A DNA stretch of 64,000 bases from Lactarius indigo. Its lineage: Eukaryota > Basidiomycota > Agaricomycetes > Russulales > Russulaceae. The translations under genes were made by a program, and so were the position numbers. The notes beneath the pieces were generated by a model. The model made no database searches, had not been told where the DNA came from, and was given only the letters and a program-made list of their open reading frames with translations. The stretch lies in NCBI GenBank assembly GCA_025766275.1, contig JAFKAC010000006.1, positions 1,984,001-2,048,000 of the forward strand, in the 5' to 3' direction. This document shows positions 1 to 64,000 of this stretch, piece after piece (the stretch's first letter is position 1; each line of letters begins with the position of its first letter).

Positions 1-45
1 CCATCGTCCGTAGCATGAGCTGACGACGACGGCTCCTCCCTACAG

Positions 46-838
46 CACACTTCGTCGGCGACATTGGCCAGCCGCTGCATGACGAGGTCCGTAGACACTC
101 ACTGGAATTTTGACATGAGCACCTAATGGACTTATCGTGGCTCATAGGCACTGGCACTTGGAGGGAACTGATATCTCCGCAGTTTGCTCTGGTTCTTCCA
201 CGAACCTCCATGCGGCCTGGGGTGAGTTAACATTCGCAGCGTGCCCTAGGCCCCATCAGCACTGGCTGACCATCCTATCTCTTTGTAGACACCTGGTATA
301 CTCACCAAGAACGTCAACGCTCTCTACGGCGGTAGCGCGCAGACCTGGGCTGACAATCTCGCCTCCCGCATTACGGTAATACATTCCCTACCGCACCTTT
401 TTTCTTTCTGCCGACATGTGCTGACTGTTCCCGGTGTCACAACAGAGTGGTGCATACTCGTCGCAGGCGGCTGGGTGGGTCAGCAACATCAACAGCGGTG
501 CACTCACTGGGACCACGGTCCCGTTGGGCTGGTCTCAAGAAGCCAATGTCTACGATTGCGTCAGTAGTCCGATCCTTTATGGTCCACGTTTAATGCGGCA
601 TTAACGACTTTTTTATCTTTATTTTTGGACACTTGCTAGTCCACGGTGTTCAGCTTTGTGACCGGCCAGGACCTGTGCACCGGCACGTACTTCACCAATG
701 CCATTCCGGTCGTACGTTTCCCGTTTCCCCTCCCAATGTCGACGCAGTTTACATAAACGCGAATATTGCAGATCGACCTCCAGATCGCCAAGCAGGGATA
801 CCGACTTGCTAGTCTGGCTCAACACCATCTTCGGATAA
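46..838 (+). pseudogene. S1/P1-type single-strand nuclease, 3' part, frame-broken
   Basis: Secreted zinc nucleases of the S1/P1 family cut single-stranded DNA and RNA. The 5' part lies outside the window. After a splice acceptor at about 45 the sequence reads HFVGDIGQPLH, the zinc-ligand motif of the family. Then come ALALGGN/DISAVCSG, TNLHAAW, a segment like WADNLASRIT, and the C-terminal hallmark IDLQIAKQGYRLA ending WLNTIFG-stop at 836-838. Introns with GT-AG ends lie near 222-288, 376-445, 551-640 and 710-771. Three extra single bases break the frame: about 169 (inside GGN-DIS), 294 (inside DTGILTK) and 814 (inside RLAS-WLN). Removing each restores the family sequence exactly, so the position of each break is well defined. 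The gene is either a young pseudogene or carries sequence errors. Confidence 0.8.
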
Positions 839-1122
839 GGGACGACGCCAATTGTCAATTGTCTTTTTAGGGTTCGACTTTTCTTGTACCAACCTCGCCC
901 GCGGACTGGTCGTACCATCGGACGGCGGTGCATTATTGTAACTTGTTGTAATTCCGCAAAACGTGTTTATCTGAGTTCGTTTCAGCGGTCATTGTCGTTT
1001 TTGTTTTCCTCATTGAAAGAATTTCATGGATGGCGATGCCGCTAAACAAAGCGCAACGGGTAACAGCAACGTGTTGAAGAATAGATGAATGTTGGCTTTC
1101 TCTTTCCCGTGAAGCCCCATGC
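839..1122. other. intergenic spacer
   Basis: No coding segment recognised; this is the 3' flank of the nuclease and separates it from the decayed hydratase read from the other strand. Confidence 0.6.
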
Positions 1123-1825
1123 CTAGATATATCGCCAAAATGTCAACAGCTTAAATCTCTCCACGCACATTCCTTCTGATCTGCCGTAGCAAGAGTCACG
1201 TGGAACAACCAAAACCGCAGACCCTCTAACGGCTGCTATCCGAACGCTAAATAAAAGTTGACACGTAAAGTGAGGCATGGTGGTGCTGGTACAACGGCGC
1301 GCCAGCATTGACGACCTCCTTCTGCGCTTGCACCGCGATGATCTAGCCTTCGCCGCAATCTCGCACGACGGCTTCCGCACTACCGGGACGCTGTCGGCCG
1401 TCCCGGCCCCGGGACCGGGACCGGTCATGCCGCACACGGCGGAGTCGTGCACACTCCGGGTGCGACCGGTTAACGCGAGCCCTGTTGCGCGAGCTGCTGC
1501 GAGACGGCTCCGGCGCAGGCGGCGGTGCCGATGTTTACTTCGGGCTGACCGGAACTGCGCGTTAGGCGCCGCGAGGGGGGTGTCGGCCATCAGCGCATGC
1601 TCGCACCCGCCGGGCCGTACTTGCCGCACAAGATTGGTAACGGAGCTTTTGCAAAGAGAAACAGGGACTGCGGGCAGCTTATGTTGAGGAGAATTTGTGT
1701 GATGGGCCGACGGAGGCGGTATAGGGAGCGGGACGAAAAGCGGAGAAGGACATAAGGGAGTTTCGAGTGGGGCAGCCAAAAGGGTGAGCGCAGGTGCACA
1801 AACGGGTACTGTAACTGCAACATTG
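1123..1825 (-). pseudogene. Enoyl-CoA hydratase (crotonase), decayed copy 1
   Basis: Crotonase-fold enoyl-CoA hydratases hydrate trans-2-enoyl-CoA in mitochondrial beta-oxidation. On the minus strand the pieces appear in family order but in different frames: an N-terminal Arg/Ser-rich stretch (about 1700-1800), GCEHALMADTPLAAPNAQF (about 1600), QPEVNIGT (about 1535), AVQAQKEVVNAGAP (about 1310) and a C-terminal EGLRF...FHVTLATADQKE segment (about 1190). The exons that would hold VTFNRP and the first half of the active site are missing, so an internal deletion of roughly 400 bp is likely when compared with the second copy at 51.0-51.9 kb. Several in-frame stops are present. It is clearly a relic. 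Confidence 0.75.
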
Positions 1826-2500
1826 CGTCATCGCGGAATGTGTAATTGGCTGGCGACTAATAGAAAACAGCGGATGATCATCATCGCGGTAAGCAACGTA
1901 GACATGTTATGCTATCCAGTAGCAATTAAAGAGGACTGCCGTTCTGCTCTCAAAAGGCGATGGATCAAATGCACATTCAAGGGGCTGAAAACTGTATAGC
2001 AGACAGTTGAGTATCTTCGTAATTTAAGTACGGTAACATAGAATGTGTGCACCTCAGTCAAAGTTCGTCCCAACTACTAAGGTAAGTAGCACCCATTTCA
2101 GAAGTGCGATAGACCAGAAGCTTAGTTGTACTTACCCTTTTAACATACCGTCAAATTCCATTAGGTGCATTACATCTTAATGTTTATCCCGACTAGACCT
2201 GTACTGTAGTGCTCGGCATGCCTAGTGAGGCTGTTTAGATGCAAAGAACTGAATCAATTGTCCAGATGGAGTTCAACTGTGTACTCTATAAGTGTGGGGA
2301 GCGAAAGTGCAGCCTAAATGGCACGGAAATAAGATAGCCAACTACCAAGAGGCGAATCAGTCAGCAAACATTCGAAAAAAGTGCACTGAAGAAGCGCACC
2401 AGGTCATCCTCCAAGACGATACGTGAGAGAGTGCTATGATGCGAACAGGTACGCACGCGCTAGCAGCGGTTGCATACAATCGGCTAGCAAAGCAAGCACT
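1826..2500. other. intergenic, no gene recognised
   Basis: AT-richer sequence without a convincing exon. It holds the presumed promoter side of hydratase relic 1; nothing else stands out. Confidence 0.5.
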
Positions 2501-2752
2501 TCACGCACGCCAACGTGCAACGCTACCGAGCAAGAACAGCACTCCAACACCGGCCATGATACGCTTCCCGATGACCGAGCCGGGCTGATGCGCGCGCGCC
2601 TGGTTGATAGCGTACAGCCCCGTCGCGCCAAGCGCACCGGTTCCAATGATACGACATGAGAGGCAGTCAGCAGGGCGCGGGAGCTGGCTCGGACCAGCTG
2701 GACTGGTGCTGTTGGTGCTGGCGGGTGAAGCTTGAGGTAGAGATACTGTCAT
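2501..2752 (-). CDS. DMAC1/TMEM261-like (DUF4536) small mitochondrial membrane protein
   Basis: A single-exon 83-residue protein. After a Ser/Pro/Thr-rich N-terminus (residues 1-28) it has DCLSCRIIGTGALG (about 29-42), the conserved Cys-containing start of the DUF4536 domain, and then LYAINQAR, a short loop and a second hydrophobic segment GVGVLFLLGSVARW before the stop. Metazoan members of the family (DMAC1) help assemble the distal membrane arm of respiratory complex I; a similar mitochondrial inner-membrane role is inferred here. The length matches fungal members. The ATG at 2752 is the first of the frame and places the conserved domain correctly. The frame is intact. Confidence 0.75.
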   Translation of the reverse strand: MTVSLPQASPASTNSTSPAGPSQLPRPADCLSCRIIGTGALGATGLYAINQARAHQPGSVIGKRIMAGVGVLFLLGSVARWRA

Positions 2753-4417
2753 ATTGCAGCGGCGTTTGCAGTCGTGTCAGCGCGGACTGTAAGGGAGGCA
2801 AGGGAGGGGAACAAGAGGTCTTCTAAAAACTGTGCGCAGGAGGTTGGAGGCTTACGAGGCGCAAGGCGCAGGGCGGGGAGAAAGGACGCGACGCGCGTCG
2901 GCAGGCACACCCGTTCCAGCGGTTCATCCTAATTTGTCTACGCGCGTTTATGGTGAGCGCCCGAGTATGACATGCATGACACGACGCGAGCGAGGTCACC
3001 GTCTGTACTACCGTAAGTTACATGCACTGTATACGGCAGCCACACCTCGAGCCCATCACTACTAGTTCTTTCCTGGGTTTTTCCACCTTCTATTGCATCA
3101 ACCCTGCAGGATTGGCATCATGATGACAGAACTTCGATTGTCATGCTCTGATTCTGGATCGGTATGCACTGATGACTGGCTCCTGATGCACTGAAGCAGA
3201 TGACACGAATCTTATGATAGATCATAGATGTGGTACGTATGAGTCTGGACTGGACGATGCCATGGCATGAAATAGATAGTATGTAAGCGCACAGTAGCAC
3301 GACGCCACTGGCACTTGTAGACGTACGACAACAGTGTTGGGGTTTCTCGAAGTCTTGCACTCTTTGTCTGTTGACTGGGTCCGCAACCCAATTCTCACTA
3401 GCGTCGGAGCCTATTGTGTCAATAGTGAACGTTCAAACGTTCGAACTCGAACATCTACACAACAATCCACGATTCGCTGAGATCTATACCATACCTGATT
3501 TCAAAGAAAAGGTCAAGGGCAATAGAAGGGCGCATAGCTTATCAGTACAGGTGCAGTCACGGTCCGCAAACAAAGGCTCTCTTGGTCAGCAGGCTCCGGA
3601 TCCTTGCCATTACTGTGCCTGCTAACCAGCTAACCGGTGGAAGTAGCGTGATGGCACTGGCAGTAGACAAGCACGACGACTGCGAGGAGAGCCGCCATGT
3701 ACAGTGAAGGGTATTCGAGCAGCTCGAAGCACAGTTCTCTCCGGAACTATCGCGCTCGCTCTGGCACAAAAGATCGGAGAGAGGTCTAAAGACATCGAAG
3801 GAGCCAGGGCCACGTGACAAATGCTTGCTACGCTGTCCGCGCATACCCAGAGGCCGGGGAACAACACGACATGATCCTAGGCCGACGACACCTGGACCCG
3901 GTGGAGGTCGGCGACGACCTGACTCGGGCACTTATTCATAGAGCGAACTCGAACTGCATCCATTCACCGGCTCATTGCGCCGTAACGTAGCGCTGGGTGG
4001 GAGGGAATAGCGAAATGTGAGCAATCCGCGATGCTGGCGGGAACCCTCTAAGAGTTAGGGGGCTTTCTCACCTCCATTGGGTCCGCTGCCGTCGCTAGAT
4101 CAGGTCCCATATGGCGCCCGCTTCGGACGCAAACGAATTAGGCATGAGCTCATCCCAGAACACGCTCTTTCCTATTTCGGGAAATGGTCTCCTTGACCAC
4201 CAGGGACGGACCTACCCTTGAGTGAGCACTGAGCCTCGTGTCTCCAAGCTGAGGCGAGGTCCACCTTCAGGAGATAGACGGCGCCACAAGTGCTAAGTTT
4301 ACCAACACCCGTAGCAGCACGGTGACTCGCAGATACTGACTCCGTTTTGAAATGCAAGGATTTCCCGGCCGACTCGACTCGTCTGTTTCCTGATTATTTT
4401 CGGGTCTATATCAAATG
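2753..4417. other. intergenic, 1.7 kb, no gene recognised
   Basis: Open frames occur on both strands (for example 3557-3931 minus and 3371-3625 plus) but none shows a domain, splice-consistent continuation or plausible composition. The stretch separates the DMAC1-like gene from the 3' end of the kinase. Confidence 0.5.
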
Positions 4418-5719
4418 CTACGCTTCCCCAGTCCCCGTATCGGCGGATCGGCGAAGTGCCGTTACGAGCTCCTTACAGCACCGTGAGACCACGTCGTCCA
4501 TGCTCAACTGCGCGGCTTCTATGATCACAAGTCCGGGGAGGACCGCCGAGCCTTGCTCGACATCGCCCTCCTGTGGCGTTATTTCCATCAGTTCATGCAC
4601 CTCAGGAGGAAGGGAGAGAAAGGCGCACCGTGAACATGGAACGATGCGCATCAGTGTAAGCGGGGTAAACGAGGTTCTCGAAATATCCGGGCGGGTCCTT
4701 CCAAAATGACCCCTCTGAATTCATTTGTTCTCGACAGGTCAAAAGCGACGCGCGAGGGTGGACGGGGGCGAAGGAGGAGAGATAGGCATAAGGGACATAG
4801 TCTCGAAACAAGTGCCGTTGTAAAGCTCACCAGCGGTAGCATATCCTGAACGCACTGACCTCCGTTCCTTCAGTACGTCGTATGGGACACGAATGAATAT
4901 CCTAGCGTCGAGAGTATCGACGACCTCCTAGGAAGTAGAAGAGGTCAAATTGTGTGGCGAAAGGCATCGCCACAATCAGGACAGCAGACGAGATACACCG
5001 TACCGGGTCCCAGTACAGCAAGAAGCCATCCACGATTCCCCACACGATGCGCACGCCGGACGCAGCCTCGACTTCCTTCTGCACGCGCGCGATTTCCTCC
5101 TTGCAGCGCGCGGCGAGAGACTCACCCAGCTGGACAGGTTTCTGTTCGTTTAGGTGGTCGTGTGAGGAGTGGTCATTCGGTATGCGCGCGGTGCGCTTGA
5201 CGGTGCGTAGGAACTCGCGCAAGCGCGGCCAAGCAATCGCCGTCGGAGCAGAGTCCCAGTCCTGTCCAAACGTGGGATGTATCGGTAACGTTGCTTCGGG
5301 CTGCGTCAATCAGAAGTGATGAGCCGTAACAACAACAAAAAAAATTGCAGCGTCGAGGCTGGCGCGTACGGGGGTAAAATCCTGCGTGAGTGATAGAAGC
5401 GGAAACGAGTTGGATCAGCCGCAGAGCGCGGCAGCACGAGATAAGTGTAGTGACGGTACGGTACATCTTGATGGATGATGAAGCTGTCCGGGATGATGTT
5501 CCGCAAATGCTTCGCAAGCGTCGTCTTTCCAGAGCAGGTAGCTCCGCTGCGATGGTAGTTTGATAGATCAGACTGGATGCGCCGAACAATATGGGGGTCG
5601 TATGCATAAACACACCCGATGCCCACGAGAATAACGCGGGTCTTTGCCGACGTTTGGACTTGCTCTGGCGCGTGGTCAGACATTTCATGAGGGCTCGAGG
5701 TAGATAATTCCGGTGACAT
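4418..5719 (-). CDS. nrk1: Nicotinamide riboside kinase
   Basis: Phosphorylates nicotinamide riboside to NMN in NAD salvage (known for the NRK family). Seven exons can be placed with GT-AG introns: 5719-5616, 5546-5465, 5381-5370, 5300-5004, 4927-4831, 4714-4629 and 4570-4418. The joined protein is about 270 residues, starting MSPELSTS (another Met lies 12 codons further in). It has VILVGIGGATCSGKTTLA (P-loop), PDSFIIHQDDFTP, WDSAPTAIAWPRL, RIVWGIVDGFLLYWDP (Walker B-like Asp), VVDTLDARIFIRVPYDVLKERR, SFWKDPPGYFENLVYPAYTDAH and a C-terminus ending GTGEA. All splice phases agree and no frame break occurs. The third exon is only 12 nt and encodes DFTP of the substrate loop. Confidence 0.93.
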
Positions 5720-7712
5720 CGTCGACTAAGTCTACAAGAGAGAAGCGGCAATATGGGCAGGGGGAAGAGCGGTGATTAGATGTTGACGCCCAACGACTCA
5801 TGTCCAGTGGCAATTTCACCGATGGGGTTCAACTTACTCTTCTTTCCGACTGTTGCGACATGTTTCAAAAAATCGCTTGGAAACACACGTTTCTTTCATG
5901 AAAGAAAATAATCGCGCGCGGATAACAAGCATCAGTTATTTTTTACAGTAATGTGCGGATCCCATTATAGTTTGTCCGTCAAGAAGCAAGTCAAGGAGAG
6001 CCGCACACAGGTCGTAAAGCCCAAGAATAGGGAGCTTTTCGTGCTTTCTGCTGTTCTTTCATTTCTCTGGCAACGTTTCTCCTTAAAATTTGACTTGGTC
6101 GTCACCGCATTATTAACGCCTCATTTCCGCGTTTCCACTGTCACCGTACTTGTGGGTGATGGTGCTTTGTCTCTGCTCTCTGTCCAACTAATGTGCCGAC
6201 AATTCGTGTGTTGAAGCCCGTTTATCCTGATCCAGAAATTGATATCATACTGCTGGCGCATTCACAATCACCGCGCGACGGGCTCATGTCGGGGTCGTCA
6301 CCTTCCTTGTTGGTCCACGGACAAGGGCAAAGTAATTGTAGGCACTTGAGATTTCCCTGAAACTCTAAGCCTGATATCCCCTGCCACAACTTCTCGGTTG
6401 CCTAGGTTCCCTTCGCACCCAACTCGCCCCTATCATGCATCTTCAGAATTCGGCCACCCCTCTTTCGTTTGGGGTTCTTTTTTTGGTTATCGCATCGTGC
6501 ACGCTTATGAGATGAGCAATTGGCATACCCCAGTCCGTACTCCTCAATTGAGTCTTGATGAACTAAAAAAAAATTACCAAAGCTTCCGTGAGGCAACTAT
6601 ACAAGTTTCTCCGTACGTACCGTGAATGAACTCAGCCAAGACGCATTTCAATCTGAACCTTTTTGTCTGTTATTTTTATTCAAGCTTTTAACGGTGTGCG
6701 AGGATTCTATGTCCAATTCAGAGAAGAAATCCACGGCCACGCCTGATAAGAGTACGAATTCTCTAGCGCGATACAGTAGTGAGAAAAAGAAAGAAGAAAA
6801 GATGACTGGGCATACTCTATTGCCTACGACTCGGATTGATATGGCCAAGTGCTTCCTTGCCTCACCTCGCTTACAGTGATCTGTCCCATTGACTTTCTGA
6901 CGACCTAAAGCACCCCCACTAACTCAATAAAGCCGGAATTGCACCTCTTGGACCGATCCGTTGCAAACGGGAATGTATAGCCATGCGTACATGGCGTGGT
7001 CGCATTAGCGCCGTTAACTAGGCAATTTGCAACACAACATGGGAAGTCGCACCCCTGCTTGGTCATGAGTCCTCTCCTGCGACCGCTGCTGTCACGGCAA
7101 CGCCGTGCCGTATCCCAACTGGTCGAGCTAACGGTGCCGCTGACAGCCAATCGTCGTCGCTCCAGCCAATCCAGGCCCAAATACGGGTCGCGTTTGGTAT
7201 AGTACAGTTACACATGTCAGAGTGTCAGAGGAAACTCAACAGAGCTTATTCAGTTTCTTAAATCCTCGCTGAAGTGACCGGCCTGTGTCGGCGATAGATG
7301 TAACTTGCGCAAAAAAAAAGTGCGGTCGTGGACAGAAGCCACGGAAACGTTTCGCATATGGGGATGATAGATAGACGTCAAGACAAAGTGGCATTTGCCC
7401 ATGCGAGGGATCCTAACACACGCCACCACCAGGAACGGAATGAGCTCGAGCAAGCATGCCCAGGCGCACCCTTTCCATTGCGGGACGCGGTTGCATCTCG
7501 GCGAGCCGCCCAGGGATTGGGTTCTTCGGCGCTACTAGCGCCCGTGATGCAGCCTCGATCACGGGCGAACGGGTGTCTGAACATAAAACGCTAACGAAAA
7601 CTCGAGGCTGCCTCTGACAAGCTCCCCCCCCTCCATTCGCCCTGCTTGTGCCACTCCACGGTCACAACATCGTGCTTCAGACCACCCCCGCACACGATTC
7701 GCGTTGTGATCG
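5720..7712. other. intergenic, 2 kb, between divergent kinase and G-alpha genes
   Basis: Contains the promoters of the divergently transcribed kinase (minus) and G-alpha gene (plus). Short open frames such as 5951-6214 and 6622-6879 have no recognisable content. Confidence 0.5.
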
Positions 7713-9522
7713 ATGGTTACTCGGCATTCGGATGAGTCATTGGATCCGCTTGCTCGGGCTCTGGCGCCTCCGGAAGATGAGACGCCAGAGCACCGCGCCG
7801 TGCGGGAAGCCAAGGAGACCGAGGCGCGGCGCGTGAGCGAACGGATCGATGAACAAATTAGAATGGAGAAGCAGGCGAATTCGCGCAAAAAACTTCCGGT
7901 GAAGGTGCTAATGCTGGGTCAGGTGGAAAGTGGTGCGTCTGCCTGCCATCCCAACTCCCTGTCATTGCAGACCCACTAACCTGACTTTTGCAGGCAAGTC
8001 CACGACGGTAAAAAGTCCTTCCGGCTCCCCACGTTGCGCGATTTGGGTGTGTGCTCAACGAATCTCCTCACCACGCAGACTTCCAAATGTCGTGCGCCCC
8101 CAAGGCGTGGGAGGAAGAGAGGATGTCGTGGCGCACCGTCATCCATCTCAACCTCGTCCGCTCCGTTAACACGATCCTCGATGCGCTCGAGCACGCCTCC
8201 GAGACCGCCGTGCGGGTGAACCTCCTCCGGATGCGTCTCAGTCCGCTGAGGCGCGTACAGCGCGACCTCGAGGCACATCTTGGGCTTGCCGAGGGTGAGG
8301 AGGTGCACGCGGCTTCCGAGGCAGGGATCTTTCGGCGGCCTGCGGAGGTCTGCGTGCGCTCGCGGAGTGGCTGGGCTGCCGCGCTCGGGCGTGCGAAGCA
8401 ACGGGCGAAGAACCCGGGGAGACGCTCGCCCGCGGACGAGGCGCTGGAGGTCATCCTCATGTCCCGTGATGACATCGCCGCGCTCTGGGGAGACGATGGT
8501 GTCCGTGCCGCGCTAGAAGTGCGTGACGTGCGCCTAGAGGATAAGTCTGGATTGTGAGCGACCCCTTTACATACGCCGTGGAGTCATACCTGAGCTTTTC
8601 CCAAAAGTTTCCTGGACGACCTCTATCGAATCGCGCACCGTGGTTACGAGCCAACTGACGACGACGTGGTCCGCGCGCGTTTACGGACAATGGGTGTACA
8701 AGAGTACCGTTTCTTGTTTGAGACCGGTGCGCGACATTCTGTGTTCTATAATCTGCATTTGTTGACTTTCTGGTCAAGGACAAGAGGCGGGGCACGAGTG
8801 GATTTTTTATGATGTTGGCAGTTCGCGAAGTCACGTGGGTCCCTAATTGCCGTTATCTGATAACGGCTAACAGTTCTTCAGCGTGGTTCATGGCACCCAT
8901 ATTTTATGGATGTGCAGGCGATCATCTTCCTTGCCCCAATATCTGTGTTCGATGAGAGGATAGAGGGAGAAGGAGGCCTTAATCGACTGGAGGACAGTAT
9001 CAAATTTTGGACCACGATCTGTAAATCCAAGCTTCTAGCCAAGGTAATTGATTTCTCGGTTGTCGTTCTTATCTTGTGCGCGAGGGGATTTATGAGCCAT
9101 GTTATGCAGGTGGAACTTGTCCTCTTCCTTAATAAGTGTGATATCCTCGAGAGGAAGCTCGCACGTGGTGTTTCGATGAAACGGTATATCCCCACTTATG
9201 GTGACCGCGCAAATGACATGCCAACAGCGTCCAAATGTAAGCCTTCGCTTTGAGCATGGAGGTATGAACAGGGGAGAACTGATCACGCCGTGCACAGACC
9301 TCCGCAAGCAGTTCCAAGAAATCGCGCGCAGACATTCTCCTGAGCCGCGTCCTGTCTACACCTATCTCACGACTGCGACCGTACGTTCATTTCTTTGTTG
9401 ATGTACTTGTCTGAACGCAATGGTCGTTTGTGTAGGACACACGTACTATGGCTGTCACACTTGGGGCTATCCGTGCGAGCATTGTCAACGAAAACCTCCA
9501 ATCTGCGGAGCTTGTAATATGA
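7713..9522 (+). CDS. Heterotrimeric G-protein alpha subunit, divergent Agaricomycete type
   Basis: A membrane-associated GTPase that couples receptors to signalling. Nine exons: 7713-7932, 7994-8014, 8079-8553, 8608-8726, 8785-8834, 8882-9043, 9110-9236, 9298-9380 and 9436-9522. Motifs in order: G1 MLGQVESGKSTTVK, the helical domain with WRTVIHLNLVRSV, switch I VVRARLRTMGVQEYRF (the Arg equivalent to R178 is kept), switch II YDVGSSRS, IIFLAPISVFDER, G4 LVLFLNKCD and G5-like YTYLTTATDT, ending SAELVI. The usual GxGESGKS is GQVESGKS here, so the glycine matching Ras Gly12 is Val. The catalytic Gln of DVGGQ is Ser. There is no N-terminal MGC myristoylation signal. The helical domain is long. The frame is intact. 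It belongs to the expanded mushroom G-alpha set rather than Gpa1. Confidence 0.92.
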
Positions 9523-12500
9523 TTTCTTTGTACTTTGAATCCGTGAAGATACCAACATTCGCTTCTCTTCTCTTCTTTCTCCTCCCCATGATTCTTGGTT
9601 CTCGGCGCTACGACGTACTAGTCATAACCCGATGCGACGGAGACGGATATGTTCATATTGGATAGATAGATGTAACTAAATTCCTAGTGACAACTAAAAC
9701 TGTAACTTAGCGATCTAAGCCAGAACTATAATAGCCCTACTATAACTGGTGTGTGCCTGCTTGACAACGACAACAACAGCGATGTCGAGTGATCGCACTG
9801 TCCATTTTTTAACAACGCCTCGGAGTTGTTAAGGTATTGAACTTGTTTATCATCAAATGGTGGTTCTGCGTCAACCAAGGATCAGTCGGGACTTCGCAAA
9901 TTGATGAGGACTCACTACCACCGCGCAGTGCTGAGGCGTACATCCCTGAGGCGTGCTCCGCGGGCGCAAGCAGCCACGCTACATCTGGCCAGCCTATCTA
10001 TCATGACTTCCCAGATTGTGGTTCCGCGTGCGCGGACTGGCACTAGGTGAAAAAAATCCTACACTTCTCCGCTCGCTCCACCACGGCATACTTTGATAAA
10101 AAAAATTGCGACGCGCCACGCATGCTCACTCTTGATCCAGGGTCGCGGCACGAGAGAGGTATCCACGCTCCCACCCTCGGAATACCTGCTCCCACGCCAA
10201 TCATACTGGTGGGAGATGACGATGCCTGCCAGTGCCAGTGCCAGGTGCTGCAGCAGCGAGTCAAGTATGGCACAATCACACCGAGATCCGAACCGCCTTG
10301 CCCCCCCCACGTCCGCCGCTCGAATACATACCAACAGTCGGCCGGAACTAGCGAACCCCGACAGACGGCCCTCGTGCCTCCTTCTCGGAAAAGCAAGGCA
10401 GGAGACGGGCCCCTTTAAATCGGGTACAAGTCTGAGTACTGGTGGGTCATAGAAATGGAAAAAAGAAGGGGGGGCTACGGGCAGCACCGCGGTTCGGCAC
10501 CACACCGTATCGACTTCCGTGGAACTGGGGTTAACCGTTGCCCGCCAGGTTCTCCAGGCCCACCAGACAGTCTAAATCCAGTCGCTAAGCCAGGCATCCA
10601 GCTCTTCCCGAGCCCGTCCACGTCCACATCCATACCCACGGGCTACGGGCGAGTCTGTCAGTGGGGCGGTGGAGCCTGTCGGTAAATGGAAGTTTCTTCC
10701 ATCGGGACCAGTATTCCAACCCTAACTACCTATGTCCCCTCCGCCGACTCCGACTCGGAGGACCTGGGGAGGACTAGACTAACTTAGGATTCTTGAAAGT
10801 CCGAAGCCTGCACCAGGTGCCAGGGAGCATGAACGGGCACTGTACCAGTAATCGCCACCGCCACTAGTAGTACTGTAGTAGCAGTAGCATTGGGTAGTGG
10901 TAGTTGTCAATGGATCGCATTAAGGATCGCACCAAGGATCGCACAGTGGCCACATATACCCGGGCCGCTGCCAGCAAAGGTGCCCATGAGTGATGTCATC
11001 ACCCATCCGTGGACATGCAGTCGGCCGTGCGGTGACTATTAGGACGACGTCAGCACCAGCCTGATGAGGTCTAAGAACCCAGCTCCGCCCCCGACAATAA
11101 CATCTCAGTTACTGTACAGAAGGACTTCGGAGTTCGGGCCGATGAATGGACTGCCGTTCGTCCCTGCGGCCTGCAGTCACCTTGTTGATTGTACCCGGGC
11201 CCTCGACCCAAGCCTCGACCCCTAGGCCGTCCACGTTCATATTTATGGACTGATACCGCGCTACGAGAAACTTCTATGGGGTAATGCGCAGCATCCAAAT
11301 AAACGTGGATCCAAAAAAAAAAAAATTGCGCAGCATCAAGGGAACTGAGCTGAAGGCCGCTGGCTTGCATGTTCTTCCGTCAATTGCTTTTTGCACCGAG
11401 TCCGCTCCACAGTACTCGCATTGTCCGCGGCGTCCGCGCGCCCGTCGGTCTGTCGGATCGCAAGCAATATTTGCTGTTCCGCGACCTCCCGGGCTACACG
11501 CAGATCTTGGCTTCGGAATGGGTCCAGGTCTAGGACCGCGAGGACTCTAGATCCCACCGGTATTTCGAGTTATGTGCTTGTAGTCCTCAAATGAGGCAGC
11601 AGAGACCAAGTGCTTGCTTGAACGCTGAGATGATAGCCGCGAATCCCCGCGGCCACCCCCCATCTTCTCGATTCAGTATCATCTTACATTTTCACTAGTA
11701 TTTGGCAAGTTGGCCTATGGACTTCGCAAGTGTGCACTGGAGCCGGACGAGAGTGACAACAAGAGACGAGAACCAGAGAGAAGTGAGTAATGATAGTTAA
11801 CCGAGAGCGTTACAAGCATCACATCGATACCAGTGTACCAGCAAGGCAAAAGGAAGGAGGCGGACGGGACAACCTTCTCGCCGTGCTGTATGTGTACGCT
11901 TCTGATCGTGGTGCATGTGGGTTTCCCTCAATGCGGAACGGGACGTGGGCCCAGGCCAGAATGCCAAGCCTGCGTAAGCTGGCTTATCTGCTTCTCCATA
12001 CAGTACAGGTAATACACTTTGTTTTCTTGGGCGCTTCCTTAATAGATGAAAGAGAACGCGTCCGTGTGGGGATGTGGGGCGGTGAGAACGGACGAGATCA
12101 CGACGCCCCGCCCCCGCCCCGCCCCTCTCTTTCTCTTTCTCTTTCTTTTTTTCGGCTTGGTGTAGGTGCTCATAAAATTAAAGATACCGGGTGTCGTCAT
12201 AAGCTTTTTTTTTTTTCCCGTTTTATCCCGGGATGCTGCCGGGATGCGTGCCATGGGTACATCGTCATACGATCATAAGCCTTGATCATGGAGCTCGGGT
12301 TGCGGGGTACGGTACTGTACGTCATACAGGCGAGGTCGGTCGACAGGACGGTTAGCTCGATCTCGATTCTCGCGATATGGTTCTGTATCACCGCAAGCAT
12401 CGTAAATGGAGAATCTTTTCGGGTCGCTTAGACATCGTGTGAGATACACCATCTGCATCGTGTTCTTTTTCGTTTCTCGTCAGATCTGTACTTTTCCATC

Positions 12501-14374
12501 TCGCCACGGTGAATGATGCCCTACTAGTGGAAAGAGAAGCAGCACGGCACATCAAACGAAGTGTTCGGCCGATACAACTGTACTGTACAACACTACACTG
12601 AGGACAGCAGCCACCACTGACATCCCCTTCTGGGCGTCTATTTTAAGGAACATAAGTAAGACGCAGTTCTGATCGGCTTACGGCCTGCCGGCAGGAAGAC
12701 ACGCAGCACCACATCGAATGTGTACAACTGTACTGTATCGCTATTCGCGTTTACCAGAGACCCATTCATTGGTCATGGTCGGGTTTATTGACCTAGGGCC
12801 TCTCGCGCTGGCAGACCCCAACCAGTGCGTGTATCCCCGAATTGCTCAAGTTGGGTGAACCGGAGATTCGATTGATCGATTAATTGGTTCCCCACCACTA
12901 CCACCAGTCGGTGAGAGATAACGCTTAACTGACGGAGATCTTCGGATTGGGGAAGGGAGGGAGGGTTGACGGACCATGGATTGGAGCTGCGAGCGAGCAG
13001 GGGGACGCTGGCGACTAGGCAACGAGGGTTCCGGGAGGTTCTCCTTTCTCCGCGAGGATATTTGTGATCATGGCGTACTGTACGCGCGCTAGCAACGTCA
13101 CTGGTTTACGGCTACAGTGGCAGCACACTCGGCCGTAATTCAGGATGCAAGCGAAAATATCGCGATTAAGCCCTAAGCCCGCACATGTGCAAAACCTCAC
13201 TCATCTGCACTCATTCGCCTCTAGCTTTCATACCGGTCGGCACCGCACCTGAGAACTCTCCCTCGTACGGTATTCGATTCCAGAACCTGTTACACGAGCC
13301 GAACAGGCGACTTCGGGACGAGTGGATTGCGGTGTGGGTGGGATTCCTTGTTTGGGAATCTTGCTGACGAGGCCATATGAGATATCTCCAGTCGCCATGC
13401 TGCCAAGCTGGTCACGGGTGCCTGACGAGCCATCGTGTTGGTCGAATCAAGGATGGGCCAAGTGGCACTGCAGCTTGCCGCGCGAATCGTCTGATGATGC
13501 GATGCGTTGCTTGATTGGTCAATCAATCAGGTGGTCACGGACTGGAAGGAGACCCAAAATATCCACGGCTTTTGCGAAGTATGCATGCGTGTGATTTTCG
13601 TTGAATTGGATAATGATGTACATGAGTATATAGGGGTAGATAGTACGGAGTGCGGTAGGAAGTGTGGATCGTCGTGCCCGAATAGAAACTAGGGAAAAAG
13701 AGAGAATGGAGAAAGGGTATGGGCGCGGGAAACCCGGCGAGGACCTTGATCCGGGTGGCGTTGGGTCGTAGTAAAAACGAATTCTACAGTAATGCACTGG
13801 GAGTATCGAAATACAGTATGTTGCGGTGGGCTGTGGGGCCAAGAAAATGATGGACCTGAGCGGGATTTAACAATGGCGAGAAAAGATAATCAAACCCGAA
13901 GGAGAGAATCGGGTGTGAAAGATGTCGAGTGTGCAATGTGGAGATAACACGCCTGGGGATCGGGAGTAGACCGCGGACCAGTGGGTCAGTAGATCGTTTA
14001 CAGTAGAATGGCAGCCGCAGTGAAGTGGTCAACTGGGCGGTGATGGTGATCGGGATCAAAAAGGGCAGAAGGATGGCCGGATGTGTAATTAAATCAAAGC
14101 AATATGGAAGCACGGTGGAACGATTAGACCAAATAAGGAACCGAGATCCCGGTGACGGAGGCATTAAACACAACAGCCGGCCGTGAAATGGGTCGTTGTC
14201 TCGCACATCCACCCGCTCACCCAACCTCACTCCTCTCTCGCATCGTCCGAGTACTCCATCGGGATGCTATAACCTTCTTCGACTACAACCACCACATTCC
14301 ACATCCTTCACCCACATCCACTCCCTCTACACCCTCCTCTGCTACCCCATTCCACTGCCCCCCCTTCCTCTGCC
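9523..14374. other. gene-poor 4.9-kb region
   Basis: No convincing gene on either strand. It holds poly-A runs (11313-11325), a C/T-rich tract at 12105-12150, and repeated TACTGTA/TACAGTA heptamers (for example near 10870, 11110, 12000, 12313, 12581, 12730, 13079, 13789, 13815 and 14006). A possible exon-like stretch on the plus strand at 11420-11530 reads LSDRKQYLLFRDLPGYTQI but has no supporting context. The last 200 bp are pyrimidine-rich and probably form the promoter/5' UTR of the ankyrin gene. Confidence 0.5.
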
Positions 14375-17359
14375 ATGCCCCACGGCTCCAGATTCCACAA
14401 GGCAGAGGCAAAGTTCAATGTCACTACCGAGTGTAAGTTACCTTCTTTTCAGCATATATGCGATCACTTTTTCACGGGGTGCCCCTTTCAATAGTCCCAC
14501 ATCTCGGTTTACACTCTGCTGCAGTGACCGGCAATATAGGCCTCGCAAAATATGCGCTCTCTCACGGACAACCCATCAACTCAGTGATCGACGGCGTACT
14601 TCCACTCCATGCTGCCTGTTCCGGTGGAAACGATATGGTTGTCAGGTTGTTGATAGACAATGGTGCGGATGTAAACGCCCCAAGGTATGTCTATCTCTAC
14701 TTGGTACTGCAGGACTTTCTCTCCCCCTCTCCCCCAACGCCTCCCTCGTAGCTGTACTCTCAGCGGCTCAAGGCGTCACCCTGGATTACAGTTACACCCT
14801 TACCTTTGTGCCACCCATCTGACCTCGGCGCTGACTCCTCGTCCCTGTGCGCTCCTCCAGATTGTCTCGTCGTTACTCCGATAAGACGCGTTCCCCTTCT
14901 GCTCCCATCATTGGCACAACAGGTTCAACACCTCTTCATTTTGCTGCCGCAAACGGTCATACTCAAGTCGTCCTCACCCTTTCTGCGCCATGGCGCACGT
15001 CCAGACCGCGCCGACAAACGTGGTGTTACCCCTGAACTTCTAGCCAGGCAAAACGGTTGGCTTGCATGCGCTGACGCCATTCGTGACTGGGTCGCAAACA
15101 AAGATCGTGATCTTGTCGAGCGCGAGACCCTTCTCGGCGGCATCCCCCCTGATGACCCCGAGCCCATCTCGCAATGTCGTGAACGCCACGGCTCGTTATG
15201 TGCATGCGAGGGCCCAGAATGCATGACTACACATGTTATGCGTCGTCTAGGCGTCAAGCGCTCGATCGAAAATGCCATGCTTCTCTTCCGTCCAGGCAGC
15301 TCCCTTCAAGATGGTCCCATTACCTTACCGGACTACACTTGGCCACCTCCTGAAACCCTCGATTCTCCTCCTCCCTCCTCCTCTCGCCGCCCTTCATTAC
15401 AGCCCACTGATGAACACCCACCTCCGCGTCGTTCACATAGACGTTCACGTCGCCCCAGCTCCGCAGGAAACGGCGCTGAGCGCAACCACCATTCCCATTC
15501 GCGACGCCTCGGTTCTAAATATTCACTTCTACACATTTTCAGAAAATCAAGCACCGAGGTACTCTCCTCCCACAGCACGCCCGGCGGTGCTACACCCGAC
15601 ATAAGCACGGGTACTGCCACGAGCAACACCACCTCCTCTCCAACATCTCCTCTCTCTTCCTCGCCTTCTGCACTCGCGTTGGGGCTCAGCGGATTAGGGC
15701 CTAGAAGGTAGTCCTTCCGTCCGTCCTGGTATCATCCGTTCCAACGGGGGATCATTTGGTTCGAGCACCAGCATTGGGGGCAGTGTCCCGCCGGTCTCAA
15801 TATCTGTCTCTCGGCCTCCACAACCCTCGCGTTCCCTCCATTCCCGTTCTTCAGAACCAAATGTCTCCTCCGGTTCCGGTGGAAAGAGCCCAGGTCGTGC
15901 ACCGTTCGGTACTAGTCCGGGGCACGATGGTCGCCTCAGTGAGGAGAGCGAGGACGAAGATGAGGACGAAGAGTACGGTGTCGACGCCGTGCGCAGCCGA
16001 ATGATCGCGGGAGACTCATCAACGCAAGACATGGACTTCCCATTCAGCCTCGATGTTCCTGTTGAAGACGAGGCGTCTGAACTCGGCGATGTGCGCGGTC
16101 GTGGCGATTCCCTTAGCACTACCCTATCTGCCACAACTGTGTCCACCGCGAGCCTTCGCACCCCTGCTCCATTGTCTGCAGTGCTCCCTCCGGGTATCGA
16201 AGATGCAAAATCTCATGCGTATATGCACCGACCCCCGCCGCTCACAGGCCTAGATACTTCAAGTGTGTCTTCTTACGCCCAGGCCTGAGGCTCTCGTAGC
16301 ACTTGCGCGAGGGCAGGTCCTGACTGCTCGTGAAGGCGACGATATCCCACTCAGTGCTCGGCTCGCTGCTCTTGGCGAAAGCCTCCAGCTGGAGCGCAAG
16401 TTCAAAGAAGCTGAAGAACTTGGTGGGACGGGTGTACATAGCGCGAATGCGGTGTTACGCATCGAGCGACACGTGAGCGAGAACACGGCTCTTGATTCTA
16501 CCGATGCCGAGCCGTGGGAACATCGTCGACTTCCTAGGCGGGAAGATGCGAAGTGCCAGCGCTAGCGCTGCTGGGAGAACGTCGTTCGATCTGCCACCCT
16601 CGCGACGGTCGACATCTGGGGTGGGCTCCACAGGGCCGGATAGAAATTTCAGCGCGGATTACAAAGTGGGAATGTCTTGGAGAGGGCGGGTGCGCCATCC
16701 ACATACAAGTGAAATTTTACCTAAATCTGGTGATGGTGAGTTTAATCTCGGTTCAACTATGATCATGTGTGCTCATGCTACCATCACATAGGTCTCCTCG
16801 TTCCTCCGTCTGATCAAGATGTACACGAGAATCGCCATCGTTCACGGTCAGCCTGCACCAACGTGGTCAGAGAGTGAAGGGCCTCGCAGGTCCACCGAGG
16901 CCCGTTCCGTCCGCACGCCGATCCAATCACCAGCGACCTGCACGGGCGCCATCCTTAGAGAATCTCAGCGATGCCGACGCTAGTCCTCCAATCCCTTCTG
17001 CCATCATCCTCAAGTCCGCACCCGTTGTAACCGCGTCTCCACCACCCTTCCGTTCGCGCACCCCTGATCCTGATTACGTACGAGGTGCGCCACTAAGCCG
17101 CGTGGTCACTGAGCCAATGCAAGACTCCACGTTGTTCAACTATGTGGCACCATCACCTGTTGATGTCGTTGCGCGCCGTGGCAACGAGCGCGCACAAGCA
17201 GTGTCACGTGCTAACAAGCTAGCGAAAATGGGCTTTACGCCCGAGTCCAAAGTGTTATCTACTGGAACTCCCACACCGCCGAATCACGGACATGGGCATG
17301 GTCACGGGCATAAGTTTGGTATTCGGTCTCTGGTCCAGTCTCTCAAGGGTAAATCCTAA
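14375..17359 (+). CDS. Ankyrin-repeat protein with long disordered tail, frame-broken
   Basis: The start MPHGSRFHKAEAKF is followed by an intron (14435 to about 14493) and ankyrin repeats: LHSAAVTGNIGLAKYALSHG, LPLHAACSGGNDMVVRLLIDNGADVNAPR, and after a second intron TPLHFAAANGHTQVVLTL/LRHGARPDRADKRGVTPELLA. A Cys-bearing segment follows (CRERHGSLCACEGPECMTTHVM), then a long Ser/Pro-rich region, an acidic run (EESEDEDEDEEYG), LAALGESLQLERKFKEAEEL, and a His-Gly repeat (HGHGHGHGHKFG) near the end IRSLVQSLKGKS. Such proteins are usually scaffolds; function unknown. Single-base breaks occur near 14981, 15700, 16286, about 16505 and about 16870, with well-conserved frames between them. They point to sequence errors or a recent loss. 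Confidence 0.65.
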
Positions 17360-19988
17360 CTAACTCTGGGCACGCGTTCTGTCTCCTGCAATTCGTGTTT
17401 TATGTATTTTTTTTTTCTACCCATCTACATCCCATGGCGCCTCAGCACGCCCATCCAACCATCATCCTTTGCCATGTTACATCACATTACTTTGTTTCCA
17501 ATACGTACCTTGCAAACCATCCTATGTGTCGTGTCTCTTCGCTTGTGTCTGTTCTATCCCCACAGCTCGCGTCTTTTTTACGTCACTCTTCCTGTCGTCT
17601 CTTCTTATCCATCGTCCCTTGTTGTCGACGTGTCACCCACACCACTGCTGTATTTTCTCCCCAACTTTCTCCCCCTTCCTTTTCTTTTCCATGTACATCG
17701 TCGTCGTTTCACCTGCGCCCCCCGTTCCCACTGGCACTTCTCCCCACCTGTTTTATTAGCCCTTTTTTTCTGCTGTGCATGAAATGGGTTGTATGTACTA
17801 CATTGTATGCTGAGTTGTTGAGTTGGAAAGGGACAAAGGTAGAAAAAGGAATCTTTCACTGTGTTGCGTGTGCTTTAGGAAGGTGTTCAGGTTCCTAAGT
17901 AGGGATGGAACAGGTCTGTATCGTTTGGTTGTCTAAGTTACTTGAATACAGACGCTCTGCTGTCAGGTCACTGAAAACTGCTATCGATTGCCAGGCCCTA
18001 TTTTGAAGGGTTGTGAATTCAACATAAGACACAGACTTCCCATCAAGACTACTGAGATCAATTTAGAAAGAAAAAAACTCCCAATGATGTGATATTGCGA
18101 GTAAAAAGTACGAGCACAGGGGTACAACTCAGAGGGAAGGATGAAGAGATCACGAAGGGGATCACACAGCATCGCGAGTCGAGATCGAGGGATTGTAAAT
18201 TCGAATTGATGAGATGGTTGCATCACTTGTTGCTGTGTTCTCCTTCGGGAAAATTCCGGCACTCTGGGTCGTTAGGGGGAAGAGGGAAGGCGTCAATGTG
18301 TAATTTGACTTTTTGGTCCTTCCTATCTCTGTCAATGCCGAAGGAGCTGAGAACATATTTACTATCATAGGGGCGGTACAGTGCAGGCAGTACTGTACAT
18401 ACAGTACTGCTAGCGTAACCCACTAGAAGGTCGTCGTGAAGGTCGTCGTGTTTCAGTTTCTAGTTGGCGGGTAAACGATAGAACCCAAATGTACTCAGGC
18501 CCCACTTTTTTTGGTTTACTTTTGAAGCATCGAGCGAGGCAAAATTACAGTAACGGACTGAGCTTGGTCTGTTCCGAACACTAGTGTTACTGTTGTAGTC
18601 TGTATGTCCTGCTGTATATCTCCTCAGGTGACGGTCTACCTACAGTAAGATACACTGACATACCTACAAAGCTATTACTAAAGAGCAGTCCTGTGCTATG
18701 TCAGGACACCTCAAATCCAGATTACTCAGGTTACAAAGATAGCTGGCGTACAGAGTAGACCCCATCAACATAGTACTGTAAGCTCGACCATACTGTATTT
18801 ATTGCGCAGTGCGTTTGGGTCTCAGATCATCGTTTCTGTCAGTTTCGAAATGGAAGCGCAATGGGGGGTGTTTAAGCTTGCGCCACTATGGCCACTCGGT
18901 GCGGTGCCCATCTGATGCTGGCGCAGGACGCGCTGCCCGGGGGTATTCATATTGGGATCATGTTGGGTTTTGGTCCGGTGGAGTACTTGGGCCCGGGATA
19001 CCCGAGCCCGAGGGGAGGTGGCGGTTCTCGGGTCGGTCTGTTCCGATGATACAGTACACGCGTTTCTCGTTTTCTCGGCTTCGCCCTCGGTGCACGCAGG
19101 AAGTAGTTCAGAGCCGCCCTCACGGAAGTATGATTGATTATTCCTAGGCACGCTCGCTGATTGTGAAACAGCCGACGCGGCCGTTTTTCGATGTCGATCT
19201 CTGACAGTGTGAGTGTTCGGTTTTTGTTTTGAGAAGGTTCGGTAAGAAACACCCATGTGGGATCGTCGAGTCAATCTGCGGAACTTGGATAGCGGCGCAT
19301 CAAGGGAGCGCTCGACGCGTCCCACAGGCTCGCTGAGAACGAGGGTATCGTCCTGTTCTGGGAGCTTAGATCTTAGATGGCGAGCTGGACCATGACCGTC
19401 CCGGTCATGGAGGGCAGAGGTGGACATCAGTCTTGGCTGAAGTCCTTTGCGCGACACGGTCGTGCTCGCTGCTTCCTCTGTCCTCGAGTTTAGTTCCCTA
19501 ATGCACACAAATCCCTCCAACCTTCCAACCTTTACGGCTCTCTGGCCTCGGGGCTTCTCCTCAACCTCCGAGACACGCACGCTGACCTCTCCCTTACCAT
19601 CATCTAATCGATTTGGTCTCTGTGCTGCCCACTCTTGTCGCTATTCCCTTGACAGCTTTGTGAGCCCCCCCCCCCATCTCGTCGAGACGGCATGCCACAA
19701 AACTGCTATTGAAACGCAGTTCCAGACGGGACGATCGGCCTCCACATTCTACTCAACCCCTAGTGTGAGACTTAGCTCCCATACGTCATTGTCGATCTGC
19801 GTCTGCGTCCGCATCTCTGTCTCAATCGCATTTCCTATTTTTGTTTCTCTCACTACCCTACGCTTCCCTTTGGGTCGACAGCTATCACGCCACGTTTTTG
19901 CAGTTCCGATGATTTCAGCTCTCTGAGAATCACTTCACCTCGCGAGCTCATTGCGTCGTAGAAACCATCTCGCCGACCTCCTGTAATC
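17360..19988. other. intergenic, 2.6 kb
   Basis: The first 500 bp are pyrimidine-rich and look like 3' UTR of the ankyrin gene. The middle holds several TACTGTA-type motifs (18390-18410, 18549, 18640, 18778, 18790, 19053). The last 100 bp share sequence with the leader of the second S53 gene (23165-23262). No gene recognised. Confidence 0.5.
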
Positions 19989-21870
19989 ATGCATTATCAT
20001 TGCATCTTTGAGCTCTCCGTCCTTGCCACTGTTCTCCTTGACGACCTTGCTCAGCCCCTCTCACCACATTGGGACGACATGTACATCAAGCACTCCTGGG
20101 ACACCGGGAGGCCATGGGCCGCCCGCCTTCTGGTACCACAATCGACTCCTACATTTCTCTCAAGCCCAAGCATAGGGTCAGTGAACCCGGGCATCCAAGG
20201 TACGGCCACCACCACTCCTCCCTTCATGCGTGTTCTCACAAGTGCCACCGCTCCGATGCAGATATGGCGCGCGCTTGTCCAAGGAACAAGTGACTGAGCT
20301 CGTCGCGCCGGGTCCAGAGATGCTCGAGCTCGTAATTCCTGGCACGAACACCACGGCATATCCTCCTCGTTTGTCGCTACAACTTACGGCGGCAGTACAT
20401 TGACACTCAAAGGCATGACCGTGGCACGAGCCAACACTCTCCTTGGCGCGTCATACCAGCCCTACAGGCACGTCGAGAGGGGCGAGATCATTGTCCGCAC
20501 CGTCGGTTATCCGCTTTCCGCGGCGCTGCACAGGCACGCCTTGAATGTGATGCCGACGACGTCCTTTGTCTCCCCACGTACGCAACGGAAGACAACCGCG
20601 GAATCGCTCTGGCAAGGCAGTGAAGTCGGCATCGGGAGAGCCGGTGGTATAAACGTCAACTACGTCATTCCGGAGTTCCTGTACGACACGGAAGCATAGT
20701 GGAAGCATCGTGATATATACCCGGTGCGACGGACCGTAATACCCTTGGGTTTGTGGCGCTTCTTGGTGAATATCCGAGCCCGGCAGACCTGACGGCGTTC
20801 ATACAAATATACCGTTCCGAAGCGGATGATGCGGCGTTCACCGTCATACGGGCCAACGACGGGGTGTACAACCCGACCCGGCCACATGGAGAGGTCAACA
20901 TGGACATCCAATACGCTGAGGCCATGGCGTATCCGACCCCTCACATCTTCTACAGCACCTGTCAAGGGGCGTCGGGCACCGATGACTATTTGGTCTCCTT
21001 TCTCGAATATATCGTCGACCAGGAGGACAACCCTCAGACCATCAGCATATTGTACGAGCGCCTTGGCTTCATCAGGTTCATGCCGCAACCTGTACGCGTG
21101 GCGATTTTTCTCGGATGGGATCGGTGTGCCACTGCGCGTCCAGGACACTCACCGCTTCGCCACGCTTTTGCAGGTCCCTGTGTCACCGTCGTCGGCGGAA
21201 CGACGGGCTACGAGCCGGAGGTCGCAGCGTATTTCTCTGGCGGCGGCTTTTCGAACTACATTGAGCGCCCCCATTACCAGAAGCAGGCCTGTGACCGCCT
21301 TCCTCGGGAACCAGTACCAAGGCCTTTACAAGTGCGTCCGCATCTATGACTTGGTCTGGAAACCCATTCATAATTTGTACTTGGTCTTGGCCGCGGCATT
21401 CTCGGCATCGCCGCGCAGGCCAGCAGATTCCGGGTCCTCTCCAACGGGGACGAGATAGTGGAGAGTGGCATAAGCGCCGCGGTTGTGTCCTTCTCCTCCT
21501 ATTTGGGTCGTCCGTCCTTGAGCACCCAATTGATCACCAATCCATGGGTTGTGGTAGGAATAATCAATATCGCTGCCTCAATGACTGGCTAGTTTCGAGA
21601 GGGCTGGCCCCCGCTCGGCTTCCTCAAACCCTTGGCTTTACGGAGGCGGCTTCTTAGTCCTCAATGACATCACAGAGGGCTCGAATCCGGGCTGCGGCAC
21701 AGATGGATTCTCCTCCGTCAATGGGTGGGGTACTGTGAGTTCCACTGGACTTGTTACTTCGCTTTTGAAGTCGGGTGATGGTCGCGGGTCTTGGAACCCC
21801 CAACTTCGGAAAAATGGTGGAGATACTAATGTTGGAAAGGAGAATTGCACCACCAGAAGGCGTTGATCGA
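19989..21870 (+). pseudogene. S53 sedolisin-type protease, decayed tandem copy
   Basis: Homologous throughout to the protease at 23263-25332, including the leader. It starts MHYHCIFELSVLAT and contains recognisable prodomain (TLKGMTVARANTLLGASYQ) and catalytic domain pieces: EVNMDIQYAEAMAYPTP, which keeps the Glu and Asp of the Ser-Glu-Asp triad, and VTVVGGTTGYEPEVAAYFSGGGFSNY. A prodomain segment of about 18 residues is missing. A larger deletion after QTISI removes the block that carries the oxyanion-hole Asp (SSGNDG in copy 2). The nucleophile motif GGTSVAAP is reduced to something like ESGISAAVVS near 21465-21490. Several stops and frame shifts confirm loss of function. Confidence 0.85.
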
Positions 21871-23262
21871 GGGATCATATGAGATCGATCGTGGATAATA
21901 GAAAGGCTTTCGCATTACGTCAATGCAAAGTGTCGAGGTACTGTACAGTTGCTGTGTTATGGCCCTTACGGACACTGACCTAATGTAGAACTGTGGAGTA
22001 ATAAACTGAAGAACACCCGAGCTACACTTGTCCTGATTGAGAACACTTGTCGTCGCACAGACTCTATCTCGGTTTGCCTCCGCTCACTGGCAGCCCAAAA
22101 GCTTGTCGGTACAAGACTCAGAGTTGGTGATTTGAATAGTAGATCTTACTTTTCCAAACTGACCAACAACCTTCTCGGGATAGCACCTTGGATAGCACCA
22201 AACATATGTCATGAGATGGTCACTCAACATAAAGTTAATAAGGTTGAGACTGGCAACCGGATACTCAAATGTGGACCATCTAGGAAGCCCAAAGCCATCT
22301 TGAGTACCCCTATATTTATTCTCCTGCCACTGGAAGTCACGGATGCACCTGAGACACGTCTTAGGATATCATTGTAAATTGCGCTGCGCGTGTCCGGTCC
22401 GGGTCTACGGCCCCGCACCCCGGGGTACAAATTATTCAAAAAAAAAACTCAAATGTGGCCCAACTTGTTATGCCGTGGTGCATGATGCATGATGCCCCAT
22501 AGATCTGAACCTCACCCTATCTAGGACTCGAGGGTCCGATATTGAGATATTGAGATGCAGGAGAACTTGTATCCACGAGATCTGCATGAGACTGTAGTGC
22601 CAGGTACACCAGGAGGGGCCGCTAGTACCGCTACATATTTTTGCACCCCAAAGTGCACACTCATTACTGTAATGAAATGAGCGAAAAGAACGCAATGCCG
22701 TCCAACTTCTTAGGCCTTAGGTCTTGTGTATTCAAAGTCACGAGATTGCAGTAATTAGGTGCCATGGCTCATTCTACCTCGGACTCGGATCAGCGTGAAT
22801 AGGAAGGTTGTCCTGGACCCTAGAACAGCACCGCCACGCTGGCAATAAGTGCTCGCCAACAAAAATTTGCCAGCGGTCGGCCCGCCCGGATTTTTCATTG
22901 GCATCTAGGCGCTGATCCTAGCCCACCGAGCCTAAGCGATCACGCACCCTTGACCTAGCACACTTGCTCGGGATATAGCCCACGTAGTGTGAAACTTCAC
23001 CGAGCTTCACCCCTGCCCAATCCCGTCCAGTTCATGGTCGTGTTACTCGTGTACTGTTCACCACAGCCTAGAGCAGCCCCGGGCAACCCCGGACCTCGGA
23101 CCTCGGTTGTGTTCGCTTTCACCAGATCTAGGGTTCTGCTCTCGCGCAATAATGGATCATAAAAAGCTCGCACATCGTTCCAACAATTTCGGCAATTTGG
23201 ACTCCAGCCCACCTCACAAACTCATTGAATCGCAGACGACATCTCACCGACCTCTCGTAACT
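21871..23262. other. intergenic between tandem S53 copies
   Basis: No gene recognised. It contains a weak A-tailed repeat copy (22380-22450), short direct AT repeats near 22530-22550, and the promoter and leader of the second protease gene. Confidence 0.5.
22380..22450 (+). repeat. A-tailed dispersed repeat, weak third copy
   Basis: Partial similarity to the two copies above around the CCCCGGG and ATTCAAAAAAAAAA parts; assignment is tentative. Confidence 0.3.
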
Positions 23263-25332
23263 ATGCGCTACCATTGTATATTTGTGCTCTCCATCCTCGC
23301 TACTAGTCTCCTTGGCAGTTTTGCGAAGTCCCTCTCACCACCTTGGAACGACACGCACACCAAGCACTCCTGGGATGCCGTCCCGAAGAACTGGGAGTCC
23401 CTGGGCCGGCCGCCTTCTGGCACCACAATCAACCTTTACATTGCTCTCAAGTCTCGCCGTGAGAACGCCTTGGTCGACACGCTCTACAAGGTCAGTAAAC
23501 CCGGGCATCCAAGGTACGGCCACCACCCCTATTAACACATGTTCTCACGAATGCCACTACGATGTAGATATGGTGCACACCTAACTAAAGAACAGGTGGC
23601 TGAACTTATCGCACCGCGTTCAGAGACGCTCGAGCTCGTAAATTCCTGGCTCGAACATCACGGCATATCCTCCTCGTCCGTTTCTATGACGCACGGCGGC
23701 AATACACTAGTGCTCAAAGGCGTGTCCGTGACCCAAGCCAACGCACTCCTCGGTGCATCGTACCAGCTCTACAGGCACGTCGAGAGGGGCGAGACCGTTG
23801 TCCGCACTGTCGGCTATTCGCTTCCTGGGGCGCTGCACAGGCACGTGTTGACTGTGGCGCCTACGACGTCATTTGTCTCCTCGCCGCGGCGTGCACGATG
23901 GCAGGCACCGCGGAATCACTCTGGCGAGGTAATATCGGGGTTAGTGGAGTCGACATCGGGAGAGCCCGCGACGATGCTATCGAGCCGCGAAAAAAAAGTC
24001 AATTACGTCACGCCGGCGTTCCTGCAGTCGCTGTACGACACGGCGGCCTATACACCCAATACCCAGGGCGAGAACGTGCTCGGGATTGTGGGAATGTTAG
24101 GGGATTATCCGAGCGAGGAAGACCTGGGAATGTTCATGAGCAAATACTGCACCTTATTAGATGATGCGACGTACAAGGTCGTTGAGGTCAACGACGGGGG
24201 GTACGACCCGACCCACCCACATGAAGAGGCAAACATGGACATCCAGTATGCTGCGGCCATGGCGTATCCGACCCCTATCATATTCTACAGCACCGGAATG
24301 GGGCCAGATGAGGACTATTACATCTCCTGGCTCGAATATATCCTCGCCCAGGAGTTCATCCCTCAGACGATCAGCATATCGTACGGCATCGAAGAAAAAT
24401 ACATATCGAGGGAGTATGCAATATGGGTGTGCGACCAGTTCGCGAAGCTCGGTGCGCGTGGCGTCAGCGTCCTCGTCTCGAGTGGCAACGACGGCATCGG
24501 CGACGGGAACTGCCTATCGAAGTACGGCCTCCGGTTCGAACCCAGGTTTCCCGCAACCTGTACGTGTGGCAATTTTTTTTCTCGGATTGGACATAGTACA
24601 CGAGCGCGCGGGACCAGAACACTCACCGCATCGTCACGCTATTGCAGGTCCCTATGTCACCGTTGTCGGCGGAACGACGGGCTTCGACCCGGAGGTCGCA
24701 GCGGAGTTCTCCGGCGGCGGCTTCTCTGACTACTTTGAACGCCCCCCTTTCCAGAAGGAGGTCGTGCCCGCCTTCCTCAACAGTCTCGGGGGGCCGGTAT
24801 CGCGGCTTTTACAAGTACGTTCGCTTCTGTGATCTGGTCCAACCCGCTCGTAATCTGTACTTGGTGCAGTGCTTCTGGCCGCGGCATTCCCGACGTCGCT
24901 GCGCAGGCCGACAAATTCCGGATCTTTTTCAAGGGCAATGAGCAAGTTGAGGGTGGCACAAGTGTAGCGGCGCCTGTGAGTTTCTCTCTTCCCACCTCTT
25001 ATTCGGGTCATCCTGTCCTTGACCGCCGATCTACAGGTCATGGCGGGCGTAATCTCGCTGCTTAATGACTGGCGGGTTTTGACAGGTCAGGACCCTCTCG
25101 GCTTCCTCAACCCTTGGCTTTACGAAAGGGGCTTCGAGGGTCTCACTGACATTACAGAGGGCTCGAATCCGGGCTGCAACCTGGATGGATTCTCTGCCAT
25201 CGTCGGATGGGATCCTGTGCGTTCTATCAGACTTGTTACTTCTTCAATTTCTACGTTGGATGACCCTGGGCTCCGCAGGTAACGGGTCTCGGAACGCCTA
25301 GCTTCCGCAGCATGTTTGACCAGCTACCTTGA
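23263..25332 (+). CDS. S53 sedolisin (tripeptidyl-peptidase-like) secreted protease
   Basis: An acid serine-carboxyl protease of the sedolisin family, secreted with an inhibitory prodomain. Exons: 23263-23513, 23568-24559, 24648-24814, 24870-24975, 25037-25216 and 25279-25332. A signal peptide (MRYHCIFVLSILATSLLGSF) precedes the pro-kumamolisin domain (HPRYGAHLTKEQVAEL). Catalytic residues are in EEANMDIQYA (Glu, Asp), SSGNDGIG (oxyanion Asp) and GGTSVAAP (Ser). SGGGFSDYF, GFYNASGRGIPDVAAQA and the calcium-site GWDPVTGLGTPSF are all present, and the protein ends MFDQLP. The only defect is an extra G in a six-G run at 24788-24793 (LNSLG-GRYRGFY), possibly a homopolymer error. The tandem neighbour is a decayed paralogue. 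Confidence 0.88.
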
Positions 25333-26365
25333 GACAATAGAGCATACGTTTCCAATCCCAACCAACCAATTTGTCGAGAAGATAGCACCATATATGTGTA
25401 ATGAAGGGCCAATTATTCACTTGCCAACGCTTACACATGGGATACCAGGGTAACTATGTAGTGCTGTACAGTTTTGTACCGCAGGTGCACCCTACTATGA
25501 AAAAAAAAGAATCCAATTAGTATTCTTCAGTTTCAAAACCGGTTCATGTTTATTCGTAGCGGACGCTTTGATTCAAGGGTTTGGGAGTGATCCACCCTGG
25601 GACATCTTTGTAAACTTTGCGCTGATGGGCAGGCGCAAGTGCAATGGCGAAGACTTCGAAGATAAGTACGATTACAAGTTAACCATGTCGGTCATGGCAG
25701 CTCTTGGGTCCCCCGGGCAGTTGGTTCAGAGCTAAGTCTTGCAGGTGACGGCCAGGACTAGACTCGGACGTACAAGGGCCCACCTGGGCACTGCATCACC
25801 CCGGAAACCCGCGCCAACAAGAGGGTCAAGAGCGGCCTCAATTAATTGAATCCGTAAGAAAAGCGCGAGCACAGTATGGAAGACTGCATACAAGCATAAG
25901 GATGCTCATAAATGCGTTCTCCCTTTCCGGGATACATTTCGAGTGAGCGAGGGTATCTGTTGGCCATGAATTCGGTGCCACACAGGTACGATTTTTGACA
26001 AGAACAACTTTGCGAACATGGCCCTACAAAAATTTCTCACATCCTTCACCTTTGTAGAAAAATGAGACGTTGCTCTTTGCGGTTGTGGATGATTGGAGTT
26101 GGGTGGCGCAGTTGGCATGGGCATGTTCTGAGACCCTGGTCAGAGAAAGTAGCGTACTCACAAAGCAATAACCCTACTGACTGCTGCGGCGACACTCCGA
26201 ACGAAACGAACAAGCGAGACGCGACTTCAAGCTGTCACACGTCCGGCAAAGTTCAGATCGAATGCAAGGTTCGTGGTATGATCTCTCCTACTGTCACCTA
26301 CATGTGTACACTTATAGTAAATTGGCACTTGATACACCTTAAGGATTAAATGTGAACGCACCTCC
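25333..26365. other. intergenic, 1 kb
   Basis: No gene recognised; it is the 3' flank of the protease and of the convergent orphan gene. Confidence 0.5.
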
Positions 26366-26918
26366 TTAATCTAGTTGAGCACAGCCAGCTTTAATCCCGT
26401 CAATCACAGCTAATAACTTGTCTTTGCCGCTCGCCTCCAAGAGCATCACGATTCCATCGTTCAGCAGGGGCATAATCATTCACCATATCCGGGTCACGAT
26501 CGATGCGCGGGGGGTCGATCCTCGCAGCTCTGTTCTTCACATCTAATCTGTAGAAGCAAAGTTTCGTACCAAGGGCGCTGACGGCATGCAGTGTGTCCAA
26601 AGGACAATGCTCTGCGAGATCAATGATCCTCCTCCGAATTTGATCGTCAGCCTCTGCCCTTGTAGAGATGTGTTGAATAGCGGTAGGGTCCCCCAGTTCG
26701 ACGATCAAGATAGGTTTATTATCCAAATGGATTTCGAAGGAAACGACGAAACCGGCAGCATCTCTCGACGTGGCTCTGAGATAATGGGGAACCACGGTAA
26801 AGTCGGTGTCAGGAGGGAAGCAATAGTTGAGGAGTTTATTGTAAGGTCCGTGGAAGTCTGATTCCTTGCAGTTGACAGGAACTGCCTGAAATTGACGAAG
26901 AACTTTTTCAGGCCACAT
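26366..26918 (-). CDS. Conserved basidiomycete orphan, PD-(D/E)XK-nuclease-like, one frame break
   Basis: The start MWPEKVLRQFQAVPVN is followed by YNKLLNYCFPPDTDFTVVPHYL, FVVSFEIHLDNKPILIVELGDP, ADDQIRRRIIDLAEHCPLDTLHAVSALGTKLCFY and a Pro/Asp-rich stretch with VNDYAPAERW. This arrangement matches a conserved family I know only as hypothetical proteins in mushrooms. The strand pair FEIHLDNKPILIVEL resembles the core of a PD-(D/E)XK nuclease (Asp/Glu, then E-x-K), but the final Lys is replaced by Gly, so activity is doubtful. The frame is left near 26446. One shifted base brings in the natural C-terminus LLEASGKDKLLAVIDGIKAG, ending at 26366. Function unknown. Confidence 0.6.
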
Positions 26919-27445
26919 TGTAGTTTACTGTGAAAGAACAACGGTCTGGCAACGTCGCGTGACCTCGCGATTTGCCCACAAGCGTCATTCCCTTGGCCAT
27001 TGCTTTTGATTGCTTTATATGTTCAATGGATCAACGTTCATGGCGTCAGTCGGCAAGGCTATGGCGTTTTTTTTTTTTTTTGTTGGAACTATCGCGTTCT
27101 TTAGTTGGCAGTGCTCTAAATCAGGATTAGGAGCGCCCTTGGGAGCGCCCTTAGAGACGGACGGCCTTGTTCGGGCGAGTCACTACGATGTATGTCTACC
27201 GGCCCCAGTGGAATGCGGACTGCACCAAGAACTGTGATATCGGTGCGCGAACGTTGACATCATTTCACAACGCAGCGGCGCTGCACAACTCGTTCACACA
27301 CGCACATGACTACCACTGCAAAGCTACAGCACGTGCTAGGGAGATGACGTCAAGGCAGCAACAACGACATCATGGATCATCAACTTGGAGCGTATAACAC
27401 TCACTGACAAGACTCTCCGACAAGGGTCAACAAGAACAATCATCC
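26919..27445. other. intergenic, 0.5 kb
   Basis: Separates divergently transcribed genes; it holds a T-run at 27067-27080 and a direct repeat GGGAGCGCCCTT near 27130. No gene recognised. Confidence 0.5.
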
Positions 27446-28235
27446 ATGCACAACTACCGTATCGCACTCGGGTCTCCCCTTCCTCGCTCGACTATCAGAT
27501 CCCATAGTATCCACGCCCGCCGTACGCTCACTACGACTGGCTATTCTCCATCGCCAAACCAACACCAACCCCAGACACCTCGTCCCAAGACCGATGGGAA
27601 CAGGAACGTGCTTTACATTGGAGGCGGGTTGGCTGCCACAGGCTGCTCTCTGGTACTACTTTGCGGCCACGGAGAGAACGCGCATCGAGCGGCAGCAAAA
27701 AACTGGCCCGGAGCCTCACGGACAGCTGGTCATTGACGACGCCACTCGCCTGGCGAGGGACGCTGCACAAAGCGCCGACGCGAGTTACCAGGACGTCAAG
27801 GCGGTCGCGCGGTCGAAAGTACAAGGAGCGCGAGAACAAGCCAGTTCAGGAATCGAGAGCGGTAAAACAGCGTTATGAAGAGGGCAAGGACCAGATCGAC
27901 CAGCGCTTCTCTGAGGCTCGTACTGCCGCTGGTGAGTGTGTTTTTCAAAGTTTTGGAACATATCTAGTTGAACCCACACGTTTTTTTTTCAGAGAAAAGG
28001 GCGGACGCGGCGAAAACTGGTTGGTGGAACTGGTTCAGCTGGGGCAGGTCGCAGACCCAGGAAGCCGCTGACTGAGCTGAAACGACGTGCGAATGAGACT
28101 CAAGAGGCGTGGAACGCTCGATTTGAGGAAGCAAAGAAAAGGGCGGAGCAGAAAGGCGAGGATATCATGCAGCGCGCAGGTGAGACGGAGGAGGACTTCC
28201 GACGACGGATCGCGAAGGCTATTGAGAGGATTTGA
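27446..28235 (+). CDS. Membrane-anchored coiled-coil protein with mitochondrial-type N-terminus, frame-broken
   Basis: The N-terminus (MHNYRIALGSPLPRSTIRSHSIHARRTLTTT) is rich in Arg/Ser/Thr and lacks acids, like a mitochondrial presequence. A glycine-rich hydrophobic segment LYIGGGLAA/ALWYYFAATE gives one membrane span. The rest is a charged coiled coil: ARLARDAAQSADASYQDVKAVARSKV, RYEEGKDQIDQRFSEARTAA, one intron at about 27933-27992, WWNWFSWG, then AWNARFEEAKKRAEQKGEDIM and the C-terminus RRRIAKAIERI. It resembles small single-span coiled-coil proteins of fungi that are annotated as calcofluor-white-hypersensitive-like; function unproven. Three +1 breaks occur: about 27640, about 27872 and 28073 (GAC-T-GAG, where the extra T makes a TGA). 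Each restores a continuous protein when skipped. Confidence 0.6.
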
Positions 28236-29278
28236 AGGGGGACTTGTGCATTTTTTTTCTGTTCCTGTGTGAGCGCGTCAAATGCCACGTATGTCTGTCC
28301 CCATCCCTCCTTGAATCAACCTCGGGACTATGTCCTTTTATCAGGATAATCATAATGACCACAACCTATTCACCATCGTCGAGTGCGTGGCTATCGTGGA
28401 AGCCTTGAGTTATCTCGGTGCTACAAATATACGGACTTTTCTGACGCCTCGTGGATTGTAAGATGTATCAGCACTTTTGTGGCGACCACAGGGCTCCGGA
28501 ATGCTGTACGACGAATAGGTGTTTTGGTCTAGACCATCTCTTGCCAGCGGTGTGCATGACAAGTTCAAGGGTCCAGGAATGCTCTGAGCCGTCGCACTGC
28601 TGCGTCATCGCATCGATTTTGGTTAGTATGGTAAGGCTGGTGTTCGTGATGGTGGGGAGCAGCAGACGAACAGGAATTCCTCCCCAATACAACATACTTT
28701 TACGTAGTGTTGTTTTGTGTACGCGACAACGACTCAGCTCCAAGCGAGCGCTTGAATTTGCGCTTTCACTTACGTCTTTGACCCTGCAAGGCAAATGTCT
28801 TGGCAAATGTTCGACGAAAGGTTCCACGTTCCAAAGGATTGACTGCTGATATCTTTAGACGCTGGCTCTGCTTCAGCTGTGGTGCTATCATAGGCGCATA
28901 CCTCTTGGGACATTTGGTCGGCGCAATAATGCAACAGTCACTCGCTCTGATATCTTTTGGCTAGTATGAGCTCATAACTCGGATCAGGGCTCCCCACGCC
29001 CACGCCTGTCTAACGATGACGTGACTCGGACGTGAACCTGGCTTTGCACCCATTTGGGAAATGCCACATCCATCCTCGCTGTTGTGCTCGCATGGACGGA
29101 CGGGCGGACAAGCAACAATAGCACTCAGTCGGGCCGAATTCCCCCGCCTTCCCCTCCACCGAGGCCGAGGCCGAGGACTTCCCCATGGGCATACCCATCC
29201 CACAACAGTTCAACGTGCATTCGTTTCCTCCCACTTTCGATTATTTTTTTTCCCTTCTTGTGAATATTCTTTTTCCCC
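28236..29278. other. intergenic, 1 kb
   Basis: Open frames on both strands between 28450 and 28850 overlap each other and lack recognisable content. No gene called. Confidence 0.5.
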
Positions 29279-30485
29279 ATGGCATCGTCGAAGAGGACCG
29301 AGACTCGAGTCTCACCTCTCGCAGCATTGGCAGCCCTTGCACGCCCTTGCCCAACTCATCCCCCCTGGGACGGAAGGGCGTGATTTCGATTTTGTACTGC
29401 TGACGAGTCTGAAACCTGATGCGTGGTTCGTGCACTGTCGGACATCCAGACGGGCGCTGGTGGAACTGGTGCATGGCACGCTGCAGACGTAGAGAGCTTG
29501 GCCGTAAGCGTCCCCCGTTCCTCGTTCCCCCCACCCTTGAGTCGGAAGTCTTAACCCCCTCCCGTAGAAGAGTGATATGTCGCCTACCCGCGTCGCTGTA
29601 TTTGCGCAGCGTGTAGCGCACACAATAGTCGATCGCGAAATCTCCATAACGCACGAAGATGATTTTCGAGATATGAAGGTGTGCCTGCCTAACCCCCCCC
29701 TCTTACTTCCACAGTTCTGGCCTATTGACTTTGGTTTGGGGACGAACCCAACTTGCGGGTCGGTCGGTATTGGTTCGGTGCTTTAGCTCGTACTTGGCAC
29801 CCGCTCCAAGAAGCCTCTGCGCATCCCACTCAGCGCGCTCGACTCACAAGCAGCGTCACGCTTCGCATTCGAGTGCTTCGCGAGAGTGCGCCCCTCTCCA
29901 TATCCCATCGTCACATAGAGCCCTCTTTAAACCCCGTTACTCGTACCAGGTTGCGCAGGACGCCCAAACGTATGGCTGCCACATCATCCGCACACACCCA
30001 GGACACATTCCGGACGCACATCCAGACCCCGAACCACAACACACCTCGCCTCTAAAACGCAAGCGCACGCTCCTCCAGTCATCTGAGTCCCTCGCGCGCC
30101 TCCTAGCCCCCGCCCCTACGCAAAGCACACCAGACCCAGACGCCAGCGGAGCGTGCGGCACAAGCGCAAGTCCAGGAGCTCAAGGCTGAGCTCGCCAAGG
30201 CACGCGGCAGGACGCCGCGGCTGCCGTCGCGCTCGCTGCAGAGCGCGAGCCACCTGGGCTTGGTGGAACCGTCGACCGTTTATTCTCGTCGCGTATGTCC
30301 TTTCTTCCCCCCCGGTTTGCGGACGCATTGCATGTTACACGGCTGACTTGGCTTGGGCACTCTTTTTTGTAGGTTCCGCCGCGCCTGCGGTGCAGCGCCG
30401 TCCCGGCGCGTCGCTTGCGAATCCTAACAAGGCGGCGCGTAAGGTGACGGCTGTGGAATTTGCGAGCGATGACGAGGACGTGTAG
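29279..30485 (+). CDS. Unrecognised protein, Ala-rich coiled coil, frame-broken
   Basis: Possible exons read MASSKRTETRVSPLAALAAL, HALAQLIPPGTEGRDFDFVLLTS, RALSDIQTGAGGTGAWHAADVESLA (ending at a GTAAGC donor near 29503), TRVAVFAQRVAHTIVDREISITHEDDF (about 29583-29675), ESLARLLAPAPTQSTPDPD, AERAAQAQVQELKAELAKAR and, after an intron at about 30292-30371, QRRPGASLANPNKAARKVTAVEFASDDEDV-stop. Several single-base shifts separate them. The short helical N-terminus, coiled coil and acidic end are loosely like a kinetochore (DASH Spc34-type) subunit, but I would not assign it. Codon use and Ala/Pro bias are coding-like. Confidence 0.4.
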
Positions 30486-31113
30486 TATTTTTATTGTGTG
30501 TTGTGGCGGCTAGGGGGATCACAGCCGATAGTACGTCTGTGAGAGATCAACTAGTCAGCTGTTGTAACCGTGGCAGTGAGTAGGGAGTGTATGATTGTCA
30601 GCTTAACTAGTTATGCAGAAGACCAGATGATTGTACGTCATATCCTCGTTGAGACCCGGCGAACGTTTTGGCACCAATCCCAGGATTCCCGGGGTTGGCA
30701 CGAGTACCGTGTTTACCACAGGTATGGTGGCAGAGTACGTGGTACGGGTGTGTGGTGCCAGGAAATTGCTGTGTCGGTAGACCATTCGTGCCAAATGGAA
30801 CAGCGCCTACCTTGGCGCCTGCTGGGAGAACTTCTGAATATATGCGCTACGACCTAGTCTAGACTTCGATAAAAGTATAGATGACCCATTCGTAGATGGG
30901 AAGATTGCACATATAACGCCTTCACTGGAAATGCAGGCTACCAAGAATCTGTATTACCAGGCTTAAGTTTGAGAGGGCACGGTTAGTATACACATAAATC
31001 TTAAGCGGGAGTGCAGACGTTGGAACATGAAAAGTTATTGTCTAAATGGTACAAAGAAGAAGAAAAGAACCAAAAGTTCCGCCACTGAGGAAACGCCTGC
31101 CCGCCGATCAACT
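30486..31113. other. intergenic, 0.6 kb
   Basis: No gene recognised; convergent 3' flanks. Confidence 0.5.
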
Positions 31114-32074
31114 TCAGGCCGTGTCGTGGACGGGCATCTCGACGACGTTAGGCAGTGCATCTAACACCTCCTTGATAGCCTTGGAAGAGAGCGCCTTGTC
31201 GTACACAGGGCTAGCACACATCGTCTTCTTACAGCGCGCCGCCCAACACGTCTGGGCAAGCGGCCACTCCTCCAAGCCAATGAGCACGGTATCGCCCGCG
31301 GGGCGACGCTCGAGCTCATACATCATAGCATGCTTGAGCTCGCGCCACTCTGCATACGAGATCGGGTCCCGGCAGCGCGAGCAGCGCGCGGCAGAAGCGT
31401 CTCCGAGCTGAGCGTCCGTGAGGAAAGGTGGCTCGGCGAGGCGCGCGCGGAACTGCGCGCGGCGCGTGTGGTGCAGTTCGAAGAGGGCGAGGAGGTCCTG
31501 CGGTGCGGAGGCGCAGGAGCGCGGCGCGGTGGGCGGGCGCGTGGAGGTCGAGGACGAGCGAGCGTGTCGAAGCTGCGCGCGCGTCGTCTGCCCACCCAAA
31601 GTGGCACGCGGCGGCGTAGAGCCGCAGCGGGGCGTCGGCGAACACGGGCGTGCGGAGCAGCGCGCGCACGATCGACGCGGGCCCCGGCATGTCGTACTTC
31701 TCCGCCGCGTAGAGCACCGGGCTCGACGGCGTCCCACGTCTCCAGCGTCGCTATTCTCCAGCCCGCACGCCATGCGGAGTAAGGGCTCTAGGGTGCGCGC
31801 GTCCTCGTCGAGCGAGATCACTTCGGAGTCGGTGGGAGCGCTGAGGGAGCTGGTGCGCGCTAAGTGGGGACGCGGAGGCGGAGGCGGACGAGGATGGGGA
31901 GGCGACTTGTGGGAGGGTGAACATCGCGCGGAACCATGAGGAGGTCATCTTGAGCGTCGTCGAGGGCACGCGGAAGAGGATGCCATCGCGCGAGGCGAGT
32001 ACGACGTCAGACTCGAAGGAGAATAGAGGGTGATATTTGGGTGCTGATGCATCAGCTTTCTGGTCGGATTGCAT
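31114..32074 (-). CDS. BTB/POZ-domain protein, frame-broken
   Basis: The start MQSDQKADASAPKYHPLF leads into FESDVVLASRDGILFRVPSTTLKMTSSWFRAMF, the opening of a BTB fold as found in many mushroom proteins. It continues EVISLDEDARTLEPLLRMACGLE, LYAAEKYDMPGPASIVRALLRTPVF, PLRLYAAACHFGWADDA, ALFELHHTRRAQFRARL, a Cys pair CSRCRDPISYAEWRELKHAM, TCWAARCKKTMC and the end LPNVVEMPVHDTA. BTB domains mediate protein-protein contacts, often as adaptors. The gene has no introns. Four extra bases break the frame: somewhere in 31830-31915, at about 31754, at about 31719 and at about 31498. The region is very GC-rich, which could favour sequence errors. Confidence 0.72.
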
Positions 32075-32580
32075 CTTGCGGTGACGTGCTGGGGGAGGAG
32101 GTACGGAATAATTCAGTGTACTAAGCGACCGTCGAGACCGCCTAATATCCCTGTGAAAGACGTAGTAGATGGTGGAACGACAAGTCGGAAGAGTCTCGGA
32201 ATCACATACAGTGCTGTCACCACAATACGGAAGTGCAGAAACCGAGTAGCCACCCAATCTCGGAAAAGCCTTCCCACGCGAAGTCGTCGTGCAATTCGGG
32301 TATTCCAATGGGGTATTCAGTAGCAGCTGCTACAGTTCAACCGGTGGTAGACTACCGTCTGAATAAATTCAAAACACTATCAATGTTCTCGTACTATGTC
32401 CATTTTGAAACAAAACAGCTCGAAATTGAATCACGTTAATGTCCATATGACGCATAAAGACTTGATGAAGTATCAAAATGTGTCGTAACAATTGTCTTTA
32501 TCAACAAGGTTTTCAGAGAAGGAGAGCCCCAATGGCAGGTACCAGTCAGAGCCACCCCAAGTGCCGTGAGGAAGGTGCTT
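32075..32580. other. intergenic, 0.5 kb
   Basis: Promoter side of the BTB gene and 3' flank of the glycoprotein gene; no further gene. Confidence 0.5.
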
Positions 32581-34085
32581 TTAGCGTGCAGGCGCAGCAC
32601 CAGCAAGCGCTCCGCTCGTCGTCGTCGTAGCACCTGCGGTTTGACCCCGAGCTTTGTCAGGCTGGCGCTGGTCCTTGCTGGTGGTTGCGGGCGTCTGTAA
32701 AGTAAAGCAGAGTCGGGTAAGCTCAACGAAAGGGGGAACCGGGGTGGCGGAAGGAGGGCCACCCACCGTAGATGCGGGCGTGCTGCTCGTCGTGGAGGAG
32801 TTCGCGCTGGACACAGCGAGGTTGTTCCCGATGGACGACGTCGTCCTACACGAAGACGTCGCTGGAGCTGGGTGCGCCGGCGGCGTGGCGGGATCGCCCT
32901 GGTGGAACGTCGAGCCGCCATACACACCCATCGGCTTTAAGAAATTGTGTGCGTGCGTGCGTTTTCGTTCGTCAGCGGGAACGGGGGTCGCGAACGACGA
33001 GCTCACCTCGCCAGAGTCTCCTGCGCACTGATCGAAACCTGGTCCGTAGTTTCCGGGCATGTTCCAGTCGCAGCCCATCACGTCGTAGATATGCTGGCAC
33101 AGAGCCGGCGCATTCGGGCCGTCCTTGCACCCACGGAAGCAGAACTCCGTCGCGGAAACGAAGTTCTGGTCGCAGCGGCGGCGACGGCGGCGGTTACTGG
33201 ATTAAGACCAACTTACTACTGGGGGGAGGGGGGGGGGGCAACGTACAGTCCATTCGTGCAGCTGGACGAACTGCCCCGTGAATGCTTTGGAAAACACAAG
33301 GCCGCCAATAGGGTTGCCTGGATCGATCGGTTATCAGTGAGGGCGCAGGGGAGCCGTAAAGCCATGGGCGCCTTTTGTCACTTACCGTTCCCGTCCGCTC
33401 CGTGAGGGTCTAGTTCCCCACCCGCATCGCCGGCAGGAATATTTATCTTGGTCAAGTCGCCGACGCCTAGAATAGTGAGCTACCCTACAAAACGCCACCA
33501 GGGAGAGGGAGTGCCGTACCAGTGATCTGTACGTAGTCGGGCGTCTGTACGAAATGGAGCCCCGTGATAGTGCCATCAGGTATGATGCGCGTGCCATAGC
33601 CGGACTGCGCCTCAGGGTTTAGAGGTCATGTCTTCACGAAACTGGGAAGGCAAGAAACGGAACCTTCAAGCACCACGACACTTCGATCCGCTGAACCCCC
33701 CTCAAATCATCAGCATTTGAACTCCATATGTGTAAACATAATAATCGCTGCACACCTCCGTGTTCCCAATGACAGATCCAGGGCCGGGATCCGGGGGCGC
33801 AAACACGCACCAGTCATCCACCGCGTTAACTAGATTAGGAGAAGTGGGCAAAGGGGGGTACATTTCGGCTGAAGGAAGGAAGGAGGAGGGGGGGCGCAAT
33901 TACGCACTGTAGGCGTTCTGACACTGCGATGTCTGGTTGTATCCTGTCCCGCACTGGTTCGTGCCCGCTTGTCCTTGCTCAGATTGTTGAGGGGTGTTCG
34001 ATGGCAGATAAGTGGCAGAATATGTCTGCGCGCGGATGCCAAGCAGGGACAAGGCCAAGACCACGAAGACAGGGAGAGGTGCCAT
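32581..34085 (-). CDS. Macrofage-activating-glycoprotein homologue (secreted)
   Basis: Start MAPLPVFVVLALSLLGIRAQ (signal peptide), then QTYSATYLPSNTPQQSEQGQ, CGTGYNQTSQCQNAYINAVDDWC, FAPPDPGPGSVIGNTE, the small exon RIEVSWCLK, SGYGTRIIPDGTITGLHFVQ, TGVGDLTKINIPAGDAGGEL, GGLVFSKAFTGQFVQLHEWT, NFVSATEFCFRGCKDGPNAP, CQHIYDVMGCDWNMPGNYGP and GVYGGSTFHQGDPATPP. A Ser/Thr-rich C-terminal tail ends GALAGAAPAR. This matches the mushroom family named after the macrofage activating glycoprotein; the tail suggests cell-surface or extracellular location. At least seven GT-AG introns, all phases consistent, no frame break. A poly-G/C tract (33222-33236) lies inside one intron. Biochemical function is unknown. 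Confidence 0.9.
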
Positions 34086-34937
34086 TCTGGGAGGAGGAGA
34101 CAAGAGGAAAGGTGGGCTCTAACCTAAGGCCAGATGTAATGTTGGGGGGGGAACGGACTGAGACTGCCCAGTATGGCCCGGACGATATTCAAAATCGCGT
34201 GAGAACGAGAACCATACTTGTATTCATTAGCCTTCCAGCGCACTGTATGTGAACCATGTTCACGCGCATGTGTTCTCCTCGTGCACAAACGTTACATGTG
34301 TTCGGGGCTTACTTGATGCCGCCCTGGCTCGAGAAGCTTCCTCCTTGCCATTCCGGGGTCTGGGCTCGGGGACAGTGTGGCCGCGAACAGCCGACAGCCT
34401 TTAATTAATAAGCGTCGAGCGCTGAGCTTGCGATGATAAACCGGAAGCAAGTCGCACACTGAACACTCATCTCACCCGAGTAGCTTTATACTCGGATAGA
34501 TGGGGGAATAGCACGAAGAACACAGAACCGTCAACGGGTCGAAGCGTAGCCTTTCGGTTGATCCGAGTCGTGACTACGGTGTAGGGCCATCATCATGTTA
34601 AATTTGGCTCGATTACTGTTGGTGCGACTGATGCTCTGGCCCGTCACGAGCTATGATAGTGACACCCGGACTGTACACCTGTGCTGTCTCCATTGGGAAA
34701 GCAGGGAGCTTGTCATTCTGGCTCCACCTCCGAGACTTCTGAAGGCTCTTCTGAGTGGGACTGTGGGTGCAGCTTAACCCGATAAGGGTACCGCGTTATT
34801 CCCCGCTAATAGTCCAGTTAGACGGATGGCAAATATCACTCACCGTCCGTTGAAGGAGAAAAAAAGAACTGCCATAGAGCACAGATACGATGAGAAGGGG
34901 AACCGAGTGCAAAATTGTCGCGATGCCAACAAGAGAT
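34086..34937. other. intergenic, 0.85 kb
   Basis: Promoter region of the glycoprotein gene (including a TTAATTAATAA stretch near 34401). No gene recognised. Confidence 0.5.
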
Positions 34938-35020
34938 GTCCCTAGCCGGATTCGAGCCGGCGGCTTGACGGTTCTGTGGGGTTCCACAACGTCATGATTT
35001 AACCACTAATCGATAGGGAC
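34938..35020 (-). tRNA. tRNA-His (GTG) with short intron
   Basis: Read on the minus strand: acceptor arm GTCCCTA pairs fully with TAGGGAC. The D-arm is GATT-loop-AATC. The anticodon stem TGACG/CGTCA encloses loop TTGTGG with anticodon GTG. The T-arm GCCGG/CCGGC has loop CTCGAAT. About 12 extra bases after position 37 form the usual canonical-position intron. The variable loop is AGCC. The fold and anticodon were worked out by hand. Confidence 0.85.
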
Positions 35021-35274
35021 GTATTGTTCCTGTTAGGAAGAACCACACAACTCTATGGCACAGTCGTACAGCGCGACATGGGGCAAAGGGAAAAGAAAGT
35101 GTGTGTAGAACGAAGCGGCGCGGACTTTCACCTAAATGGTGGCCGTTACACGAAACTCCAAACATGGCATAATACTACATGGGACATAAGAAACAATCTT
35201 CTTGCACTCCCGTCATAAATACGGCCCTCTATCCAAGTAACTAACGCCCCTCACCACGCTAGTGCTGGGTCGAT

Positions 35275-36153
35275 CTACCTCCCAAAGAAGCCATTAAAAG
35301 GGCCTCCTGGATAATCCCGACGTGGTCCGCCGCGCCCGCGTGACGGCGGCTGCATGGGTGGCGGTGGAGGTGGCGGTCTCTGCGGACTTGATTCGCCGCG
35401 GGATTCGGCAGAAAGACGTACAAGGCGCTTGAGGGAGAAGTTCTGGACGGGAGGGTAGCGCACAGGATGCCGACAGGAGGGGCAGGTATATGCGGGCAGG
35501 CCACGCGCGCTAGTTTGAATGTGTTGGCTTAGGGTTGTGTTGAACCAGTCTGTGAGACAGCCCTGGCAGAAGGTGTGCCCGCAGTTGGCTAAACTGTGCA
35601 GAGTTCAACATGGTTCCGATCAGGTTGCTGGGTGGCACAGGACGTACAGGTAGGGCGTCCACATGGGGTGGGTGCATACCTCGCAGGAGAGGGCTTCGTC
35701 CAGCGTTGACATGCTCAACTACGTTCGGGTGAGGATGTGTAGTAGCCAAGAGGAGGGATGCACACTGACAGTATTCTGCTTTGTGCTTGCTTTCAGCTGG
35801 TCCATGGAGGTCAACAGGCGTCTATTGTCCCTCTGTAGCCTATCACGTTCCTAGGAATTCGGAAAGGATGACATCAATAGGAGTCCGGACTACAAGAGAC
35901 GAGCACAAACCTGCTCAAGTTCGTGGCATCGTCGTTGCAGGCTTTCTGGTTCGATGTGTTCGTGCTTCGGAGACTTTTCTTCAGATATTTCAAGAATTTC
36001 TTCTCGTTTCGTACGCTTGGGTTTCCGTGAAGTACGCTTAGGTGTGGGTCTGAGTTCGTCCTCTTCGTCGGATGAGATGACGATGACTGGAATCTTGTAG
36101 GGGCCTTGTGGCTGGGGACGGATGGTAGTCGAAGGGCTGCGCTGGGCCGGCAT
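35275..36153 (-). CDS. RING-finger protein with coiled coil (probable E3 ubiquitin ligase)
   Basis: The start MPAQRSPSTTIRPQ is followed by VIVISSDEEDELRP (acidic, SUMO-interaction-like), Lys-rich KRTSRKPKRTKREE, a coiled coil RRCHELEQERDRLQRDNRRLL, then the C3HC4 RING: CEVCTHPMWTPYLLANCGHTFCQGCLTDWF ... CPSCRHPV. The tail is Pro-rich and ends RDYPGGPFNGFFGR. Introns lie near 35911-35853, 35774-35725 and 35661-35593. All eight zinc ligands are present, and joining at the last intron gives the expected LANCGH sequence. The order SIM-like motif, coiled coil, RING suggests a nuclear ubiquitin ligase; this is inference. The frame is intact. Confidence 0.82.
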
Positions 36154-36934
36154 AGTGATGAGGGTTGATGAAACGAGGATTGATGCTGGTTGGGAGTAAA
36201 CGGGGACCCGAATTGGTGTGGATGACAGTTCCCTCAGTTCCGTTCGGGTTAAAAGCAATTGAGTTGGTCCGTGAGAGCTTGTTCTGGCAAACCGGTGAAC
36301 ACGGTTTTCGAAAACAACCTGGGCAATTTTGCTCCACCGGCCCGATGAGTTGGAACTGCCCACGTGCCATACTCGCCTACCACAGCCAGCACAATGGCAC
36401 CCGCAAATCCTTCTTAATTAATCAAATCGAGCACTGCTGCTTCACCCAACAACTACAGTAACATACAGGTTCCCGACACTGCAACCATCCAGCTGCCAGC
36501 ATCGTTCAGATTTACAAAAAGCCCGCCTGATCAGGTAAGCAGATGCGCGCCTTGTTCCGGTCATTGTCTTCCCCATTGATGAGGCAACTATCGATTTTCA
36601 AACCCAGTTCTCCGAATTGTGGAAGGAGGGATGGTGACCACGCCTATAGTTCAACAATAAGCAGGTTCGCGACGTGGTGGCATTCTCCCCGTCAACCGAC
36701 CAACACGCTATACTGTATCCACGTCACTGCGCTGATGGGTCGTCCAAAATTGGCCCTCGAGCATCCTTACTTTCAGCCACGCCGCTTGTGGTTGCCTACC
36801 AGTCCTTGCTCGCTTGGCCCGCCACAATGTCGCTTTGACCATGTTGCTTTGGGTGAGGTAAATCGTGAGGTCCTGTTATTTAAAGGGCTACCTCTTTTAT
36901 ATCGTGTTAACCCCCCCCAACACAGTCGCCGAAC
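36154..36934. other. intergenic, 0.8 kb
   Basis: Promoter side of the RING gene. Plus-strand frames at 36543-37001 look like shadows. No gene called. Confidence 0.4.
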
Positions 36935-37453
36935 ATGCTCGCCGTCTTGTGCTCTTCTCCCCGTCCGCCGTTGGGTGTCGCTCTCCTTGGCCTCACGATA
37001 ATCATGTTAAGATGGGTGCTCCACCTGCTTCCCTACGCCATGTTTTGCAGTATGATCACGCTGTCTGTTTGGCCACCTTCACAACCTCTCCCGCCTGACG
37101 TGTCGTACTATACCTGTCAACTGGACACCCCAACCAAGTTCCACACGGTGTACACTCGCGCCGATTATCGACCTTCCAAGGAAGCCTGGTCATTCGAACT
37201 AAACGCAGGGCTCCGGATCCTCGTATTCCTGCTCGCCGTCCCGGTCACATCTGTAGTGGAAAACGCCTTCTTCCGTCCTACTCGTAGCATTTTCCTCCGG
37301 ACAATCGAGTGCTGGTTCGACATGCGTTATGTCCACCCTGCCCAAATGTCGGGTACCTGGCCGAAGCACCTGGACCCCCATTTTCAATGCGCTTCGCTCG
37401 TGCGAGTTCGTGGCAGATTTCATAGACGGCGCAACGGGCCGGAATTCTGGTGA
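36935..37453 (+). CDS. Possible membrane protein fragment
   Basis: An open frame of 172 codons with two hydrophobic segments (VALLGLTIIMLRWVLHLLPYAMFC and LRILVFLLAVPVTSVV) and normal composition between them (PPDVSYYTCQLDTPTKFHTVYTR). No family is recognised and no clear start or splice sites were found. It may be a relic of a multi-pass membrane protein or a chance frame. Confidence 0.25.
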   Translation: MLAVLCSSPRPPLGVALLGLTIIMLRWVLHLLPYAMFCSMITLSVWPPSQPLPPDVSYYTCQLDTPTKFHTVYTRADYRPSKEAWSFELNAGLRILVFLLAVPVTSVVENAFFRPTRSIFLRTIECWFDMRYVHPAQMSGTWPKHLDPHFQCASLVRVRGRFHRRRNGPEFW

Positions 37454-37686
37454 GTCTCTACCTGGACTGGACCAGCGAATCCGTGCTCAATATCTAGCCT
37501 GTACAGGTCCTGATCCATGGCCCGCACGGCAGAGGCGCGCACTTCTGGTCCGTTTGCTGGTGGCTCTGACTCGATCGTGCAACCCGCTGAGCGGAGAGCG
37601 CCCTTCCCGCCAATGCAAGCGCGTCTCAAGTCCTGATCCTCATCGTTGACGGTAAAGTCGAAGGGTAAGCCCACCGTTTTATTAGT

Positions 37687-39798
37687 ATGGCACTGTCTAA
37701 ATCCAGTCACAGTGCTACAAACGCGCCTCGTCGCAGGAAGACGTTCGTCTCACCTCCCCATGTTTCGCCGCAATCGCCTTGGAATGCCAATGGTTTAGGG
37801 TATGTCCGTCATCTTGCTCTTCCACGGGCGTTGACTCCCTAATAGAGGGTTTTCTCCTGTCTCGAAGAACCTCTCTCGTATTGTAGGGATACTTTATCAC
37901 CGCCCACCGCCTCGCAAGCCCGTTATACGTCACCAGATCGACCTCATGGCCAAAGTCCCTTCCGCACGCGTCCAGCCCCACGTTTTGGAACACTTGTGGA
38001 GTAGAAACGACAATGTCGCCTCTGCGTGGGCATCTATGTCCTCTCTCGGGACGGCAATCTGCAACTCTCAAGTCCCTTGGCACGATGGCGCTCAATTACT
38101 ACGTTCTGCGTGGGACCATGTCTCCAACCACGTTTCAGCGGTACCAGAGCTGGGTGAACATATTGCAGGGGGATCGCATTCCGCTTTCTATAGGTTCTCG
38201 ATTCCTCCCTGGAACGCTGGCAATCGAGCAGACACAATTCGAACAACAATGTTTTGAATATATGCGTTCCCCTCTTACGTCACTACCTCTCTCGGAACCT
38301 CCAATACAGACGTTACTGCCAAACTTCGTCTCTGATTGGCAGGAGGGACAGTATATCCATCCCTGGTCCGTGCAGACCCCCTTTCATCATGGGTTCCTAT
38401 ACCCGGACCAACATATCACCACCTCACCTGTCTACAAGCAACAAGAGCTAGACCATCAGTTGTTCCACGGTTTTCCATCTGGACTGGACTCGAGCACCGT
38501 TGTGCAGCGTGTGTCGCACAGTGTATTCAGATGGCCCGGAACAACAGATGGCCGGCCAGGAGCTCCGCGCATCCTTGACACCGGTCATAGAATCATCTCT
38601 ACCCCCATTTTCCTCACTTCCCGTCGCCTCACAGGAGCAATTTACCTTCCAGCTACTTGATAACGTCCCGTTGTTCCAATTCTCCAAGGACGTACCACTG
38701 CTAGACCACAAACCCCCGAGCATTTCACCCGCACGTCCCGGGACACCTGAGATAGCCTGCACTTCTGACAGATACGCTACCACAGCGGTATTTGTGCCCG
38801 CCCAGGACGAGTTCTCGCATCCACCGCCTTGGCCCATGCCCTTTGACGCGCAACCTGAAACGGCGTGGCCTAACTACCACCATCAGTCGCCTATTACATC
38901 GCCTGTCTTCCAATCACAGCACATTGCACAGCCGTTCTTGGGTCTCAGGATCGCTGGGACGTTCACGTTCGATGTCTCCCCGATGATTCCTTACTTTGAC
39001 TTTTCGCATCACCTCCCGCCAGCGCCGCCCAACGGAATCGAATTCGATGTTATTCCGCAAGCGACGACTGCTATTCAAAGTAACTCACAGGAAATGAACG
39101 ATGCTTGGCCCCCAATTTCTGCCAGCCGCGAATACATACCTCAACACTTGTCGTTCGACCGGGGCGTTCGGATACAGCAGGTTCCCCGTAATGTCGCCCC
39201 TCATCCCCAAGGGGCCATGTCTAATCCTCTTGCTCAACCTTTTGCTCTTGCGGAACACTCAGGCTCAGGCGATATGTGATACCGCGATGCCAAGTATCAC
39301 CGGCGCCAAAATGAGCGTAGACAGGGACGACGATGACTACTAGCGGCTCGGACTCTGACTGCTCCGACTCTTCTTCTGACACGGATTCGGATTCGGACGC
39401 TGACATGAATTCCGATTCCGATTCAACTTCGTCTGACGATGATAGCGATTCCGATTCCGACGACTCTGATTCGTCTGAAGATGAAAACTGATGCCGTCGT
39501 CGCTGAGCCCGTTTGCAAGACCTCCTGCCCTCCCGACGCGTCGTTCAAAGCTCAGGACGACGTTCAGGGTGTCCCTGCTACCTCCGCCAAGGACGACGGA
39601 GCTGATTCAGACTCAGACTCCAACGACGATGAGTACACCCCTACACCTACTGCACCGCCTGGCGCGACCAACAACAACGACGAATCTTCATCGTCCGACG
39701 AGGACATGAGCGATCACGAAGAAGAGGACCGGCTGTATTGGGAAAGGTTTTATATGCCGCGACATCGGAGACAGCCTGATATTTCGGGATCGGTATGA
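37687..39798 (+). CDS. Unrecognised Pro/His-rich protein with acidic Ser-Asp tail, frame-broken
   Basis: The start MALSKSSHSATNAPRRRKTF is followed by RHLALPRALTP/NRGFSPVSKNLSRIVG and YHRPPPRKPVIRHQIDLMAK. A long Pro/His/Gln-rich part follows (for example TMALNYYVLRGTMSPTTFQR, QEQFTFQLLDNVPLFQFSKD, FDVSPMIPYFDFSHHLPP), then runs of alternating Ser and Asp (39345-39490) and an end with HEEEDRLYWERFYMPRHRRQ. Composition suggests a nuclear or otherwise disordered protein; no domain is recognised. At least five single-base breaks occur. Three can be located closely: about 37835 (CCC-T-AAT), 39278 (ATG-T-GAT) and about 39491 (AAC-T-GAT); in each the extra T makes a stop and its removal restores a continuous protein. 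Confidence 0.5.
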
Positions 39799-40639
39799 GG
39801 ACGGGGGTTCCTCTTTTGCTTTCGTGCGACGACGGCGACGACTCCCCAGTTTTGTCGCCCAAGTCCTCCTCCCATCTAACGAGGGAACCCTCGTTTTTGG
39901 CAGCACTGCACGCGCTACGCCACGTTGGGGATGGGAGAGCGTGTCCTCGTTCGCCACACGCGGATGAAGCGAGGAACAATACGGTGGATACCACGTGTTC
40001 GGGAGCGCAACGCTGTTGAGCTTGCAACTACCGCTTTGTTCCTCCCGTGCCCTTACGCCTTCGGGCATGTATCATACGATATTACTCCATTTTACTGTAT
40101 TTTTCTTGGGTTGAGCGTAGCTGGTGTAGTGACTTCAAAGTTGCTGGATGCTTACGGACGCTCATATACGTTGTATATCATATCTCCCGATTGGTCGTGG
40201 AGCTATATTAAGAGACTAACAAAGAGGATTCGATGCATGAAAGAAACGTACAAATGAAGGGGTCTTATAAACGTTTTGAGTTATGTAACCTACAATCAGT
40301 CAGTTCTAAGCTGAAACTACTATTTCCTATAAGTGACTTCTGATTTCGCTTGTAATTATGCACTCCCAAACTGTCCTGTTTGAGGTTCGGTATCCCAAGG
40401 TCCATGCAATCCCAATTTACAGTAGGCTTATTCGCGTGCCAGTCGAGAAGCGGGACCCTCAGATGGGATTTACTCAAGGATTGGCTCAACATCAGACGTT
40501 CAAACCCTTCAAGCTGCCGACATTTCCACCGTTAGAGTGTAAAACGGGAGAAAGTGGTTGTCAACAAGCGCGACCGTAACACCTCTGAATCGTATCTAGT
40601 TCTCCTCTAAAAGAGCCGACAGTGATGGAGACAATGAAA
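39799..40639. other. intergenic, 0.8 kb
   Basis: No gene recognised. Confidence 0.5.
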
Positions 40640-42930
40640 TCACAAGAGCGCCGCACACTGGCAAGTCCCGCAGAGAAGCGGTCCGCACCGCCAAATCCTC
40701 ATACAAGATCTTACGTCATCTTCAATGGACCCGTGCCCGCTGTGCGTGTGGCACACCCGGAAGTCTCTTGTACGTTTGACGTCAATTCCTTCTAAGCCTT
40801 TTGGTCCGGGGCTACAGTTTTCCAACCCCTGCCCTTCCTTTCAGCACCTTTCTCTTTTCCTCGGAGTGAGGCGGAGCTCAAGTACGCCTTACAATGGGCC
40901 TCGAGAATGATAGCAACGGCCACAACTTTACCTTCACCCCCCCCCCTCCTCTTCTGACCCTGACGGAACGCGAGATGATCAAGGCTCAGCTCACGACTAT
41001 AATTCCACTATGTGCGACACTGGTGCTCCACAAACAGGCGACCAAACGCCCGCTTCTTCCTCCAACAGTGTTGTTCATCGGGCCGCCGCCCACGCAGACC
41101 CTCGTGCCGAGTCCGTTTCGAGTCATCGGGATCCTATGAATGATGACTCTCACATCCGAAAAACGTTTTTCTAAAATACGCCCGAGCTCGCGAACTCTTC
41201 ATCTCGAATTGGTCATGTAATCGGGACCGAGTTCTGGGGGGGACGGGAGGTGTGTGACACGCCCACCTACAACACGCTATATTTGACATAAGATTGTGTC
41301 TCAGCAGAGTCAGCACCCCCTGCTGGCCCTGGCCGCTTCCGACTCTCAAAAGAAGGGCCCGACCCGGTCAGCTATGATAGTAGACTCGGGACCACAGGCC
41401 GTCGGGGGTGGCGAAATGGCGACAACAAGATTGTGATCGCGCTGCAACTCATGCACGATATCTTTGATGAGTATCCTGTCGTTGCGAAGGCCTATGACAA
41501 GAATGCGCCGAGAAAAGTACGCATGTTAAAGTATTTGCGCCATACCGCGTCTTATGTTCTGTACGGTAGCTGTCCGAAGCCGAATTTTGGAAACTATATT
41601 TTCAATCAAAGCCTTTCCATTCGCATCGAGCATCGGTTCATTCTACCGCAACCCACCATGTCGTTAAAGATGGCGCAACCTTCGACAAGTATCTAGAATA
41701 GCCAGGTGACGGTGAGCCTTTATTTGAGTGCGGCCCGTCCTACCAACTTGAATGTGCATCCCGCAGAGCTGGAGCCCAAGAAACCACGGGACGACGAAGT
41801 AGAGAATGTTCATGGGCCCCGAAGCGAATCTGTGAGGATCGCGAAGAGGTTTGAAGTTTATTCCTACCCATTCAGCCCTGTGTTGACTCCTGAACCACGT
41901 CGTAGACCAGGAAGGAGGGCGTGACAATGCAGGCACGGAAGCGGCGTGGAGCACTCTTGCTCATTCTCAAGTTTAACGAACACTCTGAACGCCTGCTCAA
42001 GTCCGCCATGTGGGTCCAACGTACTCCGACATCATGGGCAAGTGTTGAACGCATTCTCCACAGTTCTACCGACAGTGCTGGCAAGCGGCACAGACTAGAT
42101 TCAGGGGATGCTGGTGACGTACGTGGTCTCAATGAATACTCTGGCCGACTCTCATTCACTACCTACTCCAGTCGAGTGGTTATTACTCGCATGTCGATCT
42201 GGCCGATTTACAGCCCAGAGCCGTCGTCTAGTGTCTTATTGGAAATGGAGGACCATCAGCGCTACTTCAAGTCACGTGCTGGCTGCATCAACTGAGCAAG
42301 TCTCCACGCCCCGTAAGACCGAGTCATTTCATATCTCGCGGGTACGGTATAACTGCGCAAACGATACGCTGTCGGGCTGCTTGGCAACAAATGAGACGTG
42401 ACCTCGAAGGCTGGCAAGGACATCCCGCCCAGCTACTAGTAGTAAAGACCGACCCGACCGCAAGGCGGCAGAAGCATAAACGTAGAATGCGCCACGTAGC
42501 TGGACGCTCAAAAATGCAAGGTCGATATCCCAAACGAAATATTCAGGCAGATGCGTACTTTCCAGATGGCCGCAAACGGGTTCCTTCGCCAATTTTGGTC
42601 CGCGATCCGTCCCCCCGTTGGAGAGACGACGCTAGGCTGGACCTACCACGCTCGCCCAGAAGACGACCAAGGCGACGCGCATGGCAGGGTATCTGACCAA
42701 ACGCCGGAAAAGGTCGCAGCGATTGTCAGGGCTGCGGAGATGGGAGGCATTGACCGGACGTGAGTGCAAACCGTTGAGTGCACCCTCCTCTGACAGCTGA
42801 CCAGACTGACAGAAATGGTCGTAGGGTGTGCAACCGACGTTGGATGCAAAGCGAGGAGAGCACTCAAAGTCTTGGAAGGAGAAAAGCAGCGCCTGGCGCG
42901 CGGCGGGTATAGAATGCCCTGTTGGTACTG
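40640..42930 (+). pseudogene. TFIIH core subunit Tfb1/p62-like, decayed
   Basis: Tfb1 is a structural subunit of transcription/repair factor TFIIH. Segments occur in family order: PAVRVAHPEV and LENDSNGHNFTFTPPPPLLTLTEREMIKAQLTTII (PH-like domain, 40725-41010), GTEFWGGRE (BSD-type motif, about 41235), ALQLMHDIFDEYPVVAKAYDKNAPRK (41440-41520), HHVVKDGATFDKYLE (about 41655), ILKFNEHSERLLKSAM (about 41960), SSSVLLEMEDHQRYFKSR (about 42230), MAANGFLRQFWSAI (about 42565), ATRMAGYLTK/TPEKVAAIVRAAEMGGIDRT (about 42700) and ALKVLEGEKQRLARG. Several pieces lie in different frames and stops intervene. TFIIH is essential, so an intact gene should exist elsewhere; this looks like a duplicated, dying copy. 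Confidence 0.7.
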
Positions 42931-43570
42931 TACAATGTTAAAATAATACGCACTTTATTGTAAAGGACTTCGGCTTGGATTTCGCTCGAACTAATTTAAA
43001 CTTCGAAAGGTCCTGTGAATATTGATTCCCTGGCTTCTTACTCCTATGTAAACATGACCAGTATACAATTGTAGAACTATGCAACAATGGATCTACTCGT
43101 CCCTCGTGGTGTTCCTCAACTCCAGTAAGAATATAAAATTGAGGGGGAATATTGTTCTGCAGAATATCTTAAACAAGTAAAACAAGGTCTTGTCGGCGCA
43201 CATATTTTCTCGCACTAAAACATCAACAAGATATTATCTTAACAGATGCAAGAACAAACGAACCACATCGGTAGCCATAATAAAGCTTGCAAATAGCACG
43301 ACAGAGTGCTCTTGAGAAGACTAACGTAGTAAGGTGTTGTCGAATCTTCGAGTCAATATTTGCCACCCGATAGTCAAGCTCAGCATGGGCCAAAGCTGAT
43401 TTGGTTGACGAGTTTGAGAGACGTAATAAAGTGGCATTCTTCAAGATGATGACAACAGCTTCGAACAAAGGTTAAATGCGCCTTAGAAATGATAAAAGTG
43501 AAGTAATACCAAGAGCCAAATGATAGCGGCCAAGATAGGTGCCACTGACAGTGAGCTAGAGAGATAAATG
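42931..43570. other. AT-rich spacer downstream of the GTPase array
   Basis: It holds possible further degenerate splice-like signals in minus orientation (for example acceptor CTCTCTAG and donor GTCAGT around six bases at 43553-43558). No gene recognised. Confidence 0.4.
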
Positions 43571-46500
43571 TCATACGCCAGGGACAAACGACTGTAATAC
43601 GAAGATAATACATTTGTAATGGTGGGCAGTGACATAAGCTGCATCACTTGATAAAGAAGTGAGATTGTGGTGTAGTGAAAATATGAAGAGCACGTACAAA
43701 CTGGGGAACCAAAGGAAGACACTAATTAGCAGGCTGGAAAGGAGGAAATGCACGCACATGCTCGTTAGACAAAGATGATTATGATCGACGAAGTCGGAAA
43801 CAGGTAATCAACAGGCATAGAAGGGCAAACGACAACTCACGTGCTGTAAAGCCGAGACAAACATCGTTAGCAGGGCCAGGATCAGAGTGAGATGTGGCAG
43901 CCACTCACAGACTGGAGAACCGAGGACAGGCGCCGTCAGTGAGATTGAAACGCAGCGAGCCAAGGCAGCCACTTCACCAACTGAAGAGCCGAGAACAGGC
44001 GTCGTCAGCAGCATTGAAACTGCAGCCAGCCACTGGCAGCCACTCACAGACTGGAAAGCCGAGGACAGGCGTCGTCAGTGGCATTGAAACACAGCCAGCC
44101 ACGGCGGCCACTCACTTCCTGGAGAGCCAAGGACAGGCGTTCGTCAGTAGGGTTGAAACGCAGCCAGCCACGGCAGCCACTCACTTCCTGGAGAACCGAG
44201 GACAGGCGTCATCAGTGGCATTGAAACGCAGCCAGCCACAGCACCAACTCACACGCTGGAGAGCCGAGGACAGGTGTCGTCAGCGGCATTGAAACGCAGC
44301 CAGCCTTGGCAGCCACTCACCAACTGGAGAGCCGAGGACAGGCGTCATTAGCGGCATTGAAACGCAGCCAGCCACGGCAGCCACTCACACGCTGGAGAGC
44401 CGAGGACAGGTGTCGTCAGCGGCATTGAAATGCAGCCAGCCACAGCAGCCACTCACACCCTGGACAGCCAAGGGTAGGCGTCGTCAGTGGCATTGAAACG
44501 CAGCCAGCCGTGGCAGCACTCACATGCTGGAGAGCCGAGGACAGGCGTCGTCAGTGAGATCGAAACGCAGCCAGCCACGGCAGCCACTCACCAACTGGAG
44601 AGCCAAGGACAGGCGTCGTCAGCATCATTGAAACGCAGCCAGCCACGGCAGCCACGCACAAACTGGAGAGCCGAGGACAGGCGTCGTCAGCGGCATTGAA
44701 ACGCAGCCAGCCTTGGCAGCCACTCACACCCTGGACAGCCAAGGGTAGGCGTCGTCAGTGGCATTGAAACGCAGCCAGCCGTGGCAGCACTCACAGGCTG
44801 GAGAGCCGAGGACAGGCGTCGTCAGTGAGATCGAAACGCAGCCAGCCACGGCAGCCACTCACCAACTGGAGAGCCAAGGACAGGCGTCGTCAGCATCATT
44901 GAAACGCAGCCAGCCACGGCAGCCACGCACAAACTGGAGAGCCGAGGACAGGCGTCGTCAGTGGGATTGAAACGCAGCCAGCCACGGCGGCCACTCACAT
45001 CCTAGAGAGCCGAGGACAGGCGTCGTCAGTGAGATTGAAACGCAGCTAGCCACGGCAGCCACTCACTTCCTGGAGAGCCGAGGACAGGCGTCGTCAGCGG
45101 CATTAAAACGCAGCCAGCCACGGCAGCCACTCACACCCTGGAGAGCCGAGGACAGGCGTCATCAGTGAGATTGAAACGCAGCTAGCCATGGCAGCCACTC
45201 ACCAACTGGAGAGCCGAGGACAGGCGTCGTCAGTGGGATTGAAACGCAGCCAGCCACGGCGGCCACTCACATCCTAGAGAGCCGAGGACAGGCGTCGTCA
45301 GTGAGATTGAAACGCAGCTAGCCACGGCAGCCACTCACTTCCTGGAGAGCCGAGGACAGGCGTCGTCAGCGGCATTAAAACGCAGCCAGCCACGGCAGCC
45401 ACTCACACCCTGGAGAGCCGAGGACAGGCGTCATCAGTGAGATTGAAACGCAGCTAGCCATGGCAGCCACTCACCAACTGGAGAGCCGAGGACAGGCGTC
45501 GTCAGTGGGATTGAAACGCAGCCAGCCACAGCAGCCACGCACAAACTGGAGAGCCGAGGACAGGCGTCGTCAGTGGGATTGAAACGCAGCCAGCCACAGC
45601 AGCCACTCACAGGCTGGAGAGCCGAGGACAGGCGTCGTCAGAGACACTGAAACGCAGCCAACCATGGCAGCCACTCACCAACTGAAGAGCCGAGGACAGG
45701 CGTCGTCAGCGGCATTGAAACGCAGCCAGCCACGGCAGCCACTCACTTCCTGGAGAGCCAAGGACAGGCGTCGTCAGCGTCATTGAAACGCAGCCAACCA
45801 TGGCAGCCACTCACCAACTGGAGAGCCGAGGACAGGCGTCGTCAGTGGGATTGAAACGCAGCCAGCCACGGCGGCCACTCACATCCTAGAGAGCCGAGGA
45901 CAGGCGTCGTCAGCGGCATTGAAACGCAGCCAGCCACGGCAGCCACTCACTTCCTGGAGAGCCGAGGACAGGCGTCATTAGCGGCATTGAAACGCAGCCA
46001 GCCACGGCAGCCACTCACATACTGGAGAACCGAGGATAGGCGTCGTTAGTGAGATTGAAACGCAGCTAGCCACGGCAGCCACTCACTTCCTGGAGAGCCG
46101 AGGACAGGCGTCGTCAGTGTGATTGAAACGCAGCTAGCCACGGCAGCCACTCACAGGCTGGTCAGCCGAGGACAGGCGTCGTCAGTGAGATTGAAACGCA
46201 GCTAGCCACGGCAGCCACTCACCAACTGGAGAGCCGAGGACAGGCGTCGTCAGCGGCATTGAAACGCAGCCAGCCACGGCAGCCACTCACAGGCTGGTCA
46301 GCCGAGGACAGGCGTCGTCAGTGGGATTGAAACGCAGCTAGCCATGGCAGCCACTTACTTCCTGGAGAGCCGAGGACAGGCGTCGTCAGCAGCATTGAAA
46401 TGCAGCCAGCCACGGCAGCCACTCACAGACTGGAGAGCCGAGGACAGGCGTCGTCAGTGAGATTGAAACACAGCCAACCACGGCGGCCACTCACAGACTG

Positions 46501-47904
46501 GAGGCATTGTCAGCAAGCTCTAAAGTAGTAAGATACGGTCGCCGCTCACCCACTGGAGAGTGGACCACCAGCATGATCAGGTCAGTCGATCTGAAATCCG
46601 TGAGTAAGAACTGGCGCTCACATGCTAGAAGTTGGGGGGCATCAAACGTATGAACTATGCACCGCAAATTCAACACTTACCCACATGTATGGAAACGGGG
46701 CAAGACATTCCCAAACTATATCTTCCACCTCCGAGTCATTGCCAGTACGGGTCTGGACACTGCAATGCTTGTTGTGGTCACCCACTTCGCCCCTTCAATT
46801 TGTGCACTCACCGGTTTAAAGCCATTTTAACACTCAATTCTAAATTGCTCCTCTGTATGGACAAAAGCATCAGCGCGGTGGTTTCATCGTTCAAAGCTGC
46901 GGCCGTCGCCTCAATAAGCTCCTTGCAGCGCATATTTTGATGTGCATTTCTGCCAAAAGAAGTATTAGTATGCAACTCTGGTATTTGTCTCTGAACCCAC
47001 TTTGTAATCGCACAAATCTAACACCTTCACCAAGGGGACGCAGGTAGTGCTCTTGAAAGCGTTTTTCCGTCTCTTGAGATACGTCGTCCTCTGGGCTTCC
47101 GAAATCCTCAACATTGATTTGGACATTTCGTCAGGAATTGGTCGTATTTTGTAAATACGGCGATGACCGGGACTTGTTATTATTCTGTCAAATAAACTCA
47201 CGAATGTCTGTAACGACTGACGCACCATTCTGGTCGGGGCAGATTCCCTTGAAAAATCTCAGATCGAGCTCTGGTCGTTGGTTGTCCATTGGGACACAGA
47301 ACCTCAAATATGACTGTCAGTCGTCGAAATTGCATATACTGGAGAGTCACAAACCATATCGCATGTAATCTGTCTCTCAGTCGCCTTTCTCCGCACTTGC
47401 GTTGAATGAACCCGTTCAAAATTTCAAGTTCCGTTGTACTTGCTGATTCAATTCCACGAGAGTCGTGGAAAATGTATCCCTTATGATTAGAGAACACAAG
47501 TTCGTCGTCAATTGAGTGCTCGCCTCGCTGGTTCCGTGTTTAGAGGCAATCCAATAGAAGTACTATCGTCACTAACATCAATGGACGGATTGAGTGTAAT
47601 CTAGTCTGCAGTGAGATCAGACTCGCAGGTAAAAAGGTTGAACAGATACCCTCTCATTCCTCCAACCCTTTCTCCGGTAAATAATGGGACTGTCTGTCGT
47701 GTCACACACTCGTTGAAGAATCGATGTTTTGCCAGCATTTGCCCTTCCTATGATAAGGACTCGGAAGTTGATCTTTGGAACTCGACGAGGGGGTTGTTGC
47801 CGGTTCATTGGAGTGACGGAGCAAGAGTTGTTGATCGATTCGATCCCGTCCTCGATCGATGGTTCACACGGTTCACCTTCCTTATCCGGTTGTTCGACCA
47901 ACAC
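43571..47904 (-). CDS. P-loop GTPase whose 3' part is an array of single-codon exons
   Basis: Exons with consistent phases: 47904-47650 (contains VLIIGRANAGKTSILQRVCD, G1), 47600-47577 (ITLNPSID), 47527-47355 (HDSRGIESASTTELEIL, G3-like), 47302-47226 (CVPMDNQRPELDLRFFKGIC), 47172-47001 (VPVIAVFTKYDQF, G4 TKYD, then EKRFQEHYLRPLGEGVRFVR), 46949-46812 (CKELIEATAAALNDETTALM) and 46759-46681 (ending WECLAPFPYMW). This is the GTPase family common in mushrooms; cellular role unknown. Two A-run indels occur (47125-47127 and about 46935). After 46681 only 3-nt exons separated by 56-83-nt introns can be placed, in phase 0, beginning HWSSEPLPEY. A possible last exon is 43591-43571 (SFVPGV-stop). The start is the first in-frame Met and is not certain. 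Confidence 0.8.
43690..46625 (-). repeat. 68-bp minisatellite made of 65-nt introns plus 3-nt exons
   Basis: Forty regularly spaced units (spacing 68 nt, a few 67, 69 or 70) and four less regular ones. On the minus strand a unit starts GTGAGTGGCTGCCGTGG, has the branch-like CACTGACG 24 nt before the end, and ends CGGCTCTCCAG. Three bases then follow before the next GTGAGT. Donor variants are GTAAGT, GTGCGT, GTGAAG, GTGAGC and GTACGT. Branch variants are CTGAC, CTGAT, CTAAT and CTAAC. Acceptor variants include CTCTAG, CTTCAG, GTCCAG and GACCAG, always AG. The triplet is TTG nine times, GAA eight, TCT, CCT, GGT and TTT four each, GAT three, CAT three, CGT two, and CAC, TAT and TGG once each. 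No stop occurs among 44. Confidence 0.9.
44972..45515 (-). repeat. 272-bp higher-order block, duplicated in tandem
   Basis: Bases 44972-45243 are repeated almost without change at 45244-45515. Four 68-bp units with triplets (minus order) TTG, GGT, GAA, GAT are copied together. A second four-unit block at 44446-44716 is copied at 44717-44987 with period 271. The array therefore grows partly by multi-unit duplication. Confidence 0.85.
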
Positions 47905-50189
47905 CCCTCAGTCTTCCTATTCGCCGAGTATCATCGTCTCCGCCCAGAGTACATCCACCAGCGCATAGAACGTTTGGGTCAGGCCTATAACCTCTGCATA
48001 CTACTCACTGTGTCGTGCCCGCATTACTCTTACAGATCCCGCTCATCCTCTTGCTAGGCTGAGACCCCATTCGAGAGTTGGGGTCCGCCTGCTCAGACAA
48101 CGGAACCACTACAGCCCTCGAAAACTCACCCATGTGAATGCAAAACAGATGAGCACGGCAGCTCAATATCTCACGGCCCACAAAGAGTCCGAGCACCGCC
48201 CGCCTACGATGATCTTTGAGTGGATGTTCAAAAGTTCAAGGCCCAGGTGCAGTCCTACGCACGGCGTTCACAAGCATCCCGCATCTGAACAGGGTGAATT
48301 TCGAGACGCTCCGTGAGTCATTTGTCGTGCGTCTACCTGCCCACTTTCTCCCATCCTATTTTTCTGACAGGACGTGTCGAGGACAGAGCTTCACGAAAAT
48401 GGCACGGGCTAATGATGTGCGGCTTACGTGGCTCCGCAGGTTCGGCATGAAAAGGTCGCCAGGCTGAAGAATGCGTTCGAGCAGCCCTTTCTACATGGGC
48501 TCAGCGGGCTTGGTGCCCCAACCAACCTCAGGCTCCCCGCTATTTTAACAGCACGAGCCAACGAATGACCATTGGCGTAGACACTGGATTTCAACCCCCC
48601 TCCTTGCCTGACCCTGTGCCAGTGTTTGGCTATGCGTCATCCAAGCGCAGGGGCGAGGATAGGGAAAGCCCACTCTGGGACATTGAGCACTCATCGGGCC
48701 CAACAAGGAGATGGCCCGGGGTAGTGTATGGTCCAGCTGGCGCTTTCCCTCTATTGACCCGGTGAGTTCATGTCAAATCCCTATTCATGAAGTCACCCTG
48801 AAGCGCGCGAGGTGAACAAACAGGCACGACACCACATGTTGCACCATTGCGCTGTGCAGCGCCGCGTACGAGTGCTTATGCAATGATTCAAAGGTGAGGA
48901 GTGAGGGATGTGCACTCATGTTGAGAGGCGACGACTCGGGTATGCAACTTGCTTTCAACGCGAAAACGGGGTCTAGTCATGGCGTCAGTCAAACGGATTG
49001 TACTTTCAAATTCGCTTTCAAATTCCCTTCGAGTTCAGTCGATGATACATTTGTTTTGCCATCGTCATAGGCTCTCTCGAGCCAGGTCTCGGGCTATACC
49101 ACTGACCTCGATGCATGACTTGTAACTTCCGTACGATCATTCTATGTGACTAAAATACTATTCTAATCGTGATTGCTCGTACGTATGACTCGGAGGCTCG
49201 ACTCGGACATGAAAATATATGCGCCGTCTTCACATCCTTTGCACGACTTCTAAGTTCTACTCACGCCCTCATTTATTGTATCTTCGCACAATTTCTTTCA
49301 AACAAACGCGACAGAGCGAAAGTGACATTTGGAATTACAAGATGTCACTGGGGTTTTTTCTTTTTTTTTTTTTGAATTTCTGTTAACGCCTCAGCAAGTT
49401 CTACGCGGATTGTAGAGGGACGAGGTACTACAGTGCGCGTGAGCAATGGTGGGTAGAATTGTGCAGGGTATGATAATTACGAACGGATCCACCTATTCTG
49501 TTTATAGTCTAGGTATGTCGTACAATCGACTATCCGAGCACGAACTCCTTGGGTTTTCTTCCGACATTCGCAACACAAATTGTGGGATCGTACTGATGTG
49601 CTCTATTACTATCCGAAAAACCGTTCTATTCTCTGGTATTATATGAAAGTACCTCATACCTGATGAAAGGTCAAATGCCGTAGTTCGTGGAGATTCGAAA
49701 GAGTCGGGGCTCAGACTGTACGATATCAGAAGCAGGTTTTTTGCTGGTACTAATCATGCGGTGGGTCCTCGTGGATAACGGTGCGCGATAGGTCTTGACA
49801 ACCTCTGGGAACGAAACACTCGCAACTCGTGTGACGATATCAGAGTACAATACGTGAAAACGGAATCAAGTAGGTTTCTAAGCGCGTTTCACCTGCAGCT
49901 GGCCACCCACAGGTATGCACATCCCGTATCAGTCATTCTCGACCAGTACAGTACTTGCATGTCGGAGACCCATTCTGCACACTGTGCTCCGCCAGGCCCA
50001 GACCAAAGGGCGAAGGTGAACAGTATTAGGCAATAACGTCAACTCCCAAATTGAGACCAGCCCGTGGCACCACCTCGACCTTGGAAACGACAATGACTGC
50101 ACCGACCACGAAGCTTGAAGCTTGAAGAACTATCTATGCTCGGGGAGCTACAAACTATTGCTTTCATGGTTACTTGGTATGAATGGTGT
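47905..50189. other. intergenic, 2.3 kb
   Basis: Upstream side of the GTPase gene. Isolated exon-like stretches on the plus strand (VRHEKVARLKNAFEQPFLHG at about 48437) have no recognised family. A 14-base T run lies near 49360. No gene called. Confidence 0.45.
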
Positions 50190-50905
50190 TCATGGGCCTT
50201 CACATGAAAGTTCCGTCCTGCGCACCTCTGGATGAGGGGTGCACAGTAGCCATACAGGTCTGTAGAGTACTGCGTGAACGCGTTGATCGACTAAATAGAA
50301 AGAAAGGATCGGGTTACTAGAAAGGTCGTGAGAGAAGAGGATACCGACCCCGCCTGATGCTGCCTGGCGCTCAACCCCCAGCAGGATACCCACATACGTG
50401 AAGTGGAACTTGGGGCCAGCACAGTGAGCATTGGTAGAGTTGTTCGGAGCGATGCCGCTTGAAATTGTGGCCGACGACAGTAATGCGCGCCTGATAGGCG
50501 CCCGTAAGCTCGCGGAAGTGGGTGACGGACAGCAGCACGTTCTGGAACGAGCCAAGCTGCAGCGTCTTCTGTCGTCACTCGCGTGAACATATCCGCGGGC
50601 GGGAGGAGGCCTGTGGCGCGTGCGAAGCATAGGTACGATTTGCCCGAGGATGTCGCGCTTAGGGGAGATATGTATAGTCTCTAGACCCAAAGTTAAAGTC
50701 AGTTTCCGAGCTGCCCGCTGGCGACGTGATGAACAAGAGCCGTACCCGCTGAAGATGAAGAGTGCTTTGGGGTCTTCCAAGGAGATTTGGGAGCTGGGCT
50801 GGGAATTAAAAAAGAGAAAAGCGAAACTGAAAGCTCGGGCAACACTCACCCCGAGAGATGTGTGCGCGGAATATGGACGGATGCCCGCGTCTTCTCTGGT
50901 ATGAT
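50190..50905 (-). pseudogene. DUF218 (YdcF-like) domain protein, truncated relic
   Basis: Pieces in family order on the minus strand: QISLEDPKALFIFSG (about 50790), ARATGLLPPADMFTRVTTED (about 50600), LGSFQNVLLSVTHFRELTGAYQARITVVGHNFKR (50455-50560, the DUF218 core) and NAFTQYSTDLYGYCAPLIQR (about 50250, C-terminal region). The N-terminal VxxGHAIW part is not found, and the pieces lie in different frames. The fungal proteins are of unknown function; the fold is shared with SanA/YdcF envelope proteins of bacteria. Confidence 0.65.
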
Positions 50906-51029
50906 GGGAGAAGCTACGAATCATTGCTTTCAGCGTCTTCGGAACGCGCTCCTGTCCAACAACCGCTGCTCAAACACTAAATAATAGGAGGAGAACGATC
51001 AATCAACATATGAGTGAGGCGTGACAGTA

Positions 51030-51925
51030 TGACGACCCACCGGCATTGACAGCCTCCTTCTGCGCCTGCATCGGGACCAGCTTCAACGACGCGGCTAGCC
51101 ATGCCCTACGCGACGGCCTCACATGCACTCCACATGCGGCCCGTGGGCGTGAGCTCCATCGTGCGGGCGTGCCCAATGTGCGCGCGAGCCACCTCAGTCA
51201 GTCATGGTGCCAATGTTGACTTCTGGCTGGTTGAATTGAGCGTTGGGTCTGCCGCGAGGAGGATGTCGGTCTATCAGCGCGAACTCGCCACTGTTGAGTG
51301 GCTCTCAGCCTGGATTGATGACGTGGTGGTATTTTGGAGAAGGGAGGGGGTGGATTGACAGTGGCGATGATGGGCTTGCGAATGCTGGTGACGTCCTGCC
51401 AGTCCATACTTCGGCGACTATATAGCCCCCGGGTCAACGCTGCAGTTCTTTCCAGAAACTGAAAAATTTACGCACAGGACTTGTCCATTGTCTCCTTTAG
51501 TATGAACGCTACCCCAACGCCACGTGTGCACGCACTAGCTAAGGCCCTCTCAGAGCCGGTGATGACGATGGCGCAGATTTCCTTGCCGGTATCAATGAGG
51601 TGTAGGGCCGCTCGTTGAGCTCGACGAACAGAGCGCTGTTGAGTTGAGCACCTCGGGGCGGTTGAACGTCACGAGTGCGACGCCAGATTCGGGGCGCACA
51701 GGATGTTCTCATATTGCTTGCTGAAGACAGATATCAAGCGGCAGGAGTACGTTGAGTGTGACTGCGCCGACGGAGGCGGTACGAGCAGCGAGTCGACAAA
51801 AAGCGGAGGGACTTCCGAGTGGCAGTCAGATGACTATGGGCGTCATCCCGTCATCACCGCACATGTAATCGCGGACCAATATGAAGCCGGTAAGCGTCCA
51901 ATGTAGACACGTTATATCTAGTAAT
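51030..51925 (-). pseudogene. Enoyl-CoA hydratase (crotonase), decayed copy 2
   Basis: Minus-strand pieces in order: an Arg/Ser-rich presequence-like start (about 51770-51830), ENIL..PESGVALVTFNRPEVLN and SALFVELNE (about 51620-51700), AIVITGSERALA (about 51560), MDWQDVTSIRKPIIATVN (about 51365-51415), an ADILLA-like piece and QPEVNIGT (about 51210), and MQAQKEAVNAGG (about 51050). This matches the mitochondrial beta-oxidation hydratase, but frame shifts occur between most blocks and the C-terminal third is gone. Nucleotide similarity to copy 1 (1123-1825) extends into the intron and upstream flank (51845-51925 with about 1850-1925), so the two are segmental duplicates. Confidence 0.78.
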
Positions 51926-52063
51926 ACGACGAAAATAAAATAACTACTGCTTTGTTCTGTCCTGTTCTAGTTCAACAAACTGCATATAATAGTAGTCTAT
52001 GGTCTTAGAGTGAATCGAAAACCAAACCAAATCACCCGAAATAGATTTGCGTTGTAATTATTA

Positions 52064-52815
52064 AGTAGGGAGGAAAACATGCTGGAAGCGAGGCAGCTGC
52101 AGACGCCTATAGCAACTGGCGCCGAACGGAGACCTTGGCTTTATTGAAAGCCTCTTCACTTCCTGTGAACGAGCACGGGTTGAGACCAGGAGCATATCGG
52201 GCATGTCTACGATCACCAGATCGTCTACGCCTTCCCGGTACGACAATACCTCCTACGACCTGCTCTGTAATAACTGCATTGGCAAGGCAAGTGGATGAAC
52301 TTTAGATGGTCGAGGCAGAATGATTGGAGGCACCGGACTCACTTTCACCAAGGATGTGATGTTATTTTTGCTTCTGCCGCGAGCGACGAGAAGTCTCCGA
52401 CATCGTCCCAACCTATGAAGTAGATTAGTTCGATGCAGCTCTGCTAGGAGATATGCGTGTCAGTACGTACCGAACGTCGCTGGCGCGACAGTAACATGTA
52501 CTTCCAGCGCTGCTGGTTCCGCGACAGCGTGGTCTATGGTTATTTTTTCGAGGCCGGGCCAAACACCTTGTTACGCTGTGTCTTGTCGACATCCCAGATG
52601 GACGGCGATCTTCATCTGACCTCCGGTGAGCTCGGATTTGTATTCACGGAGCACATCCAGTAGGACATAACCAAACACCATGGGTGGGTGATGCCGATCG
52701 TGACGAGGTAGTCGTTTTGGCTCAGGGAAGGCGCTAAGGAACGCATCATGTGGTCGGCCACGAATGAGCATGACGGCATCGGGGACGCTGTGGCGCCCGT
52801 TCTCCTCACTTCACC
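52064..52815 (-). pseudogene. Mannose-1-phosphate guanylyltransferase-like (ManC type), relic
   Basis: Minus-strand blocks: SQNDYLVTIGI followed by HPMVFGYVLLDVLREYKSELTGG (about 52620-52730), HAVAEPAALEVHVTVAPATF then, after an intron, GWDDVGDFSSLAAEA (about 52375-52530), and GIVVPGREGVDDLVIVDMPDMLLVSTRARSQEVK (about 52160-52240). The order and the GWDDVG and VVDxPDxLLV motifs are those of GDP-mannose pyrophosphorylases. The ARSQEVK ending looks more like bacterial ManC than the eukaryotic Mpg1 form. The N-terminal nucleotide-binding half is missing and frames are broken. Confidence 0.6.
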
Positions 52816-53673
52816 TTACAGTATTCGATACATGAAATGAAGGGGTGTCAGTCTGGCGAGTTGTCTGATCCGTACTCTTCGTTTCCGTTTCTCTTAAAAG
52901 GTGTCACGCACCACGACCGCCTGCAACAATGCCTGCAACCGCGGTTTTTTATTTCGCCACTCCGGAATCGGTCTCTGTTGCAGTTTCTCAAACGATCACA
53001 TTTGTCACATGATTGATTTACCCCCTGTTCTTCGTCTAGTACGCCTTCTGCGTTTTGCTCGATTTCTTCGTCTTCTCTGCATCGTGACATCATTTATTTG
53101 CGTACGTACATCAATAATGTAACAACGTAAACAATTGTGCATCCCAACGCCAATGATGTTCAAACGTAGAGGGTATCATCCACTTCTGCCCGTCTAGACA
53201 CATTCTCGAAGTCTGCGCCAAAGGTTACCAGCTAACTGAAGCGGCGTTAAACGGCCTCAGACGATCAACCCACTGATTACATTTGGAGTCCGTAAGCTTT
53301 TATGAATTGCTAGTCAATTTTAAGCGGGAAGTTACACCACAAGTCGACATATATCTGCCATCACGTCATATTATGCTGTGAAAAGATAATTTGAACTTAC
53401 GCTCCCTTACATTTCACGTACAGCATGACGGTATAGGGAGAAAGATCGCCCTGATCAAGAAAAAAAAAAGAGCCCCGCCTGGTGGCGTCACTGGTGTGTT
53501 ACCCACCTCCCAGCAAGCTTCCCAGATCTCTTATTCATTACAGAGCGGGATTCCAAACATTAGTCCCCCAATACACCCGATCCACTTCTGATTGTACGAA
53601 ACAAGACGATTGTGGAACGAAGGGGACAGAAAAACTAAAAGAATTCACTGGCAGCTGTACCTACTAATAGGCT
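52816..53673. other. intergenic, 0.85 kb
   Basis: No gene recognised; it is the 3' flank of the UstYa-like gene. Confidence 0.5.
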
Positions 53674-54372
53674 CTACGACAAACCCTCCTTCTCGTCCAT
53701 TGAATGTAACCAGCGGCCGGCTGGATCTTCATGCATGATTGAATGCTCGCTCGGGAATTCTCGCATGTACTTGAACACCGCGGTCCAGTCCCGGCAACGA
53801 TGGATCATTCCCTACGCCGTTTGAGCCGGCACGCCACTCGCTTCCCGTGTACTTGAAATGGGTCTCCTCGAGAGTTGTGTCTGCTTTGCACAGCACCGTC
53901 TGGCGTAGGTAGCGCAAGCAGTGCGCGATGTGATGGGCGGAGCCGGTACGATTTGTGACAAACCCGACCCGGATGATGTCCAGACAATGCATCTGGTGGA
54001 ACATTGCAATTATGAATGGCCGCTGCGACGGCCCAAGATCGGTGAATCCGTCCGCAGGGAACTGAGTGCCCCACTCCTCGTCATCGAAGAGGGAGAAGTG
54101 ATCCTCCGAACCGTCCAAAGGCATGCCAACGTCCGGTACATGCAGAGGCAGTTCTGCGGGGTAATCACTTCCTTGGAACGCTGAGAAGTGAAACATGTCT
54201 ATAGCGCATGTAGACCAATGGCTGAGAGAAGGGAAACTTACTGTACTCCTTTAACTACCGGGAGCAGTAGTTCAAGCTGGACGATGTTGCGATATGTGCA
54301 TATCACATTAAAGAGGGTGATAACCAAGAGAGATATGAAGAGAACGGGAACGCAGCACTGTCTTGCAAGCAT
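53674..54372 (-). CDS. UstYa-like oxidase (DUF3328), one frame break
   Basis: UstYa-family proteins are membrane-anchored enzymes that cyclise, oxidise or hydroxylate peptide natural products in fungi. Exon 1 starts at 54372 with MLARQCC and a single transmembrane helix (VPVLFISLLVITLFNVICTY). The core has FHFSAFQGSDYPAELPL, FDDEEWGTQFPADGFTDLG, then both family signatures: FHQMHC and, 30 residues on, HHIAHCLRYLRQTVLC with TTLEET following. The C-terminal HRCRDWTAVFKYMREFPSEH ... DEKEGLS is reached after one extra A near 53812. The intron near 54242-54195 is not fully resolved in phase. The two HxxHC motifs are intact. It lies 2.9 kb from a repeat-type precursor gene (57.25 kb). Confidence 0.8.
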
Positions 54373-55142
54373 AGAGGGACCTCGTAGGTAATAGAAAGCA
54401 CGTATGCCGTGAATCGAATAAGTCGAGCTGGGCCGACCTAAGCAAAGTTATAGTAGGGAACCTTTACTCTGACGTGGTTTCTGCGATAGATAAGAAGGTA
54501 ATAAAGTCACTGATGTGGTACTTATCATAATGGTCATGCGATGCTCGATCGCCAATGTAAAGAGCTTAACACATTGCCGTTACACATGGACATCGTGCGA
54601 GAACAACCCGCTATTTCCCCGCACAGGTACCAACAGAAATGGTGCAGGACACGAAAAGAGGGATTTTGACTAAGTTTCATCCTCGACAGATCTGGTGAGA
54701 TAGCCGAGGAAATGCAGACATTGACAGGAAACACCAGTTCGCTTCGCGAAAATGCGAGGGCCACCTCACAGATAGGGAGGTCTCTGATGTGACAAGCCCA
54801 AGTTTGATAGGCTCCGAGCCAACACTCCCGATCATCGGCTCGTAGTCGTCACCAGCAATCCGCGGCGGTACTACGTAAACCAGGCTAATAGTCGAACAAC
54901 AGAAGAAGAATCAGCGTAGAACCCTCAGAGAGAAATCAGTGTGGTGGGAGTTGGAAACATAAAGTTCATCTTAATTGAAGCGTACATCTTTACTTCGTCC
55001 TATCCCCACCCTCGTTTCCAAAGAGCAGAGGTAATAGTGCCGCCCTTTAATTCCCTAATTTTTAGAACGCTGATCTGACGGTGATGGTGGTGATCATATC
55101 AGAGCATGTCATCCATCATAGCAGAGTACACCCAACCTCTAC
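54373..55142. other. intergenic between the two UstYa-related genes (divergent)
   Basis: A shared promoter region for the divergent genes at 54372 (minus) and 55143 (plus). No gene recognised inside. Confidence 0.5.
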
Positions 55143-55418
55143 TTGACAGCCAGGAGGACCGATTTGAGAAGGAAGCCGATATTTCAGTCCACGACAACGG
55201 TGACTACCACCGCAGGGAGAAACGCAGCGAGCATCGGCGTAGCGACCAGGAAAACGGTTTCTGCTATTATTTTGGCCACAGTCGTCCTCATCTTGATCAA
55301 CATCATGTGTATCATTCTCGGGACGCGCAAGACCAATGGTGTTTTCAAGGCCCTAGAGGGGAAGTCTAATTACGTTGATACGAGGAATCTCCCGCGGCCA
55401 GAGCAGTATGGCATATAG
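55143..55418 (+). CDS. Small membrane protein resembling the N-terminus of UstYa-like proteins
   Basis: 91 residues without introns: a charged Thr-rich N-terminus (MTARRTDLRRKPIFQSTTTV), a transmembrane helix (VSAIILATVVLILINIMCII), then FKALEGKSNYVDTRNLPRPEQYGI-stop. The YVDTRNLPRP element matches the juxtamembrane part of DUF3328 proteins, but the catalytic HxxHC domain is absent and none of it follows within the next kilobase. The clean stop suggests either a genuine short partner protein or an old truncation. It is divergent from the UstYa-like gene at 53674-54372. Confidence 0.55.
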   Translation: MTARRTDLRRKPIFQSTTTVTTTAGRNAASIGVATRKTVSAIILATVVLILINIMCIILGTRKTNGVFKALEGKSNYVDTRNLPRPEQYGI

Positions 55419-57179
55419 AAGATGCAAACAACGACGATAATTGTTTCACTTGGATGTGGGGAGAAGGGGAAGTGAGATCACCATGAAAGGCCATGTAGTT
55501 ATTCCCACCCTATGACTCGGAAGCCACTGTATCGGTTTGTTTACTGTTTGTTTACTGGAAGTGCCAACTTGGGTCTCCCAACATCCCCGTCTTTGGACTC
55601 TATGTACGCGACTCCTACGGGGGCCTTTGAACCCTTGAAGTTTTCATGTCTGTTTTCGGTTCCGTATTTACGACTCGGGACCCCTATGGTGCGGCAGATC
55701 AATCAGGCAAGACTCAAAATGCTGTAAAACATCCGATCTCGAAGTTTCTCCTGCCCGCTTCCTCTCTTCCAACCCTTCCCGTGGCCTCCGAGTCCACAGG
55801 GCAGCTGGGTAATACATAGTCGCAACCTAACCGAGTCCTGTCACTTGTTTCAAGTTCCCATTCCCCCCACTTCTGATATTTATCTGGCCCGGTTATGTGG
55901 CTCTGGAAATCAACGACTACTGTAAGATCAGCCCTCGACGCTAGTACCAGTTAACGGCAGCTGGTCGTCCATCGCCATCATGTCCTGGTCATTGGCATAC
56001 CGTAGAACACGGATGATACGTAGAAAAGAGGTGTGTGAGAGATCGAAAAGCCTCCAAAAGTAGATAAGGGAAGGAAGTTCGAGATGCGACACCAAGTGCG
56101 AAACACTGAGAAGGCTGTCCACAGCCGCATTTCCACGGCCATTTCAGCACAGCCTTCTGTCCCGTCTGTCCCTTCATTTTTTACACAAGCCTATTCTCTT
56201 CCATGGACGGAGCTGAGAAACTTGGCAGATCCATCCAGCAAACGCGTGACCTCTCGAGTCCCGAAACCGGAGACCGGACCGCCGGTGGATGTGCCTCCCG
56301 AACCTGGCGGAGGCAAGGGCGGAGGTACAGTAATGTGAAGCAAGGGTTTGTTTCCCTCTGATCGTATCTATTGAATGCGAACTAACGGACTTGCCAGTGA
56401 GTAGCCTAACTCGCACATATATGCTGCCCGAAAGACTTTCGTACGCCAGAGTCCCTCGCAGGTCTCGAGTCTCTTGTGCTAAATATTCTAGTCTCATGGT
56501 TTCGATACTATATACCATGACTAGGGGCCACCTTTACGGACTAAGTTAAGGACTATCGTATTTCATAACTGTAGTGTTCTCGATGCGACCGGTCTGTGTC
56601 TCAGGACGTGTATCCCGGAAATATAAATAGATTTTTTAATAATAAACCCCCCCCCGAGAAGGCAGGATGTGCGAGTCAAACGCTAAAAAGGTGGGTAGTA
56701 AAATAGGGCTGGTTCTGGAGCTTCTCGTGGCCAGACTCATGGTCGGACTTCGAGCTGCTTGGCGAGTCGTCGCATTAACACCGAGTCACAATCGTGACCC
56801 ACTTTGCCACTTCCCTCTTAGGTCTATGGCGCTCTCCTGAAACAAACTTAGCAAACCTCACAAGCGACAGCGATTCGGAACTTACATTGCAGAATATGCA
56901 GGGCTTTGCACGTACGTGTCAGTGAACACGTGTGCACATCTTTCGTGTTCTCTGGTCCCTTCGTTACACCGAGTACCCTGATCATGATATGGTATCTATG
57001 TCACGTCACTAGTTTGAAATTCCAAACGTGTGGCTCAGCTGTTCCCCACCTCAGCAAGTTTGGCTGGCAGTAAGCGAGGAACACGACGTTCTGGTGTGCG
57101 TGCACCGGCCAGAGATCTATCGAGCTAGGTCACAGGGCCTCTTAGGGGCTGGCGCCATATGGGTTGGCTTTGCCTTCTC
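55419..57179. other. intergenic, 1.8 kb
   Basis: A short plus-strand frame (56084-56338) ends with VPPEPGGGKGGG and might be a small gene, but nothing supports it. Otherwise no recognised content. Confidence 0.45.
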
Positions 57180-57186
57180 TATAAAG
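57180..57186 (+). promoter_or_regulatory. TATA box of the repeat-precursor gene
   Basis: TATAAAG about 65 bp before the start codon at 57251, at a plausible distance for a basidiomycete promoter with a short leader. Confidence 0.5.
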
Positions 57187-57250
57187 AGTCCTGAAACTTG
57201 GCCATTGAAGAAACCAACGACCGCAAAGTTCTTACAATCAACTTGACAAG

Positions 57251-57952
57251 ATGCGCAACACTCTGATGATTTCTGTCTTACTCTCTGTCGTCGTTGTAGT
57301 CGGCGCTGTGCCTATGATGAACAGTACGTCTTGGTCATTTATTGTTGTCGTAATGCCACAGAATAGGGAGTAAACCTCCAATCCAGACGCCCAGGTGCTT
57401 AATGGCCGGGATGTCCTTGTTGACCGAGAGCCCACTGAGCCGGAGAGCGCTATCAGGGACCTCAACCCCGGCTCCTTTTACGTTGGTGCAGTCCACCGAA
57501 AAGGTCGAAGAGAGGTATCCATTCTTCACCATTTGTCTAAGTGTTAGAAATTGACATGACCTCCCTATAGGAACGGCCTCGACCGCGGCTCCTTTTACGT
57601 TGGCGCTGTTCATGAAAATGTTGTAGAGAGGTACCGATTTTTCCTGCCTGTGCGATCACTAGATTTTGCGACTCACAAGACTTCCCATTAGGGACAACCC
57701 TGATAGTGGCTCCTTTTATGTTGGCTCAGTCCACCAAAAGGTTGACGCGAGGTATCACCACTTTCTCACCTATACGAACATTATATTTTTGACTCATGGG
57801 ATTTCACATTAGAAATAACCTCGACCGCGGCTCTTTTTATGTGGGCGCCGTCCACCAGAAAGTCGACGAGAGGTATCGGTGCTCTCCTATTCGTCTGAGC
57901 ACAAGGCATCGCGACTCACGAGACTTTCTTCAGGGACGAGACCGCTGTCTGA
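57251..57952 (+). CDS. Secreted multi-copy repeat peptide precursor (candidate dikaritin-type RiPP precursor)
   Basis: Exon 1 (57251-57323) encodes a signal peptide, MRNTLMISVLLSVVVVVGAV. Exon 2 (57387-57514) holds a linker (VLNGRDVLVDREPTEPES) and the first repeat, IRDLNPGSFYVGAVHRK. Exons 3-5 are exactly 60 nt each (57571-57630, 57692-57751, 57813-57872) and encode further copies: GLDRGSFYVGAVHENVVE, NPDSGSFYVGSVHQKVDA and NLDRGSFYVGAVHQKVDE. All share an Arg codon split by the intron. Exon 6 (57934-57952) gives DETAV-stop. Downstream a degenerate unit (HGVLFVGRVHASVQ, about 57995-58030) lies beyond the stop. One extra G near 57504 disturbs the end of repeat 1. A signal peptide plus identical Tyr-containing cores next to a UstYa-like gene matches precursors of ustiloxin-type peptides; the product is unknown. 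Confidence 0.72.
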
Positions 57953-58161
57953 GTGCCAGAGTCAGAGTGCGCCAGCTGCGACCGTCATGGCGTCCTCTTT
58001 GTCGGAAGGGTTCACGCAAGTGTGCAGCCCTGAATGGTCGGCGGGTTCTGTGATAGATTTTGTGAGCCTTTAGTTATAGTTTCCATAGACTGTGTGGTCC
58101 CAAATGGGTACTTTCTAGAGCTTCTGCAACAAATTGTGGCCAGTACGGCATTTATACAGTC

Positions 58162-58758
58162 ATGGACGTACGAGGAATACTCCCAGGTATCCTAGCCTTT
58201 GGGACAATCTGCTCAAGCACAATGACTTGTGAGTCGATTCTGAGTTCTTCAATTTCTTTCTCTTCGGTAATTGAGGGCGCATGGTTACATCCTCGAACCC
58301 AGCCCTAAGCTCGATCTTTTGAGTTCAGTCACAGACGAGTTCTCTGTTCTACAATTGGATTCCTTTCTTGGGAATCCCTTACTCCGTGGGTTGACAGCAC
58401 ATTACTCCGCCCGCTTCAGGGCCGACGGATCCCCCGGAATCAAGGGATTCAAGGCGATGCCCATGCGGGGAGCCGGCCCCGGCGCTACGCTCCAGCGCTC
58501 ACACCGAGTCACATGCTGTACCATTACCAACGCTACTACTCAAGCTACTACTTCGAACGGCACGCCTTTGGCGTAGTCAAATACGGCCGCATCATCCCAT
58601 ACAAAAAACTCCTATCTTCCCGTAAGAAGAACGAACGCCCTCCGCTTCCGAACGTTCCTACAGGAAACCCGCGCTCTCTCCAGGCCCGAACCGGCCCATA
58701 CGCTTACGTGCCACCGAACCCGACTGAAGGCAGCATGCAACCTATAACGAAATTCTAG
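58162..58758 (+). CDS. Probable second secreted, Tyr-rich protein
   Basis: Exon 1 (58162-58228) reads MDVRGILPGILAFGTICSST, a likely signal peptide, and ends at a GTGAGT donor. After an acceptor near 58275 an open stretch reads AHGYILEPSPKLDLLSSVTD and GIKGFKAMPMRGAGPGA. In a second frame the sequence continues RRYAPALTPSHMLYHYQRY YSSYYFERH, KYGRIIPYKKLL, and a Pro-rich end ANVPTGN-like to SMQPITKF-stop at 58758. The two frames do not join without one shifted base. No family is recognised. Position 110 bp after the repeat precursor, same strand, and the run of Tyr residues make it a possible second precursor or accessory protein. Confidence 0.45.
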
Positions 58759-60653
58759 GCGTCTGACGCCAGGTGTCAATCTCTCTGCATTATTTCCAAA
58801 GAATAGGCGCAACCAGCTGGATGTCTGATGGGTGGGGGGCTAGGGAGCTCGCAAACGTTTATCATTAATACTTAGTACACGCATTTCAAATGTAGTCTCG
58901 GCTATGACCGGTCTGTACCGGTCTGTACCTATGGTACGCACCCCGGGATAAAAATGGTTCAAAAAAAAAAAAAACTCCGTGGGTTGACTGCCTACCATTG
59001 CTTTTGAACCCAACTGGTGTCGACCTTGGTGGCGACTCGAACACCTAACTATGCGTGACATTAAGGGTATCACGGTACTGATCACGGGACTGATCATTGG
59101 TTTGCTACTTGGTTCCCCAGCAACTTCAAATTCCCCCCTGATACAAAGCTCACATACTCTCAACTGACCTATCATAGGCTGGCATTGAAGTCTTGGGGCA
59201 TCCTCGCAGGTCCCTGATGGTCGTTTTAGAGGTCCCACGCTAGTGCTTTCTCACCTGGGCGTGTGGGAATATGCTGAAGGGGAGTAGTAATACTTTCATA
59301 CTCTATCCTGCATACCAGCGGTGCGCCCGCCGAAAGTGGGATATGTAATAATGCAATTACTAGCACGTTTAGCTGCACGGAAACTGGAGAAACGGTGCAG
59401 TCTAAAGGAGACCCAATGACCCATGCGGCTTCTGGGGCACGGAGGAAAGCGAGAAAGTGTTTATGTAAACCTGGGAAGAGATGCAGATATTGCTAGCAGA
59501 ACAACGATCCGACGTGGTGCGGGGACAAGGACACAGTCTGCGCGTTGACCGCAGTCGCAGTCACGCGAAGGAGGGTGTCGTCTGCGTCGTTACCATGGTC
59601 TCGCTTGGAGACATAGGTTACGGGTAGACTGAAAACGTGAGGCCCCAACGACCGTATTTGAGTTAGTGGGCCATTGAACTCTACCTACTCTCGATTAGTA
59701 GTAAAAGCGAGGACCGCACTCGCCAAGCCGCGGGCGAGCGAGGAGACCTACGAGGAGACTGAGTCGATTTCCGCATGATTGGTTGTCCCTGGCATTACAG
59801 CTCACTAGTTTAGTACAAGCCCCGCTAGCTTCCGCCGTGCTTCTGTAACCAGAAATACAGTAATCTGATGGCACAACCAAAAGAAACCGAAAGTCTCGGT
59901 TACCACCTTTCACACAGGCGCCCTCCGCTCATGGCTACCTTGATCCGGACATTGGCACTCTGAGTTGATCCTCTAGGCACGAGAGTCCGATGAGCACAAA
60001 GTCAGCAACACAGAACAGTCATTGATTGGCCAGCTGCCCTGAGAATGTGGGAAAGGTTCAATCTGCGTTCCTGGGCCATAATTGAAAGAACCCGAGACGA
60101 GAAATTTGAGTACCCCAGGCCCGCGGTTGGAGTGACGGTAGCGGAGTTCTGGAGTCCTGGTTGAAGTTGTGGCTTGAGTTGCAGTTACAGTTAAGGTTAC
60201 AGTATCAATAAGTTCCAAAAGATACTACAGTAGTATCACTGCGTACTACATACATTTCACAGTGTGCTCCAATTCTGTTACACACTTCTGACAGGACCAC
60301 TGGCAGTGATTATGCCTTAATCAGGTCCCAGACCTACGAACAGTGGTTGAATCGGAACGCTGTATAGTAGTGAAATGATGGGCTGAGTATTAATATAGTA
60401 CTGAGTTGCTGACGGCGTCACGGTGCGGTCTTACACTTAACTCCGACTCCGAGTCAGGCCTTGACCGCGAGTATGGCACCTTTACCATGGGTCCGTGACC
60501 GCACCACTCCTCGAGGAGACTCTTCGGAAAACATGGGATAACTCTGTCGAAGACTCAGAAGCTATCTTGCGGAAATACGGAGGATATAAGTGTACGGTGG
60601 ATCCTCATTCCTCTGAGATCATCTGCTTCGCCGGGTTGCAGACCATCCCAATT
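58759..60653. other. intergenic, 1.9 kb
   Basis: Contains an A-tailed repeat (58895-58975) and TACTGTA-type motifs near 59858, 60195 and 60225. No gene recognised. Confidence 0.5.
58895..58975 (+). repeat. A-tailed dispersed repeat
   Basis: Shares GGCTATGACCGGTCTG, then AT(G)NTACGNANCCCGGGAT and AAAATGGTTCAAAA with 62430-62480, and ends in a run of 13 A. A weaker relative is at 22380-22450 (CCGGTCCGGGTC..CCCCGGGGTACAAATTATTCAAAAA). The A-tail suggests a small retroposon (SINE-like) or the 3' end of a larger one. Confidence 0.5.
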
Positions 60654-61833
60654 ATGGCGCCCTCCAACGACATGGCAGCTCTTACCGGCTTCGTCTGTGA
60701 GGCACTGGCGTATGGTGCGTCCTGTCCGTCTCTGACGTTCACTGGTGGCAGGAAACACATCGATGCACAGGAGTACATGGCGTTCTTTTCGCCTTGTTCG
60801 TGATGGCGCTTGTCAAGCGCAAGCATACCGACCAGAATATTAACACGTTCATTACGATTTCTAACGTTTTACTTTTCCTCGTCTGCACGGCTCATTTTGT
60901 CATCAATTTTCATCATTTCTATACAACTTTGGTGCGCACACACTGTTTTTGACGAGTCACAGAGCTTTCTTTGACCGTTGCTCCAGCGAGTAACTGGCGG
61001 GCGTGACTTTGCGGCAGAGACCAAACCCCTAGTCATCGCGGACTTCCTTATCTCTCTCGCTGACTTGATTGGCGACAGCATCCTGATATATCGCTGCTGG
61101 CTCATCTGGGTAAATAACTACCTCGTCACCATTATTCCGTCGCTGTGTGCAATGGGCGGCTTTGGTGCGTACCTCGCCCCAGCTTTCGTAGCAGCACGGT
61201 TCACGCAGTTATGTAGCTTGCGTGACGGAAGTAGTGCTCCTCCTTAACAGTGGCCACAACTCGCCAATCGTACCGGCCTCATTTGTCCCTCTTGCAATTG
61301 CAAGTTATGCCCTCCCGCTTGTTGACAAACGTTCTAGTGACGGTTCTCATCGTGCTACACATCTGGTGTTATTCGCCTGCGAACAACCCACAGCTCCGCG
61401 GAATTTCTACGCCTTCTCGTACCGCACGCCGTGCAGACGATATGATGATCGAGTCAGGTTCTCTGTATATGGCCACGCAGGTCATCTTCGTTACCCTGGT
61501 AGCGGTCGGGCATCCTGCTCAATCCATAATCGCAGACATCGCTGTAACAAATTTACGTGAATTTTCTCACAGGATATCCTCATCTGATCTGATCTGAGCC
61601 TGGTGCAGGGTATTGCACCTACTCTGATCATTATCTGCGCTTCCCATGCCCCCCCAGGTATCTATTCTATTAGGAGGGACACTGGTGCTTCATGGAGCTC
61701 CCCAGGGCGGCCTGTTCAGGTCGACCATGATCTCTTCCGTACATTCACAAATGGTACGGCCCATGCCAATGAAATAAAGCCCCATGCACATTTTCAAAAT
61801 TGGCGTGGACCGCGAGGGACGCAAGTGCGGTAG
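60654..61833 (+). CDS. Orphan multi-pass integral membrane protein of mushrooms
   Basis: Exons 60654-60714, 60771-60931, 60987-61164, 61218-61543 and 61609-61833. It starts MAPSNDMAALTGFVCEALAYG, then hydrophobic segments GVLFALFVMALV, FITISNVLLFLVCTAHFVINF, KPLVIADFLISLADLIGDSILIYRCWLIW, YLVTIIPSLCAMGGF, FVPLAIASYALPL, LLTNVLVTVLIVLHIWCY, MATQVIFVTLVAVGHPAQSI and GIAPTLIIICAS, i.e. about seven spans. The IYRCWLIW and RRADDMMIESGSLYM motifs are typical of a large Agaricomycete family of unknown function. The hydrophilic tail ends GTQVR. One extra C near 61317 shifts the frame between ASYALP and LLTNVLV. Confidence 0.78.
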
Positions 61834-64000
61834 AATTGTATAATTGGAAGTGCTAAGCCTTGTCAGACCCGCTAAGATAACTTACTGTGAGTGGAGGGTG
61901 TGCCCCTGTACAGTATTGCCTATCACTGTAAACGGTGGATAGGTGACAGTGCAACATATTTCCACATCTGGGGGGCGTTGTGGTAGATCACCGGTATTTC
62001 CTTCCATCGCCCTGGATACTCCTGAATCTAGATTTTTGGGCCCATCCAGCCTTGAATCCAGCACGTAAACATCCACCGCTGGAGGTCATGAGGGCGTTGA
62101 ATCAGAACTCAAAGGGTCCCACGTCGCGACACTGAGCCCGCGCGGTTGTTCCAGCGAGAGAACAACCTTGTGAACTAGGAAGAACGCTTTGAAGAACACG
62201 CAACGACATCGTGACATGTGCTAAGCCAACTCGAAACATTTGGGGGCGGCGAGTCCATGGCCATCCAAGGCAGTACTACGCTGCGAGATTTCTCGATACT
62301 TCACGAGGCCTTCGGCCCTGGCGCAGAAACGAAAAGCCCATTCCCCCGAACTCAGACCCCCCCAGAATGCAGTGGTCTCGTCTCGTAGTCATCACTTTCA
62401 CGTCGAAAATAAGGACAATAGTTGGGGCGGAGGCTATGACCGGTCTGAACCCATCCATGATACGAATCCCGGGATGAAATGGTTCAAAACAAAAGTTGGG
62501 ACGGATGGCATAGAAATACCCAAATTTTATTGTATGATCGCGTCCTCGCTGGCATTGGGCTCACAAAGATAGACATTACTTATTTGAAGATACAAAACTG
62601 ATTATCAGCGCGCCAGGACCTGTGCTTAGAATCCTCAAAAATCCCAAAAGCGCCAGAATACTTTTGCCCTGAGATTGGGTCTTGGGTTGACTTCAGTTGC
62701 TGAGTTCGACCTTCACTTTGGGTTAGTGGGTGAGCACTAGTGAGTAGCTGGCCTTTCGTGGAATATATATGACACTATCTCCTCGAACAGTTGGTTGGAT
62801 GGGTTTGCAAACGTAGGCTCTGCTCAGGGCTCTACTGCCCAAATCACCAACTACTTGAAGCTTGGCTAGTAGCACCTCCAGCATTTTGCCGAGGTTAGAC
62901 GTTCAGAGGCCCGTGACCTAGGGAGCCCTGGGTCACCTGACTTCAAAAGTAAAGAAATTGAAGTAACAAACGCACAGGGCCCCATCCAGCGATAGCAGAG
63001 AATCCATTCGTGTTGCAACCCGGATTCGGGTCAACTCTGATGTTCGGGGATGCCAAGGCTAGGAGCGTTGTACCTAAGCACCGAGTATGAATGGCTTATA
63101 GCAGGTCACAGAAGCGGACTCACCTGTAAAGGCCTTGATACCGGCTGCTGAGGTGGAGGAAGGTAGACACAGCCCACTCCTGGTGGCTCAGGCACGGAAA
63201 GTAGTTCGAGAGGCCACCACTGGAGTACTTGAAACTTCCCACGACCTCCGGGTCGTGGCTCGTCCCCCCAACGACAGTGACTCAGGGAACTGCCAAACGT
63301 GTCAATCCGGTGAACGTTCTGGACCCACACTTGTGTACTACTTCCAATCCGAGAACAAACATACTGGTTGCGAGAAAACCAGGCACGAACCAGGCGGGGC
63401 TGTCGTTTGTCACGCAGTTCCCGCGACTGGCGCCGTCGTTACGACTGGGAGAAGAGGATATGGTGCTACGCGTACCGAGCTGCGCAAACAGGTCGTGCAC
63501 ACGCGCTGTACATTCCTCCGAGCAGATATCCTCTTCAAAGTTATATGACATGGTGGTCGTCTAAGTCTATTGGACGCTCAGCTAACTGGTGTAGCGAGTA
63601 ATAGTAAATGTCGACCAGACTCCAGAGGGAAGTGTAGATGAAAGAGATAGGAACTAAATAGGGAACACTGACTCGGAAGTGCCAGCCAACCGTGCTAACA
63701 ACGGCCTTACTGCCTCGATGTACCCGTACAGTTGGTATGGCTCAGAGATGGACGACGGTACAATGTGGTGTTTTGATACAGGAAGTCACGAGCAAGCTCG
63801 AGCGTGATTGGGCGCGGAACTACAAGCTCAGCAACTTGCCCCTTGGTCAGGTGTGCCGTATCTACACTGGAGTAGTAGTACATGTCAGTACGTGCGTGAG
63901 CGAATGAATGACGAAGACGTGCTTCGGATGACTAGTACTGCTGACCTTGCAGAGCGCTTCGATTGAGGTGTTCTCCGAGTCGTGGTGGGGCATGAGCACA
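61834..64000. other. intergenic and unresolved right edge
   Basis: No recognised gene to 63100. From 63130 to 63600 overlapping frames on both strands look partly coding (plus strand: TNILVARKPGTNQAGLSFVT) without a family. At 63780-63880 a plus-strand stretch SKLERDWARNYKLSNLPLGQ followed by a possible intron (ending CAG at 63951) and IEVFSESWWGMS may be exons of a gene that leaves the window. Confidence 0.35.
62430..62480 (+). repeat. A-tailed dispersed repeat, second copy
   Basis: The same element as at 58895-58975 with a shorter A-rich end (CAAAACAAAAG). Confidence 0.5.

Follow-up and report, generated by a model that had tools for sequence, protein, structure and literature searches.

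A chain of 45 GT-AG introns separated by 44 exons of three bases each was identified behind a GTPase gene in Lactarius indigo, and approximately 40 arrays of this family are present in the genome. The window, meaning the whole stretch analysed, is 64,000 nt of contig JAFKAC010000006.1 (GCA_025766275.1), positions 1,984,001 to 2,048,000. The comparisons best fit a reading, to which a probability of about 0.7 is given, in which the one-codon exons would be spliced into a hypervariable segment behind the GTPase and reshuffled by recombination between the introns. If so, 25 to 75 single codons would be joined in frame between the GTPase domain and a hydrophobic C-terminal part.

The chain in the window runs unbroken along the minus strand (Table 1). 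The presence of GT and AG in 45 of 45 introns is by construction, because the parse required AG-NNN-GT. The chain length is not: there are 44 linked sites in the array, while the longest chain elsewhere in the window is 2 on the remaining minus strand and 3 on the plus strand, and no chain exceeds 3 when the window is shuffled base by base 20 times. Exactly 65 nt is the length of 34 of the introns, the rest being 52 to 80 nt, and 41 of the 45 carry a CTRAY element at a distance of 15 to 45 nt from the acceptor. The triplets read HWSSEPLPEYEDLELPFLGEDLGEDFLPGFLHGRLREESLSHHF, with no stop codons, and TRF reports 38.3 copies of a 68 bp unit. The exon upstream of the array ends CCATACATGTGG|GTAAGT in phase 0. 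The earlier note had described an intron array with three-base exons, a phase-0 end to the preceding exon, here at 46681, and a CTRAY element in nearly every step, and each of these descriptions holds. It had also pointed to the region near 43571 downstream; the next exon is now placed at 43638 instead, a placement that is less sure than the others.

Table 1. Features of the array-bearing GTPase gene, in window positions.
Feature	Position	Strand	Remarks
GTPase exon 1	47650..47808	-	start codon; P-loop GRANAGKTS; AGG|GTATCT
GTPase exon 2	47577..47600	-	24 nt
GTPase exon 3	47355..47527	-	
GTPase exon 4	47226..47302	-	
GTPase exon 5	47001..47172	-	172 nt here, 171 in intact copies (frame damage)
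GTPase exon 6	46812..46949	-	138 nt here, 139 in intact copies (frame damage)
Last GTPase exon	46681..46759	-	PYMW end; phase 0
Array	43639..46680	-	45 GT-AG introns with 44 one-codon exons; outermost few introns at both ends differ from the 65-nt unit
Regular minisatellite part	43896..46503	-	68 bp = 65-nt intron + one codon (TRF)
C-terminal exon	43243..43638	-	LMSLPTITNV...; hydrophobic, then helix-like; end approximate, from L009

The spacing is fixed throughout the genome. The pattern CTSTCCAG-N-GTGAGTGG with exactly 3 nt between acceptor and donor occurs 922 times (reversed control 0), against one occurrence with a spacer of 4 to 12 nt, this being six (reversed control 1), and one with a spacer of 0 to 2 nt (reversed control 0). 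A total of 21 arrays were parsed by dynamic programming with a penalty on other exon lengths, and of the 978 exons obtained, 971 measure 3 nt. Five of the seven exceptions are parse choices with an alternative AG|NNN|GT reading; the others are a 6 nt exon in L011 and a 4 nt exon in L016, a copy in which the GTPase part is frameshifted. Across the family there are 25 to 75 one-codon exons per array, with 44 in the window. Of the 945 short family introns (70 nt or less), 95 are not 65 nt and 882 have CTRAY 15 to 45 nt from the acceptor.

Of the 20 copies in the alignment, 17 have an open GTPase part; L025 is outside the alignment, its exon having been located separately. The window copy is not among the 17 and has frame damage in both its GTPase and its C-terminal exons; L014 and L016 are damaged as well. 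Median dN/dS is 0.228 for 133 pairs, after exclusion of three of the 136 whose dS is 0.02 or less, and by this measure the GTPase is under purifying selection. The spliced L013 model scores 22.2 bits with Pfam MMR_HSR1 (PF01926), marginally above the gathering cut-off of 21.9, and a precomputed PF01926 domain is present on several of the homologs listed.

Among 752 distinct units, the GT, G5, branch CT.A, and AG columns are near-invariant at 0 to 0.3 bits, the remaining intron columns reach 1.5 bits, and the triplet columns are the most variable at 1.74 to 1.86 bits. The introns thus have the U2-type layout (GT...CTRAY...AG) with constraint above background, a conservation partly conditioned by the choice of units with a splice-site matrix. 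Synonymous codon choice shuns triplets that would add another acceptor or create an overlapping donor. GAG:GAA is 5:184 in the arrays and 146:153 in the GTPase exons, AAG:AAA 0:24 and 107:105, CAG:CAA 0:19 and 69:138, and TTA:TTG 5:102 and 46:98, with p-values that are too small due to duplicated units among the counts. Between AG and GT, TAA or TGA generates GTAAGT or GTGAGT and TAG introduces another AG; depletion extends to the sense triplets in these stop-like classes (TTA, TCA, AAG, CAG, GAG). Allowing for TNA and NAG avoidance irrespective of coding meaning, 2.4 stops are expected in 971 triplets and none is observed. Most of the absence of stops is therefore explained by splice-site avoidance, and zero stops was rejected as independent proof of translation.

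These constraints bear upon a rival view, in which the array is removed as a single intron of about 3 kb, bounded by the first donor and the last acceptor. The units would then be a minisatellite that arose by duplication of an intron, with triplets that never enter the mRNA. The flanks join in phase 0 regardless, tandem duplication and homogenisation would copy splice sites without their being used, and there is no pattern in the peptide order; a test of the array peptides for hydrophobic periodicity, helical or other, found none over 12 lags (largest |z| 2.15; near-duplicate arrays L014, L021, and L024 dropped beforehand). It is nonetheless unlikely, since the splice-site columns are much more constrained than most adjacent intron columns, the 3-nt spacer is kept 922 to 2 although the intron length varies, and triplets creating rival sites are avoided. 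A passive spacer would also be expected to drift as the intron does, rather than be saturated with transversions; transitions are approximately 0.3 of triplet changes and 0.67 of flank changes.

The triplets are hypervariable. In 202 unit pairs with no differences in the 65 flanking positions, the triplet still differs in 78%. The alleles L012 and L015 have flanks that are 99.2% and 99.3% identical, but their arrays have 57 and 45 units, respectively, and differing codon palettes. Recombination or gene conversion between near-identical introns would move single codons, making the segment hypervariable while the flanks are conserved. As every exon is one phase-0 codon, the gain, loss, swap, or skipping of units would keep the frame. 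This layout could allow very quick reshuffling of one part of a protein.

Introner elements are many near-identical introns scattered through unrelated genes. In an introner-like reading, an older, ordinary coding exon would have acquired a copy of the same intron behind each of its codons. This would account for identical introns around unrelated triplets. It is very improbable, as regular 3-nt spacing entirely in phase 0 is not expected of scattered insertion and turnover reaches the coding content itself, both the triplets and the number of units differing between alleles whose flanks are 99% identical. In addition, the introns here are in tandem and within one gene family, with the same GTPase exon directly before the array at 24 of 24 loci examined, of about 40, rather than in many unrelated genes.

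If the triplets are spliced in, each short intron would be removed by intron definition, probably in sequence. A single transcript would go through dozens of splicing events close to the lower limit of size, which would put both intron definition and sequential splicing to a demanding test, and the introns would gain a concrete role as homologous DNA for in-frame codon exchange. A bolder and tentative extension, held at a little less than even odds, is that the arrays are a codon-level diversity generator in which introns are recombination scaffolds and single codons the shuffled cargo, such that unequal exchange, conversion, and exon skipping rewrite the segment residue by residue and in frame to give a large family of milk-cap GTPases with a hypervariable recognition segment. 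The variable segment may be useful, possibly in recognition.

Protein models give a mixed picture. P0006 is an unbroken frame of 494 residues on a 3,017-base contig, with 61 residues lying exactly between PYIW and the C-terminal domain, and a search with its tail for further full-length products returned P0006 alone. A search with the L. quietus C-terminal domain returned six proteins, P0123 among them; by eye, two others from this search, P0122 and P0124, include array introns in the protein. P0006 and the L. quietus models hint at inclusion of the microexons in mature RNA, although in residue composition the inserts are no closer to the arrays than to the GTPase for P0006 and for three of the four L. 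quietus models. Two published models, P0007 of L. tabidus and P0123 of L. quietus, have their flanks joined by only a few residues, as they would be if one large intron were removed. The claim of a separate exon for each amino acid is partly supported and short of proof. In its favour are the approximately 40 arrays, the fixed spacer, the splice-signal constraint, the synonymous avoidance of rival splice sites, the phase-0 entry from a GTPase under purifying selection, and the hypervariable triplets of near-identical alleles; against it, some models of relatives skip the array, and the structure behind the array is settled for only part of the family. Annotation misses segments of this kind. 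The first donor of the array is precisely where the NCBI model P0009 of L. indigo ends, and gene models from other Lactarius species translate array introns as protein.

The inserts in relatives' models, of 27 to 61 residues or only a few, would also fit combinatorial splicing, with varying subsets of the one-codon exons in each transcript. All exons being symmetric, any subset stays in frame, and skipping is common for exons of very small size. Against it stands the likeness of the splice signals across units. As a variant of the reading preferred here its odds overlap with those of that reading, and it is regarded as somewhat doubtful.

In six of 21 copies (L009, L010, L011, L013, L014, and L016), the array is followed by a C-terminal exon that joins in phase 0 and has an open frame of 130 to 133 codons; four of the six, L009, L010, L011, and L013, have no damage anywhere. 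The presumed frame closes after 26 to 74 codons in the other 15, and after about 50 in the window copy. The exon structure here appears settled for these six copies, and confidence in the one-codon-exon reading is lowered, with removal of a single large intron gaining weight. The third-position signal behind the array is a weak test, since the two windows located at the stop or past it show the signal as well. An alternative final exon, beginning near 43571 (LTVSGTYLGRYHL...), was dropped in favour of the frame that is unbroken in the six copies, the other 15 being undecided between the two.

No published account of tandem arrays of one-codon exons was found among the open-licence PMC papers in the matches listed, nor a mention in passages of two Lactarius papers (PMC8417538, PMC9713418). 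Exons of one codon or less are described, in the available text, as a single 3-nt microexon in Drosophila homothorax (micro-Ex8; PMC7392893) and as one-nucleotide exons in Arabidopsis (PMC4674806) and Fusarium CYP621A (PMC12940212). As described there, these are single exons per gene, whereas L. indigo has runs of 25 to 75 in each of about 40 genes, and the introns between them are near-identical. The Schistosoma micro-exon genes, from the accessible portion of PMC10526429, encode secreted proteins and have 10 to 20 exons, most of them 15 bp in a range of 6-81 bp (3-81 according to the abstract), with introns of 0.1-5 kb. They share an abundance of short exons, most with lengths divisible by three, but the 3-nt exons, mutually repeated introns of mostly 65 nt, and GTPase fusion of L. 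indigo set it outside that type.

A further likeness is to the HNWD non-self recognition genes of Podospora, STAND proteins with coding WD repeats (available text of PMC2873952). In both, as far as that text goes, a nucleotide-binding protein carries an array of repeats that evolve in concert, and polymorphism is extreme. The L. indigo genes are not members of that class, the L013 model having a GTPase domain and neither WD40 nor NACHT in Pfam at E 0.1. The repeat here is an intron, with one codon per unit able to code, and a recognition role is only proposed. The mode of evolution is similar in that the repeats are alike, single positions diversify, and alleles are hypervariable.

On the minus strand of the window, a GTPase gene part is followed by a long array of short introns and three-base exons. 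The earlier note had counted 44 steps of intron plus three bases, and this count is borne out.

Layout of the array-bearing gene copy in the window
Feature	Position	Strand
Seven-exon GTPase gene part	47808-46681	minus
Array of 45 canonical introns with 44 three-base exons between them	46680-43639	minus
Further coding exon behind the array (probable)	from 43638	minus

The parse required AG-NNN-GT, so GT and AG are present in 45/45 introns by construction, but the length of the chain is not. Linked AG-NNN-GT sites number 44 in the array, against 2 elsewhere on this strand, 3 on the plus strand and 1-3 in 20 shuffles. Of the 45 introns, 41 have a CTRAY branch element 15-45 nt upstream of the acceptor; the note had described this element as nearly universal. 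Intron length is exactly 65 nt in 34 of the 45; the first three are 56, 69 and 52 nt and the last three 80, 57 and 59 nt, still with three-base exons between them. As had also been proposed, the last GTPase exon closes on a complete codon (phase 0) and each triplet therefore makes up one codon; the triplets translate to HWSSEPLPEYEDLELPFLGEDLGEDFLPGFLHGRLREESLSHHF.

A search of the Lactarius indigo genome (90.3 Mb, 291 contigs) matched array DNA to at least 66 places. Merged by hand, these give about 40 arrays, a lower bound as the best candidates were scored, with both haplotypes possibly counted. The PY.W exon, the last GTPase exon directly before the first array donor, stands in front of 24 out of 24 arrays (that of the window and 23 fetched). 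Contig C218 holds the array-bearing loci L012 and L017, contig C259 holds L015 and L018, and the two contigs appear to be alternative haplotypes of a single region.

The exon length of three bases is nearly invariant across this family. The junction CTSTCCAG-NNN-GTGAGTGG occurs 922 times genome-wide and 0 times in the reversed control. With a spacer of 4-12 bases the same pattern is found once (six bases, frame kept; control 1), and with 0-2 bases once, on C270, outside the arrays located by the genome search. A parse of 21 arrays that mildly penalised exon lengths other than three gave three bases for 971 of 978 exons; the other seven are five parse choices, a six-base exon (L011) and a four-base exon (L016, a frameshifted copy). 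Among family introns of up to 70 nt, 850 of 945 are 65 nt and the remaining 95 are 53-67 nt, intron length thus being more variable than exon length. Indels per base are not strikingly rarer in the exon than in the intron. One unit in L024 lacks the acceptor AG, and L027 has one GC donor.

Among 752 distinct 68-mers (65-nt intron plus one triplet), variability is 0-0.3 bits at the donor GT and G5, the branch C/T/A and the acceptor AG, up to 1.5 bits in ordinary intron columns and highest, 1.74-1.86 bits, in the three exon columns, this column conservation being partly conditioned by the splice-site matrix used to pick the units. A few other intron columns (T10, T15, A4) also vary little. Triplets that would create rival splice sites are avoided: TNA, which would form GTNAGT over the acceptor, is seen 7 times against 155 expected from column frequencies, NAG, which would form a second acceptor, 5 against 66, and GTN, a donor right behind the acceptor, 14 against 97. 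Synonymous codons behave likewise when the arrays are compared with the GTPase exons of the same genes: GAG:GAA is 5:184 versus 146:153, AAG:AAA 0:24 versus 107:105, CAG:CAA 0:19 versus 69:138, TTA:TTG 5:102 versus 46:98 and TCA:other TCN 2:69 versus 12:112 (p = 0.09), p-values in these tests being too small because the units are related by duplication. All five comparisons point against rival splice sites, which is taken as evidence that the splice sites of the arrays are used.

We infer the splicing of the arrays, its order of events, their translation and their function. Introns of about 65 nt would be recognised across the intron. Removal of the upstream intron would fuse one codon to the growing exon, which would then be the 5' partner of the next donor, and up to about 75 such steps would yield a peptide behind the GTPase. 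The units being symmetric, errors, skips and recombination would cost or add single residues. Single 3-nt exons (PMC7392893), 1-nt exons (PMC4674806, PMC12940212) and schistosome micro-exon genes (PMC10526429) are already known. A tandem array of one-codon exons was not found among the papers listed in a search of open-licence PMC papers, and would be a new gene architecture.

There are no stop codons among the 971 array triplets, where 122 would be expected if the columns were free. All three stops fall in the avoided classes TNA and NAG, which leaves just 2.4 expected, so their absence was rejected as independent proof of translation. Genome-wide, the 1,100 TCCAG-NNN-GTGAGTGG junctions (reversed control 7) include TCA 7 times, TTA 4, GAG 6 (control 3) and TAA, TGA and TAG 0 times. 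In the predicted array peptides E, R, L, F, D, S, G and Y are abundant; the effective palette is 5-10 codons per array, and no periodicity was found in residue order along the arrays. Three residues are scarce in the 21 parsed loci, namely Cys (1/971), Thr (4) and Ala (16), and of the 127 Arg codons 121 are AGA; avoidance of rival splice sites gives no obvious reason for either.

Of the 20 copies aligned, 17 have an open GTPase part. Twelve of these read in their own frame, L019 with no ATG at the usual position, and five (L020, L021, L022, L024, L026) in a frame continuing from an upstream exon, as in the NCBI model P0009 of L. indigo, within which the 266-residue GTPase translation of L022 is found letter-identical. 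P0009 has 142 residues (DLKEISVDFIETRPTSDLELVFKD...) before the GTPase part, possibly, at our guess, a C2-like domain. Over GTPase exons 2-6, dN/dS has a median of 0.228 (133 of 136 pairs), with none above 1. Damage is seen in three copies: L014, whose 5' part is replaced, L016 and that of the window, whose exon 5 has one base more and exon 6 one base less than in intact copies. On the minus strand, the frame of the window copy is damaged in exons 5 and 6 (46812-47172) and in the C-terminal exon (about 43500-43640); its array is still stop-free.

The presumed C-terminal exon, from LMSLPTI.NV to ILKNATLLRLSN..SALTHAELDYR.ANIDSKIRQ, joins the array in phase 0. Its frame runs for 130-133 codons in six of the 21 copies (L009, L010, L011, L013, L014, L016) and closes at 26-74 codons in the other 15, including that of the window. 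Homologs from L. tabidus, L. quietus, L. hengduanensis and Galerina end in similar sequence, which shows that the domain exists; most L. indigo copies would need a further intron, or would end differently, behind the array. All eight 60-nt stretches tested behind the array vary most at codon position 3, two of them lying at or past the L009 stop, and the test is therefore weak. L012, L015, L017 and L018 have a one-base gap in common, and early-closing copies are still conserved further downstream.

Among the 120 homologs listed of 1,063, at least 25 match the array intron read as protein (e.g. VSGCRGSLRFKPADDACPRLS) with a score of 38 or more, where shuffles predict 0.1. At least 12 score 60 or more (shuffles 0): six from L. 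vividus, three from L. hatsudake, two from L. sanguifluus and one from L. pseudohatsudake. Two listed L. tabidus proteins score 53-54. The array is therefore older than L. indigo. P0006 is a homologous frame of 494 residues on a contig of 3,017 bases. It can be aligned along the entire GTPase and the C-terminal domain, between which it has 61 other residues, and as it is unbroken across what are introns in L. indigo, it may derive from a spliced transcript. In four L. quietus models the array place holds 27-41 residues, as cut here, and in P0007 (L. tabidus) and P0123 (L. quietus) the flanks are joined with few residues between. When P0006 and the four L. quietus models were compared, insert composition favoured the array over the GTPase in P0065 (L. 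quietus) only.

The triplets are highly variable. In 202 same-array unit pairs with 65 identical flank bases the triplet differs in 78% (0.58 changes per base), and transitions make up about 30% of triplet changes, as for random letters, versus about 67% of flank changes. The alleles L012 and L015 share 99.2% identity across 1,126 aligned bases in front of the array and 99.3% behind it; their arrays have 57 and 45 units, and 30 of 41 triplets paired by intron differ. Their palettes differ too, AGA occurring 10 times in L012 against one Arg in L015, which has ATA 7 times. Differences are also frequent in L017/L018 (98.1% before, 99.5% after; 29/61), L022/L026 (97.2%; 24/41) and L009/L010 (98.8% before, 86.7% after; 38/40), and in the more distant pairs L019/L023 (17/22), L019/L027 (12/15) and L009/L011 (29/37). 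Just 4 of 37 differ in L020/L021 (98.9%; introns within the array about 75% alike), 6 of 37 in L020/L024 and 1 of 29 in L013/L014. Against 30 shuffles with array ends kept in place, pairing by intron was better for L017/L018, L022/L026, L020/L021 and L020/L024 and no better for L012/L015, L009/L010 and L009/window, pairs in which it is uncertain which units correspond. In L017/L018, the units whose triplet has changed (25) show about 2 flank differences, versus 12 in random pairs.

This evolution resembles that of the HNWD allorecognition repeats of Podospora (PMC2873952), and by analogy suggests that the array segment may serve recognition of self or others. Codon turnover tends to be highest in arrays with the most similar introns, which fits recombination between introns as the motor; this trend comes from a small number of pairs, and the young pair L013/L014 departs from it. 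Unlike L012 and L015, L025 (C223) and L029 (C231) have an identical 67-residue array peptide on different contigs and are alleles or a recent copy.
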